The notes under the pieces: generated by a model
Databases searched by the model: none
Seen by the model: only the letters and a program-made list of their open reading frames with translations
Told to the model about the DNA's origin: nothing
In this document: in pieces, positions 1-64,000 of the stretch
Layout: every line of letters starts with the position of its first letter
Numbering within the stretch: the first letter of the stretch is position 1
Assembly: GCA_902810075.1 (NCBI GenBank)
Contig: LR778135.1
Span: 1,178,001-1,242,000, forward strand
Source: Ruminococcaceae bacterium BL-6
Lineage (GTDB): Bacteria > Bacillota > Clostridia > Oscillospirales > Acutalibacteraceae
Length of the DNA: 64,000 nucleotides
Reading direction: 5' to 3'
Made by a program: the position numbers and the translations under genes

Positions 1-845
1 GCGGCGAGGGAGGTGATCACGCTGGAATCCAGCCCGCCCGAAAGGAACGTGCACAGCGGGACATCCGAGACGAGCTGGCGCTCCACCGTGTCCTGAAGCA
101 GGCCGCGCACATGCGCGACGGTGTCTTCATAGCTCTCCTCGTGTTCATGGCTTTCCAGCTTGAAATAAGGATAGGTGCGCAGCCCGTCGCGGTCGAAAAC
201 GGCGGAATAGCCGGGCCTGAGCTCCAGGATGTTTTTGAACACGCCGTTCCCGGCGGTCCTTGCGGGGCCAAGCCCGAAGACTTCGCACAAACCTTCGCGG
301 CCGAGCGCCGGGTTGACGCCGGGATATTCAAACAGGGCCTTGATTTCGGACGCGAACACAAGGCGGCCGTTCACCGAGGTGTAGAACAGGGGCTTCACGC
401 CGAACCGGTCCCGGCAGAGAAATGTACAGCCGCGCCGTTCGTCATCCACGGCAAAAGCGAAAATGCCGTTGAGCTTTTCCGAGCAGAACGGTCCGAACTG
501 CATGTAGCAGTTCAAAAGAACTTCCGTATCGCTGTGAGACTCAAACCGGCAGCCCAAAAGCTCCAGCTCCCGGCGCAGCTCGTCGGCGTTGTATAATTCG
601 CCGTTGTAGGTAATGGTGTAGCGGCAGCCATCCTGTACGCGGCTCATCGGCTGCTTTCCGCCTTCGATGTCGACGACGGCCAGGCGCGCGTGGGCGAACG
701 CCGCATGGCCGGAAACATGGATTCCGGACTCATCCGGTCCGCGGTGCTTCAGCCGGTTTCCCATCCGCCGGACCAGGGCTCCCCACAGGGGAGCTTCGTC
801 GCTCAGGCTGTCCTGGTAGTCGCAGAATCCCGCAATTCCACACAT
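1..845 (-). CDS. asnB: Asparagine synthase (glutamine-hydrolysing), N-terminal part, runs off the window
   Basis: Makes asparagine from aspartate, using ATP and ammonia released from glutamine. The ORF begins MCGIAGFCDY, so the catalytic cysteine of the class II glutamine amidotransferase domain is residue 2; RHRGPDESG follows at about residues 34-42. The synthetase domain has started by the window edge, with the pyrophosphate-binding motif SGGLDSS near residue 270. About 281 codons are visible and the rest lies beyond position 1. The start is fixed because Cys2 must become N-terminal. The gene reads away from everything else shown here. AsnB is the best call; an amidotransferase-type paralogue cannot be excluded without the C-terminus. 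Confidence 0.93.
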   Translation of the reverse strand, partial: MCGIAGFCDYQDSLSDEAPLWGALVRRMGNRLKHRGPDESGIHVSGHAAFAHARLAVVDIEGGKQPMSRVQDGCRYTITYNGELYNADELRRELELLGCRFESHSDTEVLLNCYMQFGPFCSEKLNGIFAFAVDDERRGCTFLCRDRFGVKPLFYTSVNGRLVFASEIKALFEYPGVNPALGREGLCEVFGLGPARTAGNGVFKNILELRPGYSAVFDRDGLRTYPYFKLESHEHEESYEDTVAHVRGLLQDTVERQLVSDVPLCTFLSGGLDSSVITSLA

Positions 846-1093
846 TCAGATCCCTCATTTCTCATAAGCATTGTTCGGTTGGTTCTCTGCTATTATATGA
901 GAAAAGAAAATTATGGTTCGAATCAGGCCTTGTTTGCCAAAGGGCAACGATTGGGCGGTTGTCCACTCTCCCGGGAAGGGAGGTGGTGTGCGTGGAGTCG
1001 TGCGCATCCTTTTATTGCATGCAAAGAGTGAGCGCGGCACCGGGGCCCCCGGAGAGGCTTCCGGGACGGACTTTGCCGCGCCCGAATTTTTGA

Positions 1094-1651
1094 TTATTTT
1101 TTTTCCTTTTCCTGCTCCGCTACCTTCTGGAGGGAAAGCTCGCTGATGATCCGCTCGGCGGCGGTGCGCCTGGCGGAGGCCTCGATGGAGAGGATGGTGG
1201 CGAGGCGGAGCAGTTCGCCGTCGCCCCGGGCGGCCGTTTCGGCCACGCGGGAGCAAACCTCTTTCACGGCGGAAAACTGCGCCGAGCGGAAATTTTCGTA
1301 AAGCTCCCGCTTTTCCCCTTCGCCGCGCGCGTCTTCCAGAAGCTTCGCGATATCCGGGATGGACAGCACCTGCTTGAGAATGCAGATGACGGTCAGCATG
1401 GCCAGATGATCCCTGCCGTATTTCTTTTTGTCGGGGCGCTCCAGCACGCCGGCCTTCACATAGTTGTTGATCATGCTGGAGGTCAGGAGAGCCGTGTTTT
1501 CGTCGCGCTCGAACAGATGAAGCTGGCCGTTCATATAGGTGATGACCTGATCCATATAAAGGTAGATCTCGGGCATCCGGTCCCATTCGGCGGTGCTGTG
1601 CGAATCCATTTCGCGCGTCCATTCAAGAATCCTGTCCGATGCTTCTCCCAT
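1094..1651 (-). CDS. DUF1836 family protein
   Basis: A 185-residue protein resembling the DUF1836 family of Firmicutes. It has a conserved segment at about residues 26-60 (MPEIYLYMDQVITYMN) followed by a MerR-like stretch, INNYVKAGVLERPDKKKYGR, at about 61-80, and then helices. This resembles a winged-helix DNA-binding fold, so a regulatory role is plausible but unproven. Its start lies 4 bp after the stop of the upstream AraC regulator, so the two are probably one transcript. The C-terminus is rich in Lys and Glu. Confidence 0.7.
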   Translation of the reverse strand: MGEASDRILEWTREMDSHSTAEWDRMPEIYLYMDQVITYMNGQLHLFERDENTALLTSSMINNYVKAGVLERPDKKKYGRDHLAMLTVICILKQVLSIPDIAKLLEDARGEGEKRELYENFRSAQFSAVKEVCSRVAETAARGDGELLRLATILSIEASARRTAAERIISELSLQKVAEQEKEKK

Positions 1652-1655
1652 GTTC

Positions 1656-2504
1656 TCACTTCCTGTTCTCGGGCTCCGCCGTTTCCGCGTACCGGCTGGG
1701 GGGAATCCCTTTTTGTTTTTTGAATACCCGCGAAAAATAAAGCTGGTCGGAAAAACCCGTGGAATAGGCGGCTTCCCCGACGGATAGATTTTCGTTTTTC
1801 AGAAGGGCCGCCGCCTTGTTGATGCGGTAGCGCGTCAGATATTCGTTCGGCGGCATCGAAATATGCTCCATGAACAGCCGGTACAGATGGCTCCGGCTGA
1901 TTCCGACGTTCGCGGCGATCTGCCCGATGTCAAGATCATCCCGCGAATAGTTGAAGTCGATGAACTGGATCGAACGCTGAACGTATTCGTAGCCGTTTTT
2001 CTTCTGGGAATCATGGCCGCCGAACCGCTTCATCAGCGCGGAAAGAAAAACCAGGAGCGCGGCGGTCATCCGGGCTTCGTCACAGGGGCTCGGCCCGGTG
2101 GTGCGGTAAATATCCATCAGAAGATTCTGAAGCTCGTCGTCCCTGTCGTAATGGAACAGGGGAGCTTCCAGGGAAAGGCCCGTTTCGCTCACCAGCCGGC
2201 CCGCATCCGTTCCGTTGAACCCTACCCAGCAGTATTCCCAGGGGTCCTCATGGTCCGCCTGGTACGAAGAGATGCAGCTCGGCACGACCAGAAAGCCGTC
2301 TCCTGCGGAAAGGGAATAATGCTTTTTTCCGCTGTCGAATTTTCCCTTCCCGGACAGGATGTAATGGATCAGGTAATGATCCCGCACGCCCGGCCCCCAG
2401 GAATGGTCCGGTCCGCAGCGCTGCAGACCGCAGCGGTATACCGCAAGGCCAAGGTTGTGGTGGTAAGGAGTGCGGAAAGAGCGTTTGAATTCTTCGTTCG
2501 TCAT
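1656..2504 (-). CDS. AraC family transcriptional regulator with cupin sensor domain
   Basis: A 282-residue regulator. Residues about 20-150 form an AraC-type ligand-binding cupin (HYILSGKGKFDSG, then GDGFLVVPSCISSYQ), and residues about 180-275 carry the two helix-turn-helix motifs (IGQIAANVGISRSHLYRLF and GEAAYSTGFSDQLYFSRVFKK). The family usually binds a sugar or related ligand and controls neighbouring catabolic genes. No sugar gene is adjacent here, so the target is unknown. It is the first gene of a two-gene reverse-strand unit with the DUF1836 protein. Confidence 0.85.
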   Translation of the reverse strand: MTNEEFKRSFRTPYHHNLGLAVYRCGLQRCGPDHSWGPGVRDHYLIHYILSGKGKFDSGKKHYSLSAGDGFLVVPSCISSYQADHEDPWEYCWVGFNGTDAGRLVSETGLSLEAPLFHYDRDDELQNLLMDIYRTTGPSPCDEARMTAALLVFLSALMKRFGGHDSQKKNGYEYVQRSIQFIDFNYSRDDLDIGQIAANVGISRSHLYRLFMEHISMPPNEYLTRYRINKAAALLKNENLSVGEAAYSTGFSDQLYFSRVFKKQKGIPPSRYAETAEPENRK

Positions 2505-2620
2505 GATTGATTCCTCTTTGCAGTACCTGCAGCCGAATGATTTTCTTATATTATAAGGCTGGAACCGCCTGAATGCAATCCCAACGGGGATTCGGGAAAA
2601 TAATTTGGCTGCGAAAGGAA

Positions 2621-2649
2621 TTGAAATTACCCGAGGAATCGTTTATAAT
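2621..2649 (+). promoter_or_regulatory. Vegetative promoter for the OadG-like gene
   Basis: TTGAAA (2621-2626) and a perfect TATAAT (2644-2649) are 17 bp apart. Transcription would start near 2656, leaving a leader of about 170 nt before the gene at 2828. Confidence 0.65.
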
Positions 2650-2655
2650 AAAAGG

Positions 2656-2795
2656 CAATGAAAAAAGGCGGCGGCTTGCCGGCCGCCCAAAGGATTCTTT
2701 TGGGCCGGGTCTCGTTTGAACCATCAGGAAAACCAGTCTGTTTCGGATGAAATTGCACCGCTTTTTTATGGATCGAACAGGGCCCGGAATATTGC
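2656..2795 (+). promoter_or_regulatory. Structured 5' leader, candidate cis-regulatory RNA (copy 1)
   Basis: The leader holds a GC-rich hairpin (GGCGGCGGCTTGCC then GGCCGCC, about 2665-2685) and then GTTTGAACCAT (about 2714-2724), which can pair with ATGGATCGAAC (about 2767-2777) across a long apical arm. The same order of blocks, with compensating differences, occurs in the cysK leader at about 9430-9512: GCTTGCCGG, a pyrimidine run, GTTTGAACCATC, a GAAA-containing arm, TTTTTATGG-TC-AAC and AGGGC. I do not recognise a named riboswitch class. Regulation of translation or termination is an inference. Confidence 0.45.
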
Positions 2796-2827
2796 CTGGA
2801 ATATTTTTAGGAAACGGAGAGGGTAAC

Positions 2828-3223
2828 ATGGATGTTGAGCAGCAGATCGGAACGGCTTTACTGATTTTGGGGATCGGACTTGCCGTTCTTTTCATCGCGG
2901 TGGTCGCCCTGATCGTCATGGTCAGAAAAATTGCCGCTGAAAAAACGCCGGCGCAGCCGGAAAAGGTGCACCGTATCGTGGTGCCACAGGCCGTCCCGGT
3001 GCGGGCCGCCGTTCCCGCGCAGCCTGTGGTGCAGGAAGGGATTCCCGGCGCTGTGGTCGCCGCGATCGCCGGAGCGGTTTGGGCGGTTTACGGGCAGGGA
3101 GCTTCCTCCATCCGCGAAATCAGGCGGGAGGAGACTGCTGCCGCGCCCGTCGGGCGCTGTGCGCATCCGGCCCGCTCCGCGTGGGCGGCCGCCGGCCTGC
3201 TGGAAAGCACCCACCCCTTCTGA
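2828..3223 (+). CDS. OadG-like small membrane protein (sodium-pump decarboxylase gamma-type)
   Basis: A 131-residue protein with one N-terminal membrane helix at about residues 10-35 (LLILGIGLAVLFIAVVALIV). A Pro/Ala-rich linker follows, then a C-terminal segment with GAVVAAIAGAVWAVYG and an ending of the type SAWAAAGLLESTHPF. This pattern matches OadG/gamma subunits of biotin-dependent Na+-pumping decarboxylases, which stabilise the membrane complex. No alpha or beta subunit is adjacent, so it is an orphan here. The start at 2828 follows GGAGAGGGTAAC. A terminator lies immediately downstream. Confidence 0.6.
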   Translation: MDVEQQIGTALLILGIGLAVLFIAVVALIVMVRKIAAEKTPAQPEKVHRIVVPQAVPVRAAVPAQPVVQEGIPGAVVAAIAGAVWAVYGQGASSIREIRREETAAAPVGRCAHPARSAWAAAGLLESTHPF

Positions 3224-3231
3224 AGCTGCAT

Positions 3232-3271
3232 AAAAATCCGCCGCCGGAAAGAACCGGAGGCGGATTTTTTT
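3232..3271 (+). terminator. Rho-independent terminator of the OadG-like gene
   Basis: The stem AAAAATCCGCC...GGCGGATTTTT has a short loop and a run of seven T. It begins 8 bp after the stop codon. Confidence 0.85.
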
Positions 3272-3336
3272 ACGCGTTCTTTCCGGCCGCCGGAGGAGTC
3301 CCACGGGGGCAGCCCGCCCGCCGGGCGCGTTGTCAT

Positions 3337-3365
3337 TTGCTATTCCGTCCCAAATGAGGTATAAT
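3337..3365 (+). promoter_or_regulatory. Promoter of pcrA
   Basis: TTGCTA (3337-3342) and TATAAT (3360-3365) are separated by 17 bp, about 80 bp before the pcrA start. Confidence 0.6.
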
Positions 3366-3447
3366 CAATTTAATACTTATCATTTCAAACGGCAAAAAGT
3401 GCAGAACAAACGTAGAAGAAAAACACGGCGGTGTAGGAGTGAGAGAC

Positions 3448-5718
3448 ATGAGGATACCGGAGACTTCCGTACCGAACGAAACGATCCTGAAACAGAATTT
3501 TTCAAAAATGAATCCGCGGCAGCAGGAGGCTATCAGATACCAGGATGGCCCCCTGTTGATTTTGGCGGGTGCCGGCAGCGGGAAAACGACCGTGCTGGTC
3601 AACCGGATCGCCAGCCTGATCTGTCGGGAAAAAGCCTGCAAACCCTGGCAGGTCATGGCGATTACGTTTACGAACAAGGCGGCGGGCGAGCTGAAGGACA
3701 GGCTCGCGGCGATGCTGGGCGAGCAGGGGAATGAGGTATGGGCCTCCACGTTCCACTCGGCCTGCTCGCGCATTCTGCGGCGCAACGGGGACCGGCTCGG
3801 TTACACGTCCCATTTCACCATTTACGATACCGACGATTCGCGCCGGCTGATGAAGGAATGCCAGAAGCTGCTGAACATAGAAGAGAAGGCTTTTCCGCCG
3901 AAATCCATTCTGGCGGAGATCGGGCACGCGAAGGATTCGCTGATCGGCCCGGACGAGTTTGCGAACCAGACCGGGGGCGATTTCCGGCTGGAGCAGATCG
4001 CGAAAGCCTACCGTCTGTATCAGAGCCGCATGAAAGAGGCCGATGCGATGGATTTCGACGACCTGATCTGCAACGCGGTGCGGCTTTTCGAGGAAAACCC
4101 CGATGTGCTGGATTATTACCAGAACCGGATCCGGTATATCATGGTGGATGAATATCAGGATACGAACCACGCGCAGTATGTTTTTGTCTCCCTGCTCGCA
4201 AAAAAGGAGAGAAACCTCTGCGTGGTGGGCGACGACGACCAGAGCATCTATAAATTCCGCGGCGCGACGATCGAAAACATCCTGAGCTTTGAAAAATCCT
4301 TTCCCGGCGCCAAGGTGATCCGGCTGGAACAGAATTACCGTTCCACGAAGACGATCCTGAACGCCGCCAACGCGGTGATCGCGAACAACCAGCAGAGGAA
4401 GGGGAAGACGCTTTGGACGGACAACCCCGAGGGGGAGAAGATTTCGTTCCACACGGCTTACAGCGAGCAGGATGAGGCGAATTTCATCTCGACGCATATT
4501 CTGGAGGAGGTGGCGAAGGGCCGCCGCTATTCGGATTTTGCCGTGTTGTACCGCATGAACTCGCAGTCGAACGTGCTGGAAAAGGTGTTCGTCAAATCCG
4601 GGATCCCTTACCGGATCATCGGCGGCGTGCGCTTTTACGACCGCAAGGAGATCCGCGACATGCTCGCCTACCTGAGCGTCGTCAACAACCCCTCCGACGA
4701 GATCCGCCTGCGCCGGATCATCAACCAGCCCAAGCGCTCCATCGGGGACAAAACCATCGCCCAGGCGACCGAGATCGCCCGCACGCTGGGCGAGCCGCTG
4801 TTCGACGTCATCTGCCACGCGGATGAATTTGAGTCGCTCCGGCGGACATCCCCGAAGCTTCTGGCGTTTGCCGGGCTGATCCGGGAAATGATGGATGTGG
4901 CGAACGACCAGTCGAAGTCGCTGAACGATCTGTATCAGTTTATCCTGAAAAAAACGAATTATATCGACTCGCTGAAAAATGAGAACGAGGATTCGCAGGA
5001 GCGCGTGGAGAACATCAACGAGCTGGCGTCCAGCCTGATCAAGTATGAGGAGGAGAACGAGGATGCCAGCCTTTACGGATTCCTTGAGGAGGTCTCCCTT
5101 TTTACCGACATCGACAACTTCGACGCCGAGGCGGACCGCGTGGTGCTGATGACGATGCACTCCGCGAAGGGGCTGGAGTTCCCGGTCGTTTTTCTGCCCG
5201 GCATGGAAGAGGGAATCTTCCCGGGGCTGCAGGCCATCTACAACCCATCCGAAGTGGAGGAGGAGCGCCGGCTCGCCTATGTAGCCATCACCAGGGCCAA
5301 AGAAAAGCTCTTCCTCAGCAACGCGGAAAGCCGCATGATCTTCGGCTCCACCTCGCGCAACAAGCCGTCGCGCTTTCTGAGCGAAATCCCGGATGAGCTT
5401 TTGGTACATACGCGTTCCCGCGCGTGGAAAAAGCCCCAGCCCGGCACCGAGCTCCCCACGCCCGCCTGCGAGATCCGCGCGGTTTCCATCAGCGCGGCGC
5501 GCAACTTCGGGCCCGTCGGCTTTCCCAAAAAGCCGACGAAAGAGGTGTTCCATCCCGGCGACAGCGTGGAGCACAAAACGTTTGGAACCGGCATGATCCT
5601 TTCCGTTTCCCCCATGGGGAACGATACGCTTCTCGAAATTGCGTTCGACCGGGTGGGCACCAAAAAGCTGATGTCCAATTTTGCCCGGCTGAAAAAGACC
5701 GAAGCAAAATCGTGCTGA
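3448..5718 (+). CDS. pcrA: UvrD/Rep-type 3'-5' DNA helicase PcrA
   Basis: ATP-dependent helicase of superfamily 1A that unwinds DNA during repair and plasmid or phage replication and clears RecA from DNA. The 756-residue protein has the Q motif (MNPRQQEAI, 21-29), Walker A (GAGSGKTT, 41-48), motif II VDEYQDTNH at about 230, GDDDQSIYKFRGA, and motifs V-VI (MTMHSAKGLEFPVV and VAITRAKEKL). The tail ends in a PcrA-type segment (HKTFGTGMIL). Length and motif order match the family. I chose ATG 3448, 8 bp after AGGAG; the in-frame GTG at 3439 overlaps the ribosome-binding site. It has its own promoter, and the interrupted gene starts 82 bp downstream. Confidence 0.95.
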   Translation: MRIPETSVPNETILKQNFSKMNPRQQEAIRYQDGPLLILAGAGSGKTTVLVNRIASLICREKACKPWQVMAITFTNKAAGELKDRLAAMLGEQGNEVWASTFHSACSRILRRNGDRLGYTSHFTIYDTDDSRRLMKECQKLLNIEEKAFPPKSILAEIGHAKDSLIGPDEFANQTGGDFRLEQIAKAYRLYQSRMKEADAMDFDDLICNAVRLFEENPDVLDYYQNRIRYIMVDEYQDTNHAQYVFVSLLAKKERNLCVVGDDDQSIYKFRGATIENILSFEKSFPGAKVIRLEQNYRSTKTILNAANAVIANNQQRKGKTLWTDNPEGEKISFHTAYSEQDEANFISTHILEEVAKGRRYSDFAVLYRMNSQSNVLEKVFVKSGIPYRIIGGVRFYDRKEIRDMLAYLSVVNNPSDEIRLRRIINQPKRSIGDKTIAQATEIARTLGEPLFDVICHADEFESLRRTSPKLLAFAGLIREMMDVANDQSKSLNDLYQFILKKTNYIDSLKNENEDSQERVENINELASSLIKYEEENEDASLYGFLEEVSLFTDIDNFDAEADRVVLMTMHSAKGLEFPVVFLPGMEEGIFPGLQAIYNPSEVEEERRLAYVAITRAKEKLFLSNAESRMIFGSTSRNKPSRFLSEIPDELLVHTRSRAWKKPQPGTELPTPACEIRAVSISAARNFGPVGFPKKPTKEVFHPGDSVEHKTFGTGMILSVSPMGNDTLLEIAFDRVGTKKLMSNFARLKKTEAKSC

Positions 5719-5731
5719 CGATTATAATGTA

Positions 5732-5758
5732 ACAAAAATAATTTTAAACCATAAAATA
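5732..5758 (+). promoter_or_regulatory. Possible sigma-K-like promoter of the interrupted gene
   Basis: AC at 5732-5733, a 16-bp gap, and CATAAAATA at 5750-5758 fit the mother-cell sigma-K pattern (AC, N16-17, CATANNNTA). The region is AT-rich, so a chance match is quite possible. The start codon at 5801 follows AGGAGGA. Confidence 0.3.
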
Positions 5759-5800
5759 TTAAAGAGAACATGGAAATCAACCTGTTAGGAGGAACATTTT

Positions 5801-5989
5801 ATGGCCCAAGATTTTGATACCGCGACGGAAGAGCGCGGCGCAGGATCCTTTAAAGAAGCAGTATGTATCGACGCGATGCGTATTTATGACTCCTGCTGTG
5901 AAAGGGAATGTTCCGGCTGTCAGAAAAAGGGCGGAAAAAAGATTTCCAGGCGGAACTCGTTCGGCCTGGCGCCTTTCTCTTTGCTGTAA
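5801..5989 (+). CDS. Interrupted conserved cysteine-rich protein, 5' part
   Basis: The ORF starts at ATG 5801 behind a strong AGGAGGA and reads MAQDFDTATEERGAG, then FKEAVCIDAMRIYDSCC at about residues 17-33. From codon 34 it enters the inserted element and ends at a stop at 5989 after 62 residues, 29 of them encoded by the element. The missing remainder lies at 8412-9119. Joining codon 33 (TGT, 5897-5899) to GAT at 8412 gives YDSCCDKDCLEDLRV and one continuous 268-codon ORF. I know no function for this family. The cysteine pairs and strong conservation suggest a structural protein. A spore role is only an inference from the promoter and the skin-like arrangement. Confidence 0.75.
   Translation: MAQDFDTATEERGAGSFKEAVCIDAMRIYDSCCERECSGCQKKGGKKISRRNSFGLAPFSLL
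5877..5925 (+). other. Predicted attL of the serine-recombinase element
   Basis: Host-gene sequence up to 5899 meets element sequence from 5902, with the presumed crossover dinucleotide GA at 5900-5901. The element-side arm contains TGTTCCGGCTGTCA (5909-5922), which mirrors the arm in attR. Confidence 0.6.
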
Positions 5990-7392
5990 ACGATCTTTTC
6001 GATCAGCGACTTCAGCAGCAGGTTTTTTCCATGTGCATCCATCGCGGCATAAAGCTCTTCCAGAGATTCGGGGAAGGGCTTTTCGGCTTCGTGGCTTTCC
6101 GGTCCGCCGGGCGAATTCCGCCCGGCGGATTCCAGTTTCTCCAGCTTTTTCCGAAGAAGCTCCCGGCGGGCCAGAAAGATGTCGGGGGTGTAAACGCCTT
6201 GCTCCAGCAGGTCATGCAGGCGTTCCATCTGACGGAGAAGGTTTTGCCTGCCGGCTTCCAGATTTTCCCGCCCGCTTTCCGCCTCTTTTTCGGGGAGCGC
6301 GGAAATCTGCAGTTCCAGGGGGCCGAGCTGCTCTTTCACAGCCTTCAGCACGGCGTCCTCCACGGCGTGCAGAGGGCTTGCGGTCATGCAGCCGCGCTTC
6401 TGGCAGATCAGGTAGGCCTCCCCGTCCCTGAGAGGCCGCCGCTGCATCGGGGCGCCGCAATTTTTGCAGAACACGAGCCCGGCCAGCGGATTTTCCAGCG
6501 GCCCGGCGTTTGCGGGCGGGCGTATTTTCCGCCCGATCCTTTCCTGGGTGCGTCCGAACAGGCTTTCCGGGATGATGGGCGGGTGGATTCCGTCGGCGAC
6601 GATCCACTTTTCCCGCGGCGCCGGGACGGTTTTGATCGTGCGGGCTTCCCCGGTGCCCCTGCGCGCGCGCATTTTCCGGTTCCAGACGATTTTTCCGGCA
6701 TAGACGGGGTTGCGAAGGATCTTCATGACGGACGTCCTCCCGAACTGTTCGGCGCGGCGCGGCTTCGCGCCCATCGCGTTCAGCGTATCGGCGATGCGCT
6801 GGCAGCCGAATCCCCGCTCGGTGTAAAGGGAGAAGATCAGGCGCACCAGCCCGGCTTCATCCTCCTTCACCGCAAGGGTCGGCCGTTTGCCCCGATAAGC
6901 CCGCTCGTAGCCGTAGGGCGGGTTTGCGACGTATCCGCCGTCCTCGATCGTGCGGCGGATCCCGCGCTGCATCCGGCGCTTGATAGCCTTGAGCTCCTGC
7001 CTTGCCAGAAACGATTCGAATTCGGAATAGGTTTCGTCCAGCTCGTCGTTCAGGTCGTACAGCTTGCGCGGGGTGATGATCCTCGTCCCGGAGCTTTTCA
7101 GGACCTCCAATATTCTGCCCTGGTCGCTCATGGCCCCGCGCCCGAGCCGGTCGATGTCCATGCAGAGGATCGCGTCGTACGCGCCGCGTCCAACTGCTTC
7201 CAGCAGCTTCAGCATTTCGGGCCGGGCGCTCAGGCTTTCGCCGGAAGCGACCTCTTCATAAACGTCGGCGACGGCAAGGCCGTTCCGTTCGGCAAATTCC
7301 GTCAGCGTTTCGCGGTGGCGCTTCAGCGTTTCTTCCTTGCTGAGCTCCTCCGCGCGGGATTTGCGCAGATACATGGCAACCTTCAATTTCAT
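5920..7392 (-). CDS. Large serine recombinase
   Basis: Site-specific integrase/excisionase of the serine family, 490 residues. The N-terminal resolvase domain has the catalytic serine in YLRKSR (Ser12) and the conserved DIDRLGRG at about 79-86. The recombinase domain follows at about 150-290 (NPPYGYER, RIADTLNAMGAKPR, ILRNPVYAGK). A zinc ribbon has Cys309, Cys312, Cys330 and Cys335, and a coiled coil lies at about 370-425. All parts of a working enzyme appear present. Its stop lies 20 bp inside the left boundary, so it reads toward attL. ATG 7392 was chosen over GTG 7395; both are weakly spaced from AGG. This enzyme class usually needs a directionality factor for excision. Confidence 0.93.
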   Translation of the reverse strand: MKLKVAMYLRKSRAEELSKEETLKRHRETLTEFAERNGLAVADVYEEVASGESLSARPEMLKLLEAVGRGAYDAILCMDIDRLGRGAMSDQGRILEVLKSSGTRIITPRKLYDLNDELDETYSEFESFLARQELKAIKRRMQRGIRRTIEDGGYVANPPYGYERAYRGKRPTLAVKEDEAGLVRLIFSLYTERGFGCQRIADTLNAMGAKPRRAEQFGRTSVMKILRNPVYAGKIVWNRKMRARRGTGEARTIKTVPAPREKWIVADGIHPPIIPESLFGRTQERIGRKIRPPANAGPLENPLAGLVFCKNCGAPMQRRPLRDGEAYLICQKRGCMTASPLHAVEDAVLKAVKEQLGPLELQISALPEKEAESGRENLEAGRQNLLRQMERLHDLLEQGVYTPDIFLARRELLRKKLEKLESAGRNSPGGPESHEAEKPFPESLEELYAAMDAHGKNLLLKSLIEKIVYSKEKGARPNEFRLEIFFPPFF

Positions 7393-7481
7393 CACCTGGT
7401 TTCCGTTTGTTTAGGCAGGAAAAAACGCGGACGCATAGGACAATCGCCGCCCTTCATATCCTGTCATCGGGGGCGGTCAAG

Positions 7482-7652
7482 ATGCGGGACAGGGGAGAGC
7501 CGGCCGTTTTTGTCCGGACCAGGCCGGGTTCCCCGCGGGAAATCGAAGGGAACCGCGAGCGGCTCCGGCTCGCGTGCGAAAGCGCGGCGGGCGCTCTGGC
7601 GGGGCGCGGCGCCGAGGTGCGGATCTGCTGGGAAGACGGGAAGAAGGGCTGA
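7482..7652 (+). CDS. Possible small ORF, divergent from the recombinase
   Basis: A 56-codon ORF (MRDRGEPAVFVRTRPG...) preceded by GGGGGCGG. The middle part, RERLRLACESAAGALAGRGAEV, looks helical and faintly resembles the start of a resolvase domain, but there is no catalytic serine. It could be a remnant, a small partner of the recombinase, or chance. Confidence 0.25.
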   Translation: MRDRGEPAVFVRTRPGSPREIEGNRERLRLACESAAGALAGRGAEVRICWEDGKKG

Positions 7653-7721
7653 AGCGCCGCGAAAAAAATCGCCCGGTTTCATCCTATGCGGGGCTGGCCG
7701 GTTTCATGGCAGAAACAAAGG

Positions 7722-7765
7722 AAAACCCGCGAAGCCCGGCTCGATCCCGGGACTTCGCGGGTTTT
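7722..7765. terminator. Bidirectional terminator inside the element
   Basis: A 13-bp stem (AAAACCCGCGAAG / CTTCGCGGGTTTT) with an extra inner CCCGG/CCGGG pairing. It lies 18 bp beyond the end of the 70-residue ORF on the reverse strand. Confidence 0.8.
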
Positions 7766-7783
7766 ATCCCGCAGCTTTCTTTT

Positions 7784-7996
7784 TTATTCGCGCGCGCATA
7801 AAAGCCGGTCGATCAGATTTTCAAGGATTTTCAAATCCCTGTCGTTCAGATCATCCAACAGGGCGATAATATCTTTTAATGCGTTTGCGCTTCTGCTGTT
7901 GCATCTGGTTCTGCTGCTTTCGCTGTCTCCGCCCGAACCGCATCCGGAGCTGCTGCCCGAAACCGCGCTGTCGTTGCTGTAACGGTATAAGCCCAT
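7784..7996 (-). CDS. Small Ser/Gly/Cys-rich protein of the element (70 aa)
   Basis: The ORF has a good ribosome-binding site (AAAGGAGAAAAAAT before ATG). Residues 1-38 are rich in Ser, Gly and Cys (GSSSGCGSGGDS). Residues 39-70 look like an amphipathic helical pair (ALKDIIALLDDLNDRDLKILEN). I do not recognise the family. Small size, position upstream of the recombinase on the same strand and a private terminator make it a candidate accessory or directionality factor, though this is inference. Confidence 0.6.
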   Translation of the reverse strand: MGLYRYSNDSAVSGSSSGCGSGGDSESSRTRCNSRSANALKDIIALLDDLNDRDLKILENLIDRLLCARE

Positions 7997-8065
7997 ATTT
8001 TTTCTCCTTTCGCTAAGAGACTGTTATATCATATGCAAATTTCTTTCGACATGGTATTTTTCGTT

Positions 8066-8119
8066 CAAGGCATAAAAAATCCGCCCTTTTCGAAAGAAGG
8101 GCGGATTTTTTATGCCTTG
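8066..8119. terminator. Long terminator hairpin overlapping the 3' end of the 61-aa ORF
   Basis: Two 23-nt arms (8066-8088 and 8097-8119) pair perfectly, with a loop of 8 nt. The core CCGCCCTT/AAGGGCGG is flanked by A6 and T6, so it can terminate in both directions. The right arm contains the last codons and stop of the reverse-strand ORF at 8110-8295. Confidence 0.8.
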
Positions 8120-8295
8120 GGGATCCTTTGCACGACCCTGTCGTAAAATTCCCCGTAGGACTGGCAGCCCCGCAGAAGGCGCAGCTGCTCCTCATCCGGC
8201 AGCGACAGGAAAAAAGCCTTTATTTTCTGATCCTCTTCCGAAAGCGCCGCGGGGAAGGGGAAATCCCGGTATGGGGTATAATCCGTCTCGATCAC
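8110..8295 (-). CDS. Small acidic protein of the element (61 aa)
   Basis: An ORF with a strong AGGAGG that overlaps its GTG start, which is unusually close; the true start may differ. The sequence (DYTPYRDFPFPAALSEEDQ, then LSLPDEEQLRLLRGC and YGEFYDRVVQRI) looks like a small helical protein. Family unknown. It is the first gene on the reverse strand of the element, nearest attR. Confidence 0.5.
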   Translation of the reverse strand: MIETDYTPYRDFPFPAALSEEDQKIKAFFLSLPDEEQLRLLRGCQSYGEFYDRVVQRIPKA

Positions 8296-8388
8296 CTCCT
8301 TCAGGCAATTCCGCTTTTGATTGCGGGCCCGGATTTGTTCCTTCCCATAGTTTATGAAATATTCCGGGCATTATCCGGAAAAGGGAAG

Positions 8389-8437
8389 TTTGATATCCCG
8401 ATCACTTTCGCGATAAAGACTGTCTGGAAGACCTTCG
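8389..8437 (+). other. Predicted attR of the serine-recombinase element
   Basis: Element sequence up to 8411 meets host-gene sequence from 8414, with GA at 8412-8413. In reverse complement the element-side arm contains TGATCGGGATATCA, matching the attL arm TGTTCCGGCTGTCA at 10 of 14 positions and at equal distance from the GA. Confidence 0.6.
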
Positions 8438-9119
8438 TGTATACTTTACGCCGGATAAGCAGCAGCTTGTAAACGACGCGTCGAGCGTAAGAATCAGGGA
8501 TGTCGACGTCATTACCGTTTACCTCAATTTGGAACCGGTCTCTTTCAATAAAGGCTTTTATTCGGTGGATATGACTTTCTTCTTCGACGTCTGCGTGGAT
8601 ATTTTCTGCGGACCGATGCTCGGGGCGACTACGATCAGAGGCGTCGCCATCTTCAACAAGAAAGTGATTCTTTACGGCAGCGAGGGGAACGTCAAGGTAT
8701 TCAGCTCCGACGGAAACACGGATGATCTTGACGCACAGTCGTGGAGCTGCCGCGCGATGCCCAAGGCGACGGTGCAGATTGCCGAGCCGGTCGGGCTCAC
8801 CGCACAGATCTGCGAATGCCCGCCCCATCCCTGCGATGGCTGCTGCCGTATTCCGGACTGCATCTGCAAACGGTACGGCAACGATTTTCAGGTAGACGGG
8901 GTTCAGCGCGCGGTCTATGTCACGATCGGACTCTTCACCATCGTGCAGATTGTGCGCAACGTGCAGCTTCTGATTCCGGCTTACGATTTCTGCATTCCGG
9001 AAAAAGAGTGCGTCGCGACTTCAGACGATCCCTGCGAGCTGTTCCGGCGCATCGAATTCCCGACCGACGAATTTTTCCCCCCGAAGGTAGGGGAATGCGG
9101 CTGCGAAAAGCCGAGATAA
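8412..9119 (+). CDS. Interrupted conserved cysteine-rich protein, 3' part
   Basis: 235 codons that continue the protein begun at 5801. The frame is open from just after a stop at 8391 and reads DKDCLEDLRVYFTPDKQQ, then VDMTFFFDVCVDIF, KKVILYGSEGNVKVFSS, a cysteine cluster (ICECPPHPCDGCCRIPDCIC) and YVTIGLFTIVQIVRNVQLL. No ATG with a ribosome-binding site lies at its 5' end; the first plausible starts are a TTG at 8529 or an internal ATG. It is therefore probably silent until the element leaves. A terminator follows at 9178. Many cysteines suggest cross-linking or metal binding. Function unknown. Confidence 0.75.
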   Translation, partial: DKDCLEDLRVYFTPDKQQLVNDASSVRIRDVDVITVYLNLEPVSFNKGFYSVDMTFFFDVCVDIFCGPMLGATTIRGVAIFNKKVILYGSEGNVKVFSSDGNTDDLDAQSWSCRAMPKATVQIAEPVGLTAQICECPPHPCDGCCRIPDCICKRYGNDFQVDGVQRAVYVTIGLFTIVQIVRNVQLLIPAYDFCIPEKECVATSDDPCELFRRIEFPTDEFFPPKVGECGCEKPR

Positions 9120-9177
9120 CCGTTCGTCCGGGCCGGAAACGGAATGTGCAGCGAGAAAACAGCAGGCAAATGGCCTT

Positions 9178-9220
9178 TCAGGGCCGGCGTTTCCGAACGC
9201 CGGCCCTGAACCGCTTTTTC
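9178..9220 (+). terminator. Terminator of the interrupted gene
   Basis: A 14-bp GC-rich stem (TCAGGGCCGGCGTT / AACGCCGGCCCTGA), a TCCG loop and a CTTTTTC tail. Confidence 0.8.
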
Positions 9221-9314
9221 CGCTGTGCCTCCTGCGCTCTCCGAAAGTCCGAGCAGGCTGCCTGACCTAAAACATATTAAACATATATAAAAAATAAAAA
9301 TATTTAAAAACCTA

Positions 9315-9343
9315 TTGACAGATTCAAAAAGCATTGGTATAAT
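9315..9343 (+). promoter_or_regulatory. Strong vegetative promoter of cysK
   Basis: Consensus TTGACA (9315-9320) and TATAAT (9338-9343) with 17-bp spacing. It would produce a leader of about 215 nt. Confidence 0.85.
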
Positions 9344-9349
9344 AAAGCC

Positions 9350-9512
9350 ATACTAAACAGATATGAATTATTATAAAAATATCATAAAAGGAAGTGGGAA
9401 CGATAGATGCGAAAAACACCCCGCATGGGTGCGGACGATGTCCCGCTTGCCGGGGAGATCCTTTTGTTTGAACCATCCCGAAAGGTTGTTTTTATGGTTC
9501 AAACAGGGCGGA
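9350..9512 (+). promoter_or_regulatory. Structured cysK leader, candidate cis-regulatory RNA (copy 2)
   Basis: Contains a CCGCATGGGTGCGG hairpin, CCCGCTTGCCGGGG, and an 11-bp stem GTTTGAACCAT/ATGGTTCAAAC (about 9469-9506) whose arm carries CCCGAAAGG. The same blocks occur in the leader at 2656-2795, where the long stem differs by partly compensating changes. There is no T-box motif and no recognised SAM motif. cysK control by sulfur or cysteine status is plausible but not shown. Confidence 0.45.
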
Positions 9513-9564
9513 AAGAAAACTCTGAAACCCAAATCCAAATACAATGAAAAAGGAGTAATGTTGT

Positions 9565-10497
9565 ATGGCGAAAATTTATAAAAGTCTGACGGATCTGATC
9601 GGGAACACCCCTCTGTTGGAGCTCACGAATTTCGAGGCAAAGCACGGCCTGAAGGCGACCATTCTCGGGAAGCTGGAATACTTCAATCCCGCAGGCAGCG
9701 TAAAGGACAGAATCGCCAAGGCGATGATCGACGACGCCGAAGCGAAGGGAATCCTGAAAAAGGGCTCCGTCATTATTGAGCCAACCAGCGGCAACACCGG
9801 AATCGGCCTTGCTTCCGTCGCGGCTGCAAGGGGATACCGCATCATTCTCACCATGCCGGAGACGATGAGCGTGGAAAGAAGGAACCTGCTGAAGGCCTAC
9901 GGCGCGGAGGTCGTTTTGACCGAGGGGGCCAAGGGCATGAAAGGCGCGATCGCGAAGGCCGACGAACTTTCGAAGGAAATTCCCAACTCCTATATTCCCG
10001 GCCAGTTTGTCAACCCGGCCAACCCCGAAGCGCATAAGGCCACCACGGGCCCCGAAATCTGGAAGGACACCGACGGCAAGGTCGATTTCTTCATCGCGGG
10101 CATCGGCACCGGCGGAACCATCACCGGTGCGGGCCAGTATCTGAAGAGCCAGAACCCGAACGTCAAGGTGATCGCGGTGGAGCCGGCGACTTCTCCCGTC
10201 CTGACGAAAGGCACGCCCGGCCCGCATAAGATCCAGGGCATCGGCGCCGGCTTCGTCCCGGATGTCCTCGACACCAAGGTTTACGACGAAGTGATCGACG
10301 TGAAAAATGAGGACGCCTTTGAAAAGGGCAGGGAGATTTCCAGGACCGAAGGGCTTCTGGTCGGTATCTCCTCCGGCGCGGCCATCTGGGCGGCGACCGA
10401 GCTTGCGAAACGCCCGGAAAACGAGGGGAAGGTCATTGTGGCCCTGCTTCCGGATACCGGGGAGCGCTACCTTTCCACCCCGCTGTTTTCCGACTGA
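9565..10497 (+). CDS. cysK: Cysteine synthase A (O-acetylserine sulfhydrylase)
   Basis: Joins sulfide to O-acetylserine to make L-cysteine with pyridoxal phosphate. The 310-residue length is typical. The PLP lysine lies in [10 protein letters not shown] (Lys47); TSGNTG binds the cofactor phosphate and substrate, and [10 protein letters not shown] (about 178-187) is the glycine-rich phosphate loop. SSGAAIWAA lies near the C-terminus. The start follows AAAAAGGAG. The gene is monocistronic, with a consensus promoter, a long structured leader and a terminator. Confidence 0.95.
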
Positions 10498-10556
10498 TCC
10501 AGTCAAATCCCATCTTTCCATATTCTAAAACACCTCCTAAATTTATCTCGGAAGAG

Positions 10557-10590
10557 AGAGCGCGGCAATTTCGGTTGCCGCGCTCTTTCT
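10557..10590 (+). terminator. Terminator of cysK
   Basis: A 12-bp stem (AGAGCGCGGCAA / TTGCCGCGCTCT), a short loop and a T-rich tail, about 60 bp after the stop. Confidence 0.8.
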
Positions 10591-10732
10591 GTGCGGGAAT
10601 TTCCTCCCCCGTACAAACAGAGGATCATCATAAATTGAAGGCAAAATCGCCCCGGAGAATTTTAGAAGTACAAAATAAGCCTTCGCGCTTGGAAACTTTA
10701 CCGCGCAAAAAATACCCCTCTTCTTTGCGTTG

Positions 10733-10822
10733 TGGTATCATAGCCGCAGGACGGCTATGATACCAGCTTCGCCAATTTATTAGAATATACCACAACGGCG
10801 CGTTGCGCCTGTGGTATAATAA
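10733..10822. repeat. Double-hairpin repeat unit, copy A
   Basis: A 90-bp unit made of a first hairpin (GGTATCATAGCCG / CGGCTATGATACC), a spacer CTTCGCCAATTTAT, and a second hairpin (TATACCACA ... TGTGGTATA with GGCGC/GCGCC inside). It ends in TATAATAA. Nearly identical to copy B about 200 bp downstream. Confidence 0.85.
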
Positions 10823-10936
10823 CCTCACGGCGCAAGCGGAGTCAAAGCCTCCGGCGCCTGAGAGAACATTGAACCATGATAAGCATTTCATAATTGGGGT
10901 TTTGTCGCAATCCAATCAACATTTTGCGCTCCATCA

Positions 10937-11024
10937 TGGTATCATAGCCGCAAGACGGCTATGATACCGGCTTCGCCAATTTATAAAATATACCACAACG
11001 GCGCGTTGCGCCTGTGGTATAATA
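10937..11024. repeat. Double-hairpin repeat unit, copy B
   Basis: An 88-bp near copy of unit A with a few substitutions and a 2-bp deletion in the spacer. It ends 38 bp before the tcdA-like start, so its terminal TATAAT could serve as a -10 box. About 114 bp of unrelated sequence separates the two units. Confidence 0.85.
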
Positions 11025-11062
11025 AAAAGAAAAAGCGAACCTAAAGATAAAGGGGACTCAAT

Positions 11063-11842
11063 ATGCTGAATGAATTTTCCAGAACCGAGCTTCTGCTCGG
11101 CGCGCAGGGAATCGAAAATCTGCACCGGGCGAAGGTTGCCGTGTTCGGCATCGGCGGCGTGGGCGGATATACGGCGGAAGCGCTCGCGCGCAGCGGGGTC
11201 GGATGCATCGCCCTGTTTGACGACGACAGGATCTGCCTGACCAATATCAACCGCCAGATCATCGCGACCCGCAAAACCGTGGGCCGAAAAAAAGTGGAAG
11301 TCATGCAGGAGCGGATCCTCGAGATCAACCCGAAGGCCCGGGTCGAGGCCCACGAGCAGTTTTACGGGCCGGAGACCGCCGACGAAATCGACCTTTCCGC
11401 TTACGATTATCTGGTGGATGCCGTCGACACCATTTCCTGCAAGCTGCTGCTGATCGAGCGCGCTAAGGCGGCCGGCGTCCCGATCATCAGCTGCATGGGC
11501 GCGGGCAACAAGCTGGACCCGACCAAGTTCGAGGTGGCGGACATCTATCAGACTTCGGTCTGCCCCATGGCGCGGGTCATGCGCAACGAGCTGCGCAAAA
11601 GGAACGTCAAATCGCTGAAGGTGGTCTATTCCAAAGAGCCGCCGCTCACCCCGATCGACGACGACGCGAACAGCTGCAAATACCACTGCATCTGTCCGCC
11701 CGGCACAAGGCGCAAGTGTACCATCCGTCGTCAGGTCCCGGGGAGCAACGCGTTCGTGCCCCCCGTCGCGGGTCTGATCCTGGCGGCCGAGGTCGTCCGG
11801 GATCTCGCCGGGGCGGCGGAAAGAGGAGAGGAAGAGGCATGA
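11063..11842 (+). CDS. tcdA: ThiF/E1-like protein, TcdA-type tRNA threonylcarbamoyladenosine dehydratase
   Basis: ATP-dependent enzyme that cyclises the t6A base at position 37 of ANN-decoding tRNAs. The 259-residue protein has the nucleotide-binding GIGGVGGYTAEALARSGVG (about 28-46), DDDRICLTNINRQI (about 53-66), VDAVDTISCK and SCMGAGNKLDPTKFEVADI, all typical of the TcdA/CsdL subgroup rather than MoeB or ThiF. The start is ATG 11063 after AAAGGGGACTC. No downstream partner; the next gene has its own start 48 bp away. Confidence 0.88.
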   Translation: MLNEFSRTELLLGAQGIENLHRAKVAVFGIGGVGGYTAEALARSGVGCIALFDDDRICLTNINRQIIATRKTVGRKKVEVMQERILEINPKARVEAHEQFYGPETADEIDLSAYDYLVDAVDTISCKLLLIERAKAAGVPIISCMGAGNKLDPTKFEVADIYQTSVCPMARVMRNELRKRNVKSLKVVYSKEPPLTPIDDDANSCKYHCICPPGTRRKCTIRRQVPGSNAFVPPVAGLILAAEVVRDLAGAAERGEEEA

Positions 11843-11890
11843 TTAAAACCCCCGCGCACCGGTTATGCTAAGGACGCGGGGTGATGACAG

Positions 11891-13489
11891 ATGCGAAAAA
11901 GAGTGGCCGCGTTTTTCGCGGTTTTTATGCTCCTGATGTTTCTGATGCTGATGAATGTTTACGGGGTCTCCACGGGGGCGAAGCTCGCCGAGACGGCTGA
12001 CCGGCAGAGTACTTATATCCTGACCGTCGCGCGCGGCAGAGGAACGGTTTACGATGACAAAATGCGCCCGCTGACCGGGACGCAGAAGGAATATGTGGGG
12101 GCGGTCGTCCCGACGGTGGAGGCGGCCTCCGCCCTTGCGGATGTGCTCCCCAAAGAGAAAATGAGCCAGGTGTATCCGCTTCTGACGAAGGGAAAGCCGT
12201 TTGCGGTGAAGCTCCCGTCGTATGTCGCCGCCAGCGGCGTCGACACGTTCGAGGTGGACCGCAGGTATTCCCAGAATCAGCTTGCCGCGAACGTCATCGG
12301 CTATCTGGATGGCAGCGGAAAGGGCGTGGCCGGCATCGAAAAGGCATATCAGAACGAGCTTTCGGCCGCAAGCGGAGAAATCTCGGTCTATTACCGCGTC
12401 GACGCGGTCAACCGTGTGCTTCAGGGGGAAAAGAGCAAGGTCGTGGACACCTATGCCAAAAAGAACAGCGGGGTCGTTCTGACGATCGATTCGGAAATTC
12501 AGGAGCTGGCCGAACAGGCGGCGAAAAAGCACCTGAAAAAAGGCGCGGTCGTCGTCACCGAGGTCCCCGGCGGGGAGATCCGGGCGCTCGTCAGCGTGCC
12601 GTCCTTTTCGCCGGATGACGTCGCCTCCGCGCTGAAAAACGCGGATTCCCCTCTGCTGAACCGCGCGCTTTCCGCCTATAACGTAGGCTCCGTCTTTAAG
12701 CTTGTGTCCGCCGCCGCGGCGCTGGAAAACGGGGTCTCGCCGGATACGAAGTTCGAATGCACTGGCGGCATCAACGTCGGTGGCGGGGTGTTCCACTGCT
12801 TCAACGGCGAAAAGCACGGTGTCCTGAATATGCAGGAGGCTATCGCAAAATCCTGCAATACGTATTTTATCCGGCTGATGCAGCAGGTCCCGAACGAATC
12901 CTTTCTGGAAATGGCGGGCTCGCTCGGATTCGGCAAGGCGTTCCAGTTCGCGCCGGGCTACAGCTCCGCCGCCGGAACCCTGCCGAAGCTCTCCGAACTG
13001 ATGATCCCGCGGGCGCTCGCCAATTTTTCCTTTGGCCAGGGCTCCCTGACGGCGACGCCGGTGCAGATTTCCGGCCTGATCAACGCGATCGCCGCGAAAG
13101 GGGAGTATGTGCAGCCGTATCTCGTCAAGGGGCTTGTCGATGAAAACGGAAACGAAACGCAGACCGCCGCGAAGCAGCAGCCCAAACAGGTGATGTCGCA
13201 GTCCACCGCGGCTCTGCTGCGCCAGTTCATGGCGGCCTCCGTCGATCACGGCACCAGCCAGAAGGGAAAGCCGGATGCGGGCGGGGCGGGCGCGAAAACC
13301 GGAACGGCGCAGACGGGCGAAATCGTCGACGGCAGAGAAATCGTCCAGGCGTGGTACGCCGGATTTTATCCGCTTGAGGAGCCGCGCTACTCCATCGTCG
13401 TCCTGGCCGAGGACGGCGAGGGGGGCGGAAGCACCTGCGCGCCGGTCTTCAAAGAAATTACATCCGGTCTGCTGTCAAAAATGAATTGA
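11891..13489 (+). CDS. Class B penicillin-binding protein (peptidoglycan transpeptidase)
   Basis: Membrane-anchored D,D-transpeptidase, 532 residues. There is a signal anchor at about residues 5-25. The family signature GRGTVYD (about 49-55) and a dimerisation/linker domain precede the transpeptidase domain. The catalytic motifs are SVFK (Ser267-Lys270), SCN (321-323) and KTG (469-471). It lacks PASTA repeats, so it is not a typical SpoVD/PBP2x. It could act in elongation, division or sporulation; the sequence does not decide. The stop codon overlaps the -35 box of the alaS promoter. Confidence 0.9.
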   Translation: MRKRVAAFFAVFMLLMFLMLMNVYGVSTGAKLAETADRQSTYILTVARGRGTVYDDKMRPLTGTQKEYVGAVVPTVEAASALADVLPKEKMSQVYPLLTKGKPFAVKLPSYVAASGVDTFEVDRRYSQNQLAANVIGYLDGSGKGVAGIEKAYQNELSAASGEISVYYRVDAVNRVLQGEKSKVVDTYAKKNSGVVLTIDSEIQELAEQAAKKHLKKGAVVVTEVPGGEIRALVSVPSFSPDDVASALKNADSPLLNRALSAYNVGSVFKLVSAAAALENGVSPDTKFECTGGINVGGGVFHCFNGEKHGVLNMQEAIAKSCNTYFIRLMQQVPNESFLEMAGSLGFGKAFQFAPGYSSAAGTLPKLSELMIPRALANFSFGQGSLTATPVQISGLINAIAAKGEYVQPYLVKGLVDENGNETQTAAKQQPKQVMSQSTAALLRQFMAASVDHGTSQKGKPDAGGAGAKTGTAQTGEIVDGREIVQAWYAGFYPLEEPRYSIVVLAEDGEGGGSTCAPVFKEITSGLLSKMN

Positions 13490-13514
13490 CAAAAAGCTGG
13501 GCCCATTGTATAAT
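13486..13514 (+). promoter_or_regulatory. Promoter of the alaS transcription unit
   Basis: TTGACA (13486-13491) and TATAAT (13509-13514) at 17-bp spacing. The -35 box overlaps the stop of the preceding gene. Confidence 0.85.
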
Positions 13515-13520
13515 TTATCC

Positions 13521-13785
13521 GTATGAATAGGAAAAAAGCGTTAATGGGAAAAAACCGCCCGCATCCGTCTGCGACAGAGAGGAAATCCCGGCTTCCGAAA
13601 GGCTGCCGCGGCTGAAAGGTTTCCGCGGATTCGGCGGGCGGCCGGCCAATCCCGCAGCTCCGGGCGTCGAGTTCCGGCGTTTTTCCGCGTTAAGGAAGCA
13701 CGAGCGGCGCGATTCGCGCAATTTGGGTGGTACCACGGACTTCTTCCGTCCCATTGAGGATGGCAGAGGTCTATTTTTTTGGAGG
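13521..13785 (+). promoter_or_regulatory. T-box riboswitch of alaS
   Basis: A long structured leader with the conserved T-box sequence GGGTGGTACCACGG at 13725-13738, which pairs with the acceptor end of uncharged tRNA. It is followed by a terminator-like hairpin around 13738-13778 (GGACTTC ... GAGGTC) and a T7 run. Uncharged tRNA-Ala should stabilise the antiterminator and allow alaS expression. I could not fix the specifier codon by eye. Confidence 0.92.
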
Positions 13786-13835
13786 GCCCGATTTTTGAAC
13801 CGCCGCATTTTTTTCAGACAGGAGATTTTAGACTG

Positions 13836-16466
13836 ATGCAATGGACGGGACTGAACGAAATCCGCGAGAAATATCTGTCTTTTTTTGAATCCAAGGGCCA
13901 CTTGAGGCTGCCGAGCTTCTCCCTGATCCCGAAGGGGGACAACAGCCTTCTGCTGATCAATTCCGGCATGGCGCCCATGAAGAAATATTTCACCGGGGAG
14001 GTGACCCCGCCGCGCAAGCGGGTGACCACCTGTCAGAAATGCATCCGCACGCCGGATATCGACCGGGTGGGCATCACCGACCGGCACGGCACCTTTTTCG
14101 AGATGCTGGGCAATTTTTCGTTCGGCGATTATTTCAAGCACGAGGCGACCGCGTGGGCGTGGGAGTTCTGCACGAAGGTGATGGAGCTTCCGGTCGACCG
14201 GCTGTGGGTGACGATCTATCAGGATGACGACGAGGCCTTCGATATCTGGACGAAAGAGGTCGGGGTCGACCCCTCGCGCATCGTGCGCCTCGGCAAAGAG
14301 GACAATTTCTGGGAGCACGGAACCGGCCCCTGCGGCCCCTGCTCCGAAATCTATTTCGACCGCGGCGAGCAGTACGGATGCGGCAAGCCCACCTGCGGCG
14401 TCGGCTGCGACTGCGACCGGTACGTCGAATTCTGGAACCTGGTGTTCACCCAGTTCGACAGCGACGGAAAGGGCGGCTATGCGCCGCTGGACCACCCCAA
14501 TATCGACACCGGCATGGGGCTGGAGCGCCTCGCGTGCATTATGCAGGGCGTGGACAATCTTTTCCTGGTGGACACCGTCCAGAACATCATGAAGCGCGTC
14601 TGCCAGATCGCGGGCGTCAAATACGGCGACGACCCCAAAAAGGACGTTTCGCTGCGCGTGATCACGGATCACATCCGCAGCACCACGTTCATGATCGGCG
14701 ACGGGGTGCTGCCCTCGAACGAAGGGCGCGGCTACGTCCTTCGCCGCCTTCTGCGCAGGGCCGCGCGCCACGGCAGGCTGCTCGGGATCACCGAGGGCTT
14801 CCTTCCGCAGGTGGCGGATGCCGTGATCCATGAGAACCGCGGCGTGTACCCCGAGCTGGAGGAGAAACGCGACATGATCCTTAAGCTGATCGGCGTGGAG
14901 GAAGAGAGCTTCGCCCGCACCATCGACCAGGGGCTCCAGCTTCTGAACAGCCTGATCGCCTCAACCGAAAGCAAGGTGTTTTCGGGCGCCGACGCGTTCC
15001 GCCTGAGCGACACCTACGGCTTCCCGATCGACCTGACCAAGGAGATCGCGGCCGAGCACGGCCTGACGGTGGATGAAGAGAAATTCCGGCGCCTGATGCT
15101 CGAGCAGAAGGAACGCGCCCGCGCCGCGCGGAAAAAGGCGGACACGGATGCCTGGGCGGGGGACGCCGCCCTGATGGAAGGGATTCCGCAGACGGAATTC
15201 CTCGGCTACCGGCAGCTCGAATCCGACTCTAAAGTGCTCGCGCTGTTCCGCGGCGGCGAGCGTGTGGAGCAGGCGGGAGCCGGGGACGAAGTCACGGTGG
15301 TGCTCGGCCGCACCCCGTTCTATGCGGAAAGCGGCGGACAGGCGGGCGACACCGGAACGATCGAATCCGGCGATGCGCTGCTGCAGGTGACGGATACCGC
15401 GAAGAACCACGGCGGCGTTTTCCTGCACCGCGCGTCCGTTTCGGCTGGCTCCATCCGCGCGGGTGAGACCGTCCATGCGGCGGTCGACCAGGAGCGCCGG
15501 CACGCCGTGATGCGCAACCATACGGCGGCCCACCTTCTTCAGGCCGCTTTGCGGCAGGTGCTGGGCAGCCATGTGGAACAGGCGGGCCAGTCCGTCAGCG
15601 ACGAGCACGTCCGGTTTGATTTCACCCATTTTTCGGCGATGACGCCCGAAGAGATCGCAAAGGTGGAGAACATCGTCAACCGCGTGATTCTGGATGGCGT
15701 TCCCGTCGAAACCCGCGAAATGCCGCTGGAGGAAGCGAAAAAGCAGGGCGCGATGGCGCTGTTCGGCGAAAAGTACGGCGATACCGTGCGCGTCGTCAGC
15801 GCCGGGGATTTCTCGAAGGAGCTGTGCGGCGGAACGCATGTCGACAACACCGCGAAGATCGGCCTGTTCAAAATCGTCTCCGAAGGCTCCGCCGCGGCCG
15901 GCGTGCGCCGCATCGAAGGGGTGACCGGGTTCGGCGTGCTGAGCCTGCTCGACGGCTCGCTCGGCACGGTGCGGGAGACCGCTTCCGTCCTGCGGCTGAA
16001 CAACCCGGCGGATGTGGTCCATAAGACCCGCCAGCTGATGGAAGAACTCCGCGAAGAGGAACGGGAGATCGAGTCGCTCAACTCGCGCCTCGCTTCCGTA
16101 CGCATCAGCAGCATGCTCGAAAATGCGCGCAGCGTCGGCGGGGTCCGCGTCGTCACCGCCTTGTTCTCCTCAACCGGCGGCGAGGCGCTGCGCGCCATGT
16201 GCGACAGGGTGCGGGAGGAAGCGCCCGACGCCGTTGCCGTCCTGGCCGGGACGGAGAACGGCAAGGCGGTCATCGCGGCTGCGGCCGGCAAAGAAGCGCT
16301 GGCAAGGGGCGTCCACGCCGGCCGCCTTGCCGGCGGGGTGGCGAAGCTCGCCGGCGGAAACGGCGGCGGAAAGCCGGATCTTGCCATGGCGGGCGCGAAA
16401 AACCTCGGCAAACTGGAAGAAGCTCTTGCATCGGCGGAAAAGCTGGTGTCGGAGATGCTGAAATAA
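13836..16466 (+). CDS. alaS: Alanyl-tRNA synthetase
   Basis: Charges tRNA-Ala and edits mischarged Ser and Gly. The 876-residue protein has class II motifs near the start (FFESKGHLRLPSFSLIP, then RHGTFFEMLGNFSFGDYF), the editing-domain zinc motif HTAAH (561-565) with CGGTH (664-668), and a C-terminal DHHA1 domain (GGNGGGKPDLAMAGAK). I chose ATG 13836 (MQWTGLNEIREKY), which matches the normal N-terminus and follows CAGGAG; the upstream in-frame TTG at 13779 sits in the T-box terminator. Ala supply is sensed by the T-box. hinT follows 16 bp later. Confidence 0.96.
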   Translation: MQWTGLNEIREKYLSFFESKGHLRLPSFSLIPKGDNSLLLINSGMAPMKKYFTGEVTPPRKRVTTCQKCIRTPDIDRVGITDRHGTFFEMLGNFSFGDYFKHEATAWAWEFCTKVMELPVDRLWVTIYQDDDEAFDIWTKEVGVDPSRIVRLGKEDNFWEHGTGPCGPCSEIYFDRGEQYGCGKPTCGVGCDCDRYVEFWNLVFTQFDSDGKGGYAPLDHPNIDTGMGLERLACIMQGVDNLFLVDTVQNIMKRVCQIAGVKYGDDPKKDVSLRVITDHIRSTTFMIGDGVLPSNEGRGYVLRRLLRRAARHGRLLGITEGFLPQVADAVIHENRGVYPELEEKRDMILKLIGVEEESFARTIDQGLQLLNSLIASTESKVFSGADAFRLSDTYGFPIDLTKEIAAEHGLTVDEEKFRRLMLEQKERARAARKKADTDAWAGDAALMEGIPQTEFLGYRQLESDSKVLALFRGGERVEQAGAGDEVTVVLGRTPFYAESGGQAGDTGTIESGDALLQVTDTAKNHGGVFLHRASVSAGSIRAGETVHAAVDQERRHAVMRNHTAAHLLQAALRQVLGSHVEQAGQSVSDEHVRFDFTHFSAMTPEEIAKVENIVNRVILDGVPVETREMPLEEAKKQGAMALFGEKYGDTVRVVSAGDFSKELCGGTHVDNTAKIGLFKIVSEGSAAAGVRRIEGVTGFGVLSLLDGSLGTVRETASVLRLNNPADVVHKTRQLMEELREEEREIESLNSRLASVRISSMLENARSVGGVRVVTALFSSTGGEALRAMCDRVREEAPDAVAVLAGTENGKAVIAAAAGKEALARGVHAGRLAGGVAKLAGGNGGGKPDLAMAGAKNLGKLEEALASAEKLVSEMLK

Positions 16467-16481
16467 AAAGGGGGAATTTTG

Positions 16482-16820
16482 TTGGACTGTGTTTTCTGCA
16501 AAATAGCGCACGGGGAAATCCCGAGCAAAAAAGCGTATGAAGACGATCAGGTCTTTGCTTTTTACGATCTGGATCCCCAGGCGCCGGTTCATATCCTCAT
16601 CGTTCCAAAGGAGCATATCGCTTCCACGATGGACCTCACGCCGGAAAACAGCGCGATCGTCGCCCATATTTTTGAGGTCGCGGTGAAGCTCGCGAAGGAA
16701 CTGCATCTGGAGAAAGGCTTCCGCGTGGTCAACAACTGCGGGGAAGAGGGCGGCCAGACCGTCATGCACCTTCACTTTCACCTGCTCGGCGGCCGTTCCA
16801 TGAAGTGGCCTCCGGGCTGA
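16482..16820 (+). CDS. hinT: HIT family nucleotide hydrolase (HinT-type)
   Basis: Histidine-triad purine nucleoside phosphoramidase, probably acting on aminoacyl- or lysyl-AMP adducts. 112 residues. DCVFCKIAHGEIP at the N-terminus and HLHFHLLGG near the C-terminus are the family hallmarks. The start is TTG at 16482 or 16479, spaced from AAAAAGGGGGAA; the later one gives the usual MDC start. It lies 16 bp behind alaS and may be cotranscribed. Confidence 0.93.
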   Translation: MDCVFCKIAHGEIPSKKAYEDDQVFAFYDLDPQAPVHILIVPKEHIASTMDLTPENSAIVAHIFEVAVKLAKELHLEKGFRVVNNCGEEGGQTVMHLHFHLLGGRSMKWPPG

Positions 16821-16865
16821 CCGTCATTCGAACCCTATTTTTAACAAGAAAGGTCTGTATCTACT

Positions 16866-17405
16866 TTGGCGGAAACTTATAAGATAACGATCGCCGGCTG
16901 TGAGCGCGAGCTCCCCATCTGCCCCATTGACGAGCATCTCGACATCGCGGGCTTCGTCATGTTCGGGGATGTGGAAATTACGGAAAAAGCGGCTGTGGAG
17001 CTTTTGAAAAAATGCCCGGAGCACGATGTGGTGATTACGGCGGAAACCAAAGGGATTCCGCTCTGCTATGAAATGGCCCGCCGCGGATGCCGGCGCTATG
17101 TGGTGGCGCGCAAAAGCGTCAAGGCCTATATGCGCAACTGCATCCACGTCGAGGTCAAATCCATTACGACCGACCATGTGCAGACCCTGTATCTTTCCGA
17201 GGATGACTACAGGGGCCTGAGCGGAAAGCGCGTCCTGATCGTGGACGACGTGATCAGCACCGGCGAATCGCTTGCGGCCATCGAGAGCCTTGTCCGGCAG
17301 TTCGGCGGCAATATTGTCGGCCGGGCCTGCGTGCTCGCCGAGGGCGACGCCGCAAAGCGCACCGACATCGTTTATCTGGAGCCGCTGCCCCTGTTCCCAA
17401 AATGA
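16866..17405 (+). CDS. Phosphoribosyltransferase family protein (adenine PRT-like)
   Basis: 179 residues with a type I PRTase PRPP-binding loop, RVLIVDDVISTGES, at about 120-133 and an APRT-like ETKGIPLCYEMARR segment at about 60-73. True Apt proteins are of similar length but differ in sequence, so this may act on adenine, another base, or regulate purine genes. TTG start with a distant AAGAAAGG. Located between hinT and comEC without an obvious shared promoter. Confidence 0.75.
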   Translation: MAETYKITIAGCERELPICPIDEHLDIAGFVMFGDVEITEKAAVELLKKCPEHDVVITAETKGIPLCYEMARRGCRRYVVARKSVKAYMRNCIHVEVKSITTDHVQTLYLSEDDYRGLSGKRVLIVDDVISTGESLAAIESLVRQFGGNIVGRACVLAEGDAAKRTDIVYLEPLPLFPK

Positions 17406-17552
17406 GAAAATGAAATGAGAAGACGCAGCTTTCTATTCGGGATTGCATGGCGGAATCCCCTTTACCCGCATCCGGGAAAAGGTGTAACCGCCCGGTAACT
17501 GGATTGGAAATGCTGCGTAAAATAAGCGTACGAAATTCTGGGAGGAGTTTTG

Positions 17553-19778
17553 ATGCGGCCGTTTTCGTTGGTAGGTCTCTGCTATCTGCTGACCCTTGCG
17601 GCCGCCGTTTATTTCGGCGCGGCCCTGTCGCTTCTGCTGGGCAGCGCCTGCCTTGCTGTGTTCTGCGTACTGGTTCTGTGGAAAAGGACGGAGCGGATGC
17701 GTATCCTTCAGGCGGCGGCGCTTACCTGCGCTTTGGCGTTCGGCGCGTTTTCCGCCTGCGCGCGGGCACAGGTGCTTCCTTCGGAAAAGCTGGATGGGCG
17801 CGACGCGGTGATGACGGGCACGGTGTGCGAGCTTCCCGCGCGTTCCTACGGTAAGTTTTACTACGTCGTGCGGGTGGAGAGCATCTCCCTTCCCGGCGCG
17901 CCCCGGGTGGAAAAGGTGCGCCTTTCCTCGCAGAACGCGCTGAATGCCGACTGCTACGGAACGATCACGGGCCGGGTGCATTTTTATACGCCCAGCGGGG
18001 AGGACGGCTTTTCATCCCGCTCCTATTACGCTTCCAAGGGGATCACGCTGTTCGCCTACCTGTATGAATACGAAAACGTGCGGACGTCGCCCGCACGGGA
18101 AAAGCCCCCTTACTATTACGCGCTGATGCTGCGCCGCAGTATGACGGATTCGCTTTACCGCCTGCTCCCGCCGGAGCAGGCAGGGCTCGCCGCGGGAATT
18201 TTGCTGGGGGATACCGGCGGGATCTCGGATGAGGTGAAATCCGACTTTAAAACGGTCGGAATCTCGCACATCCTTTCGGTGTCCGGCCTTCACATGGCGG
18301 CCATGGCGCAGTTCTTTCTGCTGCTGTTCGGTTTGCTGCGCGTGCCGCGGCGCCTTTCCGCGGGGATGACCATGGCCGGCGTCGTGTCGTTCATGGCCGT
18401 CACGGGCTTCGCGCCGTCGGTCTTGCGCAGCGGAATCATGTGCCTGATCTTTCTGCTCGGCACGGTGCTGGACCGACAGGCCGATTCCCTGAATTCCCTC
18501 GGGATCGCCGCCCTGCTGATCGGCGTGGCGAACCCGTTCGCCGCGGCGGACCTCGGCCTTCTTCTGTCGTTTTCGGCCACGCTCGGCATGATCCTCTGCT
18601 CGGGAAGGCTGACGGCTTTTCTGCGCGCGCGGTACGAGGGGAGAAAGCGCGGGCGCGCCATGCTGGATGCCGCGAATTCCGCCGTCTCCACCACGGTTTC
18701 CGCAACCGCTTTCACCCTGCCGGTCGTGGTACTGTCGTTCGGCACGGTTTCGCTGATCTCCCCGGCCGCGAACCTGCTGGAGGTTTTCCCGTCCTCGCTC
18801 CTGATGGCCTTTTCCGCGGCTGCGGCGCTCTGTTATCTGGTGGGGCTGCGTTTCCTCGCCCTGCCGCTCGCGCTTTTCTCCGGCCTGCTGGCAAACTGGA
18901 TGAGCGCCTGCGCCCGGATGCTCGCCCGCATCCCATGGGCGAGCGTCTCGGCCTCCTACGGCTTCGTGCGGCTCTGGCTTGCCGCCGTTCTGGTCCTGTG
19001 CGCGCTGGCGCTGGCGTGGAAAAAATCGCCGCCCGCGCGGGTGCTCTCCCTGCTTTCCGCCGTCGTGTTGCTGTGCGGGATCTTTTCCTATCAGCTTTCC
19101 ATGCGCCGCGTGACCCGCGTCGCGGTGCTGGACGCGGGAGATGGGATTTCCGTCGCGCTGACCCACGCGGGGCGCGGCGCGCTGATCGGGTGCGGGGGAT
19201 ATTCCTCCGCGCCGGCGCGCTCGTATCTGAACGGGCAGAATATCACGGTGCTGGATTACCTTCAGACGACCGGGTACGGCCCGCAGGAGGACCGCCTCGC
19301 CGCCGACTGCGCGGAGCTTTTCCGGCCGCGCGGCCTTCTGTTCTGGAACGGAGGGGATGAGAACGCCTTTCTGGGAAAAAAGCTGACGCTTGCCGGAACG
19401 GTTTACCAGTATGAGAAAGAAGCCCGCGTTTCCCTGTGGGGGAACGTGTCGGTTTTCCAGTATTCGGACGGCACCCGGGCCTATACGGGCCTGACGGTCA
19501 ACGGGGTGCGGATTCTTCTGTGCTCCTCCGGATGCGACGCCGCCGCCCTTCCGGAAGAATGGAAGAGGGCGGATTTCGTGGTGACGGATGACCCGCCGCG
19601 CGGCGCTTCGGCGCTTCAGCCGTTCGTGACCGTGCTCTCCATGGGGGAGGATTCGGCGCAGCAAAACCTTGCCGCGCTGGACCGCCTCGGCGTGGCGTCC
19701 TGCGCGACGGGCGGAGCGGGCAACCTGCTGATCGATATCATGCCGGATGGAACGATAACACTGAGGAGGAATTTCTGA
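17553..19778 (+). CDS. comEC: ComEC/Rec2-family membrane protein with degenerate C-terminal domain
   Basis: DNA-uptake channel family. 741 residues: two N-terminal helices, the ComEC N-terminal soluble domain (about 60-170), and a competence domain of about 8-10 helices (about 200-500), including ISHILSVSGLHMAAMAQF and GFAPSVLRSGIMC. Residues 520-741 follow the order of the metallo-beta-lactamase domain but lack the HxHxDH metal motif: where it should be, the sequence reads LDYLQTTGYGPQEDR. The cytoplasmic nuclease-like domain is therefore probably inactive. ATG 17553 follows GGAGGAG. The stop overlaps holA (TGATG). Confidence 0.88.
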   Translation: MRPFSLVGLCYLLTLAAAVYFGAALSLLLGSACLAVFCVLVLWKRTERMRILQAAALTCALAFGAFSACARAQVLPSEKLDGRDAVMTGTVCELPARSYGKFYYVVRVESISLPGAPRVEKVRLSSQNALNADCYGTITGRVHFYTPSGEDGFSSRSYYASKGITLFAYLYEYENVRTSPAREKPPYYYALMLRRSMTDSLYRLLPPEQAGLAAGILLGDTGGISDEVKSDFKTVGISHILSVSGLHMAAMAQFFLLLFGLLRVPRRLSAGMTMAGVVSFMAVTGFAPSVLRSGIMCLIFLLGTVLDRQADSLNSLGIAALLIGVANPFAAADLGLLLSFSATLGMILCSGRLTAFLRARYEGRKRGRAMLDAANSAVSTTVSATAFTLPVVVLSFGTVSLISPAANLLEVFPSSLLMAFSAAAALCYLVGLRFLALPLALFSGLLANWMSACARMLARIPWASVSASYGFVRLWLAAVLVLCALALAWKKSPPARVLSLLSAVVLLCGIFSYQLSMRRVTRVAVLDAGDGISVALTHAGRGALIGCGGYSSAPARSYLNGQNITVLDYLQTTGYGPQEDRLAADCAELFRPRGLLFWNGGDENAFLGKKLTLAGTVYQYEKEARVSLWGNVSVFQYSDGTRAYTGLTVNGVRILLCSSGCDAAALPEEWKRADFVVTDDPPRGASALQPFVTVLSMGEDSAQQNLAALDRLGVASCATGGAGNLLIDIMPDGTITLRRNF

Positions 19779-20830
19779 TGCCGGAACTGACCGAGGCCGA
19801 ACTGAAAAAAGAGATCGAGAGGTCCCCGCTGAACAGCCTGTATTTCCTTTACGGGGAAGAAAAGTATCTGATCTCGTTTTATGCGGAGAAGCTGAAAAAG
19901 AAGGCGGTGGGCGACCATCCGCTCGACTTCAACCTGCAGCGCTTTTCCGGGGACGACTGCTCGGTCGACCAGCTTGCCGCGGCGGTGGAGGCGCTGCCGG
20001 TCATGGCGCAGCGCAAATGCGTCGCGGTGAGCGACCTGAACGTCGAAACGATGCCGTCGCGGGAGCTTTCCAAGCTCTACGAGCTTCTGGAATCCATTCC
20101 GGAAAGCACGGTGCTCGTGGTCTATCAGCCGTCGCTGACCTTTGACGCGAAAAAATCCGCGGCGTGGAAAAAATTCCTGGCGGCGGTCAAAAAATCCGGG
20201 ACCTGCGTCCTGATGAAGCAGAGGGAAAACGCCGAGCTGGAACGGATGCTCTGCGCCTGCGCCGAAAAGCGCTCCTGCTCGCTTTCCCGGCAGAACGCCG
20301 CCCGTATCGTCTCCCTGTGCGGCAGGGATCTTCAGACCCTGCTCCGGGAGATGGAGAAGCTCTGCGCCTACACGGGGGAAGGGGAGATCAGCCGCGAGGC
20401 CATCGGGGCCGTCGTGGTCCCGAATATGGAAACGACCGTGTTCCTCCTTTCCAAGGCCCTGGTTTCGGCGGAATACGAGAGGGCCTACGGCCTGCTGGAC
20501 CAGCTGTTCCGCCAAAGGGAGGAGCCGGTCGCGGTGCTGGCCGTGCTCGCTTCCGCCTATGTGGATATGTACCGGGTGCGCGCCGCCGTTCAAAGCGGAA
20601 TGAGCGCCATGGAACCCGCAAAGCATTTTTCTTACCGGGGCAGGGAATTCCGCCTGAAAAACGCGGAGCGCGACGGGAAAAGGCTTTCGACGCAGATGCT
20701 GCGGCAGAGCCTTGACCTTCTGCTGGAAACCGACCTTCGCCTGAAAGGCTCCCGCACGGATGACCGCATCCTGCTGGAAGAGCTGATCGCGAAGCTTCTG
20801 ATGATCGCGGAAAAGGAGCGGATGAATTGA
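19778..20830 (+). CDS. holA: DNA polymerase III subunit delta
   Basis: Clamp-loader subunit that opens the beta sliding clamp. 350 residues with the typical N-terminal SLYFLYGEEKYLI (about 19-31), a central helical region, and a C-terminal domain ending DLRLKGSRTDDRILLEELIAKL. The ATG overlaps the comEC stop and follows GAGGAGG, so translation is coupled. The comEC-holA pairing is common in Firmicutes. The stop overlaps the start of the toprim gene. Confidence 0.92.
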   Translation: MPELTEAELKKEIERSPLNSLYFLYGEEKYLISFYAEKLKKKAVGDHPLDFNLQRFSGDDCSVDQLAAAVEALPVMAQRKCVAVSDLNVETMPSRELSKLYELLESIPESTVLVVYQPSLTFDAKKSAAWKKFLAAVKKSGTCVLMKQRENAELERMLCACAEKRSCSLSRQNAARIVSLCGRDLQTLLREMEKLCAYTGEGEISREAIGAVVVPNMETTVFLLSKALVSAEYERAYGLLDQLFRQREEPVAVLAVLASAYVDMYRVRAAVQSGMSAMEPAKHFSYRGREFRLKNAERDGKRLSTQMLRQSLDLLLETDLRLKGSRTDDRILLEELIAKLLMIAEKERMN

Positions 20831-21432
20831 TCAAGGTAAAAGAAGCCGTGATCGTCGAGGGAAAGTATGACAAGATCAAGCTTTCCTCGATCATCGACGG
20901 CCTGATTATCGAAACGCACGGGTTCCGGATTTTCAGCGACAAAAAGCAGATGGAGTTCATCCGCCGCATGGCGGACACCCGCGGAATTCTGATCCTGACG
21001 GACAGCGATTCCGCGGGATTTCTGATCCGCCATTACCTTTCCGCCTGCATCGACCCGGCGAAGATCCGCCACGCGTACATCCCGGATATCCTGGGCAGGG
21101 AGAAGCGCAAAAAAGAGCCTTCCAGCGAGGGAAAGCTGGGGGTGGAGGGAATCCCAAAGGAACGGCTGATCGAAGCCCTCCGGCGCGCCGGCGTGGGGGA
21201 GTCCTCCCCCGAACCGGAGCAGCCCCCGAAAAGGCAGGTCACAAAAGCGGACCTTTACGCCGACGGCCTGACCGGGGCGCAGGACAGCGCCCAAAAAAGG
21301 AAGCTGCTGCTCCGCGCGCTCGACCTGCCGGAGCACCTTTCGGCGAACGCGCTTTTGCAGGTGCTGAACGGCATCATGAATTTCGAAGAGTACCGCGAAA
21401 CGGTGGAGACGCTTTTTCCAAAAACGGAGTGA
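20827..21432 (+). CDS. rnmV: Ribonuclease M5 (5S rRNA maturase)
   Basis: Toprim-domain endonuclease that trims 5S rRNA precursors. 201 residues. The toprim motifs are AVIVEGKYDK (about 7-16) and ILTDSDSAG (about 56-64, DxD). A C-terminal DUF4093-type region follows (LSANALLQVLNGIMNFEEY). It resembles short toprim proteins generally, but the VEGKYDK and C-terminal pattern favour RNase M5. TTG start overlapping holA by 4 bp, so it ends a comEC-holA-rnmV operon. Confidence 0.88.
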   Translation: MIKVKEAVIVEGKYDKIKLSSIIDGLIIETHGFRIFSDKKQMEFIRRMADTRGILILTDSDSAGFLIRHYLSACIDPAKIRHAYIPDILGREKRKKEPSSEGKLGVEGIPKERLIEALRRAGVGESSPEPEQPPKRQVTKADLYADGLTGAQDSAQKRKLLLRALDLPEHLSANALLQVLNGIMNFEEYRETVETLFPKTE

Positions 21433-21442
21433 CAAGGGTTGT

Positions 21443-21468
21443 AGCCGGAAATAATCCGGCTTATTTTT
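21443..21468 (+). terminator. Terminator of the comEC-holA-rnmV operon
   Basis: Stem AGCCGGA/TCCGGCT with a 5-nt loop and TATTTTTT. Confidence 0.85.
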
Positions 21469-21727
21469 TAAGGGATCCAAAGGGCATATGTCCGGGAGAG
21501 AAAGGAATATATTACCAGAGCTTTAATATTCTGTAAACAGTCTGTTAAAGTGTGGAAATAAACTTGAATACACGATTGTTTTTGAGTAATATATAGATAG
21601 AAACAGATATTTGTGCGGAATTAAAATATTACAATATTGTTAAATATTATAAAAATTTGATTAATATACTTTAAAAAAATAGTGAATAGTGTTAGAATAT
21701 AAATAGAAACAAAAAAGGGCGATTCCA
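21469..21727. other. AT-rich non-coding stretch at the start of the accessory island
   Basis: Base composition changes sharply from GC-rich to very AT-rich here. I see no ORF of note and no confident promoter, though several TATAAT-like strings occur near 21660-21710. It marks the left edge of an island that runs to about 26.9 kb. Confidence 0.5.
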
Positions 21728-21808
21728 ATGTGCAATGTTAGAGCATTCCATGTCGGCAACTCGTGGGAAGATGATGTTGCATCGGATGTGATAAAAAAGG
21801 AGAACTAA
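21728..21808 (+). CDS. Possible 26-residue peptide directly upstream of the secreted protein
   Basis: ATG 21728 to TAA 21808 encodes MCNVRAFHVGNSWEDDVA plus 8 residues. The gap to the next ATG is 1 bp, and the ribosome-binding site of the next gene (AAAAAGGAG) lies within this ORF, so translation could be coupled. It has only a weak AAAAGGGCG upstream. It may be a leader peptide, a signalling peptide or chance. Confidence 0.3.
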   Translation: MCNVRAFHVGNSWEDDVASDVIKKEN

Positions 21809-21809
21809 A

Positions 21810-22355
21810 ATGAAAAAGATAACGCGTTCATTGATCAGCTGTGTTTGTGCCTGTGCCTTATTGACGGTACCCGTGGTCAATACGGCGTTTGCCGCTCAGC
21901 ATTCCACTCAGGGCATTCATTACTATACGATGAATCAAAAAGCTTACGAACAGATGACGGACGCTGAAGTCGTTCAAAAAATGAAGGACATGGGAATCTC
22001 CAGTAAAGACATTGATTATATCATGCAGCTGGAATATGCCAGAAGAAAAGCGGCGCCGTCGATGAGTCTAAATGGATTCCCATCAAATCCCGAAATTGGA
22101 GATTACCATACTGAAACATATCACGTCTATTTTGATGTGGCAGTAGATACTGTTACGGATGTTATAGAAGCATTGGTTCAGGGTGGAGTAGGGATAAGAG
22201 TTGCAATACTCATTGCGTCAGGTATCCTGCAGAATTGGCTGGCACATCAAGATGCTAAAGGTGTTGATGTAACAGTCGAATATTACTATGGGCCGGACAA
22301 TAACGGCTCGGTTGGCTGGACTCCGGGCTATACTACATGGTCTCTTTTCTATTAA
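21810..22355 (+). CDS. Secreted protein of unknown function
   Basis: 181 residues with a clear signal peptide (MKKITRSLISCVCACALLTV, cleavage likely after VNTAFA at about 29). The mature part has MTDAEVVQKMKDMGISSKDIDYI, a hydrophobic stretch (VIEALVQGGVGIRVAILIASGIL, about 109-131) and a Tyr/Gly-rich tail. I do not recognise the family. It starts with AAAAAGGAGAAC 7 bp upstream and is followed by small membrane-protein genes. A toxin or bacteriocin-like effector with membrane immunity partners is one possibility, but no motif proves it. Confidence 0.6.
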   Translation: MKKITRSLISCVCACALLTVPVVNTAFAAQHSTQGIHYYTMNQKAYEQMTDAEVVQKMKDMGISSKDIDYIMQLEYARRKAAPSMSLNGFPSNPEIGDYHTETYHVYFDVAVDTVTDVIEALVQGGVGIRVAILIASGILQNWLAHQDAKGVDVTVEYYYGPDNNGSVGWTPGYTTWSLFY

Positions 22356-22379
22356 TGTTGATAAATGGGGGTTGTTCGC

Positions 22380-22682
22380 TTGAATCAGGAAGGCAGAAAA
22401 AAATGGTACGGGGTTGTTATTTTCGTAATCCTATGGTATGTACTTAATACAATACTTTATGTATTGGAGTTTTCTCAGAGAATATCCCTGCCCCCTTATT
22501 TTTTGCTGATTATCTCCGTGGTCATATTTGTACTGGTAATACCCTATATGTATTACCTGCATAAAAAATATCCCGAACTGACCCAGAAGGAGTTGCGCAA
22601 GGACAAAAAGTTGTGGGGCCTTACTTGGATTTTTGTACTTCTAGTTTTTCTGGATATGATCTTAGCTAGAATTCCTACCTAA
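22380..22682 (+). CDS. Small membrane protein, island family copy 1
   Basis: 100 residues with three predicted membrane helices (about 10-28, 37-57 and 79-96) and a conserved cytoplasmic-type segment YLHKKYPELTQKELRKDKK. The start is TTG at 22380, behind GGGGGTTGTTCGC, which is shared by the other copies; an in-frame ATG at 22365 exists but is not conserved in copy 3. A nearly identical 5' region occurs at 23165 and 24630. Function unknown. Confidence 0.6.
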   Translation: MNQEGRKKWYGVVIFVILWYVLNTILYVLEFSQRISLPPYFLLIISVVIFVLVIPYMYYLHKKYPELTQKELRKDKKLWGLTWIFVLLVFLDMILARIPT

Positions 22683-22809
22683 GGATCTCCGGGAGCAGTG
22701 TGCATATAATAAAAAAGGGGTTACGAAAAATGACGGTTTCCGGACTGGTTTAGGAGAAAAATCCCGAGAAAGGATACCAATGACATACGTCAGTTCATAG
22801 CCTAGTCGC

Positions 22810-22843
22810 AGTACCTGCCGGCGGCTTGCCGCCGGCAGGTACT
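22810..22843. repeat. Perfect GC-rich palindrome in the AT-rich island
   Basis: A 15-bp perfect stem (AGTACCTGCCGGCGG) with a CTTG loop and no T-run. It contrasts with the surrounding AT-rich DNA and sits just before an ORF that lacks a ribosome-binding site, so it may be a mobile hairpin that removed that gene's 5' end. Confidence 0.7.
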
Positions 22844-22898
22844 GTTGTAACTGGAATGGTGTTATCGAATTTTTTATCTGATTTTTCTGTTTCAATTA

Positions 22899-23153
22899 GT
22901 GGCCTGGTTCAAAGAGACGCTCAGGGTATTTTATCCCGCGTTTTATCGCACTTTTTTTCCGTATCCGCTGATTCTTATTTTAGTTATCATAGGCATTCTT
23001 TTTCTTGTTGCCATACTCGGCTACTTTTATCATCTGAAAAAGAAGGACGGTTCTTACCAGAAAGAACTTTTTAAAGACAAGAAGTATTTATTCCTTTTGG
23101 TTCTGAATATAGTGGTATTTGTGGCAGGAATTGTAACTTTTAAGTGGTTGTAA
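22899..23153 (+). CDS. Divergent small membrane protein of the island family, possibly 5'-truncated
   Basis: 84 residues from GTG 22899 (MAWFKETLRVFYPAFYRTFF) with two predicted helices (about 24-45 and 65-82). The middle segment FYHLKKKDGSYQKELFKDKK aligns with YLHKKYPELTQKELRKDKK of copy 1, so it is a distant paralogue. No ribosome-binding site precedes the start, and the frame is open back to 22851, next to the palindrome at 22810. The original 5' end may be lost. Confidence 0.45.
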   Translation: MAWFKETLRVFYPAFYRTFFPYPLILILVIIGILFLVAILGYFYHLKKKDGSYQKELFKDKKYLFLLVLNIVVFVAGIVTFKWL

Positions 23154-23177
23154 TTTTGGGAAATGGGGGTTGTTCGC

Positions 23178-23378
23178 TTGAATCAGGAAGGCAGAAAAAA
23201 ATAGTACGGAGTTGTCCTTTTTGTACTCCTATGGCTTGTACTTCTTTGGGTAATTGATATTTTGGAGACCTATCAAATAATATCCCTACCCCCTTATTCT
23301 TTGCTGGTCGTTACCGTGGTCGTATTTGTGCTGGTAATGCTTTCTCCTGAAATTAAAAAAGAGTATTTTATAGTATAG
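23178..23378 (+). pseudogene. Small membrane protein, island family copy 2, broken
   Basis: The region upstream and the first codons match copies 1 and 3 almost exactly, but the Trp codon TGG after NQEGRKK is TAG (23202-23204). The frame then stays open through LLWVIDILETYQIISLPPY but loses the conserved YLHKKYPELTQKEL half, ending at 23378. It is both prematurely stopped and 3'-truncated. Confidence 0.75.
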
Positions 23379-23447
23379 ATGATTTATAGTGACAGCCTAA
23401 ATTATCTTTATGTTTATAAGGTGAAGGGAGGTATTACTATTAGCCTA

Positions 23448-23957
23448 TTGAATGATAAAAAAACCGCTTTTTGGATTCTCATTGCGGCAGTGATAGCAGC
23501 CGTTTTAGCGGGCCTTTTTTTCATGGATCATCCGCCGGATGTCCCATCCGTGTCGCAGGCCGTTGAAGAGGAACCGGATGTCATATCGCTGGTCGAAAAA
23601 TTTGGAGATGCGCTGAAAAAGGTCTCGCTCTTGGCGCCCGATGATGTCGTGGCGAAGGAAATCAAAGAGAATTATTCGGATTTTGTCACGCCGGAGCTTT
23701 TGGCAAAGTGGCAGTCCGATCCGCAGAGCGCGCCGGGAAGGATGCTTTCCAGCCCCTGGCCCGACCGGATTGATGTGAAAAGCGTCGAAGCGGATGGGAA
23801 CGGCGGCTATGTGGTTTCCGGAGAGATTATAGAAGTTACGAGCACGGAGCTGCAGAACAGCGGCGCCGCGGCAAAAAAACAAGTGACCCTCGGAATCGTA
23901 AGGAAAGAGAACCGATGGCTGATCTCCAGCGTTGAGGCTGTGAAGCAATATGAATAG
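23448..23957 (+). CDS. Membrane-anchored extracytoplasmic protein, unknown function
   Basis: About 169 residues from TTG 23448: NDKKTAFWILIAAVIAAVLA is an N-terminal anchor (about 2-25), followed by an exported domain with YSDFVTPELLAKWQSDP, APGRMLSSPWPDRIDV and YVVSGEIIEVTSTE. The anchor resembles those in clostridial BlaR1/M56-type proteins and related exported proteins. The start is uncertain: a strong AAGGGAGG (23424-23431) is spaced for an ATT at 23439, and a GTG at 23421 is also in frame. GC content is higher than in its neighbours. Confidence 0.55.
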   Translation: MNDKKTAFWILIAAVIAAVLAGLFFMDHPPDVPSVSQAVEEEPDVISLVEKFGDALKKVSLLAPDDVVAKEIKENYSDFVTPELLAKWQSDPQSAPGRMLSSPWPDRIDVKSVEADGNGGYVVSGEIIEVTSTELQNSGAAAKKQVTLGIVRKENRWLISSVEAVKQYE

Positions 23958-24262
23958 AGAAACGGTTAAGATTGTTGGCAGGATAATGGGATTCTGCTGG
24001 CGATTTTGCTGTTGACAAATCCACCAAGATCGAAATTTAATAATGCGGTTTTCGAGGGTGGCACTCCAAACCGTATCACCAGTGATCAGGAGAAAATGAA
24101 CCAAATCATAAAAGTGAATCATAAAGCCTATCATGATGAGAATGATCCGCGCGTCAAACGAAGAAATTATTTTTTGTATTCAGTCTATGAGGTAAAAGTA
24201 AACGAACAGGAAACTTTTCAAATTTTAGGAATATTGGGCATTTTTCGATTGGTACACTGGTA
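23950..24262 (+). pseudogene. Small exported protein gene with a frameshift (possibly DUF4359-like)
   Basis: ATG 23950 overlaps the end of the preceding gene and reads MNRETVKIVGRIMG, but the hydrophobic segment that should follow (ILLAILLLTNPP) is in the next frame, implying loss of one base near 23990. The rest reads ITSDQEKMNQIIKVNHKAYH and RRNYFLYSVYEVKV, which recalls DUF4359 proteins. Either a real frameshift or a sequencing error. Confidence 0.4.
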
Positions 24263-24289
24263 AAAGCATGATCTAAACGGGGCGATCAA

Positions 24290-24616
24290 ATGAATCAATC
24301 AGTCAAATATTATATTGCGGCGCTGATTGTCAGCGCTTTCAACTTTATTTTTTGTCTTTCCTTTATTGCCGCTGTTTTAATTTCCAGGGAAATGAGCTGG
24401 AAATTATATGGCGCGGCGATGGGCTCTTCTATCATTCTTTGGATATTGATAGGACTGGTGACAAAAAATTCCTCACCCGAAGAAATTCAAAAAAAATTGT
24501 CAGGCGGGCCCGTTTACCGCATCCTATATTTTATCGATGCAAAACTCAAACGGGTTCTGTTCTGGCTGATACCTATCGTGTTGGCGTATTTATTAATTTC
24601 CGAAAATGTAATGTAA
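24290..24616 (+). CDS. Small membrane protein, unknown function
   Basis: 108 residues with three predicted helices: IAALIVSAFNFIFCLSFIAAV (about 8-28), about 43-59, and VLFWLIPIVLAYLLI (about 89-103). ATG start after a weak ACGGGGCG. It is not obviously part of the repeated NQEGRKKWYG family. It lies immediately before copy 3 of that family. Confidence 0.45.
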   Translation: MNQSVKYYIAALIVSAFNFIFCLSFIAAVLISREMSWKLYGAAMGSSIILWILIGLVTKNSSPEEIQKKLSGGPVYRILYFIDAKLKRVLFWLIPIVLAYLLISENVM

Positions 24617-24639
24617 AATTTTTTGCGGGGGTTGTTCGC

Positions 24640-24951
24640 TTGAATCAGGAAGGCAGAAGAAAGTGGTACGGGGTTGTTATTTTCGTAATCCTATGGCTTG
24701 TACTTGATTGGGCAGTCGACATATTGGAGTTTTATCAGATCATATCCACGCCTCCTTATTTTATGATGGCTGTTGCTATAATCGTGGGCGTGCTGGTATT
24801 TCCCTACCTGTATTACCTGCATAAAAAATATCCGGAATTGACTCAGAAAGAGCTGCACAAGGATAAAAATCTGCGGATTTTTATGTATATTTTGCCGCTT
24901 TATTGTCTGTATCATGGGGTTAAAACCCTCGCCTTAAGGCGAAACCTTTAG
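24640..24951 (+). CDS. Small membrane protein, island family copy 3, C-terminus altered by IS insertion
   Basis: 103 residues from TTG 24640 behind the shared GGGGGTTGTTCGC. Residues 1-80 match copy 1 (NQEGRRKWYGVVIFVILW; YLHKKYPELTQKELHKDKN). The last residues, GVKTLALRRNL, are encoded by the left end of the IS200-type element, so the native C-terminus is lost. Whether the fused protein works is unknown. Confidence 0.55.
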   Translation: MNQEGRRKWYGVVIFVILWLVLDWAVDILEFYQIISTPPYFMMAVAIIVGVLVFPYLYYLHKKYPELTQKELHKDKNLRIFMYILPLYCLYHGVKTLALRRNL

Positions 24952-25134
24952 GTCAACCTCCTGGTATGATTATAGGAGAACACTTGTGAAACACTAAGGT
25001 AGAGGTGACACAAGTGGAAAACTACCGAAAATCTGCACATAGTACGTACGATATAAAATATCATCTGGTATGGATAACGAAATATCGCAAAGCTGTGTTG
25101 ACAGGAAAGATCGCCCAAAGGACGAGAGAACTAA

Positions 25135-25960
25135 GAAGTTGTATTCACAAGCGAAGATATGATAAAATGAGCATATGAAAAAAGATGAAAAGCGAAGGCA
25201 GGGATACCCAAGCGACCTGACCGACAAACAATGGGCAGAGATAGAACCACTATATTCTGGGTTAAGAGAATATAAGTGGTCAAAACGCGAGTTGACGGAT
25301 GCCGTTTTGTATTTTGTCAAAACAGGCTGTCAATGGCGTCATTTACCGCATGACTTTCCACCCTATTCAACAGTACACAGTTTCTATCGGCGCGCTCGGA
25401 TCAGCGGCCTTTGGAATAGAATATTGCAACATATGGTGGTAAAGACGCGTGAAGATGCGGGCCGAAAAGCAGAACCGAGCTATGGAATTATCGACTCTCA
25501 AAGTGTCAAGACTGTAGCCGCAAGCGAGAAACGCGGTATTGACGGAGGGAAAAAACGAAAGGACGCAAGCGGCACATCGTCGTAGACGTGATGGGAAATC
25601 TGCTTGCAGTCGTCGTCCATGCGGCGAATATTCATGACACGAAGTCGGGCATTGAACCGGCAAAACTTGCTTTTAAGCGCTACTCATCCATCCAAAGATT
25701 CTGCGCTGACGCGGGATATCGCGGTACTTTTGTTCTTGATGTGGATAAGGCCCTTGGCCTTGGCGTGGACATTTCGGAAAAAATCAAACCGCACCAGTGG
25801 GAAAAGCTTCCCTGGCGTTGGGTGGTTGAGCGTACCTTTAGTTGGCTGAATAACTCCCGTCGTCTCAGCAAGGATTATGAAATTACTACCGATTCTGCTG
25901 AAACTATCGTTAAAATCTCTCACTTTCATACACTGCTTAAACGCTTGTGAATACAGGCTC
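25135..25960 (+). mobile_element. IS5-family element (IS427/ISL2-like), 826 bp
   Basis: Terminal inverted repeats of 19 bp with 3 mismatches (GAAGTTGTATTCACAAGCG at the left; the right end in reverse complement starts GAGCCTGTATTCACAAGCG). A 3-bp target duplication, TAA, lies at 25132-25134 and 25961-25963. Length, ends and the two-frame transposase match compact IS5-family members. Confidence 0.9.
25175..25950 (+). CDS. IS5-family DDE transposase made by programmed -1 frameshift
   Basis: ORF A (25175-25585) holds the N-terminal DUF4096-like domain (LTDKQWAEIEPLY; TGCQWRHLPHDFPPYSTVHS) and the first catalytic Asp in GIIDSQSVK. The A AAA AAC heptamer at 25550-25556 lets ribosomes slip back one base into the frame of ORF B, giving GKKTKGRKRHIVVDVMGNLL across the junction. 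ORF B supplies the second Asp (ADAGYRGTF) and the Glu (ERTFSWLNNSRRLSKDYE). All three acidic residues are present, so the enzyme may be active. Confidence 0.88.
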
Positions 25961-26418
25961 TAATACGGATTACATGCAGCAGCAATGAGGTGGAAATATT
26001 GGCAGGGCATGTAGGGAAAGATCATATCCATCTTCTTGTATCAGTCCCCCCACATCTTTCTGCGAGTAAATTGGTTCAATATCTAAAAGGGAATACCTCG
26101 CGAAAGTTGCAGATGGAGTATAAAGAATTGAACAAAGAATATTGGGGGCGGCACCTTTGGGCAAGAGGATATTTCGTAGCAAGCAGTGGAAATGTGACAG
26201 ATGAAATAATTGCACAGTACATTCAGAATCAAGATTTGGAAGAGAATATGAAAAGCGATAATTTCGAGATCGGCAATCTTTAGGCGGCTTTAGCCGCTAT
26301 CGAACCTACCGGCTTTCAGCCGGTAGTGATTCAGTTTTTTGCCAGGGCAATCTTGTCCGCAATTTTTCTTTGATGGTTGACATAATTGAAAAACAAAAAA
26401 GGGCGGGGATAAACATAG

Positions 26419-26808
26419 ATGACTGCATACGATAAATTGGCGGAAATAATAACCGGGAGAAAAGCGTCCTGGATTCTGCTGTTGATATTTAATCTATATT
26501 TGGCGCTTGCTTATCTGGACGTCACTGGTCCCGAACTGACAGACTTTACTGTTTTGATCATCTATTTTTTCTTAATTATTATTATGAGTGGTAGAATCAA
26601 GATTAACAAGAAAAAATTTCTGCCCTATTATTTGGATCTCATTGTTTTAATAACAGCTCTTATTTTGATCATTTTCCCCTATATTTTCCCTGACGATTGC
26701 TCCTCTGTTTTTGCTGGCAAGCGGCTGCTTTATACCTACCCCATTTATTTTGCTTTGATTACGATAGAAGTCGCTCTTCTCAGAAATGTGATCCATTCAT
26801 ATGTATAA
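26419..26808 (+). CDS. Small membrane protein, unknown function
   Basis: 129 residues with about four predicted helices (about 16-34, 40-58, 70-92 and 102-120). The N-terminus, MTAYDKLAEIITGRKASWIL, is polar then hydrophobic. The start follows AAAAAAGGGCGGGG. AT-rich like the island. Not recognised. Confidence 0.45.
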   Translation: MTAYDKLAEIITGRKASWILLLIFNLYLALAYLDVTGPELTDFTVLIIYFFLIIIMSGRIKINKKKFLPYYLDLIVLITALILIIFPYIFPDDCSSVFAGKRLLYTYPIYFALITIEVALLRNVIHSYV

Positions 26809-26864
26809 AAAATACGGATTGCTGCCGTAATCGTAGATTCGCTATTTATATCACCCGGCAAAAC

Positions 26865-26910
26865 AAGCGCGCATGGAATTCCGACAATTGGCGGAATTCC
26901 ATGCGCGCTT
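26865..26910. repeat. Perfect 19-bp inverted repeat
   Basis: AAGCGCGCATGGAATTCCG pairs with its exact reverse complement across an 8-nt spacer. No T-run follows, so it is not a standard terminator, though it could end transcription of the gene at 26419. Confidence 0.7.
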
Positions 26911-26941
26911 AAATCCATTCACAGTTCAGGCAGGCAATCGA

Positions 26942-27079
26942 CTATTTCGAATTCTGATCGTTGTAATGGTTCAATGCCCTCATCATCTTAAATCCGACGA
27001 TAATAATGACAAGATCGGTGAAAATTCTCAAACAGGACTCGATTCCTGTAATGGCAGGCAGTCACATAAAAGCGGTCAT
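26942..27079 (-). pseudogene. Possible broken small membrane peptide gene
   Basis: On the reverse strand AAAGGGAGTG precedes ATG 27079, but the frame MTAFM stops at a TGA (27064-27062). It then continues open as LPAITGIESCLRIFTDLVII and ends at 26942. The hydrophobic stretch suggests a small membrane peptide. It may be degenerate or chance. Confidence 0.2.
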
Positions 27080-27619
27080 TCGTTTCACTCCCTTTCGTCA
27101 CGGTTATCCGTATCTATAAAAAATGCCGGCAGTCGGCATAACGGCCGTTAGAACCGGAGATATTCCAATTTTGGATTCCTACAGGGGGATTTTTTATCAG
27201 TATAGCAGTATGATGGGTGAAAATACAAGATCAATTTGGCAAGATCGATCAGTTTTGTATTTTGTGCACCAGCCAAATGTCAGCCGGAGCCGTTCAAAAT
27301 GAAAAGCAGGCGGATTTTTTTGGATTTCCGCAGGAAGATAAAAATCGCTGCAGACCCGGATTTCGACTGGGATTTGCAGAATTTTTCCATTTGCCGCGGC
27401 CGTTGGGCCGTGCGCTGTGGATGCCGATGAGTCTCCCTGACTTTATATTCCTGCCTGATAATGATTTACTTTATCGGAATATTATTGTATATTATTTACA
27501 AAGGGCTTTGCGAATCATATGCAAAGCTGTTTTATGGCCGGCGTCTTTTCGTGCGATCATTGGGATTACGGCGCGGAAAAGGCCGCCGGTCCACTGTAAA
27601 TTTATCTTGGGGGAATATT

Positions 27620-29245
27620 ATGTACCGCGTTTTTCTGGTGGAGGATGAACAGCTGATCCGGGAAGGGATCAGGCAGCTGGTGGAGTGGGAGGAATACGGC
27701 TTCAAGTTTGTCGGGGAAGCTTCCGACGGCGAGCTGGCCTGGCCTTTGATCCAAAAAAAGAAGCCGGATATCGTCATCACGGATATCCGGATGCCTTTTA
27801 TGGATGGGCTGTCCCTCAGCAGGCTGATCAAGAAAGAGTTTCCGGACACGATCATCATCATTTTAAGCGGCTACGACGATTTCAGCTATGCGAAAGAGGC
27901 GATCGAGATCGGCGTCAACCAATATCTTCTGAAACCGCTTTCCAAGGATCAGCTGGTCGGCGTTTTACAGGAGGTCAAAAAGAAAAAGGATGAAATGACG
28001 CGGCTGGAGCAGTACCATGCCCAGTTCAGCAAAGAGATCCAGGAATATCTCTCCTCGTCGCGCCGCTCCCTTTTCGATCTTCTGGTTTCGGGGAAGGCTC
28101 CGGTCTCCCGGATTCTGGACAGGGCGGAAAAAATAGGGATCGACCTTTCCGCCGTGTCGTACAACATCGTCCTGCTGATGCTGGAGGAGGACCCCCTTCA
28201 CGACAGCTACACCTCCTCGTCGGCCGATATCCAGGAAAAAATCGAGAGAAGCTTCTCGGAAAATGAAAACATCATCCTTTTCAGCGCGGGGATCGATCTG
28301 ACCGCTTTCTTCCTCAAAGCGGAGAAGGACAGAATCGAGGAGATCACCGGTGCCTGCGTGAAAAAGCTGGAATCGATCTGCGGTGCGGCGGAGCAGTCCG
28401 CCCGCTGGGCGGTGACGGCCGGCGATCCGGTTGCCCGTCTCAGCAGCATTCCCGAATGTTACCATGCCGCCCGCAAAACGCTTTTCCGGCGGCTTTTTTC
28501 CGTCAAGGGGAGCGGGGAATCGCCTTTGGAGGATCAGCGGCTCTTTCCAAGACCTTCCGATCCCCTGCTGGATTTCGATCCCAACGATCTGGATGCCAGC
28601 AAAACGGACCAGCAGATCATCAGGAAGTTTCTGACAAACGGCAAGCTGGACGACGTCGATGCGTTTACGGAAGAATATTTTAAAAGCTTCGGGCCGACCG
28701 GAATCAGCTCCACCCTGTTCCGGCATTATATCCTGTTGAACATCCAGTTTACCGTCAGCGCCTTCTGGGAGAGTCTGGGGAAAGAAAAATTTACGTTTGC
28801 CGGACATCCCGGCCTTCAGCAGGAGCTGAAAAAAGCGGTCGCCTCTCTGGATGGAGCCGAAAGCTATGTTTCCGCGCTCTTGAAGGAAATCATCCGTTAC
28901 CGGGACAACGTGGTTACCAACCGCTACCACGAGATGATGTCAGAAGTCCTTCTTTACATCGGCGAACACTATTCCGACCCGGAGATCGGCCTGAACATGG
29001 TGGCAAAGGTGGCCAACGTCAGCGCCACGCATTTCAGCGCGGTGTTCAGCCAGCAGACCGGGAAGACGTTTGTGGAATACCTGACGGAAGTCCGGATGAA
29101 AAAAGCAAAGGAGCTGCTGCGCTGCACCAATAAAAGCAGCAGCTCCATCGCCCGGGAGGTGGGGTATAACGACCCCCACTACTTCAGCTTTTTGTTCAAA
29201 AAGGTGAATGGCGTTTCTCCCCGGGATTACCGAAACGGAAAGTGA
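27620..29245 (+). CDS. YesN-type response regulator with AraC DNA-binding domain
   Basis: 541 residues. An N-terminal receiver domain has VFLVEDEQLIREG, the phospho-accepting Asp55 in IVITDIRMPFMDG, and the LLKPLS lysine at about 105. A long middle linker follows, then a C-terminal AraC domain (about 440-541) with two helix-turn-helix motifs (VAKVANVSATHFSAVFSQQ; SIAREVGYNDPHYFSFLFKK). It forms a two-component pair with the kinase next door; the sugar transporter and ara genes downstream are its likely targets. The start is ATG 27620 (MYRVFLVEDE) after GGGGGAAT, not the far-upstream in-frame starts. Confidence 0.9.
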   Translation: MYRVFLVEDEQLIREGIRQLVEWEEYGFKFVGEASDGELAWPLIQKKKPDIVITDIRMPFMDGLSLSRLIKKEFPDTIIIILSGYDDFSYAKEAIEIGVNQYLLKPLSKDQLVGVLQEVKKKKDEMTRLEQYHAQFSKEIQEYLSSSRRSLFDLLVSGKAPVSRILDRAEKIGIDLSAVSYNIVLLMLEEDPLHDSYTSSSADIQEKIERSFSENENIILFSAGIDLTAFFLKAEKDRIEEITGACVKKLESICGAAEQSARWAVTAGDPVARLSSIPECYHAARKTLFRRLFSVKGSGESPLEDQRLFPRPSDPLLDFDPNDLDASKTDQQIIRKFLTNGKLDDVDAFTEEYFKSFGPTGISSTLFRHYILLNIQFTVSAFWESLGKEKFTFAGHPGLQQELKKAVASLDGAESYVSALLKEIIRYRDNVVTNRYHEMMSEVLLYIGEHYSDPEIGLNMVAKVANVSATHFSAVFSQQTGKTFVEYLTEVRMKKAKELLRCTNKSSSSIAREVGYNDPHYFSFLFKKVNGVSPRDYRNGK

Positions 29246-29253
29246 GAAAAGCC

Positions 29254-30696
29254 ATGATACCGATCCATTTCAATCCATTCCGCAGAAAAAACACACCGGA
29301 CATGCTCAAAAAGCAGATCAAAAAATTACTGATGGGAATGATGATCGGGTTCCTTGTGATCATCGCGTTCCTGTTTTTCATGCTGGTGCTTTTCAACCGC
29401 GAATACAAGGATTCCCTTCAGAACGCCAATACCGCGGCGGGCTTTAACAACGAGTTCAAGAAAAAGCTGGATCTGGACATGTATTACTATGTCGTGGGGC
29501 CCAGACAGGATCAGAAGCTCCCTCTGGAAGAGGTGGACAAAGCCGAGAAAGTCCTGCAGCGCCTGATGAAAACCACAGTGCAGTCGGACAACCGGTGGCG
29601 CATCAAGTCCATGCTGAACCTGTGCGGCCGCCTGCGGGAGTGCATGATAGCGATCTCCGCCACCCACGGCTACGACGCCCGCATGGAGCAGCTGGAAAAC
29701 AACATCTATATCATCACCTCGCTGATCGAAACCTATATGCACGATTACATCTATAACGAGATCAAGTTGCTGTCCGCGCTTCAGCAGGAAATCAATCACC
29801 GCGTTTTTGTCATGATCGTCGTCACGGTCATCGTCTCCATCAGCATGATCCTGCTGATCCTGCTTTACGCTCTGCGCTTTACCCGGCATATCACAAAACC
29901 CATCGACCAGCTTTGCGAAAAGGCGAAAAATCTGGGGAACGGGCAGTTCCATGTGGAGCCCGTTCAGACAAGCAACGTGGAGATCAAAACGCTGGACGAC
30001 GGCTTTAACGAGATGGCGGGCAGAATCCAGTCCCTGCTGAACCGAATCAAAACGGAGCAGATGATCCTGCGGCGGACCGAACTGGAGCTTTTGCAGGCGC
30101 AGATCAATCCCCATTTCCTATACAATACCTTTGACTCCATCATCTGGCTCGCGGAGACCCAGCGGAACAAAGAGGTCATTCAGATGGTCACCAGCCTTTC
30201 CGGCTTTTTCCGCAACTCCCTGAGCAAAGGGAAGGACGTGATCACGATAGAGACCGAAAAGAAGCAGGTCTGCAGCTATCTGGAAATTCAGAAGATCCGG
30301 TACAGCGATATTCTGGATTACGAGATCGATATTCCCCCTTCGCTCCTGTCCTGCTCCATTCCCAAGCTCACCCTTCAGCCTCTGGTGGAAAACGCCATTT
30401 ACCATGGGATCAAGTATAAGCGCGCCAAAGGGAAAATCCTGATCCGCGGCAGGGAGGACGGCGGGGATATCGTGATTTCCGTCGAGGACGACGGGATCGG
30501 GATGACCGAAGAGCAGCTCCGGTCGCTGCGCGAGAAAATCGATACGAACTCCTCTGCGGGCTTCGGGCTTTCCAATGTGCAGAAGCGGCTCCGTCTGTAT
30601 TGCGGGGAACCGTACGGCCTGTCGTTTGAAAGCACGAAAAATCAGGGGACAACCGTGCTGGTACGCATTCCGAAACAGAATCAACTTCCATCGTAA
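29254..30696 (+). CDS. YesM-type sensor histidine kinase
   Basis: 480 residues. Two membrane helices (about 28-50 and 185-208) flank an extracellular sensor; a HAMP domain (ITKPIDQLCEKAKNLGNG) follows. The His_kinase domain has the phospho-acceptor His287 in QINPHFLYNTFDSI and a HATPase domain with LVENAIYHGIKYK and VEDDGIGM. It probably senses a sugar or a binding-protein complex and phosphorylates the YesN-type partner. GTG 29242 overlaps the previous stop and is an alternative start; ATG 29254 fits the spacing from GGAAAGTGAG better. Confidence 0.9.
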   Translation: MIPIHFNPFRRKNTPDMLKKQIKKLLMGMMIGFLVIIAFLFFMLVLFNREYKDSLQNANTAAGFNNEFKKKLDLDMYYYVVGPRQDQKLPLEEVDKAEKVLQRLMKTTVQSDNRWRIKSMLNLCGRLRECMIAISATHGYDARMEQLENNIYIITSLIETYMHDYIYNEIKLLSALQQEINHRVFVMIVVTVIVSISMILLILLYALRFTRHITKPIDQLCEKAKNLGNGQFHVEPVQTSNVEIKTLDDGFNEMAGRIQSLLNRIKTEQMILRRTELELLQAQINPHFLYNTFDSIIWLAETQRNKEVIQMVTSLSGFFRNSLSKGKDVITIETEKKQVCSYLEIQKIRYSDILDYEIDIPPSLLSCSIPKLTLQPLVENAIYHGIKYKRAKGKILIRGREDGGDIVISVEDDGIGMTEEQLRSLREKIDTNSSAGFGLSNVQKRLRLYCGEPYGLSFESTKNQGTTVLVRIPKQNQLPS

Positions 30697-30947
30697 AAAA
30701 ATGAACTTTATTTTTAATTTTGAGGCCGGGCTTTAAAAAGTAGAACAAAACGCATAAAAAACTCCATGGCTTTCCCATTTGTCTTTCAGTATAATGAAAC
30801 CAGAGGCAACAAAGGCCGCCTTGCGGCAGTTCCATTTTGAACTGCGGGACGAAAGGTACTTCTCCGCCGCAGGGGGAAAAGTATGGAATCGGCCTGCCGT
30901 TCCACTGGAAGTGCCGGAGTTTTTCAACATGATGGGAGGAGAAATAC

Positions 30948-31970
30948 ATGAAAAAGTTAATGTCCGTTCTGTTGGCTGTGGTAATGTCGCTGAGCCTTGC
31001 GGCCTGCGGCGGGGGTGCGGCCGGCAACGGGAGCGAAAGCTCGGGCGCGGGTGCGAACACCGGCAGCGGCGGAGGGTCGAGCGACCTGATCGTCGTGGGC
31101 TTTTCCCAGGTGGGCGCCGAGTCCGACTGGCGCACGGCCAACACGAAATCCATGAAGGATACCTTTGTGGAATCCAAGGGCTACAAGCTCATTTTCGACG
31201 ACGCGCAGCAGAAGCAGGAAAACCAGATCACGGCCATCCGCAACTTCATCCAGCAGGAAGTGGATTATATCGTTCTTGCGCCGGTCACGGAAACAGGCTG
31301 GGATACCGTTTTGCAGGAGGCCAAGGACGCGGGCATTCCGGTCATCATCGTGGACCGTATGATCGACGTTTCGGATGACAGCCTGTTTACCTGCTGGGTC
31401 GGCTCCGATTTCCGCAAAGAAGGCGACAAAGCCGTTGCCTGGATGGAAAAGCAGCTGAAGGATAAGGATAAGGTGAACATCGTCCACCTTCAGGGCACCA
31501 TCGGCTCTTCCGCGCAGATCGGCCGCACCGAGGGCCTGGAAGCGGGGGTCAAAGCCAATCAGAACTGGAAGCTGGTCGCTCAGCAGACCGGAGAGTTCAC
31601 GCAGGCCAAAGGCCAGGAGGTCATGGAAAGCATCCTCAAGCAGAACGACGATATCGATGTCGTCTATTGTGAAAACGACAATATGGCCTTCGGAGCCATC
31701 GACGCCATTGAAGCCGCCGGCAAGAAGGCCGGGAAAGACGGCGACATCACCGTTATCTCGTTCGACTCCACCAGGGCGGGCCTCAAGGCCGCTTTGGAAG
31801 GGAAAATCAACTACAACGTGGAATGCAACCCGCTGCACGGCCCCAGGGTTGAGGCGATCATCAAGGAGCTGGAAGCCGGGAAAACCCCTGAGAAGCTGGC
31901 CTATGTAGATGAGACCACTTTCGACACAGCCACCATTACCCAGGATGTCATTGATAAAAGGGCCTATTGA
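30948..31970 (+). CDS. Sugar ABC transporter substrate-binding lipoprotein (YtfQ-type)
   Basis: 340 residues. Signal peptide with lipobox SLAAC (Cys20), a Gly/Ser-rich tether, then a type I periplasmic-binding fold: IVVGFSQVGAESDWRTANTK, VDYIVLAPVTETGWDTVL, VIIVDRMI, CENDNMAFGAIDAIEAAGKK and VISFDSTRAGLKAALEGKI. The sequence is close to YtfQ, which binds galactofuranose or arabinofuranose. With araA and araD downstream, L-arabinose or an arabinose oligomer is the likely substrate here. ATG start after GGGAGGAG. Confidence 0.88.
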   Translation: MKKLMSVLLAVVMSLSLAACGGGAAGNGSESSGAGANTGSGGGSSDLIVVGFSQVGAESDWRTANTKSMKDTFVESKGYKLIFDDAQQKQENQITAIRNFIQQEVDYIVLAPVTETGWDTVLQEAKDAGIPVIIVDRMIDVSDDSLFTCWVGSDFRKEGDKAVAWMEKQLKDKDKVNIVHLQGTIGSSAQIGRTEGLEAGVKANQNWKLVAQQTGEFTQAKGQEVMESILKQNDDIDVVYCENDNMAFGAIDAIEAAGKKAGKDGDITVISFDSTRAGLKAALEGKINYNVECNPLHGPRVEAIIKELEAGKTPEKLAYVDETTFDTATITQDVIDKRAY

Positions 31971-32083
31971 TCCTGTGTGATGGAATAGAAGTCTTTTGTG
32001 TGGTGCGGAGCATCCGGAACAACGTCTCCGGACGCCCGCGCCTATTTTATACCGTTTCATGTATTCCGAAAGCAGGTGTATCG

Positions 32084-33610
32084 ATGGAAGAAACGATTAT
32101 TTTAGCAATGCGCGGAATCACAAAGCTCTTTCAGGGGGTAAAGGCGCTTCAAAATGTGGATTTTACATTGCGCAAGGGGGAAATTCACGCTCTGATGGGA
32201 GAAAACGGCGCGGGAAAATCCACGCTGATCAAGGTGCTGACCGGCGTATATCCGATGGACGGCGGCGAGATCCGTCTCGGCGGAAAGGAACAGGCGGTGA
32301 CCATCCGCTCCCCGCAGGAGGCGCAGCGCAGGGGCATCAGCACGGTGTATCAGGAGATCAACCTGTGCCCGAACCTGAGCGTGGCGGAAAACCTTTTTAT
32401 CGACCGGGAGCCGCGCAGGTTCGGCATGATCGACTGGAAAAAGATGAACCAGCGTTCCGGCGCCCTGCTGAAAAGCCTCGACATCGGGGTGGAGCCGACG
32501 CGCCAGCTGGGGGACTGTTCCATTGCCGTTCAGCAGATGATCGCCATCGCGCGGGCGGTGGATATGCAGTGCAGGGTGCTGATTCTGGATGAGCCGACTT
32601 CCTCTCTGGATGACGATGAGGTGGAAAAGCTGTTTCAGCTGATGCGGCGCCTGAAGGAACAGGGCGTGGGGATCATCTTCGTCACTCATTTTCTGGAGCA
32701 GGTGTACGCCGTCTGCGACCGGATCACGGTGCTGCGCAACGGCGAGCTGGTGGGGGAATACCCGACCGCCGAGCTGCCCCGGCTGAAGCTGGTGGCTAAA
32801 ATGATGGGAAAGGATTTCGACGATCTCGCCGAAATCGAATCCCTGAAAGAAGTCAAGAAGGAGCACGAAGGCGAAACCCCCTTTCTGGAGGCGGAAGGCC
32901 TTTCCAGCCGGTACATCAAGCCGTTCAGCCTGCAAATCCATAAGGGCGAAGTCATGGGCTTCACCGGCCTGCTCGGCTCCGGGCGCAGCGAGCTGGTGCG
33001 CACCGTTTACGGCGCGGATAAGCCGGTCGCGGGCACGCTGAAGCTGAACGGCAGGCCGGTCAGGATCGACGCGCCGCTGAACGCGATGATGAAGGGCATG
33101 GCGTATCTGCCCGAGGACCGCAAACGGGACGGCATTTTTGCCGACCTGTCCGTCCGGGAAAACATCATCATCGCGCTTCAGGCAAAACGCGGGCCTTTCC
33201 GTCCGATGAAGCGCAAAGAGATGCAGGAATCCGCAGACAGGTATATCGATCTGCTGCAGATCAAAACCGCCGGCCGGGAGATCCCCGTCAGAAGCCTTTC
33301 CGGCGGCAATCAGCAAAAGGTCGTGATCGCCCGCTGGCTGCTCACCGACCCGGAGTTCCTGATTCTGGATGAGCCGACCAGGGGGATCGATATCGGAACC
33401 AAGACGGAAATCCAGAAGCTGATTTTACAGCTGGCGGAAAAGGGGATGAGCATCGCCTTCATTTCTTCCGAAATAGAAGAGATGCTGCGCACCTGTTCGC
33501 ATATGGTCGTCATGCGCGACCGTCAGATCGTCGGGGAGCTGACGGGGGACGACCTGACACAGGATAAGATCATGCATGTCATCGCGGGAGGTGAGACGGC
33601 AAATGGCTAG
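32084..33610 (+). CDS. Sugar ABC transporter ATP-binding protein, double ATPase (YtfR-type)
   Basis: 508 residues with two ABC cassettes. The first has Walker A GENGAGKST and Walker B LILDEPTSSLDD; its signature is a weak GDCSIAVQQM. The second has a degenerate Walker A (TGLLGSGRSEL) and a canonical signature LSGGNQQKV with FLILDEPTRGIDIG. This asymmetry is normal for sugar importers of the RbsA/YtfR class. The start is ATG 32084 (MEETIILAMRG), not the upstream in-frame codons. Its stop overlaps the first permease by 8 bp. Confidence 0.92.
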   Translation: MEETIILAMRGITKLFQGVKALQNVDFTLRKGEIHALMGENGAGKSTLIKVLTGVYPMDGGEIRLGGKEQAVTIRSPQEAQRRGISTVYQEINLCPNLSVAENLFIDREPRRFGMIDWKKMNQRSGALLKSLDIGVEPTRQLGDCSIAVQQMIAIARAVDMQCRVLILDEPTSSLDDDEVEKLFQLMRRLKEQGVGIIFVTHFLEQVYAVCDRITVLRNGELVGEYPTAELPRLKLVAKMMGKDFDDLAEIESLKEVKKEHEGETPFLEAEGLSSRYIKPFSLQIHKGEVMGFTGLLGSGRSELVRTVYGADKPVAGTLKLNGRPVRIDAPLNAMMKGMAYLPEDRKRDGIFADLSVRENIIIALQAKRGPFRPMKRKEMQESADRYIDLLQIKTAGREIPVRSLSGGNQQKVVIARWLLTDPEFLILDEPTRGIDIGTKTEIQKLILQLAEKGMSIAFISSEIEEMLRTCSHMVVMRDRQIVGELTGDDLTQDKIMHVIAGGETANG

Positions 33611-34682
33611 TCAAAAGGCGTCCTTATTCAAAAGAATCACAAAGCACCATCTCTTTTTCCCTCTCGTCTGTCTGGCTGTCGTGCTTTTGGCAAACGTGAT
33701 CAAAACGCCCGACTTTTTTGTGGTGTCCATCAACGGCGGCGTGCTGTATGGCTATGTGGTGGATGTCGTCAACCGGGCTTCCGAGCTCGTGATCCTGGCG
33801 ATCGGCATGACGCTCGTGTCGGCGGCTTCCGGCGGCCAGGACATCAGCGTCGGCGCCGTCATGGCGGTGGCGGCGGCCGTCTGCTGCGAGATCCTTTCGG
33901 GGGGAGCGGTATCGACAGGCGCTTTTCAGAATCCCCTGATCCTGGCGGTTCTGGCCGCGCTGCTCGTGTCGGCGCTGTGCGGGGCTTTCAACGGTGTTCT
34001 GGTCGCCAGGCTGAAGATTCAGCCGATGGTGGCCACCCTGATTTTGTTTACCGCCGGCCGGGGGATCGCCCAGCTCATCACAAAAGGGCAGATCACCTAT
34101 GTCCGCGTGGAATCCTATAAGATCGCGGGCGGCTATATTCCCGGATGTCCCATTCCGACCCCCATCTTTTTCGCGGCCGGAACGGTGGCGCTCGTCATGC
34201 TGGTGATGAAATTCACCACGCTGAAGCTGTATGTGGAGGGCGTCGGGATCAACAGCAGCGCCGCGCGGATCGTGGGTCTGAACTCCGTGCGCATCCAATT
34301 CGTCACCTATGTCATCTGCGGCCTGCTGGCGGGTGTCGCCGGGCTCATCGCTTCCAGCCGGATCTATTCGGCGGATGCCAACAACATCGGCCTGTATTTG
34401 GAAATGGACGCCATTCTGGCGGTGGCCCTGGGAGGGAACCTTCTGAGCGGCGGAAAATTCAGCCTGATGGGCTCCGTGATCGGCGCCTATACCATACAGG
34501 CCCTGACCACCACTTTGTACGCGATGAACATTTCGTCCGACCAGCTTCCGGTTTACAAGGCGGTCGTCGTGGTGATTATCGTGGTGCTGCAGAGCCCGAA
34601 ATTCAACCAGTATTTCCGTTCTTTCAGGGAGAAGCTGCATCCGGGGAATTCCGTGAGCAGAAAGGAGGAGCCATCGTCATGA
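33603..34682 (+). CDS. Sugar ABC transporter permease (YtfT-type)
   Basis: 359 residues with about eight to ten membrane helices and the BPD_transp_2 pattern (GGQDISVGAVMAVAAAVCC; FNGVLVARLKIQPMVATLIL; GINSSAARIVGLNSVRIQF). It forms half of the import channel together with the next gene product. Translation is coupled to the ATPase gene by overlap, and the stop overlaps the next ATG. Confidence 0.9.
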   Translation: MASQKASLFKRITKHHLFFPLVCLAVVLLANVIKTPDFFVVSINGGVLYGYVVDVVNRASELVILAIGMTLVSAASGGQDISVGAVMAVAAAVCCEILSGGAVSTGAFQNPLILAVLAALLVSALCGAFNGVLVARLKIQPMVATLILFTAGRGIAQLITKGQITYVRVESYKIAGGYIPGCPIPTPIFFAAGTVALVMLVMKFTTLKLYVEGVGINSSAARIVGLNSVRIQFVTYVICGLLAGVAGLIASSRIYSADANNIGLYLEMDAILAVALGGNLLSGGKFSLMGSVIGAYTIQALTTTLYAMNISSDQLPVYKAVVVVIIVVLQSPKFNQYFRSFREKLHPGNSVSRKEEPSS

Positions 34683-35692
34683 AAAAGAAAAAACAGCTCA
34701 GCGACACCTCTTTTCTGCTGATGGTGACAGTGGGGCTTTTCATTCTGATGTATGTGGTGGGGATGATCGTCTTCGCGGACAAAGGCTTCGCAAAGCCCCA
34801 GATGTTTCTGAACCTCTTTATTTCCAATGCGGGCCTGATCGTCATTTCCTGCGGGCTTACGCTCGTGATGATCACCGGGGGGATCGATATTTCGGTCGGG
34901 TCCGTCACGGGGCTGGTCGCCATGGCTTCCGCCTACCAGATGGAGGTGAACGGGTCCGGCGCGTATACGGCCCTGGCCCTGTCCCTCCTGATCGGCCTGG
35001 CGTTCGGCGTCGTTCAGGGGTATCTGATCGCCTATCTGGATATCCAGCCGTTTATCATCACCCTGGCCGGGCTGTTTTTCGGCAGGGGCATGACGGCGGT
35101 GATCAGCAAAGAGATGATCTCGGTCAAAAACGAGACGTTCCTTGCGTGGGCGAAATACAAGATTTATCTTCCCGTCGGCACGACCAATAAAAGGGGTGTG
35201 TTCCAGCCCGCCTACATCTACCCGACTGTCATCGTCGCGCTGCTGGTTCTGATCGCCGTGGCCGTCATGCTGAAATACACCAGATTCGGCCGCAGGCTCT
35301 ACGCGCTCGGCGGAAGCCAGCAGAGTGCGCTGATGATGGGGCTGAACGTACGCAGGACAAAATTCTATGCCTATACCTTAAACGGCTTTCTGGTCGGGCT
35401 GGGAGGGTTCCTTTTCTTCCTCAACAGCTGCGCCGGTTTCGTGGAGCAGGCGAAAGGGCTGGAAATGGACGCGATCTCCGCATCCGTGATCGGCGGCACG
35501 CTGCTGTCCGGCGGTGTCGGGAACCCGGTCGGAACGCTGTTCGGCGTCTTGATCAAGGGGGCGATCTCCAGCCTGATCACCACCCAGGGCACGCTGTCCA
35601 GCTGGTGGGTGCGCATCGCCCTTTCCTCCCTGCTCTGCTTCTTCATCGTCCTGCAGAGTGTGATCGCGTCGAGAAAGAAAAAAAGCATGTAG
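34679..35692 (+). CDS. Sugar ABC transporter permease (YjfF-type)
   Basis: 337 residues, the second permease of the importer. The family segments are MITGGIDISVGSVTGLVAMA, GYLIAYLDIQPFIITLAGLF and GGSQQSALMMGLNVRRTKF. Two different permeases next to one double ATPase and one lipoprotein is the YtfQRT-YjfF layout. ATG 34679 overlaps the preceding TGA (ATGA). Confidence 0.9.
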   Translation: MKKKKQLSDTSFLLMVTVGLFILMYVVGMIVFADKGFAKPQMFLNLFISNAGLIVISCGLTLVMITGGIDISVGSVTGLVAMASAYQMEVNGSGAYTALALSLLIGLAFGVVQGYLIAYLDIQPFIITLAGLFFGRGMTAVISKEMISVKNETFLAWAKYKIYLPVGTTNKRGVFQPAYIYPTVIVALLVLIAVAVMLKYTRFGRRLYALGGSQQSALMMGLNVRRTKFYAYTLNGFLVGLGGFLFFLNSCAGFVEQAKGLEMDAISASVIGGTLLSGGVGNPVGTLFGVLIKGAISSLITTQGTLSSWWVRIALSSLLCFFIVLQSVIASRKKKSM

Positions 35693-35809
35693 CGGCTTCC
35701 ATTTAGTATTGAGAATATGCCGGGTTTGAGGTATGATATCAATATAACAAAGGCGCGGCAAGGCGGCGCAAAGCAATATTGTTTATCATAATAGGTGGGA
35801 GGATTTGCA

Positions 35810-37426
35810 ATGGCACAGACTGCTTTCGGAGGGGAATTGTCCCCCAAAAGCTCCATCACACAGGGCCGTACGGCCCTTGGAATCGAACTCGGCTCCACGC
35901 GGATCAAAGCGGTCCTGATCGGGCCGGATTACGCTCCGCTCGCTTCCGGCGGCTTCGACTGGGAAAACCGTCTGGTGGACGGGATCTGGACCTACGACCT
36001 GGATGACGTGTGGAAAGGGGTGCAGGCCAGCTTCCGCAGCCTGGCTGCACAGGTGCGGGAACGGTACGGCGTATCCCTTTCCCGGGTCGGCTCTCTGGGG
36101 ATATCCGCAATGATGCACGGCTATCTGGCGTTCGACGAAAAGGGGAATCAGCTGGTTCCCTTCCGCACCTGGCGCAACACGGTCACCGGCCAGGCGGCCG
36201 GGCTGCTGACGGAGGAATTCCGGTTCAACGTTCCCCAGCGGTGGAGCGTCGCCCATTTGTATCAGGCGATCCTGAACGGGGAAAAGCATGTGAAAGACGT
36301 CGCCTTTCTGACCACGCTTTCCGGATATGTGCACTGGAAGCTGACGGGCGAAAAGGTGCTGGGCGTGGGGGACGCTTCCGGAATGTTCCCCATCGACAGC
36401 AGCCGCAGCGATTACGACGCCGGCATGATGGAAAAATTCCAGGATCTGGTGGCAGGCTATGGGTTCGGATGGCATCTGAAGGACATCCTGCCCCGCGTTT
36501 TGAGCGCGGGCGAGCCTGCGGGGCGGCTTACCCCGGAGGGCGCCCTCCTGCTGGACCCGAGCGGCAGCCTGGAAGCGGGCGTCCCCCTCTGCCCGCCGGA
36601 AGGGGATGCCGGAACCGGGATGGCGGCGACCAACAGCGTGGCCGAGCAGACGGGAAATGTTTCGGCCGGCACCTCCATCTTCGCGATGATCGTTCTGGAA
36701 AAGCCGCTTTCCCGGGTCTACCCCGAAATCGACATGGTGACCACCCCCGCCGGAAAGCCGACGGCCATGGTGCACTGCAACAACTGCACATCCGACCTGG
36801 ATGCCTGGGTGAAGCTTTTTTCTCAGGGGCTGGAATCGCTCGGCGTCAGAAAAAGCAAGGCCGAGGTTTACGACCTTTTTTACAACAGGGCGCTGGCGGG
36901 AGAGCCGGACTGCGGGGGTCTGCTTTCCTATAATTATTATTCCGGCGAGCCGATCACCGGCCTGAAAGAGGGGCGGCCGCTGTTTGTCCGCACCCCGGAA
37001 AGCAGGATGAGCTTTGAGAACTTTGCGCGTTCCCTGATCTTTTCGACCATCGCCACCCTCAGGATCGGGATGGATATCTTATCCGAGGAGCAGATCCATA
37101 TCAAAACGCTTCTGGGGCACGGCGGCCTGTTTAAGACGAAGAAGGTCGGGCAGGCCCTGATGGCTTCGGCGCTGAAGGTGCCCGTGGCGGTCATGGAGAC
37201 GGCCGGGGAAGGGGGCGCCTGGGGAATCGCGCTTCTGGCTGCGTATCTTCGGGAAAAGGAACAGGGAGAGACCCTGGAATCCTATCTGTCGCAAAAGGTT
37301 TTTTCTCGGATCGAAAGCGCCGTGACACCGCCGGACCCGAAGGATGTCAAAGGCTTTGAGGACTTCATGAAGAATTACAGGGCGGGGCTTGCCGCAGAGC
37401 GGGCCGCCGTCGAAAACATAAACTAA
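35810..37426 (+). CDS. FGGY-family carbohydrate kinase, probable L-ribulokinase
   Basis: 538 residues. The N-terminal ATPase fold has [15 protein letters not shown] (about 23-37) and [21 protein letters not shown]; the C-terminal fold has [13 protein letters not shown] and [19 protein letters not shown]. It should phosphorylate a sugar in the arabinose route; position between the importer and araA/araD points to L-ribulose. It is not the classical AraB subgroup, so annotation pipelines may call it xylulokinase or just FGGY kinase. ATG 35810 follows GGGAGG; the GTG at 35795 precedes that site. Confidence 0.8.
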
Positions 37427-37449
37427 CCAGAGGAAAGAGGTTTTGACTG

Positions 37450-38931
37450 ATGAAATTGAAGGAGTACCGGTTCTGGTTCGTGGTCGGGAGCCAGTTCCTA
37501 TACGGCCCCGAAACGTTGGCCAGGGTGGAAGAGGATGCCAGAAAGATCGTGGACGGGCTCAACAAAAGCGGGGACCTTCCCTGCGAGGTTGTCTACAAGG
37601 ATATTATGAAGACCAGCGACGAGATCGTGACGGTCGTGCGGGAAGCAAACTATGACAACGCCTGCGCCGGGATCATCACGTTCTGCCACACGTTCAGCCC
37701 ATCCAAAATGTGGATCAACGGGCTGAACCTCCTGCAGAAGCCGTGGCTCCATTTCCATACCCAGTTCAACAGGACGATCCCCAACGAGGCCATCGACATG
37801 GATTATATGAACCTGCACCAGAGCGCCCACGGCGACCGCGAGCACGGGTTCATCGGCGCCCGGATGCGGATCCCGAGGAAAATCGTGGTGGGCTATTGGG
37901 AGGACGCGGATGTACGGCGGAAAATCGGCAGATGGATGCGCGCCGCCGTCGGCGTGCAGGAAAGCCGGAACCTGAAGGTCATGCGCTTCGGCGACAATAT
38001 GCGCAACGTCGCGGTCACCGAGGGCGACAAGGTGGAGGCGCAGATCAAGCTGGGCTGGCAGGTGAACACCTGGCCGGTCGGCGAGCTGGCGGAGCTCATC
38101 GGGTCCGTCACGGACGCCGAGGCGGATGCCCTGATGAAAGAATATGCGCAAAAATATGTGATTTCCACCGGCGACCTGGATGCCGTGCGGTACCAGGCAA
38201 AAGAGGAGATCGCTTTGAAGCGGATGCTGGACCGCGAGGGCTGCACCGCCTTTTCGAATACCTTCGAGGACCTGTACGGCATGCGGCAGCTGCCGGGCCT
38301 CGCCACCCAGCGCCTGATGGAGCAGGGCTACGGATACGGCGGCGAGGGCGACTGGAAGGCCTCCGCCATGACCCGCATCGTCAAGGTGATGGGGGAAGGC
38401 CTTGGCGGCGGCACGACCTTTATGGAGGACTATTCCTATGACCTGACCGTCGGGAAAGAGCTTTCCATGGGCGCCCATATGCTGGAAGTCTGCCCCAGCG
38501 TGGCCGCGCAGAAGCCGCGGATCGAAGTCCATCCGCTTGGGATCGGCGGAAAAGAGCCCCCGGCCCGCCTGGTTTTCGAAGGGCACGCCGGGAAAGGGGT
38601 CGTCGCCTGCCTGGTGGACATGGGCGGGCGCCTGCGCCTGATCGTTCAGGATATCGAGTGCGTCAAGCCCACTCAGACGATGCCGAACCTTCCGGTGGCC
38701 CGCGTGATGTGGAAGCCCATGCCGGACCTGAAAACAGGAGCGGAGTGCTGGATCATGGCCGGCGGGGCGCATCACACCACGCTGAGCTATGACGTGACGG
38801 CCGAGCAGCTGCGGGACTTTGCGCGCATGATGGATATCGAGTTCGTACATATCGCAGAAAATACCGTTCCGGAAGAGTTCGAGCAGAACCTGCTGCTTTC
38901 GGATCTTGTCTGGAAAGCGAGAGAAAAATAA
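37450..38931 (+). CDS. araA: L-arabinose isomerase
   Basis: Converts L-arabinose to L-ribulose with a divalent metal. 493 residues, the normal length. The N-terminal half has [16 protein letters not shown] and [13 protein letters not shown]. Metal-site glutamates and histidines appear in [23 protein letters not shown] and [12 protein letters not shown]. It lies 23 bp after the kinase and 34 bp before araD, so the three form one operon. Confidence 0.95.
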
Positions 38932-38965
38932 AAAAGACAGCGCCCAATTTCCAAGGAGGAAAGTT

Positions 38966-39673
38966 ATGCTGGAAGAACTGAAGCAAAAGGTATATGAAGC
39001 CAATCAGATGCTGCCGGCCCACCGTCTGGTGACGTTTACCTGGGGAAATGTCAGCGGGGTCGACCGGGAAAAAGGTTTGATGGTGATCAAGCCGAGCGGC
39101 GTGGATTACGAGAAGATGAAGCCCGGGGACATGGTCGTGATGAAACTGGATACCGGCGAGGTCGTGGAGGGAGGCCTGCGTCCTTCCTCGGATGCGCCCA
39201 CCCATCTGGAGCTGTACCGGAACTTCGGGGGCATCGGCGGGATCGTTCATACGCACAGCAGGTGGGCGACGATCTTCGCCCAGGCGAAGCGTGGGATCCC
39301 CCCTCTCGGCACGACCCAAGGGGATTATTTCTACGGCGAGATCCCATGCACCCGCATGATGACGAAACAGGAGATCCGGGGAAAGTACGAGCTGGAAACC
39401 GGGAAAGTGATCGTCGAGACGTTCGCGGGGAAAAATCCGAACGATATGCCCGGCGTGCTGGTGGCGAGCCACGGCCCTTTCGCGTGGGGAACCTCTCCGA
39501 TGAATGCCGTGCATAATGCCGTGGTGCTGGAGGAAGTCGCCTTTATGGCGTGGCACAGCCTGGTTCTGGAGCCGGACCTCCCCGTGATGCAGCGGGAGCT
39601 GCTGGATAAGCATTATCTGCGCAAGCACGGGCCGGACGCCTATTACGGGCAAAAGAACGGCATCCATCCATAA
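38966..39673 (+). CDS. araD: L-ribulose-5-phosphate 4-epimerase
   Basis: Zinc enzyme that makes D-xylulose 5-phosphate, entering the pentose phosphate pathway. 235 residues. Class II aldolase-like motifs: [32 protein letters not shown], the zinc ligands in [16 protein letters not shown], and ASHGPFAWG with a later His. ATG 38966 follows AAGGAGG; the upstream in-frame codon at 38906 lies inside araA. Last gene of the arabinose operon. Confidence 0.95.
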
Positions 39674-39701
39674 CGGAGCGGCCTGCAAAAATCTTAAATT
39701 A

Positions 39702-39746
39702 AAAAGCCGGGATTTCAGTAACGTCAGTACTGAAATCCCGGCTTTT
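39702..39746. terminator. Bidirectional terminator between araD and kdpE
   Basis: A perfect 19-bp stem (AAAAGCCGGGATTTCAGTA) with a 7-nt loop, flanked by A4 and T4. It serves the two converging transcripts. Confidence 0.9.
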
Positions 39747-39753
39747 GCTTGTC

Positions 39754-40479
39754 TTATTCCTGCCCGCCCTGCTTGTTCTCGTCGCTCACCCGCAGCATCC
39801 GGTAGCCGATGCCGATATGGGTCTGGATGTATTCGGGCCGCGAGGGATTTTTTTCGATTTTCTTTCTCAGGGTCGCCATAAAGACGCGCAGCGCGGAAAC
39901 GTCGCTGGAATAGTCGCCCCAGATCTCATGCAGGATAAAGTTGTGGGTGAGAACCTTGCCGACGTTTTTGGCCAGAAGGCAGAGCAGCTTATACTCGATC
40001 GGGGTCAGGTGGATTTCTTTTCCACCCATAAAGACGCTCCCCGCCGCGTAATCGATTTTCAGCTCCCCGTTGAGAAAAACCGTGGAGTTCCTCCTCAGCT
40101 TTTCGCTGTCGTACCGGACGCGGCGGAGGCTCACCCGCAGCCTTGCCAGAAGCTCGTCGACGCTGAAGGGCTTCGTCAGATAATCGTCCGCGCCGGCGTC
40201 CAGCGCGTCTATTTTATCCTTGTCCTCGCTGCGGGCGCTGACGACAATGATGGGGGTGTTCGACCACGTCCGCACCTTCCGGATGATGTCCACCCCGTCC
40301 ATGTCCGGCAGGCCCAGGTCCAGAATGATGACATCCGGCTGCTTGGAGACGGCCTCGAAAATCGACGCTTCTCCCGTTTCGGCCGTGTGATAAAGGTATC
40401 CCTGTGTTTCCAGGGTGGTGGTAATCAGTTTTCGGATGGCCTTGTCATCCTCTACGACGAGGATCAACGGCTTATTCAT
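39754..40479 (-). CDS. kdpE: KdpE-type response regulator (OmpR family)
   Basis: 241 residues. The receiver domain has LVVEDDKAIR, the phospho-Asp in VIILDLGLPDMDG and the KPFS lysine; a winged-helix domain ends GKVLTHNFILHEIWG and THIGIGYRML. KdpE activates K+ uptake genes on K+ limitation. ATG 40479 is better spaced from AGAGGTG than ATG 40485. It overlaps the end of kdpD. No kdpFABC is nearby, so the target may be the ATPase/TrkA group upstream. Confidence 0.9.
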   Translation of the reverse strand: MNKPLILVVEDDKAIRKLITTTLETQGYLYHTAETGEASIFEAVSKQPDVIILDLGLPDMDGVDIIRKVRTWSNTPIIVVSARSEDKDKIDALDAGADDYLTKPFSVDELLARLRVSLRRVRYDSEKLRRNSTVFLNGELKIDYAAGSVFMGGKEIHLTPIEYKLLCLLAKNVGKVLTHNFILHEIWGDYSSDVSALRVFMATLRKKIEKNPSRPEYIQTHIGIGYRMLRVSDENKQGGQE

Positions 40480-43180
40480 GAACATTCACCTCTGCTGCTT
40501 CCAAAGTAAAGCCAAAGACGGTGCCTTTCGGCACGTTGTCCCTGACATAGATGCTCCCCCCGTGCGCGTGAAGGATCGACCGGCACAGATAAAGCCCCAG
40601 GCCGAGCCCGCGCCGGTCATCCCCGCGGGGGTTTCCGGCGGTATAGAACATATCGAACAGCTTCGATTTCGCTTCGTCCGGGATCCCGGGGCCGTCGTCC
40701 GCAATTTCCACCCGCACGGATTTCCCATCCCTTTTCGCCGTGATGGTGATGTGCGAGCCGGGCTGGGTGTATTTGATCGCGTTGTTGACGATGTTGATGA
40801 CGACCTGAATCATCAGCCGGGAATCCATCTTCGCCATCAGAAGCTCGTCCTCCAGCACGGTCTCGATTTTATGCTCCGCGCTGTTCCGGTTGATGTGGCG
40901 GAGCGCCTCCGCGATGATGTCCTCGAGAAGCTCCGGCTGCAAATTCAAACGGATCTTTCCGTTCTCGATCCGGGTGATGGAAAGCAGGTTTTCCACCAGG
41001 CTGATCAGCCACATGGAGTCGTCGTAAATATCGACGTAGATGCCTTTTTTCTGCTCTTCGCTCAGCACTTCGGAATTGCGCATGAGAATGCCCGCGTTTC
41101 CGGAGATGCTCGTGAGCGGGGTCCGCAGATCATGGGAGATCGTCCGCAGCAGGTTGGCGCGGAGCTGCTCCTGCTGCATCTGCATGGAGATTTGCTTCTG
41201 CGTCTCGTTCAGCCTCTCTTTTTCAAGCGCCAGCGCGCATTCCCCCAGCGTGGCGATCGTCAGGTTTTTCTCGAACGCTTCCAAAGGGGCCTCCCGGTCC
41301 ATGACGACCGCCGCCACGGCGAGCACCGTGTCGCCCCCGCGCACCGCCAGATACAGGCATTTGGCGGCGGACAGGGTGTTGGTCGTGGCGCCCGCGTGCT
41401 TGTTGTTTTTGTAGACCCACTCGGCCACCGCGCGTTCATCCGTCCCGAGATAATCCTGTGGGACCGGCGCGGAAACTTCCTTCGGAAAAACCAGCGGCTG
41501 CGACAGCGTATTCTGCCGCGCGGGATAGAAAATCACCGTCCTGTCCAGCAGCTTCACCATCTGGCGCGCCGTTTCCCGCAGAATTTCCGTCTGGTCCTTC
41601 GCCTGCTGCAGCTTCCGGCTCGTCTCCAGAAGCACCTCCGTGCGGTAGGCCTTCTGCGCCGATTGGCGGGCCTGCTTTTTGACCTGCCCGGTCAGCGTGC
41701 TGGTGATGAAGGCGGCGGCCAGCATGACCAGAAACGTGATCGGGTAACCGGAGGCATACGTTTCCAGGGACAGGCGGGGATTGATAAAAATAAAGTCGAA
41801 CACGATGACGCTCAGAATCGACGACACCGTGCTGTACACCCAGCTGGTTGTAAACACGGCGTTCAGCAGAACGCCGAGGATATAAACCGTAACGATATTC
41901 GCCTCGTTGAAGCCAAGGGAGGCAAACCAGAGCGCGACCATCGTGCAGAGCGCCAGAATCCCGGCGGATTTCGCGATGTCCGGCCAGGACAGGCGCGGCG
42001 GCGCCGAGAATTTCGGCCTCCTGATATAGGAGGACGACTGCGTGTCTGGAATGATGTAAATGTCCAGATTGGGCGCGAGCACGGTCAGCCGGTCGACGAA
42101 ATTTGCTCTGGCGGACCACCTGGTCCCCCGGTTCGAACGCCCCATGACGATCTTCGAAACGCGGCTTACTTTGGCGTACTCCGCGATCTGTTCGGGAATG
42201 TCCTCTCCGAACACCGTGGCGATCTGGGCGCCGAGCTGCTCGGCCAGCCTTAAGTTTTTTCTCAGGGCCGCCCGGTTTTTCCCTTCCAGCTCCCGTGTCC
42301 CCGGCGTTTCCACGAACAGCGCCGTGAAGGCGCCGTGAAAGGCGTCCGACATTCTCGCCGCCGCGCGGACGACCTTCGCGTTGGAGGGGGCGGACGACAG
42401 GCAGACTAAGATATGCTCGTTTCCAAAGGCGGGAGGGGCCTCCTGGTCCGGCGCGGCGTCATGCGGCTTCGCCGCGGCCCGGCCGACCCGGTCCGCGGTG
42501 AAGCGCAGTGCGATTTCCCGCAGCGCGGTCAGCTTTTCCTTCGTGAAGAAAGGCAGCAGCCTTTGCCTCTCCTGATTCTCGCGGTATATTTTTCCCTTTT
42601 CGAGCCGTTCGATCAGGCGGCCCGGCTCGATATCCACCAGCTCCACCTGATCCGCCTGGTCGAATATGCTGTCCGGGATGCGTTCCTGCATGGAAACGCC
42701 GGTGATGGAAGCGACGATGTCGTTCAGGCTCTCGATATGCTGAACGTTGACCGTCGTGCATACGCTGATTCCCGCCTGCAAAAGCTCTTCGATGTCCTGA
42801 TATCTGTTTTTATGGCGGCAGCCCTGCGCGTTGATGTGGGCCAGCTCGTCGACTAAAATCACATCCGGCCTGCGCCGGAGCGCCCGGTCCAGATCGAATT
42901 CTTTCCGTTCGGCACCCTGATCTCGGATCCTCAGCGGCGGAAGGACCTCCAATCCCCGGAGGAGAGCCCCCGTTTCCGGGCGGGAGTGCGGCTCGATATA
43001 GCCGGCGACGATATCGGCGCCGTCCTTGCGGGCCTCCTGGGCATCGCTCAGCATCTTGAAGGTTTTTCCGACGCCTTCCGCATAGCCGAGATAAATGCGC
43101 AGTTTGCCGCGCGGTTCCTCGGCGGGCAGCTCGGAAAGCTGCCGGAGCAGGGAAGCGGGGTCCGTCTGATGAATCGCCAT
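40472..43180 (-). CDS. kdpD: KdpD-type sensor histidine kinase
   Basis: 902 residues, a full-length KdpD. Order: N-terminal KdpD domain with a Walker-like GYAEGVGKTFKML (about 33-45) and VDELAHINAQGCRHKNRYQD; a Usp domain (about 250-370) with MGRSNRGTRWS; four membrane helices (about 400-500); GAF-like region; HisKA with His in ISHDLRTPLTSISGN; HATPase with NAIKYTQPGSHI and DDGPGIPDEAK. It senses K+ limitation or turgor. The Usp domain is a known c-di-AMP site in some Firmicutes. ATG follows GGAAGGAG. Confidence 0.93.
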   Translation of the reverse strand: MAIHQTDPASLLRQLSELPAEEPRGKLRIYLGYAEGVGKTFKMLSDAQEARKDGADIVAGYIEPHSRPETGALLRGLEVLPPLRIRDQGAERKEFDLDRALRRRPDVILVDELAHINAQGCRHKNRYQDIEELLQAGISVCTTVNVQHIESLNDIVASITGVSMQERIPDSIFDQADQVELVDIEPGRLIERLEKGKIYRENQERQRLLPFFTKEKLTALREIALRFTADRVGRAAAKPHDAAPDQEAPPAFGNEHILVCLSSAPSNAKVVRAAARMSDAFHGAFTALFVETPGTRELEGKNRAALRKNLRLAEQLGAQIATVFGEDIPEQIAEYAKVSRVSKIVMGRSNRGTRWSARANFVDRLTVLAPNLDIYIIPDTQSSSYIRRPKFSAPPRLSWPDIAKSAGILALCTMVALWFASLGFNEANIVTVYILGVLLNAVFTTSWVYSTVSSILSVIVFDFIFINPRLSLETYASGYPITFLVMLAAAFITSTLTGQVKKQARQSAQKAYRTEVLLETSRKLQQAKDQTEILRETARQMVKLLDRTVIFYPARQNTLSQPLVFPKEVSAPVPQDYLGTDERAVAEWVYKNNKHAGATTNTLSAAKCLYLAVRGGDTVLAVAAVVMDREAPLEAFEKNLTIATLGECALALEKERLNETQKQISMQMQQEQLRANLLRTISHDLRTPLTSISGNAGILMRNSEVLSEEQKKGIYVDIYDDSMWLISLVENLLSITRIENGKIRLNLQPELLEDIIAEALRHINRNSAEHKIETVLEDELLMAKMDSRLMIQVVINIVNNAIKYTQPGSHITITAKRDGKSVRVEIADDGPGIPDEAKSKLFDMFYTAGNPRGDDRRGLGLGLYLCRSILHAHGGSIYVRDNVPKGTVFGFTLEAAEVNVHE

Positions 43181-43339
43181 AAAGATGCTCCTTCCCTTTC
43201 CATATTAAAACAGTATATCATAAACGGGATCAGGATGACGTTATATTTTTCTCCATAGCATTAAGATTGCATTAAGACGGGCGGATATTCAAAGAGTCGG
43301 AAAGATCGGCCCGATGCGAGCAATGCGGTGGCTTCCGGT

Positions 43340-43540
43340 TCAGTCTTTTACATGCTCGGCGATATCCGACAGCGGACAATCCAGAATTTCACACAGCCGG
43401 TTCAGGGTGATCGTAGAAACCGGCTGATTCCTTTGAAGCCGCTGAACCGTCGCATGGCTCATCGTATGTTTGACGCGAAGCGTATAGGTGGTAACTCCCT
43501 TTTCCTGCATGGTTTTCCATAACGGCGTGAATGTGATCAA
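43340..43540 (-). CDS. Small HTH regulator (Cro/C1 type)
   Basis: 66 residues, essentially one helix-turn-helix domain (YTLRVKHTMSHATVQRLQRN, then TITLNRLCEILDCPLSDI). Stand-alone repressors of this size are common near small phage- or plasmid-derived modules. The start follows GGGAGGTTATACG. A 16-bp inverted repeat lies just upstream and a 34-codon ORF reads the other way. Confidence 0.8.
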   Translation of the reverse strand: MITFTPLWKTMQEKGVTTYTLRVKHTMSHATVQRLQRNQPVSTITLNRLCEILDCPLSDIAEHVKD

Positions 43541-43569
43541 TCGTATAACCTCCCTCTTTACATTTTCTA

Positions 43570-43618
43570 TTATGGCTGCTATAATGAGCCTAAAATAGGG
43601 CTATTATAGTAGCCATAA
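43570..43618. promoter_or_regulatory. Operator/promoter region between the HTH gene and the 34-aa ORF
   Basis: The arms TTATGGCTGCTATAAT (43570-43585) and ATTATAGTAGCCATAA (43603-43618) are an inverted repeat with 15 of 16 matches. Each arm contains a TATAAT reading outward-in. On the forward strand TTTACA (43557-43562) sits 17 bp before TATAAT. This fits repression of both genes by the HTH protein. Confidence 0.6.
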
Positions 43619-43636
43619 AAGGAGATGCAGGGACTA

Positions 43637-43741
43637 ATGGATTACAAATTGGCGTACAAACTTTTATTTAATGCCATTATCGACGCGCTCTCAGAGCTTG
43701 AAAAAGAACGCGTCACTTCGCCAAAAATGGAGAAGAGCTAA
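43637..43741 (+). CDS. 34-residue ORF opposite the HTH regulator
   Basis: MDYKLAYKLLFNAIIDALSE then LEKERV and a charged tail, an amphipathic helix. It starts about 15 bp after AGGAGATG, and a good forward promoter precedes it. Small helical ORFs of this type next to HTH repressors occur in Clostridia; function unknown. Confidence 0.5.
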   Translation: MDYKLAYKLLFNAIIDALSELEKERVTSPKMEKS

Positions 43742-44000
43742 ACAGATTTTGATGCAGCCGCAGCAAAATACTGAGAATATGTTTATCGAATCTGCGACTA
43801 GTAACTGAATCTACGAAGCCGGTCGCCAAACATACGGGAAATGGTACAAAAATAGAAAGCCGGAGGATGACTATCATTCTACTTCTATATTGATAAAAAA
43901 ACCCAGCTTTTTGCTGGGCCTTTTTGTCAATATGCCCGCAGCAAAGGCAGCGGCTTTTTTTATTTGTTATTTTTTATTATTCAGAAAAAACGTGGCAGAC
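43742..44000. other. Non-coding region with one terminator
   Basis: No supported gene. A terminator lies at 43896-43925. ORFs in this stretch are short and compositionally biased. Confidence 0.5.
43896..43925 (+). terminator. Rho-independent terminator
   Basis: Stem CCCAGC/GCTGGG with a T-rich loop, preceded by A7 and followed by T5. Confidence 0.8.
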
Positions 44001-44146
44001 TATAACCGTACGCCGATCTCGGAAAAGTTCCCGAAAATCGCCCCGATCCGGTCTTTATGGAATCTTAACGGCACGGCTGAAACCCGAACGCCAACTTAAT
44101 GGGAAAAAGCTTATACTTATCTTCACAGTTTGGCGTACGGTTTATA
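44001..44146 (+). promoter_or_regulatory. Leader of the P-type ATPase operon closed by a long-range inverted repeat
   Basis: TATAACCGTACGCC (44001-44014) pairs with GGCGTACGGTTTATA (44132-44146), with one bulged A, enclosing about 117 nt with further local pairing. The architecture recalls a riboswitch closing stem, but I cannot match it to a known class such as ydaO or M-box. The ATPase start is 65 bp further on. Confidence 0.35.
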
Positions 44147-44210
44147 GAAAGAAAAGGAGCCGTGCGCAGATGGTCAGCAGATCATGTAGGAGGAGAGATC
44201 GAATACGGCA

Positions 44211-47030
44211 ATGAATACGATCACAAATGAAACAAAAGACATACAAAAGCTCGGCGCGTCGGAGGTTTACCAGGCTTTGGGGACAGGGATCGGCGGCTTA
44301 TCCCAATCCGAAGCGCAGGAGCGCATGCGGAAATTGGGGAAAAACGTACTGCCCATCCAAAAGGGCAGCCCGATGATCTGGAAATTCATTTCCAACTTTA
44401 CGCATCTGATGGCGATCCTGCTGTGGGTGGCGGGCGTCATCGCCCTGATCGCGAAGATGCCGGAGCTTGCGGTGGCCATCTGGCTGGTCAACGTCATCAA
44501 CGGTCTTTTCAGCTTCTGGCAGGAGTTCCGCGCCGGAAAGGCGATCGAGGCTCTGAAAAAGCTGCTGCCCGCCTATGTACGGGTGCAGCGGGATGACCGG
44601 GAGCAGAAACTGCTTGCGGAAGATCTTGTCCCGGGCGACGTCATTCTGCTGTCCGAGGGCGACCGCGTTTCGGCGGATGCCCGCCTTGTGAAGGACAACG
44701 ACCTGCGGGTGGACCAGTCGACGCTGACCGGCGAGTCGAACCCCGTCCGCAAAACCAGCGACGGGGTGCTCCGCGACGACCTTTCCCATGTGGAGATGCC
44801 CAATCTGGTGTTCGCCGGGACGACCGTTTCGTCCGGAACCGGACGGGCCGTCGTCTGCGGCACCGGGTCGCACACGGAATTCGGAAAGATCGCCAACCTC
44901 ACTCAGAACCTGAAAGAAGAACCCAGCCCTTTACAGAAGGAAATCGGAAACGTGACGAAAAAAGTTTCGATCCTTTCCGTCAGCATCGGCGCGGCTTTCT
45001 TTGTGCTTTCTATTCTGCTCGCAAAGAGCGATCCGGCCGTCGCTTTTATTACCGCTCTGGGAATGGTCGTGGCGTTTATCCCGGAGGGCCTGCTGCCGAC
45101 CGTGACCCTGTCCCTGGCGATGGCCGTGCAGCGCATGGCTAAGCGGAACGCGCTGATCAAGCGCCTGTCCGCCGTGGAAACGCTGGGGTGCGCGACCGCT
45201 ATCTGCACCGATAAAACCGGAACGCTGACCCAAAATGAGATGACCGTCAGCAATCTCTGGATGGATGGGAGCAACATGGAGATCACGGGTGTCGGCTACG
45301 ACGCCTCGAACGGAAAAATCCTGAGGGACGACCGTCCTGTCTCCCGTGACGACAAGGATCTTTCGGAACTGCTGACGACGGCCGGTCTGTGCTGTAACGC
45401 CCGTCTGCTTCCTCCCGACGAGGGGTCATCCCGCTTTACTGTGCTCGGGGATCCGACCGAAGCTGCGCTTCTTGTCGTCGCGCAGAAGGACGGCCTCGAC
45501 CTGAAACAGCTCAATACCGATATCCCGCGGCTGCGCGAGCTTCCCTTCGATTCGGGGCGCAAGCGGATGACGACCATCCACCAGACAGCCGGCGGGCGGG
45601 TCGCGTTCGTCAAGGGCGCTCCGAAAGAGGTGCTGGAGCTCTGCACCCGCAGGAGGCACAACGGAGCCGACATTCCCATGACGGAGGACGACTTCCGGAA
45701 CATTATGGCGGTCAATGACGGATACGCGCGGAACGGCCTGCGCGTGCTGGCCGTGGCGACCCGCAGTCTCACCGGAGACGCGGCGCTGCCCGTCAGCCTG
45801 AGCGAATATACGCCGGAGCTGGTGGAGAAGGACCTGACTTTCCTCGGGCTGACCGCCATGGTCGACCCGCCGCGCCCTGATGTGGCAAAGGCCGTGAAGG
45901 AATGCCGCAGCGCCGGAATCCGTATTATTATGGTGACCGGCGATTACGGCCTGACTGCAGAGAGCATCGCGCGCCGGATCGGCATCGTCAAGGGGGATCA
46001 CCCCCGGATCGTCACGGGCGTCGATCTTCAGAAGATGAAGCCGGAGGAACTCAAAGAGGCGCTCCAGGACGAAGTGATCTTCGCGCGCGTCGCCCCCGAA
46101 CAGAAGCTGCAGGTCGTCAGCGCCCTGCAGGAGATGGGGGAGATCGTGGCCGTCACCGGCGACGGCGTCAACGACTCGCCTGCGCTGAAGAAGGCGGATA
46201 TCGGCGTCGCGATGGGAATATCGGGCACGGATGTGGCGAAGGAAGCCGCCGACATGATTCTGACGGACGACAATTTCGCATCCATCGTCCATGCAATTGA
46301 GGAAGGCAGGGCCGTCTACAGCAACATCCGCAGGTTTGTGCAATATATTTTTACCAGCAATGTGCCGGAAGCGGTGCCGATGGCGCTTTATGTGTTTTCA
46401 CGCGGAGCGATTCCCCTGCCTTTGACCATCATGCAGGTGCTGTCCATCGATCTCGGCACGGATATCGTGCCGGCAATGGGACTCGGCGTGGAAGAGCCCG
46501 AAGCCGGCATCATGGATGTCCCTCCGCGCTCCCGCAAGGAATCCCTCCTGAATGGACCGTTGGTTGTGCGGGCTTTCTTCTGGTACGGGCTGCTGGAATC
46601 CATTTTCAGCACGGCGGCGTACTTCTTCCTTAACTGGCTGCACGGTTGGCCCGGCGTCCCGCTCGCTTCGTCCGGGACAGTGTACCTGATGGCGACGGCC
46701 ATGACGTTCGCGGCCACTGTATTCTCCCAAATCGGCATGGTGTTCAACTGCCGCACCGAGCAGCTATCCGTCTTCAAAAAAAGGCTGTTCAGCAACCGGC
46801 TGATCCTGTTCGGCGTTGCGGTCGAAGTCGCCATCGTGGCCCTGTGGGTTTATCTGCCGGTCCCGGGCATGCACGCCCTGTTCAACACGGCGCCCCTGGG
46901 GTGGAGGGAATGGCTGTTCCTGATCGCGATACCGCCTGTGATGCTGTTCGTGGATGAACTGCGCAAGGCGTTTCTCCGCCGCCGTGACCGGAGAAAAATG
47001 CACGGCAATAAAATACAGGGAGATGTTTGA
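44211..47030 (+). CDS. P-type cation-transporting ATPase, P2 type resembling Na+/K+-ATPase
   Basis: 939 residues. Actuator motif DQSTLTGES, phosphorylation motif ICTDKTGTLT (Asp334), hinge VTGDGVNDSPALKKADIG, and about ten membrane helices. The helix-4 ion site reads PEGLLPTVTLSLAMAVQRMA; the double Leu after PEG is like the PEGLLATVT of Na+/K+ and H+/K+ pumps rather than the PEGLPAVV of calcium pumps. Substrate is therefore uncertain, with K+ or Na+ favoured. It overlaps the first TrkA-like gene (TGATG). ATG follows AGGAGGAGAG. Confidence 0.9.
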   Translation: MNTITNETKDIQKLGASEVYQALGTGIGGLSQSEAQERMRKLGKNVLPIQKGSPMIWKFISNFTHLMAILLWVAGVIALIAKMPELAVAIWLVNVINGLFSFWQEFRAGKAIEALKKLLPAYVRVQRDDREQKLLAEDLVPGDVILLSEGDRVSADARLVKDNDLRVDQSTLTGESNPVRKTSDGVLRDDLSHVEMPNLVFAGTTVSSGTGRAVVCGTGSHTEFGKIANLTQNLKEEPSPLQKEIGNVTKKVSILSVSIGAAFFVLSILLAKSDPAVAFITALGMVVAFIPEGLLPTVTLSLAMAVQRMAKRNALIKRLSAVETLGCATAICTDKTGTLTQNEMTVSNLWMDGSNMEITGVGYDASNGKILRDDRPVSRDDKDLSELLTTAGLCCNARLLPPDEGSSRFTVLGDPTEAALLVVAQKDGLDLKQLNTDIPRLRELPFDSGRKRMTTIHQTAGGRVAFVKGAPKEVLELCTRRRHNGADIPMTEDDFRNIMAVNDGYARNGLRVLAVATRSLTGDAALPVSLSEYTPELVEKDLTFLGLTAMVDPPRPDVAKAVKECRSAGIRIIMVTGDYGLTAESIARRIGIVKGDHPRIVTGVDLQKMKPEELKEALQDEVIFARVAPEQKLQVVSALQEMGEIVAVTGDGVNDSPALKKADIGVAMGISGTDVAKEAADMILTDDNFASIVHAIEEGRAVYSNIRRFVQYIFTSNVPEAVPMALYVFSRGAIPLPLTIMQVLSIDLGTDIVPAMGLGVEEPEAGIMDVPPRSRKESLLNGPLVVRAFFWYGLLESIFSTAAYFFLNWLHGWPGVPLASSGTVYLMATAMTFAATVFSQIGMVFNCRTEQLSVFKKRLFSNRLILFGVAVEVAIVALWVYLPVPGMHALFNTAPLGWREWLFLIAIPPVMLFVDELRKAFLRRRDRRKMHGNKIQGDV

Positions 47031-47698
47031 TGGTGAAAATCATCGTCGTAGGCTGCGGGCGCAACGGCTCCGGACTTGCGGAGGCGCTCAGCAAAGGCGG
47101 GCACGACGTCACCGTGATCGATTCGAATCCGGCTGCGTTCGCAAAGCTCGGCAAGGACTTCAAAGGAAAAACCGTTCAGGGCGTGGGCTTTGACCGCGAT
47201 ATTTTAAAGAAAGCGGAAATCGAGCGGAGCGATGCGGTGGCCGCGTTTACCGCCAGCGACGAGTCGAACGCGGTCATCGCACGGATCGCGCGGGAAATCT
47301 ATCATGTCCCGAAGGTTGTGGCAAGGCTTTACGACCGCAGGAAAGCGGAAATCTACAAGCGCCTGGGGGTGCAGACCCTGTCGTCCACAACGTGGGGGAT
47401 CAAGCGGGCGGCGGATCTTCTTTCCTATTCTCCCCTCAATTCGGTGTTCAGCTTCGGGAACGGCGATGTGGAGCTTGTCAAGATCGAGGTCCCGTCTCTT
47501 GTGGCCGGGCGCAGGGTCAACGACCTCACGGTTGTGGGGGATATTCATGTGGTCGCCATCGAGCGGGGCAACAAGACGATCCTTCCGACCGGGGGAACCG
47601 CTTTTCAGCGCGGGGATATGCTGTATATCGCCGTGGCCATTGCCGCGGGCAGTCAGCTGAAAAAGCTGCTTGGCCTGAACGGCGGAGAGGGGATGTAA
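47030..47698 (+). CDS. TrkA-family NAD-binding regulator of ion transport, first copy
   Basis: 222 residues. RCK domain with a Rossmann motif IIVVGCGRNGSGLAEAL (about 4-20), Asp at the end of strand 2 (VTVIDSNP), and a C-terminal TrkA-C domain (VVAIERGNKTILPTGG). These proteins gate K+ channels or transporters by binding NAD(H) or nucleotides. It is coupled to the ATPase by overlap, which suggests that it regulates that pump or a Trk channel elsewhere. Confidence 0.88.
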   Translation: MVKIIVVGCGRNGSGLAEALSKGGHDVTVIDSNPAAFAKLGKDFKGKTVQGVGFDRDILKKAEIERSDAVAAFTASDESNAVIARIAREIYHVPKVVARLYDRRKAEIYKRLGVQTLSSTTWGIKRAADLLSYSPLNSVFSFGNGDVELVKIEVPSLVAGRRVNDLTVVGDIHVVAIERGNKTILPTGGTAFQRGDMLYIAVAIAAGSQLKKLLGLNGGEGM

Positions 47699-47701
47699 AG
47701 G

Positions 47702-48370
47702 ATGAAAGTAATCATTGTCGGCGGCGGACAGGTCGGCTCTTATCTGGCCCTGCTGCTGAAAGAGCGCGGCCATGAAGTGACCGTTCTGGAAGCGAAGGCA
47801 GCCCGGGTCGAAACTCTCCGGAAAAGCCTGCCGGAAGAAGCTGTGATATTGGGGAACGGGACAGACCCGAAAACGCTGGAATCCGCGGGGATCCATCACA
47901 CCGACGTGGTGGCTGCCGTAACGGGCCTGGATGAAACGAACCTTGTGATCGCGACGCTGGCCAAGCTGGAATACGGCGTCCGCCGCGTGGTGGGGCGCGT
48001 GAACAACCCGAAAAACGCGTGGCTTTTTACGCCCGTGATGGGCGTGGACGCCGCGCTGAACCAGGCCGACGTAATGGCGCATCTTGTCGCCGAGGAAATG
48101 TCCATGGGCGACATGATGACGCTGCTCAAGCTGCACGGCGGCAAATACTCCCTGGTCGAGCGCATGGTCGGCCCCGCTTCCCCGGTCGCCGGGAAAAAGC
48201 TGCGCGATATCGAGCTGCCCAGGGAATGCGTGCTGCTCGCGGTCATCCGCAATTCGGATCTGCTGATTCCGCGCGGCGATACGGCCATCGAGGCGAACGA
48301 TAAACTGATCGCCATCACCCATATCGACCAGCTTCAAAAGCTGGACGACATGCTCGGGGTAGAAGGATAG
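47702..48370 (+). CDS. TrkA-family NAD-binding regulator of ion transport, second copy
   Basis: 222 residues, 3 bp after the first copy, with the same two domains: IIVGGGQVGSYLALLL with VTVLEAKAARV, and a TrkA-C part with LLAVIRNSDLLIPRGDT. The two copies differ clearly in sequence, so they may form a hetero-octameric ring. No TrkH/KtrB membrane partner lies in the window. Confidence 0.88.
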   Translation: MKVIIVGGGQVGSYLALLLKERGHEVTVLEAKAARVETLRKSLPEEAVILGNGTDPKTLESAGIHHTDVVAAVTGLDETNLVIATLAKLEYGVRRVVGRVNNPKNAWLFTPVMGVDAALNQADVMAHLVAEEMSMGDMMTLLKLHGGKYSLVERMVGPASPVAGKKLRDIELPRECVLLAVIRNSDLLIPRGDTAIEANDKLIAITHIDQLQKLDDMLGVEG

Positions 48371-48447
48371 GGCCGTCCCGGAAATGGACGTAAAATGAGG
48401 AGAAATCGTGCGTCGGCCCGTGGCTCCGCAAAGGATGTGCGGACGGG

Positions 48448-49200
48448 ATGAAATTCAAAGAGTTCGGGGAAAAGGCGCATCCAACCGTGATTTTGCTTCA
48501 CAGGGAGGGCTTCTCCTGGCGGTCGCTGAAAGATGTGATCCGCTGCCTGGAACAGGATTACCATGTCGTCGCGCCTGTGATCGACGGGGATGGAGAAGAC
48601 GGGGCGGCGGCCTTTGTCAGCATACAGGATTCGGCCAAAAAGCTGATCCGGTATATCGACGCGGACTGTCATGGAAACGTGCTTGCCATCGGCGGCCTGT
48701 GCCTGGGGGCGCAGATCGCGGTCGAAGCTCTTTCCGAACGGGCGGATATCGCCCGGTATGCTGTGCTGGAAAGTGCGTCGGTCTGCCCCGAAGACGGATT
48801 CCTGCCGTGGCTGATCCTTTTCTGGGGGCTGCTGTGCAGCCTTGCCGGCAGATTGTTTGCACAAATAGGGAGGAAGCGCCTCGATGCTCCCCGGAGTCCG
48901 CGCGGGCAATCCTGCGGGGATTTCTCCGGAATTCCGGAGAAATCCGTATTCCGTGTAGCCGCATCCTGCAGAAGCTATGCGCTGCCCGATGGGATCAAAA
49001 AAGCCAGGGCCAAAATCCTGCTCATCGTCGGGACAAGGGAATTGAGGCGCATGGACCGGTCCGTCCGCACCCTGATGGGCGCCGTGCCCGGCCTGCAGGT
49101 GTGTGTCTCGCCCGGAACAAGAAGCGGCGGATTCACGCTTTTTCATCCGGAGGAATACCTTTCTTTGGTCGAACGCTTTCTGGAAGGAAAGCTCTCCTAG
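48448..49200 (+). CDS. Alpha/beta hydrolase with a cysteine at the nucleophile position; middle possibly frameshifted
   Basis: 250 residues. HPTVILLHREGFSWRSL and the elbow IGGLCLGAQIAVE follow the fold, but the usual serine of GLSLG is Cys. The end has ILLIVGTREL and an acid/His region that is weakly conserved. Residues about 145-175 (PRSPRGQSCGDFSGIPEKS) look out of register: an alternative frame there reads ESARAILRGFLRNSGE, like the cap helix of relatives, so two compensating frameshifts are possible. The start follows GTGCGGACGGG. Function unknown. Confidence 0.6.
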   Translation: MKFKEFGEKAHPTVILLHREGFSWRSLKDVIRCLEQDYHVVAPVIDGDGEDGAAAFVSIQDSAKKLIRYIDADCHGNVLAIGGLCLGAQIAVEALSERADIARYAVLESASVCPEDGFLPWLILFWGLLCSLAGRLFAQIGRKRLDAPRSPRGQSCGDFSGIPEKSVFRVAASCRSYALPDGIKKARAKILLIVGTRELRRMDRSVRTLMGAVPGLQVCVSPGTRSGGFTLFHPEEYLSLVERFLEGKLS

Positions 49201-49237
49201 CCGGGGTGCTTCTGCAGCTTTAAAAGCTCCTGATAAA

Positions 49238-49285
49238 CGAAACCGGGATATTGCCGATGCATCGGCAATATCCCGGTTTCGTTTT
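49238..49285. terminator. Bidirectional terminator
   Basis: A 44-bp perfect palindrome (49238-49281) with ACCGGGATATTGCC at its outer part, followed by TTTT. Confidence 0.75.
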
Positions 49286-49343
49286 GCGGCGTATCAAAAG
49301 AGAAGGCTTTTTCGGCACTTTGAGCAGGGAGCCTTCCTTTGAC

Positions 49344-49390
49344 TTGACACCGGGGAAAACTCATGCTATGATTTGGTCGTACGTACGACC
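49344..49390 (+). promoter_or_regulatory. Promoter and palindromic operator of the TetR gene
   Basis: TTGACA (49344-49349) and TATGAT (49367-49372) at 17-bp spacing. A perfect 16-bp palindrome GGTCGTACGTACGACC (49375-49390) covers the expected transcription start, as for an autorepressing TetR protein. Confidence 0.8.
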
Positions 49391-49411
49391 TAAAATAAGG
49401 GGATCATAAAA

Positions 49412-50008
49412 ATGAGCGAAAACGCGGAAAAAGAAAATCCGTCTCAAAAAATACTCGCAACCGCATTTGAATGCCTGGCATCCCGGGGCTATGCGAACGT
49501 GTCCATGCGGGATATCGCCGGAGAGGCCGGCGTGGCCTTGAGCCAGCTGACTTACTATTACAGGAATAAACAGGGATTATTTACACAAGTTATTGATAGG
49601 ATGATCCGCCAGTACCTTCATGAGATCGAGGACATCCTGACCTCTGCCGCAAATCCCAAAGAGAGGATGGCTTTGCTCGTGAGGTATTTTAAGAAGCTGA
49701 TCCGGGAGCAGCCGAAGCTTTTGATGCTGTTCATCGATTTTACCGCTCAGGCATTATGGGTTCCCGCCTTCCGCAAGCAGGTGGACGAGCTTTTTGACAG
49801 CATCACCGAAATGATCGAAACGAATATCCTGAACGGATCGGAAAACCGTGAAAGCCTTCGCGGCCACTCATCCAGATCCCTGGCAAAATTGATTCTCGGC
49901 GCGCTTTACGGCACTTCCGTTCAGGTCCTGCTCGGCTTTCATCAGGAGGAAGACATGCAGGCAATTCATCTTGCAGAAAATCTATTTCAAAAGGAGTGTT
50001 TCGAATGA
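49412..50008 (+). CDS. TetR family regulator controlling the phasin/UbiB/YidC operon
   Basis: 198 residues. N-terminal helix-turn-helix with ATAFECLASRGYANVSMRDIA and GVALSQLTYYYRNKQGLF (about 12-60), then a helical ligand domain. The palindrome over its promoter is its probable operator. Its stop overlaps the next ATG (ATGA), so it leads an operon with the phasin-like, UbiB and perhaps YidC genes. Ligand unknown. Confidence 0.88.
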   Translation: MSENAEKENPSQKILATAFECLASRGYANVSMRDIAGEAGVALSQLTYYYRNKQGLFTQVIDRMIRQYLHEIEDILTSAANPKERMALLVRYFKKLIREQPKLLMLFIDFTAQALWVPAFRKQVDELFDSITEMIETNILNGSENRESLRGHSSRSLAKLILGALYGTSVQVLLGFHQEEDMQAIHLAENLFQKECFE

Positions 50009-50343
50009 CAGATCTGTTTGAAAAATCCATCAACCTGGGGCTGGGTCTCTTTCTGTATTCCAGAGAAAAGGTGGAGGAGATCGTGGAAGGGCTGGTGAGC
50101 AAGGGCGAGGTTTCTCAGAAGGATGCACGGCGGGTCGCGGCCGAGCTGATTCAAAAGGGCCGGGAGCAGAGAGAGGAAATGGAAAAGCTGGTTCGGGATG
50201 AGCTCACAAAAGCGCTGGACCGCGGAGGCGTGGCCCGCAAGGCCGACCTGGTGACAAGGGATGAGATCAGGGAAATCGTCAGGGAAGAGATCCGGCAGGC
50301 GCTCCGGGAGAAGGAAGGCGGAAAGCCCGAAGATGCAGAATAA
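50005..50343 (+). CDS. Phasin-like coiled-coil protein
   Basis: 112 residues. A hydrophobic start (LFEKSINLGLGLFLYSREKV) is followed by a long charged helix (about 40-75) and a heptad-like end (IREIVREEIRQALREKEG). This matches small Firmicutes proteins annotated as phasin or PHA-synthesis regulator; lipid or membrane binding is likely. ATG follows AAGGAG. Often found before a UbiB kinase, as here. Confidence 0.65.
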   Translation: MTDLFEKSINLGLGLFLYSREKVEEIVEGLVSKGEVSQKDARRVAAELIQKGREQREEMEKLVRDELTKALDRGGVARKADLVTRDEIREIVREEIRQALREKEGGKPEDAE

Positions 50344-50399
50344 AAAAATCTTTTCGGCTTGCCGCAAGGCTGCCGTATCCTGTGGAGCGGGCTTGATCC

Positions 50400-52076
50400 A
50401 TGGCTGACAGACTCGTGCGTGCCAGAAGATACCGGGAGATCGTGACCGTCTTTGCCAGGCACGGCTTCGGGCTGCTGCTGGAGCGGCTGGGAATCTACCG
50501 ATATTTAAAAATGAAGAGTTCGGATGCCGGTGCGGCGATGAACAACGCGGGCGCTTCAGCAGGGAAGAGGCTGAAGGCGGCGTTGGAAGAGCTGGGACCG
50601 GCATTTGTGAAGCTGGGCCAGATTTTAAGCACCCGGTCCGACATTCTGCCCGCCGATGTGATCACGGAGCTTCAGAAGCTTCAGGATTCGGTGAAACCGT
50701 TCCCCTTTTCCGAGGCCCGCCGGCTGATCGAAGCGGAATTTGAGGACCGCCTGGAAAATGTTTACCTGGAATTTGAGGAGGAGCCTGTGGCTGCGGCGTC
50801 CATTTCCCAGGTCTACCGTGCGAAGCTGACTTCCGGGAAGCCGGTGGCGGTGAAGGTTCAGCGGCCGGGCATCGGAAAGACGATCGACCTGGACCTTGAC
50901 ATCCTGAAAGACCTGGCCCGCCTGATCGACCATACCTCCTATGGCGAGCTGTACGACTGCAGCGGCGTGGTGGCGGAGTTTGAGAATACGATCAAGAATG
51001 AGCTGGATTTTACGAAAGAGGGGAAGAACGCCGACATCTTCCGGAAGAACTTCACCAGGGATCAGGGCGTTGCGGTCCCCGGGGTAAGGTGGATCTATAC
51101 GACGGAGCGGGTCCTTACCATGGAGTACGTCGAAGGGATCCGGATCGACGACCTGAAAGCTCTTGACCTGGCCGGGATCGACAGAAGGAAGCTGGCGGAA
51201 AAGCTGGCGGCGTCCATCTGCAATCAGATTCTGCGGGACGGATTTTTTCACGCGGATCCTCACCCGGGAAATATCCGGGCGATGCCGGACGGGACGATCA
51301 TGTTCCTGGATTTCGGGATGGTCGGGTCCCTCAGCGAGCCGCAGAGAAAAACGATATCCGATTTTTTTGTCGGGGTCACCACCCGGGACTCCGGAATGGT
51401 CGCCAGGGCAATCATCGAGATGGAGGCCGCGCCGAGCCGGGTCAATCGGAAAAGCTTTGAAAAGGACATCGATCAGATCATCGAAAAATACCTGTCGATG
51501 CCGATGAGCGAGATCCGGATCGACCAGCTGATCCGTGAAATCTTCCAGATCGCGTTTGCCAACCATATCAAAATCCCCCGCGAGTTTGCGCTGCTGTCCA
51601 AGACGCTGGGAACGCTTCAGGGGCTGCTGGAAAAGCTCGACCCGCAGCTGGATTCGCTTGCGGTGGCGAAACCGATCGCAAAAAAGCTGATCATCCAATC
51701 GTTTTCGCCGGAAAAAATCGGCGGGAGAGCCAAAAAGGATTTATGGAAATACGGCGAGCTGCTTCATATGCTTCCCTCCGCGATGCTGAACTTCCTGACG
51801 AAAATGGAGGAGGAGGACTTCACCGTTTCCTTTGAAATGAAAGAGGAGGACAGGATCCGAAAACAGATGGAAAAAGTCTCGAACCGGATCACCTTCAGCG
51901 TGATGCTGCTTGCCGTCAGCATCATCCTTGCCGGGGTGCTGGTCGCCTCCGCCTTAAGCGCGGGTGCGTCCGGCGAGATGTACCGGCTGAACCTTCTGGT
52001 GCTGAAATCGGGATTTGCGGTGGAATCGGTCATTGTTTTGGGGCTGATTGTTTCCATGTTCCGGTCAAGAAAATAA
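50400..52076 (+). CDS. UbiB/AarF (ABC1) family atypical kinase
   Basis: 558 residues. ABC1 signature elements: the KxGQ motif in GPAFVKLGQILSTRSD, the Ala-rich loop in EEPVAAASISQVY, VKVQRPGI, the catalytic HADPHPGN, and the metal-binding LDFGMVG. Two C-terminal membrane helices lie at about 500-555. The family supports isoprenoid-lipid biosynthesis or distribution in membranes. It is 56 bp after the phasin-like gene. No good ribosome-binding site is visible for ATG 50400. Confidence 0.88.
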   Translation: MADRLVRARRYREIVTVFARHGFGLLLERLGIYRYLKMKSSDAGAAMNNAGASAGKRLKAALEELGPAFVKLGQILSTRSDILPADVITELQKLQDSVKPFPFSEARRLIEAEFEDRLENVYLEFEEEPVAAASISQVYRAKLTSGKPVAVKVQRPGIGKTIDLDLDILKDLARLIDHTSYGELYDCSGVVAEFENTIKNELDFTKEGKNADIFRKNFTRDQGVAVPGVRWIYTTERVLTMEYVEGIRIDDLKALDLAGIDRRKLAEKLAASICNQILRDGFFHADPHPGNIRAMPDGTIMFLDFGMVGSLSEPQRKTISDFFVGVTTRDSGMVARAIIEMEAAPSRVNRKSFEKDIDQIIEKYLSMPMSEIRIDQLIREIFQIAFANHIKIPREFALLSKTLGTLQGLLEKLDPQLDSLAVAKPIAKKLIIQSFSPEKIGGRAKKDLWKYGELLHMLPSAMLNFLTKMEEEDFTVSFEMKEEDRIRKQMEKVSNRITFSVMLLAVSIILAGVLVASALSAGASGEMYRLNLLVLKSGFAVESVIVLGLIVSMFRSRK

Positions 52077-52099
52077 AAAAGAATTTTCAAGAAAGGATC

Positions 52100-52135
52100 G
52101 GCCCCGTTTGAACCGTCACGAACTTGAACGGGGCC
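52100..52135 (+). other. Hairpin immediately upstream of yidC
   Basis: Stem GGCCCCGTT/AACGGGGCC with an 18-nt loop, 13 bp before the yidC ATG, and no T-run. It contains GTTTGAACCGTC, similar to the GTTTGAACCATC of the two leaders at 2.7 and 9.5 kb. It may hide or replace a ribosome-binding site, since none is visible. Confidence 0.4.
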
Positions 52136-52148
52136 CAAAACCAAAATT

Positions 52149-53075
52149 ATGCTTGATTTTATCGCGATTCCTCTGGGGCATATCCTGAAATTCATCTATG
52201 ATGCCATCGCTTTCGAAAATTATGGGGCCGCAATTATCCTGTTTACCGTGGCGGTCAAGTCGCTTTTGCTGCCTCTGGCGGTGAAGCAATACCATTCGGC
52301 GGCCCGGATGGGCGAGTTGCGGCCCCGGCTGCAGGAAATCCAAAAGAAGTATCAGGACGAACCGGAAAAGATGAATCGGGAGGTCATGGGGTTCTACCGG
52401 GAAAACAAGCTCAGCCCGGCCGGCGGATGCCTTCCCCTGCTGCTTCAGATGCCTATTTTGTTTTCGCTGTATTATGTGATTTCCCAGCCGCTGAAATATA
52501 TGGCGGGAAAATCCGCCGCCGCGATCAGTCAGCTTTATCAGATGATTCCACAGGGCCCGGACAGAATCTCCAACATGCAGGACCTGAGCATCCTCTCTTA
52601 CTTCAGCAGCCATGCGGAAGCATTGAAGCAGACGGGCGGCCTGCTGAAACAGGAAGACCTGCTGAACATGAATTTTTTCGGAATCAACCTCGGGGCGATC
52701 CCGGCCCATGTTTTCACAACTCCGTTCAACGCTTTCATACAGATACATAATTTGCCCCTGCTTGCCATTCCGGTGCTGTCCGCTCTGACAGCCTATTTGA
52801 GCATGAAATACTCGATGAAGGCTTCCCCACAGCCCTCTCAGGAGGAAAGCGGCCAGATGCAGTCCCTGATGCAGAAGAATATGTCGCTGACCTCCCCCGT
52901 CATGAGCGGAGTGATCGCCTTTACGGTTCCCGCCGGCCTGGGCCTCTACTGGATTGCGGGAAACATTTTTCAGATGATCCAGCAGTTGTTCCTGGATCGT
53001 TTCGCGATCAAACAGCCTCAGAATTCCAAAGCAAAGCGTCTGTCTGTGGAAGAAGGGAAAAACTCGATTGAGTGA
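52149..53075 (+). CDS. yidC: YidC/Oxa1-type membrane protein insertase
   Basis: 308 residues with five predicted helices. YidC features: an N-terminal helix ENYGAAIILFTVAVKSLLLP with the hydrophilic-groove Lys, QEIQKKYQDEPEKMNREVM (cytoplasmic hairpin), GGCLPLLLQMPILFSLY and the C-terminal PAGLGLYWIAGNIFQMIQQ. Longer loop between helices 2 and 3 than in housekeeping SpoIIIJ/YidC. It is probably a second YidC linked to this envelope region. The stop overlaps the next gene by 8 bp. Confidence 0.9.
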   Translation: MLDFIAIPLGHILKFIYDAIAFENYGAAIILFTVAVKSLLLPLAVKQYHSAARMGELRPRLQEIQKKYQDEPEKMNREVMGFYRENKLSPAGGCLPLLLQMPILFSLYYVISQPLKYMAGKSAAAISQLYQMIPQGPDRISNMQDLSILSYFSSHAEALKQTGGLLKQEDLLNMNFFGINLGAIPAHVFTTPFNAFIQIHNLPLLAIPVLSALTAYLSMKYSMKASPQPSQEESGQMQSLMQKNMSLTSPVMSGVIAFTVPAGLGLYWIAGNIFQMIQQLFLDRFAIKQPQNSKAKRLSVEEGKNSIE

Positions 53076-54686
53076 TCTGTTAGAGCATATTTCTGCTCCC
53101 GGCGATATCAAAAATCTGAATTTGGAACAGCCGGGGCAGCTGGCGGATGAAATCCGGAAATGCATCGTCGGGACCGTTTCCGTGACGGGCGGGCACCTGG
53201 CTTCCAATCTGGGTGTGGTGGAGCTCACCCTTGCGCTTCATTATGTCTTTGATTCCCCAAGGGATAAAATCATCTGGTTTGTGGGGCACCAGTCTTATCC
53301 CCACAAACTGATTACGGGGAGAAGAGAAAAATTCGGGACGCTCCGGCAACTCGGCGGCGTGTCCGGATTTCCCAAAACCGGGGAGAGCGAACACGATGTG
53401 TTCGACACGGGACACAGCAGCACATCCCTCTCCGCCGCGCTGGGATTTGCGAGGGCAAGGGATATCAAAAAAGAAAAATATTCGGTTATCGCCGTGATCG
53501 GAGACGGAGCGCTGACCGGCGGGATGGCTTTCGAGGCGCTGAACGATGCCGGCAGATCGCTCAACAATCTGATCGTGGTTTTGAACGACAACCATTTTTC
53601 CATCAGTAAAAACGTGGGAGGCCTTTCCCGATATCTGTCGCAGATGAGGGCGGAGCCTTCCTACTTCCGGGTAAAGGAAACCCTGGAAAGGTTTTTTCAG
53701 GGGGTACCGGTCATCGGCGGCGGCCTTGCCGGCGCGCTGGACAGGATCAAGGGAACCGTTAAATATATCCTGATGCAGAGGACCCTGTTCGAAGAACTGG
53801 GGTTCAATTATTACGGCCCCATCGACGGGCACGACATCAAGGGATTCATCGATATTTTTTCGAAGGTCAGGCTTCTCAAGGGCCACAGCACGCCGTCACC
53901 CTTGCGGCCGGAATGGCGAAGAACGGGATGAAGCCTGTTTTTGCGGTGTACTCTTCTTTTCTGCAGCGGGCTTACGATCAGATTCTCCACGACGTGGCCC
54001 TTCAGGATCTGCATGTGGTGTTCGCAGTGGACCGGGCGGGGATTGTCGGGGAGGACGGCGAAACGCACCAGGGCATTTACGACCTTTCTTTTCTCGGCCA
54101 TATCCCCAACATGACCATCCTTTCCCCGTGCAACGATTGGGAACTGAGAAAGATGCTCCGATACGCCGTCCTGGAACACCACGGTCCGGTCGCGGTTCGG
54201 TATCCCAAAGGGAAAAGCGGGATCCTGCCCGGCATACGGGAGCCTGTCGTCTGGCGGAAAGGGCTGAGGATCTGCAGAGGAAACGACGTCACCATTATCT
54301 CCGTGGGGGATATGGTCGAAACTTCCCTCTGTGTCGCGAACGAGCTGAAAAAGAGGGGAGTCGGCGCCGACCTTATCCATGCGCGGTTTCTCAGGCCTTT
54401 GGATGAAGAGCTGATCCTGGATTCCGCGACCCATACCGGCTGTGTCGTGACGGTCGAGAACCATTGCGTCGCGGGGGGCCTTGGAAGCAGTGTGCTGCAG
54501 CTGCTGAACGAATACGGTGTGAAGGCCGGGGTAAAGATGTTCGGTTTCCCCGATACCTTTGTGGAGCAGGGAAAACGCTCCGATTTGTTTCGGCTGTACC
54601 GCCTGGATGCAGATTCGCTGACGCAGGATATTCTTGTCCTGCTCCGGGAAGCGGATTCCCGCGGACCGGGCATAAGGATCCTGTGA
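53068..54686 (+). pseudogene. dxs: 1-deoxy-D-xylulose-5-phosphate synthase (dxs), internally deleted and frameshifted
   Basis: Part 1 (53068 to about 53891) is a normal DXS thiamine-binding half: SVTGGHLASNLGVVELTLAL, GVSGFPKTGESEHD, GDGALTGGMAFEALN and GPIDGHDIKGF. After SKVRLLKG the sequence jumps, in another frame, to HAVTLAAGMAKNGMKPVFAV and continues normally to 54686 (FLQRAYDQILHD; RAGIVGEDGETHQG). Compared with E. coli DXS about 95 residues are missing, including the catalytic Glu of the IAEQHAV motif. The product cannot be a working DXS. TTG start overlapping yidC. A complete dxs is probably elsewhere. Confidence 0.85.
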
Positions 54687-54713
54687 AACTTTTTTGAAAG
54701 GAGACCGCTCGCC

Positions 54714-55289
54714 GTGCCGGGTTCCAATATCACAAAGCTTGCACTCGCCGGTTCCTTAAAAAAACTGATGGCCGAAAAGCCGTTCGGCAAAATTGGCGTG
54801 GGCGATATTGCCAGGGACTGCGGAGTGACAAGGACTACCTTTTATTATCATTTTAAGGATAAATACGATCTGATGAACTGGATTTACTATACCGAAACCG
54901 TGCCTTTTATGAGTGCCTATCAAAAGATGGAGGACTGGACGGACGGCCTGCGGGATCTGTGCTGTTATATGAGGGAAAACAAGGCCTTTTATTTCAATGC
55001 CATCAACACAACGGGCCAGAATTCCTTTCGGGAGTACCTGCACGACTATATCCGCAGCCTCGCCGCATCGGTGGCCGAAAGCACGGAGGGCGCTCAGTTT
55101 GATGAAAAAAAGTGGGGTTTTATCACGGAGTTCATCGCGGCCTCTTTTGTCAGCCTGATCGTCCAGTGGGTAAATGCCGACATGCAGGAGGATCCGGCCG
55201 TTTTTGTCGCGCACCTCAAAGAGCTTTTCGACGGCAGTGTCATGCGTGAGCTTGAAACGAAAGAAAAAAGAAGGGGAGACGCTGATTAG
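54714..55289 (+). CDS. TetR family regulator (TetR_C_8-like)
   Basis: 191 residues. The DNA-binding part is FGKIGVGDIARDCGVTRTTF and YYHFKDKYDL (about 24-53), followed by a C-terminal domain like that of DhaS-type TetR proteins. GTG start after GAAAGGAGACC. It follows the dxs remnant on the same strand. Confidence 0.85.
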   Translation: MPGSNITKLALAGSLKKLMAEKPFGKIGVGDIARDCGVTRTTFYYHFKDKYDLMNWIYYTETVPFMSAYQKMEDWTDGLRDLCCYMRENKAFYFNAINTTGQNSFREYLHDYIRSLAASVAESTEGAQFDEKKWGFITEFIAASFVSLIVQWVNADMQEDPAVFVAHLKELFDGSVMRELETKEKRRGDAD

Positions 55290-55351
55290 CGGGCCCTTCC
55301 ATTCGCCTGAATTTCAGCCGGGCAGGGGAAAACGGCGGATGCATCGCAGCT

Positions 55352-55858
55352 TCATCCATGGGAATTGAAGCGGATCAGCCTGCATCCCGCGGGGGCGTGA
55401 ATTTTCAGGCTGATCTCCTCTATGTCGCTGTAAATTCCCGTTTCCCGGTTTTCCAGGACCAGATTTTCAATTTGAGGAAGGTCGGCGGGAGAGAAGTCCC
55501 GGAGATCAAAAACCAGGATCCACGGGAACTGCTCTCTCGTCGCTTTTTGTTGCTTCCGAAGCTTCCTCGCCCCGTAAATCAGGCTGCTGTATCCCAGGTT
55601 CAGGCCGACCGTCTTCAACGTTTTGCGATCGATATCGTCGAGGACCCGCAGCATCAGATGGTTGTAAGAATTTCTTGGGTCACAGACGACTTTTTGGGCG
55701 CAGTTGAAGAACCATTTTTGATTTTTGCTCTGTGCAAACATCTGTCCCAGATCGATCAGCTTCCGGATTTCCCTTCCGGTATTTCCCGCCATGGCATCCA
55801 TGGGTTTGCTGACCGCCCAATCGATTGTCTGTCTGACCAGCCTGTGACGCAATTCCAA
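55352..55858 (-). CDS. Protein resembling the N-terminal domain of a radical SAM protein, without the SAM domain
   Basis: 168 residues. The layout (WAVSKPMDAMAGNTGREIRK, then PRNSYNHLMLRVLDDIDRKT, then LRKQQKATREQFPWILVFDL) parallels residues 15-115 of the radical SAM protein at 60440 (NWYQLIMKIYELDPATR; EKNREKYGCNIPWTILLDPT). It ends soon after, and there is no CxxxCxxC cluster. It may be a truncated relative or an independent domain protein. The similarity is by eye only. Confidence 0.4.
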   Translation of the reverse strand: MELRHRLVRQTIDWAVSKPMDAMAGNTGREIRKLIDLGQMFAQSKNQKWFFNCAQKVVCDPRNSYNHLMLRVLDDIDRKTLKTVGLNLGYSSLIYGARKLRKQQKATREQFPWILVFDLRDFSPADLPQIENLVLENRETGIYSDIEEISLKIHAPAGCRLIRFNSHG

Positions 55859-56172
55859 GATTTCAGCCTCCCTGTTTTCTCTTTCTGCAAATTATTTGAT
55901 ACGGCATTTCCAGCCAGTTTCTGCTCCTCCCGCCTCGGCGGGGAGCCAGCTCTTCGCAATCATAAGCGGAATTGCTATATAAATACATTTTAGTCGATCA
56001 CGTGGAGACGCTCTATTGGCAAATCGGTGCCTGTGTAAGATTTTCTTACACAGGCACCGATTTGTCCGGCAACCGGCAAAAAATGCCGTGCCGCCAATAA
56101 GAACTGGACAGCGGGGGAAGGGGCTTCCTCGTCCAAAAAGCCATGGGGAACGGCGGTTTCGAAGCACTGGGC
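55859..56172. other. Intergenic region with a dispersed palindrome
   Basis: About 310 bp between two reverse-strand genes. It contains the palindrome at 56020-56064 and no supported ORF. Confidence 0.5.
56020..56064. repeat. Perfect 21-bp palindrome with GCCTGTGTAAGA core
   Basis: The arms 56020-56040 and 56044-56064 are exact complements around a 3-nt loop. The core GCCTGTGTAA/TTACACAGGC recurs in the palindrome at 60268-60314, whose outer arms differ. Confidence 0.8.
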
Positions 56173-57219
56173 TTACGGATCCGCCGTACTTTTCTGTTTG
56201 TCCTTCCACCCTTTTCCGATCCCGGAAAAGGGTGCGCAGATCAGGATCACAAAATAATAAGAAATCGCCCTCCAGAGCAGGTCGGCGGATTTTATGGTCT
56301 GCGGGGTAAAGAAGGAGGAAAAAAACGTATAGAAGCTTGTTTCCGCGGCCCCGGCAGAGCCGGGAAGCGGGAAAAGGGAAGACACCATCATGACGAAAGC
56401 CTGATAACAGATCATCTGGATGACGGAAGCCCGGCCGATGTCGAATGCGCGGAAGATACAGTAAGGGACCAGAAAAATCGCGGTGAGCTGCAAAAAGGTG
56501 AGGAAATATGTCTTTCCCAGAAGCCGGAAGTTCCGGAAGATCTGCCGGTTGCTCTGATGAAAGAAGTCCACCTGTTTTTCCCAGGCCGGAATCACGCCGT
56601 GATGTTTTTTTACAATGGGAAGCCGGCTGACCCACTCGAGCAGCTTATGCGTCAGCTTCCGGTCGAATGATATCAGCAGCAGAAAGACCGCGGCGGCCAC
56701 TTGAACTGCAAAACCGACATAAGTCAGCCCCCACATGGTCGGGGGCAGCAGGTTCCTGAAAAAATGGATCTGAAGAAAAATTGCCAGCAGGCTGTATAAG
56801 GTGATGCCGGTCTGATACACAAAAAATTTTTGGACCAGCGCGGAGGTCGCGCTGCCGGGGTCGATCCCCTGCCGGTCTGCCAGATAGATCTGCATGGGCT
56901 GGCCTCCGCTTTGAAACGGGGTGATCGCGCTGTAAAAATGGCCGGCCAGACAGACCTTCACGGCGGCGGGGAAGCGATAATCTGTTGCCCTGTTCCTGAT
57001 AAAAAGATAAATCAGACAGGCGTCAAGAAATAAGTCCGCCAGCATGCAGAAGATCGCCAGGACGATCCATCTTGCCTGAAATCGATGGAGCTGCTGCAGC
57101 AGTGTGATCAGGCCGTTTTCCGAAAGACAGAAATAAAGCAGGATCCCAAGCGAAAACAATATGGACACAAGGCTGAAAATATTTTTCCAGCCGATCTGTT
57201 TCCCGAATATCCGAGGCAT
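56173..57219 (-). CDS. MprF N-terminal/UPF0104-like membrane protein (LPG synthase transmembrane family)
   Basis: 348 residues with about eight membrane helices. The family elements are FYSAITPFQSGGQPMQIYLA (about 93-112) and a C-terminal SSLFPLPGSAGAAETSFY. The domain matches the flippase part of MprF but has no lysyl-transferase domain, so it probably moves a lipid or works with a separate synthase. ATG 57219 follows AGGAGG at 7 bp; upstream in-frame codons are not needed. Reverse strand, downstream of the CmpB-like gene. Confidence 0.82.
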   Translation of the reverse strand: MPRIFGKQIGWKNIFSLVSILFSLGILLYFCLSENGLITLLQQLHRFQARWIVLAIFCMLADLFLDACLIYLFIRNRATDYRFPAAVKVCLAGHFYSAITPFQSGGQPMQIYLADRQGIDPGSATSALVQKFFVYQTGITLYSLLAIFLQIHFFRNLLPPTMWGLTYVGFAVQVAAAVFLLLISFDRKLTHKLLEWVSRLPIVKKHHGVIPAWEKQVDFFHQSNRQIFRNFRLLGKTYFLTFLQLTAIFLVPYCIFRAFDIGRASVIQMICYQAFVMMVSSLFPLPGSAGAAETSFYTFFSSFFTPQTIKSADLLWRAISYYFVILICAPFSGIGKGWKDKQKSTADP

Positions 57220-57254
57220 TTTCCACCTCCTGTCAGGGGAAGGAATCATGGACC

Positions 57255-58010
57255 TCAATCCTTCCCTGACCCCCTTAGAATGATTTTCAGTTTTTGCCAC
57301 GCCTTGCTATAGTTTATGGATTTGAGCTTTGGAAATACGCTCAACATTCGTTTTGTCCGGCTCCTGCCGAAATGGAGCAGCGATCCAAACGGGCCGTCCC
57401 CATAGCCGGCGCTCCCGAAGAAACTGCCTCCCTTGCACAGGCCCGCGAGCGCGGCATACGGCGTCAGCCGCGCCGCGATTTCCTCCAGCCGGTTGTCCGG
57501 CGGGAGAAGCCTGCGCAGGGTTGCATACAGATCCACCTCTATCACGGCGAGAATTACGAGCGCCGCCAGGATCTGGACCTGCTCCGGCACGCTGTACGTC
57601 CACATCGCGACGACGGGGTGAATGTATTTTACCAGCAGAACGGATAAAAATCCGAAGGCGAGGCCGTTCGAAAGACAGATCCGGCCCCGGAGTTGGAAGC
57701 GGTGGTCCGAATAATCCCACCATTTTAAGTGGAACAGCTTTTCCAGCAGAGCACCGGTAAAATATTCCACCGTGCAGTCGAGCACCGTGCCGGCTATAAA
57801 AATCAGAAGGATGTGATCTGTTTTCTGATACAGAAATATGATGGAAGTGAGCGCTCCAAATCCATACACCGGGCAGACCGGCCCTTTCAAAAAACCCCGG
57901 TTGACCGGTTTGTTCTCGTAAAGGGAGCATACGGCGGATTCGATTCCCCATCCGATAGAGCTATATGTAATCAGCCATAGAAAACATGTTGAAATTGCAG
58001 ACGCAGACAT
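57255..58010 (-). CDS. CmpB-like putative ABC transporter permease (PF06541 type)
   Basis: 251 residues with about five helices in residues 1-160: FLWLITYSSIGWGIESAVCS, NRGFLKGPVCPVYGFGAL, FIAGTVLDCTVEYFTGALLE and FHLKWWDYSDHRFQLRGRIC. These are typical of the clostridial CmpB family annotated as putative ABC transporter permeases. No ATPase partner is adjacent. Function unknown. 35 bp upstream of the MprF-like gene. Confidence 0.8.
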   Translation of the reverse strand: MSASAISTCFLWLITYSSIGWGIESAVCSLYENKPVNRGFLKGPVCPVYGFGALTSIIFLYQKTDHILLIFIAGTVLDCTVEYFTGALLEKLFHLKWWDYSDHRFQLRGRICLSNGLAFGFLSVLLVKYIHPVVAMWTYSVPEQVQILAALVILAVIEVDLYATLRRLLPPDNRLEEIAARLTPYAALAGLCKGGSFFGSAGYGDGPFGSLLHFGRSRTKRMLSVFPKLKSINYSKAWQKLKIILRGSGKD

Positions 58011-58160
58011 AAGATCTCTCCTATTTGTTCCTTTCAGTCAACGAAAATCCGCGATTGCCTCATCTGCGGAACATCGCTTCCGTTTCCTTTCAAGGCTCGC
58101 AATTTAGGCAAGGCGGCAAAACGCTTCCGGGCGGCTGAGGGGTGTGGGGGACACGGCCTT

Positions 58161-59273
58161 TTATCTGCGGGTTGCCCGCAGGTTCCTGACGGCAAGATGG
58201 AACAGCAGCCCGATCGTCTGTAAAACAAAATATCTTGTCTCTTCATCCATTTCCCGCACCGCCCCCAGAGCGGCAGCGGCTTTTTCCTGCCAGTGGTCGG
58301 TCAGGTCGTAAATCGTTTTGGCATCGGTTGCTTTGATCACTTCATAGAGGGTGTTGATAAACGTCTCCCGTTTCCGGTCGTCCAGGGAATCGGCCCACAA
58401 ATTCAGCGTTTCGTCCATAAACATGGCGCTGCTGTTCACCGCCCCCACCGATACGAAGTTCCCGTTTTCCACCGCCCATGAAAACGGATCGTGCTGCATC
58501 AGCCCGATGCGGTTGCTTTTTACGACGGTATATGTTTCGGAATGCTGCAGAAGCATCCCGACCATCGCGGACTGCGGGAGGGTTTTGTGGATTCTGTCCC
58601 TGATCCGCGCGTATTCCGGGCTTTGCAGAAACTCTTCCCGGAAGCCGGGCCCGTCGTGGCTGAACACCTCGATGATTCGTTCCTGAACATCCGGCTCGCA
58701 TGCGGCGGAGGAATAGACGGCGATGTTGCCGCCCTTGGAGTGTCCGCCCACCCGGATGCCGCAGGAGAACTCACGTCCGGCAAGGTTCAGATATGCAGCC
58801 CCCTCCTGCTGGGAAGGAACGGGGGTCAGGAACGCCATATTGAAATCTTCCTTCCAGCCCACAAAGGTGGAATCCGTCCCGCGATACGCGGCATAGACCG
58901 TTCCATCCCCCGGCAGGCAGGTGACGGCGGAAAACTGCTTTTCTTCCTCAAAATTGAGCCGGTTTACATAAAAGGTCAGCCCGGTCTTTCGAAAGCGCGG
59001 GCTCTGTGCCAGCGCGGAGAAAAGCTTTCGGTTGCTCTCGCCGTCCCTCACATCCCGGAACAGCGTGTCGGGCGTTCCGCGGCCTGCGATCTCTTCGATC
59101 GTAACCGGAGCCCCGTGGACGGAATCCGGGACGATCCCGTCAAAATGAAGGTAGGAAAGCTGGGAAAGGACCAGGCTGTCCACCGCTGTGAAAGCCCTGC
59201 TTGAAAAAGGTTCTCTTTCCCCGGCGACGTAATCGATGATGTTTTCTGTGGAAGTGGGGCCGATTTTTAACAT
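58161..59273 (-). CDS. DUF2974/Mbeg1-like serine hydrolase (lipase-like)
   Basis: 370 residues of an alpha/beta hydrolase. An N-terminal segment (NIIDYVAGEREPFSSRAFT) is typical of the Mbeg1-like family. VYAAYRGTDSTFVGWKEDFN holds the oxyanion region, GGHSKGGNIAVYSS the nucleophile Ser, and FSHDGPGF a likely acid region. Probably cytoplasmic and lipase-like; substrate unknown. The reading frame overlaps the TetR stop region by 7 bp, so they form an operon with TetR first. Confidence 0.82.
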   Translation of the reverse strand: MLKIGPTSTENIIDYVAGEREPFSSRAFTAVDSLVLSQLSYLHFDGIVPDSVHGAPVTIEEIAGRGTPDTLFRDVRDGESNRKLFSALAQSPRFRKTGLTFYVNRLNFEEEKQFSAVTCLPGDGTVYAAYRGTDSTFVGWKEDFNMAFLTPVPSQQEGAAYLNLAGREFSCGIRVGGHSKGGNIAVYSSAACEPDVQERIIEVFSHDGPGFREEFLQSPEYARIRDRIHKTLPQSAMVGMLLQHSETYTVVKSNRIGLMQHDPFSWAVENGNFVSVGAVNSSAMFMDETLNLWADSLDDRKRETFINTLYEVIKATDAKTIYDLTDHWQEKAAAALGAVREMDEETRYFVLQTIGLLFHLAVRNLRATRR

Positions 59274-59872
59274 TTAGAGAAATTTTCCCCTCCGTTGACT
59301 GTATTCAGGCTGTTCAGCGCCAAAGCCCCCGCGATCCGGGATACCTGCGCCAGCGACATTTTTCGCTCCGAACTCACCCATTCCCAGTAGATGGACAGAA
59401 TCCCCGACACGATGAACTCCATGGTAAAGGACAGGAACTCTTTGCCGGACTTCATTTGATCATGGAGATTGTCCATGATTCTGTCCTTCAGGGCATCCTT
59501 TATCTTTTCCCAGAAATGGCCCGCCGATTGCGACCGGACCAGATATTTATAAAAATCGAAGTCCCCGCTGATGACCTCGGTAAGCTTCTGGAAAAAAGGA
59601 TAGGGATCCCGCAAAGTCCTGCTGATCTCGCAGCCTTTTAAAACTCCGTACAATTGATCCACCAAATCGTTCTGAATGTCGTCGAGGACCGCATTCACGT
59701 CTTTATAATGGGAATAAAACGTCTTGCGGTTGATGTCGGCCTTTTCCGCGATTTCCTTGATGGTGATGCTGTCGGCGTCTTCCTCGGCGATCAGCTTCAT
59801 CAGGATCCGCTTGATCGCCATCCGGGTCCGAACGCAGCGTCTGTCCTGGCTGCCCGATTCCAAGGTTTTCAT
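59267..59872 (-). CDS. TetR family regulator upstream of the lipase-like gene
   Basis: 201 residues. DNA-binding region ITIKEIAEKADINRKTFYSH followed by YKDVNAVLDDI (about 36-66), and a C-terminal helical domain. It overlaps the lipase-like gene by 7 bp and probably controls it. Its start lacks a strong ribosome-binding site. Confidence 0.82.
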   Translation of the reverse strand: MKTLESGSQDRRCVRTRMAIKRILMKLIAEEDADSITIKEIAEKADINRKTFYSHYKDVNAVLDDIQNDLVDQLYGVLKGCEISRTLRDPYPFFQKLTEVISGDFDFYKYLVRSQSAGHFWEKIKDALKDRIMDNLHDQMKSGKEFLSFTMEFIVSGILSIYWEWVSSERKMSLAQVSRIAGALALNSLNTVNGGENFSKC

Positions 59873-59990
59873 GGTTTCACCCGTTCCGTTTGAAATCTGC
59901 TCATTTTTTCAGCAGTGAAATTGATAATGACATTATAAGATACATATGAGTAAAAAGCAACAGATGAGTATTATAAATTTTCTTTTTTGA

Positions 59991-60156
59991 TTAGGGCTTG
60001 TCTGTAAAATCCAAAGTCTTGTCTGTTTCGGCTAAAATCGCGCCTGCCTGCGTCAAAAATGCTCGGAATCCGGAAAGGATTCCTGCGCTTTTTTCCTTGC
60101 CAGCCACAATTTTATCTCGAAAATCCGTCGATTTTTAATTTACAAACAAGGCCTAA
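59991..60156. repeat. Candidate MITE or insertion remnant, 166 bp
   Basis: The ends TTAGGGCTTGTCTGTAAA and TTTACAAACAAGGCCTAA are inverted repeats with 16 of 18 matches. No ORF lies inside; it also contains a GGAATCC ... GGATTCC hairpin. The ends begin TTA and end TAA, as if a TA or TTA target was used. Confidence 0.5.
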
Positions 60157-60267
60157 TCCACAGTTTCCTCAGCCTGAAATTTTCTGCGTCCGGAAAATTT
60201 ATTGTGCCCGTTTTGTCCGGTTTTTATGGAAAAGAAGCGATAAAGGCTCTTCCTGATGACGCAGCTT

Positions 60268-60314
60268 ACAGAATCATGCCTGTGTAAAGAAACCTTACAC
60301 AGGCATGATTCTGT
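60268..60314. repeat. Perfect 20-bp palindrome with GCCTGTGTAA core
   Basis: ACAGAATCATGCCTGTGTAA and its exact complement flank a 7-nt loop. It shares the core with the palindrome at 56020 and lies 126 bp before the radical SAM gene. No T-run. Confidence 0.8.
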
Positions 60315-60439
60315 TCATAGAGCATATTTTTATTTTAGGTTACAATGAAAAACGCACCGGAAAGCGTCTGTTCCTGGCCGGGGCGCCTCCAATGCTGCAT
60401 CGGATGGAGGTAAATACTCAGATATAAGGAGACGGTTAT

Positions 60440-61822
60440 ATGGGTTTCAGCGAGAAAATAAAAGAATTCGGTTTTCATCAGGCGGTAAACTATCTGGAAA
60501 AAGATCCGGAAACCAATATCCCAAAGCTGCTGGGGCTTGTGGAACGGGTGATCCCCAAGGAGGAGTTCGACGTACAGAGAGAGGCCGTCCGGAACGCCAT
60601 TGAACGAAAGGACAACTGGTATCAGCTGATCATGAAGATCTACGAGCTGGATCCTGCGACGAGGGTGGCCTTCTTCCGGAACTTTATCCTGAACGAGAAT
60701 ATTTTTGGATGGCCGGAGCAGGAGAAAAACCGGGAAAAATACGGCTGCAACATCCCCTGGACCATTCTGCTGGACCCGACTTCCGCCTGCAACCTCCACT
60801 GCACGGGATGCTGGGCCGCCGAATACGGCCATAAGCTGAACCTGAGCTATGAGGATATCGACTCCATCATCGAGCAGGGGAAAGAGCTGGGGGTATACAT
60901 GTACATCTATACCGGAGGCGAGCCGCTGGTGCGGAAAAACGACCTGATCCGGCTGTGCGAGAAGCATTCCGACTGCATTTTTCTTTGCTTCACCAACTCC
61001 ACGCTGATCGACGAGGACTTCTGCAGGGAAATGCTGCGCGTAAAGAACTTTATTCCCTCGATCAGCCTGGAGGGCTTTGAGAAAGCCAACGACAGCCGCC
61101 GGGGCAAGGGCGTATACGCCAAGGTGATGGATGCCATGCGCCTGCTCAAGGAGCATAAACTGCCCTTTGGAATTTCCGTCTGCTATACCAGCGCCAATTA
61201 CAACGACGTCAGCAGCGAGGAATTTTACGATCAGATCATCGATATGGGCGCGCTGTTCGTATGGTTCTTCCATTACATGCCGGTTGGCAAGGGAGCGGTC
61301 CCCGAACTGATGGTGACCCCCGAGCAGCGCGTGCACGTGTATGAGCGGATTCGGGCTTTCCGCAGCACCAAGCCCATTTTCGCGATGGATTTTCAGAATG
61401 ACGCGGAATACGTGGGGGGCTGCATCGCCGGCGGACGGCGCTATCTGCACATCAACGCAGCCGGCGATGTGGATCCATGCGTGTTTATCCATTATTCCAA
61501 TGTCAATATCCACAACACCACCCTGCTGGAGGCCCTTCAGTCCCCGATTTTTATGGCGTACCACGACGGGATCCCCTTCAACGGCAATATGCTGAGGCCA
61601 TGCCCCATGCTGGAAAATCCCACGATTCTGCCCGAGCTTGTGAAAAGGACCGGGGCCCATTCGACCGACCTGGAAACCCCGGAAAAGCCCGAGGAGCTGT
61701 GCGCAAAAACGGCCCCGTATGCCGAACGCTGGGCACCCGTTGCGGAGCAGATTTGGAATGGAAAAAACGCCGCCTGCGGCGGGGACTGTTCGCAGTGCCC
61801 GGAGGAAAAACGGGGCGTGTGA
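60440..61822 (+). CDS. Radical SAM protein with SPASM-like C-terminus
   Basis: 460 residues. An N-terminal helical domain (1-100) precedes the 4Fe-4S motif CNLHCTGC (Cys117, Cys121, Cys124). SAM-binding GGEPL follows (YIYTGGEPLVRKNDL). The C-terminal part has CIAGGRRYLHINAAGDVDPC and a final cysteine group (CGGDCSQCP), probably binding auxiliary clusters. Substrate unknown. degV follows 1 bp later, then a convergent TetR and an MMPL transporter. ATG after AAGGAGACG. Confidence 0.88.
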   Translation: MGFSEKIKEFGFHQAVNYLEKDPETNIPKLLGLVERVIPKEEFDVQREAVRNAIERKDNWYQLIMKIYELDPATRVAFFRNFILNENIFGWPEQEKNREKYGCNIPWTILLDPTSACNLHCTGCWAAEYGHKLNLSYEDIDSIIEQGKELGVYMYIYTGGEPLVRKNDLIRLCEKHSDCIFLCFTNSTLIDEDFCREMLRVKNFIPSISLEGFEKANDSRRGKGVYAKVMDAMRLLKEHKLPFGISVCYTSANYNDVSSEEFYDQIIDMGALFVWFFHYMPVGKGAVPELMVTPEQRVHVYERIRAFRSTKPIFAMDFQNDAEYVGGCIAGGRRYLHINAAGDVDPCVFIHYSNVNIHNTTLLEALQSPIFMAYHDGIPFNGNMLRPCPMLENPTILPELVKRTGAHSTDLETPEKPEELCAKTAPYAERWAPVAEQIWNGKNAACGGDCSQCPEEKRGV

Positions 61823-61823
61823 C

Positions 61824-62722
61824 ATGTGTTACCAGATCATCACCGATGCGACGGCCGATATGGACTGGGCGCTCTGGGATGCCGCGGTGATTCCGATGGA
61901 AGTGATGGTCGGCCGGCAACTGTATCGCTATGGGCCTGAGGAAGATTTATCCGTCGAAAATTTTTACGATGCCCTTCGCCGCGGCGCAAGAGCATCTACC
62001 TCGCAGGTCACCATCGATACTTACAGCTGTATTTTTGAGAAATATCTGCGGGAAGGGGCGGACATCCTGTATCTCTCTTTTTTCTCGGGGATGTCCGGGA
62101 CGTTCCAGTCGGCCTGCATCAGCGCCGCGGAATTGCGGCAGCGTTACCCAAAGCGGAAGATTCTCTGCGTCGATACGCGGTCCGCTTCAATTAAAGAGGG
62201 GTTTCTGGTATATGAAGCCGCGCGCAGAAAGGCGGAGGGAATGGGGCTCGAAGCGCTGGCCGACTGGGCTGCCGGACAGGTCGGGCGTGTGCGCTGCCGA
62301 TTCCTTGTGGACGATCTCAATACGCTGAAGAGAGGGGGCCGCATTTCACCTGCGACAGCCCTGATGGGGACGACGCTTCAGATCAAGCCGCTTCTCACCA
62401 TCAACGGAAACGGAAGATTAGAGCTGGTCGGGAAGGTCCGCGGACGAAGGCGGGCGATCAATTCCCTGCTCGACTATTACGCCCGGAACTCGGGACGGGA
62501 AGGGCCTGTGCTGATCGGCCATGGGGATTGCCGGCCGGATGCGGATGGGCTGGCCCAACAGGTCAAAATGCGCTTTCCGGGGCGCGGGTGCTGATCGTGC
62601 CCGTCGGGCCTGTCATCGGGGCGCATACCGGCCCGGATATGCTCTCCATTGCCTTTTGGGGAGCGGAACAGGAGCCTGACGGGAAATGGGCGCATCCATG
62701 GCATGCGGATGCTATTGAATGA
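61824..62722 (+). pseudogene. degV: DegV family fatty-acid-binding protein gene with a frameshift
   Basis: Residues 1-255 are DegV-like: YQIITDATADMDWALWDAAV, ASTSQVTIDTY, SFFSGMSGTFQSACISA, VDTRSASIKEG and VDDLNTLKRGGRIS. Near 62580 the frame is lost (PGRGC then stop). The expected ending, VLIVPVGPVIGAHTGPDML, continues in the next frame to 62722. One missing base in a G-rich run explains it; a sequencing error is possible. Its last bases overlap the convergent TetR gene. Confidence 0.8.
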
Positions 62723-63323
62723 CTTTAATCCCCGTCATAATCATCTGCTCGGCTAATTTGGCCATATGCTCCGGGGATTCTTTCAGCCCTGTCTCCAGCC
62801 AGCTCTGTAAAACCCCGATACAGCCGGAAACGATGAAGGAGTAATAATACTCAAAGTTTTGGGATTTATGAAACAGCTCGATCCAGTCGCTGAAACAGCG
62901 CTCCCTGACCAGCTCTTTCAGGCGGTTGATAAAGGATATGTCCCCGTTTTCGCTGATCAGGGCTCCGCACATATCGGAATTCTCTTTTATAAAGCGGAAA
63001 ATAGCCACGATCATAGGCAGCGGTTTTCCGTTTAACGTCTTGCACGGATATTCATCCAACACGTTGCGGAAGTTTTCGAACATCTCCTTTTCAATCTGCT
63101 CCACCATGTCGAACACGTCTTTATAATGCAGATAAAAGGTGCCCCGATTGATGTCCACCAGATCGGACAATTCCCTAACGGTAATATCTTTGACGCTTTT
63201 TTCTTTGAGCAGCTCCGTCAGCCCCTGACGGAGCTGCTTTTTCGTTTTCCGCACGCGGCGGTCGATCCTGCCGTTTTTCATAATTTCTTTCTGCTCACGG
63301 CGATCCGTTTTATCATTTCCCAT
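62712..63323 (-). CDS. TetR family regulator divergent from an MMPL transporter
   Basis: 203 residues. DNA-binding region KDITVRELSDLVDINRGTFY and LHYKDVFDMVEQIE (about 44-76). The C-terminal domain resembles that of the TetR at 54714 and 59267. Divergent orientation to the transporter at 63589 suggests it represses that gene. The shared 265-bp promoter region contains repeated TTGATTATT motifs. Confidence 0.85.
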   Translation of the reverse strand: MGNDKTDRREQKEIMKNGRIDRRVRKTKKQLRQGLTELLKEKSVKDITVRELSDLVDINRGTFYLHYKDVFDMVEQIEKEMFENFRNVLDEYPCKTLNGKPLPMIVAIFRFIKENSDMCGALISENGDISFINRLKELVRERCFSDWIELFHKSQNFEYYYSFIVSGCIGVLQSWLETGLKESPEHMAKLAEQMIMTGIKVIQ

Positions 63324-63588
63324 GATTTTCTCCTCTGATCAACACACTTATTTACAATTGTTGATTATTAAGCACTGTATTTATAAATTGATTATTGTCG
63401 CCTTCTACACTCCTTATTATAATAGACTTGTGTCAATTAATCAATCCCGATTTTGATTCATTGAAAGGGATTTGAATCATCCGATCCTCTCAAAATGGAA
63501 AGAAAATGAAAAAGCTCATCGCTGTGGGGAGCCATTCGGGCACTGTTTCCGCTTGCGCCGAAGGAAGAACAGAAGGAGATTTCTACCC
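63324..63588. promoter_or_regulatory. Divergent regulatory region between TetR and the MMPL transporter
   Basis: AT-rich DNA with TTGTTGATTATT (63359-63370) and ATTGATTATTG (63387-63397) and a partial palindrome near 63434-63450 (TCAATTAATCAA). These are plausible TetR sites, but none is a perfect palindrome. The transporter has AGAAGGAG at 63571-63578. Confidence 0.4.
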
Positions 63589-64000
63589 ATGAAAACAGGC
63601 ATAAAATTACCAACCAAACGCAACATCATCGATTTTATTGTCGACCGGCGGAGATTGCTTGAAATCATTTTCGGCGTCCTCGTTGTTCTCAGCCTTTTTT
63701 GCAACCTGTTCGTCGAAATCAATTACGATCTGAAGGAGTATCTTCCGGAAGACACGCCGTCGGAAGCCGGGATCCACCTGATGGAAAAGGAATTCGGCTA
63801 CCCCGGGACCGCCCGCGTGATGGTGGATGGCGTGTCTCTCTATGAAGCCAAGGCCTATAAGGAAAAAATAGAAGCGGTCGGCGGCGTCGACCGGGTGGTC
63901 TGGGCCGACTCCAAAACGGATGTCTATCAGTCCGGCGAATTCGTCGAGAGCGGGGACATCAAGGATTATTACAAAGACGGGCATTCCGTCATGGACATCG
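63589..64000 (+). CDS. MMPL/RND-family transporter, N-terminal part, runs off the window
   Basis: 137 codons are visible. A first membrane helix (about 26-43, LEIIFGVLVVLSLFCNLFV) is followed by an extracytoplasmic domain beginning INYDLKEYLPEDTPSEAG and EKEFGYPGTARVMVDG, typical of MMPL/RND-superfamily exporters in Clostridia. The substrate may be a lipid or hydrophobic compound, in keeping with the neighbouring genes. Probably regulated by the divergent TetR. Confidence 0.8.
   Translation, partial: MKTGIKLPTKRNIIDFIVDRRRLLEIIFGVLVVLSLFCNLFVEINYDLKEYLPEDTPSEAGIHLMEKEFGYPGTARVMVDGVSLYEAKAYKEKIEAVGGVDRVVWADSKTDVYQSGEFVESGDIKDYYKDGHSVMDI

Follow-up and report, generated by a model that had tools for sequence, protein, structure and literature searches.

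Structure of the split gene and of its insert

The window, a stretch of 64,000 nucleotides from Ruminococcaceae bacterium BL-6, contains a conserved gene that is interrupted at codon 34 by an element of 2,512 bp (Table 1). The 5' open reading frame reaches the left border with the residues MRIYDSCC and, if unexcised, continues to position 5989 to give a product of 62 amino acids. The frame reopens at the right border with the residues DKDCLEDLRVY; no start codon opens the 3' exon, whose first in-frame start is a TTG at position 8529. Joined at the GA dinucleotide found at both borders, the two parts form a single frame of 268 residues followed by a stop codon. A sequence-only reading of this DNA had claimed that a serine-recombinase element splits the gene and that its removal restores the frame, and these borders and this join confirm it. 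The same reading described the recombinase as large and complete-looking, and the Resolvase, Recombinase and Zn_ribbon_recom domains of the 491-residue protein indeed all exceed their Pfam cut-offs. No second copy of the split gene is present in the complete genome.

Table 1. Features of the split gene and of the element within it (positions in the window)
Feature	Position	Strand	Remarks
sigmaK-type promoter motif of split gene, AAC-N16-CATAAAATA	5731..5758	+	43 nt before start codon
5' exon of interrupted gene, codons 1-33	5801..5899	+	62-aa ORF to 5989 if unexcised
GA core dinucleotide, left copy (attL)	5900..5901	+	
Intervening element, 2,512 bp	5900..8411 (equally 5902-8413)	.	
Large serine recombinase, 491 aa	5920..7395	-	PF00239, PF07508, PF13408
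sigmaE-type promoter motif GCATA-N17-CATA, upstream of ORF A	7433..7458	+	contains GGACAA
ORF A, 56 aa, candidate recombination directionality factor	7482..7652	+	divergent from recombinase
70-aa ORF	7784..7996	-	sub-threshold PF18430 DBD_HTH match, 21.1 bits vs cut-off 25
GC-rich hairpin, A/T runs at stem foot	8067..8120	.	two-way terminator by eye
ORF B, 61 aa	8110..8295	-	conserved in three other same-site elements (G028, G177, G409)
GA core dinucleotide, right copy (attR)	8412..8413	+	
3' exon of interrupted gene, codons 34-268 and stop	8412..9119	+	

The conserved ORF A and the two further small ORFs were not in the earlier reading. Scanned against Pfam and/or PHROGs, the recombinase and the three small ORFs yielded no phage structural gene, and an Rfam scan of positions 5000-10500 gave no match. 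At 2.5 kb and with no phage gene found, the insert supports the earlier description of a minimal, phage-free element of the skin type. The hairpin is absent from the output of a terminator scan.

ORF A was recovered by a profile search in all 17 rows of the clade to which the window's recombinase belongs. It has no relative of known function, and neither ORF A nor ORF B has a PHROG match worth naming. A protein search with its homologue from G028 returned seven proteins, and all those with a named source are from Caproiciproducens. In two minimal elements (G285 and G103), the profile, seeded from the window's clade, found no match at E < 1e-3; inspection by eye revealed in both a similar small ORF that ends at the junction, and an absence of ORF A from the minimal elements is for that reason less certain. 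From its sequence setting, ORF A is a candidate excision factor that may be expressed from the sigmaE-type motif upstream of it.

The host protein is rich in cysteine, about 270 residues long and rich in beta structure in its predicted model; it has no Pfam family, no sequence match in the PDB and no confident fold. At a guess, it is probably a late spore-envelope protein.

Recurrence of the interruption and its core dinucleotide

The split gene was matched in 291 of 398 family genomes, and most of the matches listed are single open frames. Uninterrupted homologues are thus common, as had been expected earlier, and homologues ending naturally near codon 33, which the sequence-only reading had named as contrary to its claim, were not seen. 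In 13 other family genomes a single contig carries both halves, separated at codon 34, and 12 additional genomes look split. Clostridium sporosphaeroides DSM 1294 and Caproiciproducens galactitolivorans are among the carriers of a split gene. The interruption recurs in many genomes of the Oscillospiraceae and Acutalibacteraceae. The inserts of the 13 range from 1.8 to 40.5 kb, and every one carries a serine recombinase with 44-56% identity to that of the window. Of the recombinase loci in GTDB genomes, 80 were retained; 65 of them have a half of the split gene no more than 1.4 kb away, and six others are located in sigK (skin).

Some of these observations would also suit a small mobile element that homes to a dispensable gene and is capable of precise loss, its excision being rare, random and free of developmental control. 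Among close relatives in the window's genus, G002 has an uninterrupted gene for 272 residues and G000, G001 and G003 are split; rows from any one genus are not independent of each other. Moreover, related recombinases occupy the same codon in an insert of 11.5 kb and in one of 40.5 kb with phage genes (G152, where head and tail genes were found), and the gene was not found in 66 SpoIVA-positive genomes. We nonetheless regard this explanation as unlikely, because it sits poorly with purifying selection, in many species, on a 3' exon that needs rejoining to be translated whole, with the long co-inheritance of that exon and the recombinase, and with the pair of sigmaE- and sigmaK-type promoters, all of which are described below.

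A script read both borders of 12 same-site elements; all 12 have GA as their common core and give C/S-D-K-D-C across the join. The thirteenth, in G237, has TC at both borders, and Ser replaces Asp at codon 34; GA is therefore not the core of every element. When the 12 reconstructed attP sites were pooled, inverted-repeat arms were present around the central dinucleotide: a dyad centred on GA has 106 of 180 complementary positions, compared with 36-63 of 180 for 16 alternative centres (the window's attP alone has 8 of 15). A precise exchange between the two GA copies would make the gene whole again.

Selection on the separated halves

When interrupted genomes are compared with each other, the 3' exon has a dN/dS of 0.02-0.10 in 11 of 12 pairs, the remaining pair being saturated; these values are similar to those of intact copies (0.024-0.152 in seven of nine pairs). 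In the first 36 codons of this exon, all of them ahead of the first in-frame start in the window, 94 synonymous and 28 non-synonymous codon differences were counted in 11 non-independent pairs. By these substitution counts, the 3' exon is under strong purifying selection even though it is not translatable whole in the split state. In addition, distances between recombinases are correlated with distances between 3' exons (Mantel r 0.76, 39 loci, 0 of 9,999 permutations), on which basis the 3' half is co-inherited with the recombinase.

It could be supposed that the split is simply tolerated, each half being translated on its own and functioning as a fragment, with an internal start serving the 3' part. 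The TTG mentioned above is available in the window, and 3' fragments of 228-232 residues stand in databases as proteins (P0003, P0052 and P0140). In the window, however, translation from the TTG would leave out 39 codons at the head of the 3' exon, and the first 36 of these are conserved between species. A scan of positions 8000-8700 for promoters of the sigma-70 type detected no site on the strand of the gene, the 5' part shows 18 synonymous and no non-synonymous differences in six comparable pairs, and most of the homologues listed are single frames. We therefore consider separate function of the fragments very improbable.

Promoter motifs and a candidate developmental switch

A sigmaK-type site lies upstream of the gene in 31 of 42 homologues; the pattern is missing from the other 11 upstream regions, among them those of all four elements of 1.8-1.9 kb. 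The pattern alone is not rare in the genome (18 matches versus 11 for a reversed control), and the window's own match is accordingly weak as a significant signal by itself. Of 17 regions upstream of ORF A, 10 have the sigmaE-type motif and seven do not. A sigmaK-type promoter on the recombinase gene was rejected: no mAC-N15-17-CATA occurs in the 330 nt upstream of 17 recombinase ORFs, a set that leaves out three site-2 recombinases and whose start codons are uncertain. Across the 398 genomes, the gene tracks SpoIVA (both in 274, the gene only in 17, SpoIVA only in 66 and neither in 41). This association and the sigmaK-type site favour a place for the gene in the sporulation programme, although 66 SpoIVA-positive family genomes have no match to it, so that it does not belong to the core of that programme. 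The sigK gene of the window's genome lies elsewhere as one open frame of 233 residues.

Taken with these motifs, the arrangement makes it likely that the insert is a minimal element of the skin type, which the mother cell excises to restore a late sporulation gene. In the sporulating mother cell, RNA polymerase of the sigmaE type would switch on ORF A, whose product would be the small excision-directing partner of the element's serine recombinase. The two proteins would recombine attL with attR, releasing a 2.5-kb circle and rejoining the gene, which sigmaK would then transcribe late in the mother cell. The split form would be kept in the germ line because the mother cell lyses. Excision is what we infer from the layout of the locus, and the host gene would be expressed only after it. 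In a search of 5.8 billion proteins, the 120 listed of 2,883 matches include only truncated forms of the window's allele and no rejoined copy.

Excision might instead be real and respond to another cue, such as stress or a phage-like induction, rather than to sporulation. Relatives of the recombinase do occur in phage records (the best, THSA-485A, with 41.8% identity), and one accompanies the phage genes of G152. The promoter motifs, the bias towards spore-formers and the related recombinases in sigK speak against such a cue, which we judge extremely unlikely.

The closest relative of the window's recombinase by sequence in the PDB is YokA of SPbeta (E 6.2e-40), which we take to be SprA; the small partner in that system is YotN, presumably SprB. 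SPbeta differs from the present element in being a full, active prophage in Bacillus. The SPbeta site, spsM, is reported to be rejoined in sporulation (PMC4191935). The skin element in sigK of B. subtilis, C. difficile and others is likewise a serine-recombinase element that splits a mother-cell gene, and its recombinases are related to that of the window; unlike skin, the window's element of 2.5 kb has a target other than sigK and no phage gene found in it. In C. difficile, the short directionality factor of skin, CD1234, is under sigmaE and SpoIIID (PMC5025042) and is 53 residues long (PMC10747680), and the candidate ORF A, with 56 residues and a sigmaE-type motif, resembles it.

In Bacillus cereus, gerE is split by gin, a non-phage element for which sporulation-specific rejoining, a large serine recombinase with a small partner (GirC, GirX), and a length of 28.6 kb with three recombinases are reported (PMC5595907). 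The window's element shares the non-phage nature and the recombinase with a small putative partner, its rejoining being predicted from sequence, whereas the small forms of its kind measure 1.8-3.6 kb and occur in many genera. Sporulation genes are also interrupted by vfbin, in spoVFB, and by yin, in yabG; both elements are prophage-like and have other targets, and yin has a putative directionality factor and is described as confined to a single strain (PMC10747680).

Two papers attribute developmental DNA rearrangement in spore-formers to a handful of elements, mostly prophage-like (PMC10747680, PMC5595907). The kind of mechanism proposed herein is already known; the target gene and the minimal form are new. 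A broader reading, which we hold only tentatively, is that spore-formers of the gut and of the environment, across a whole order, have repeatedly acquired or kept an intron-like switch at the DNA level in one gene. One recombinase family would account for codon 34, in both orientations and with a core that matches the host codon (GA for Asp, TC for Ser); an unrelated family would account for about codon 155, and further places would be used as well. The interruption itself might then be selected as a lock that silences the gene until the terminal mother cell, and the small form, at 1.8 to 3.6 kb, might be a cassette for excision that derives by domestication from phage integration modules and often flips its polarity. 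If it is cut out during sporulation, the window's element would be an unusually small genetic switch, a miniature whose candidate control circuit is legible in the sequence, with a sigmaE-type motif on ORF A and a sigmaK-type motif on the target. With elements of this kind, experiments can ask directly if such interruptions act as parasites, as locks or as both. They also matter for annotation, in which split genes are recorded as truncated hypothetical proteins, and a recombinase cassette of about 2 kb with a mapped core could serve as a tool.

The interrupted gene and its element

The window covers positions 1,178,001-1,242,000 of a 3.44-Mb genome that is complete in one contig. Within it, the two exons of the host gene lie 2,512 bp apart, flanked by a UvrD-type helicase gene on one side and a cysteine-synthase-type gene on the other (ORFs as read by us). 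Deletion of 5900-8411, joining the borders at their common GA, yields a single ORF of 268 residues, exactly as the sequence-only reading had proposed, and the large serine recombinase that it had placed inside the element is 491 amino acids (aa) long. The element additionally contains a 70-aa ORF and a hairpin. Its description as phage-free also holds, in that none of its ORFs matched a phage structural gene. No second copy of the split gene was found in the complete genome. The initial observation was right, and the inference drawn from it, namely a minimal skin-type element whose excision would rejoin the gene, is well supported; the setting of the element is wider than could be seen from the window alone.

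Coding features of the split gene and the element (window coordinates)
Feature	Position	Strand
5' exon, first 33 codons	5801-5899	
3' exon, remaining 235 codons and stop	8412-9119	
ORF A	7482-7652	+
ORF B	8110-8295	-

Elements in sporulation genes are described in the literature for sigK, spsM (PMC4191935), gerE (PMC5595907), and yabG and spoVFB (PMC10747680). The mechanism is of a known kind; the target gene and the minimal form are new, and the group of hosts is wide. A search of the open-licence literature found no element reported in Ruminococcaceae, Oscillospiraceae, Caproiciproducens, Faecalispora or Acutalibacteraceae; the host gene is nameless and so cannot be searched for by name. Its protein matched no family and gave no confident fold.

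Intact and split copies in relatives

An uninterrupted homologue had been expected in relatives, and the same-genus genome G002 indeed has a whole gene encoding 272 aa; with this protein as query, the gene was matched in 291 of 398 family genomes. At least 26 genomes of the family, the window's included, have a 3' part starting at codon 28-34, a lower bound obtained from a closer look at 50 genomes hand-picked from the best family matches listed. Both halves are on one contig in 14 of the 26 (window included). The gap between them ranges from ~1.8 kb in G387 to 40.5 kb in G152, and every one of these 14 inserts contains a related serine recombinase, the 13 outside the window being 44-56% identical to the window's. 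The 5' part is on a separate contig in nine genomes, some of these matches being weak (E up to 0.007), and was not found in three; some of these 12 may reflect assembly breaks. Split-gene genomes include those taken as Clostridium sporosphaeroides DSM 1294 (G001), Faecalispora jeddahensis JCD (G003), Caproiciproducens faecalis (G028), C. galactitolivorans (G258 and G368) and Caproicibacter fermentans (G237).

When the joined protein was compared with 5.8 billion proteins, no full-length copy above 77% identity was present among the 120 matches listed of 2,883, and the near-identical matches among those 120 were remnants only, near to the allele of the window itself (P0128, 196 aa with 20 member sequences, and P0129). 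The missing rejoined copy is as compatible with the absence of excision as with excision limited to mother cells that die. The 3' remnant has entered databases as a protein of its own, e.g. a 232-aa Clostridium merdae protein, and the database proteins P0003, P0052 and P0140 (228-232 aa) are apparently unexcised 3' remnants annotated as complete.

Other arrangements were also seen. The pieces of the gene in G353 overlap (5' piece, query 17-74; 3' piece from 34; contigs C12 and C22), which could stem from partial duplication or from a mixed assembly. A second split site, at about codon 155, occurs in G031 (locus L075, 13.5-kb insert), G015 (L076, 7.7 kb) and G049 (L077, 3.8 kb), where the serine recombinases are merely 24-29% identical to the window's; the borders have CAGG or GTGGAG in common, and joining restores the frame as judged by eye. 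G250 and G352 have a similar appearance, but with the pieces on two contigs. The gene of G037 (L078, L079) is broken into three pieces (codons ~12-38, 32-73 and 67-268) within some 31 kb; the middle piece is inverted, two related recombinases lie near, and TACATTGATGTA is shared at the second border. In addition, sigK is apparently split in G034, G122, G103, G213, G387 and G285 (L161-L165); that of G285 is apparently in three pieces (1-67, 60-117 and 109-214), and sigK may therefore hold two elements at a time.

Selection on the gene and its probable link to sporulation

Between interrupted genomes, dN/dS is 0.02-0.10 for the 3' exon (11 of 12 pairs; one saturated) and 0.08-0.26 for the recombinase (10 of 12; two saturated), and intact genes give 0.024-0.152 (seven of nine; two saturated); part of these ratios are quotients of separately computed dN and dS. 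Codons 1-36 of the 3' exon lie before the window's first in-frame start in that exon (TTG at 8529) and have 94 synonymous versus 28 non-synonymous codon differences in 11 pairs that share genomes, and the 5' exon has 18 versus 0 in six comparable pairs, also with shared genomes. A sigma-70 scan of 8000-8700 returned one site, on the strand opposite to the gene, with 0.6 expected. Because the 3' exon would not be translated whole without excision, such purifying selection speaks for a gene product that would be made after rejoining. Moreover, recombinase and 3' exon distances correlate across 39 loci (r 0.76, reached by none of 9,999 permutations; 0.71 for pairs with a host distance above 0.1).

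Of 42 distinct regions upstream of the gene, 31 have the pattern mAC-N15-17-CATAnn[A/T]T[A/G] beginning 30-100 nt 5' of the chosen start (200 Markov shuffles: mean 0.075, maximum 1); all four 1.8-1.9-kb elements are among the 11 without it. A study on C. difficile described sigmaE and sigmaK promoters as having the same -10 and differing at -35, ATA versus AC (PMC3789822), and on that basis the motif is sigmaK-like. A second exact match is at 891-918 (-) of the window. A profile search with seeds from the window's recombinase clade found ORF A, a candidate directionality factor, in all 17 rows of that clade (support 98/95) and in none of the other clades of the recombinase set at E < 1e-3. Among the 17 regions upstream of ORF A, 10 contain the sigmaE-like motif [GT][AC]ATA-N14-18-CATA (500 shuffles: mean 0.23, maximum 2), 9 contain GGACAA (500 shuffles: mean 0.48, maximum 3), and 8 contain a putative SpoIIID consensus pattern (mean 0.52, maximum 4). 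CD1234, the directionality factor of the C. difficile skin element, is described as controlled by sigmaE and SpoIIID (PMC5025042). The gene tends to co-occur with SpoIVA: across the 398 family genomes, 274 have both the gene and SpoIVA, 17 the gene only (three of them at least 90% complete), 66 SpoIVA only and 41 neither (Fisher p 3e-14, kinship ignored).

Recombinase family, borders and orientation

An alignment of 16 split-gene recombinases was scanned against GTDB genomes, and the best 80 of 173 relative-encoding stretches were retained, a locus set biased towards the window's recombinase family by the patterns derived from that alignment. The recombinase is at most 1.4 kb from a half of the host gene in 65 of the best 80 loci and 4-6 kb from one in two further loci; L114, initially among the "other" loci, has the 5' half as well. 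Thirty-eight of the 80 loci contain the large 3' half, and the others were counted on the weaker match of a 28-30-residue 5' part (E < 0.05). In six of the 13 remaining loci, the recombinase adjoins the 5' part of sigK; SigK is the best family in five (E 1.9e-73 to 8.9e-66), the short sixth gives E 1.8e-13, and all six matches stop at TIGR02846 position 143-146. These six rows fall within a ten-row set (support 100/99) of the recombinase tree, which has a midpoint root only, hand-assigned labels for L097 and L124, and an unsupported place near the root for the G237 recombinase.

Genes for tail, head and DNA polymerase proteins were found among 10 ORFs from two stretches of the 40.5-kb insert of G152; the recombinase family therefore serves a prophage too. 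The phage-record relative closest to the window's recombinase is 41.8% identical. Together these lead to two readings, in which the window's form looks like either a phage integration module pared down to the parts needed for excision or an ancestral form that phages took up.

GA is at both borders in all 12 elements with both borders read by script, and at each border in G003 and G152 (halves on separate pieces). In G237 (as locus L099) both borders read TC and codon 34 is Ser (TCA) rather than Asp; L082 likewise has TC at both borders together with Ser. Among the best 80 loci, 41 left borders were read (40 GA; one TC, L099) and 36 right borders (33 GA; TC in L082; AG in L081 and L152, read at the right border alone). 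GA as a universal core is ruled out by these TC and AG borders. The core dinucleotide follows the host codon, core and codon 34 changing together.

The attP sites (element ends joined) assembled from 12 elements are dyads, with 106 of 180 positions complementary if centred on GA and 36-63 of 180 at 16 alternative centres (-4 to +4 nt). With shuffled partners, the complementary fraction averaged 0.42 and peaked at 0.57, versus 0.59 observed; this control is soft because the arms of related elements resemble each other. Single-element dyads reach 8/15 in the window and just 5/15 in G258 and G368.

Recombinase orientation relative to the gene switches at least 13 times on well-supported branches, and opposite orientations occur at one codon (e.g. 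L149/L150 and L081/L082); the GA core is not palindromic. In the close relatives L149 and L150, the recombinase-proximal arm is alike, and the adjacent core is TC or GA. Whole elements thus lie in both orientations at one codon, which conflicts with a strictly polar core unless the core changes.

The recombinase frames of C. sporosphaeroides and F. jeddahensis (L061, ~4480-4543, and L063) continue upstream past the YLRKSR motif, and none of ATG, GTG or TTG occurs there. A conserved ATC, preceded by a strong ribosome site, is perhaps a rare start codon.
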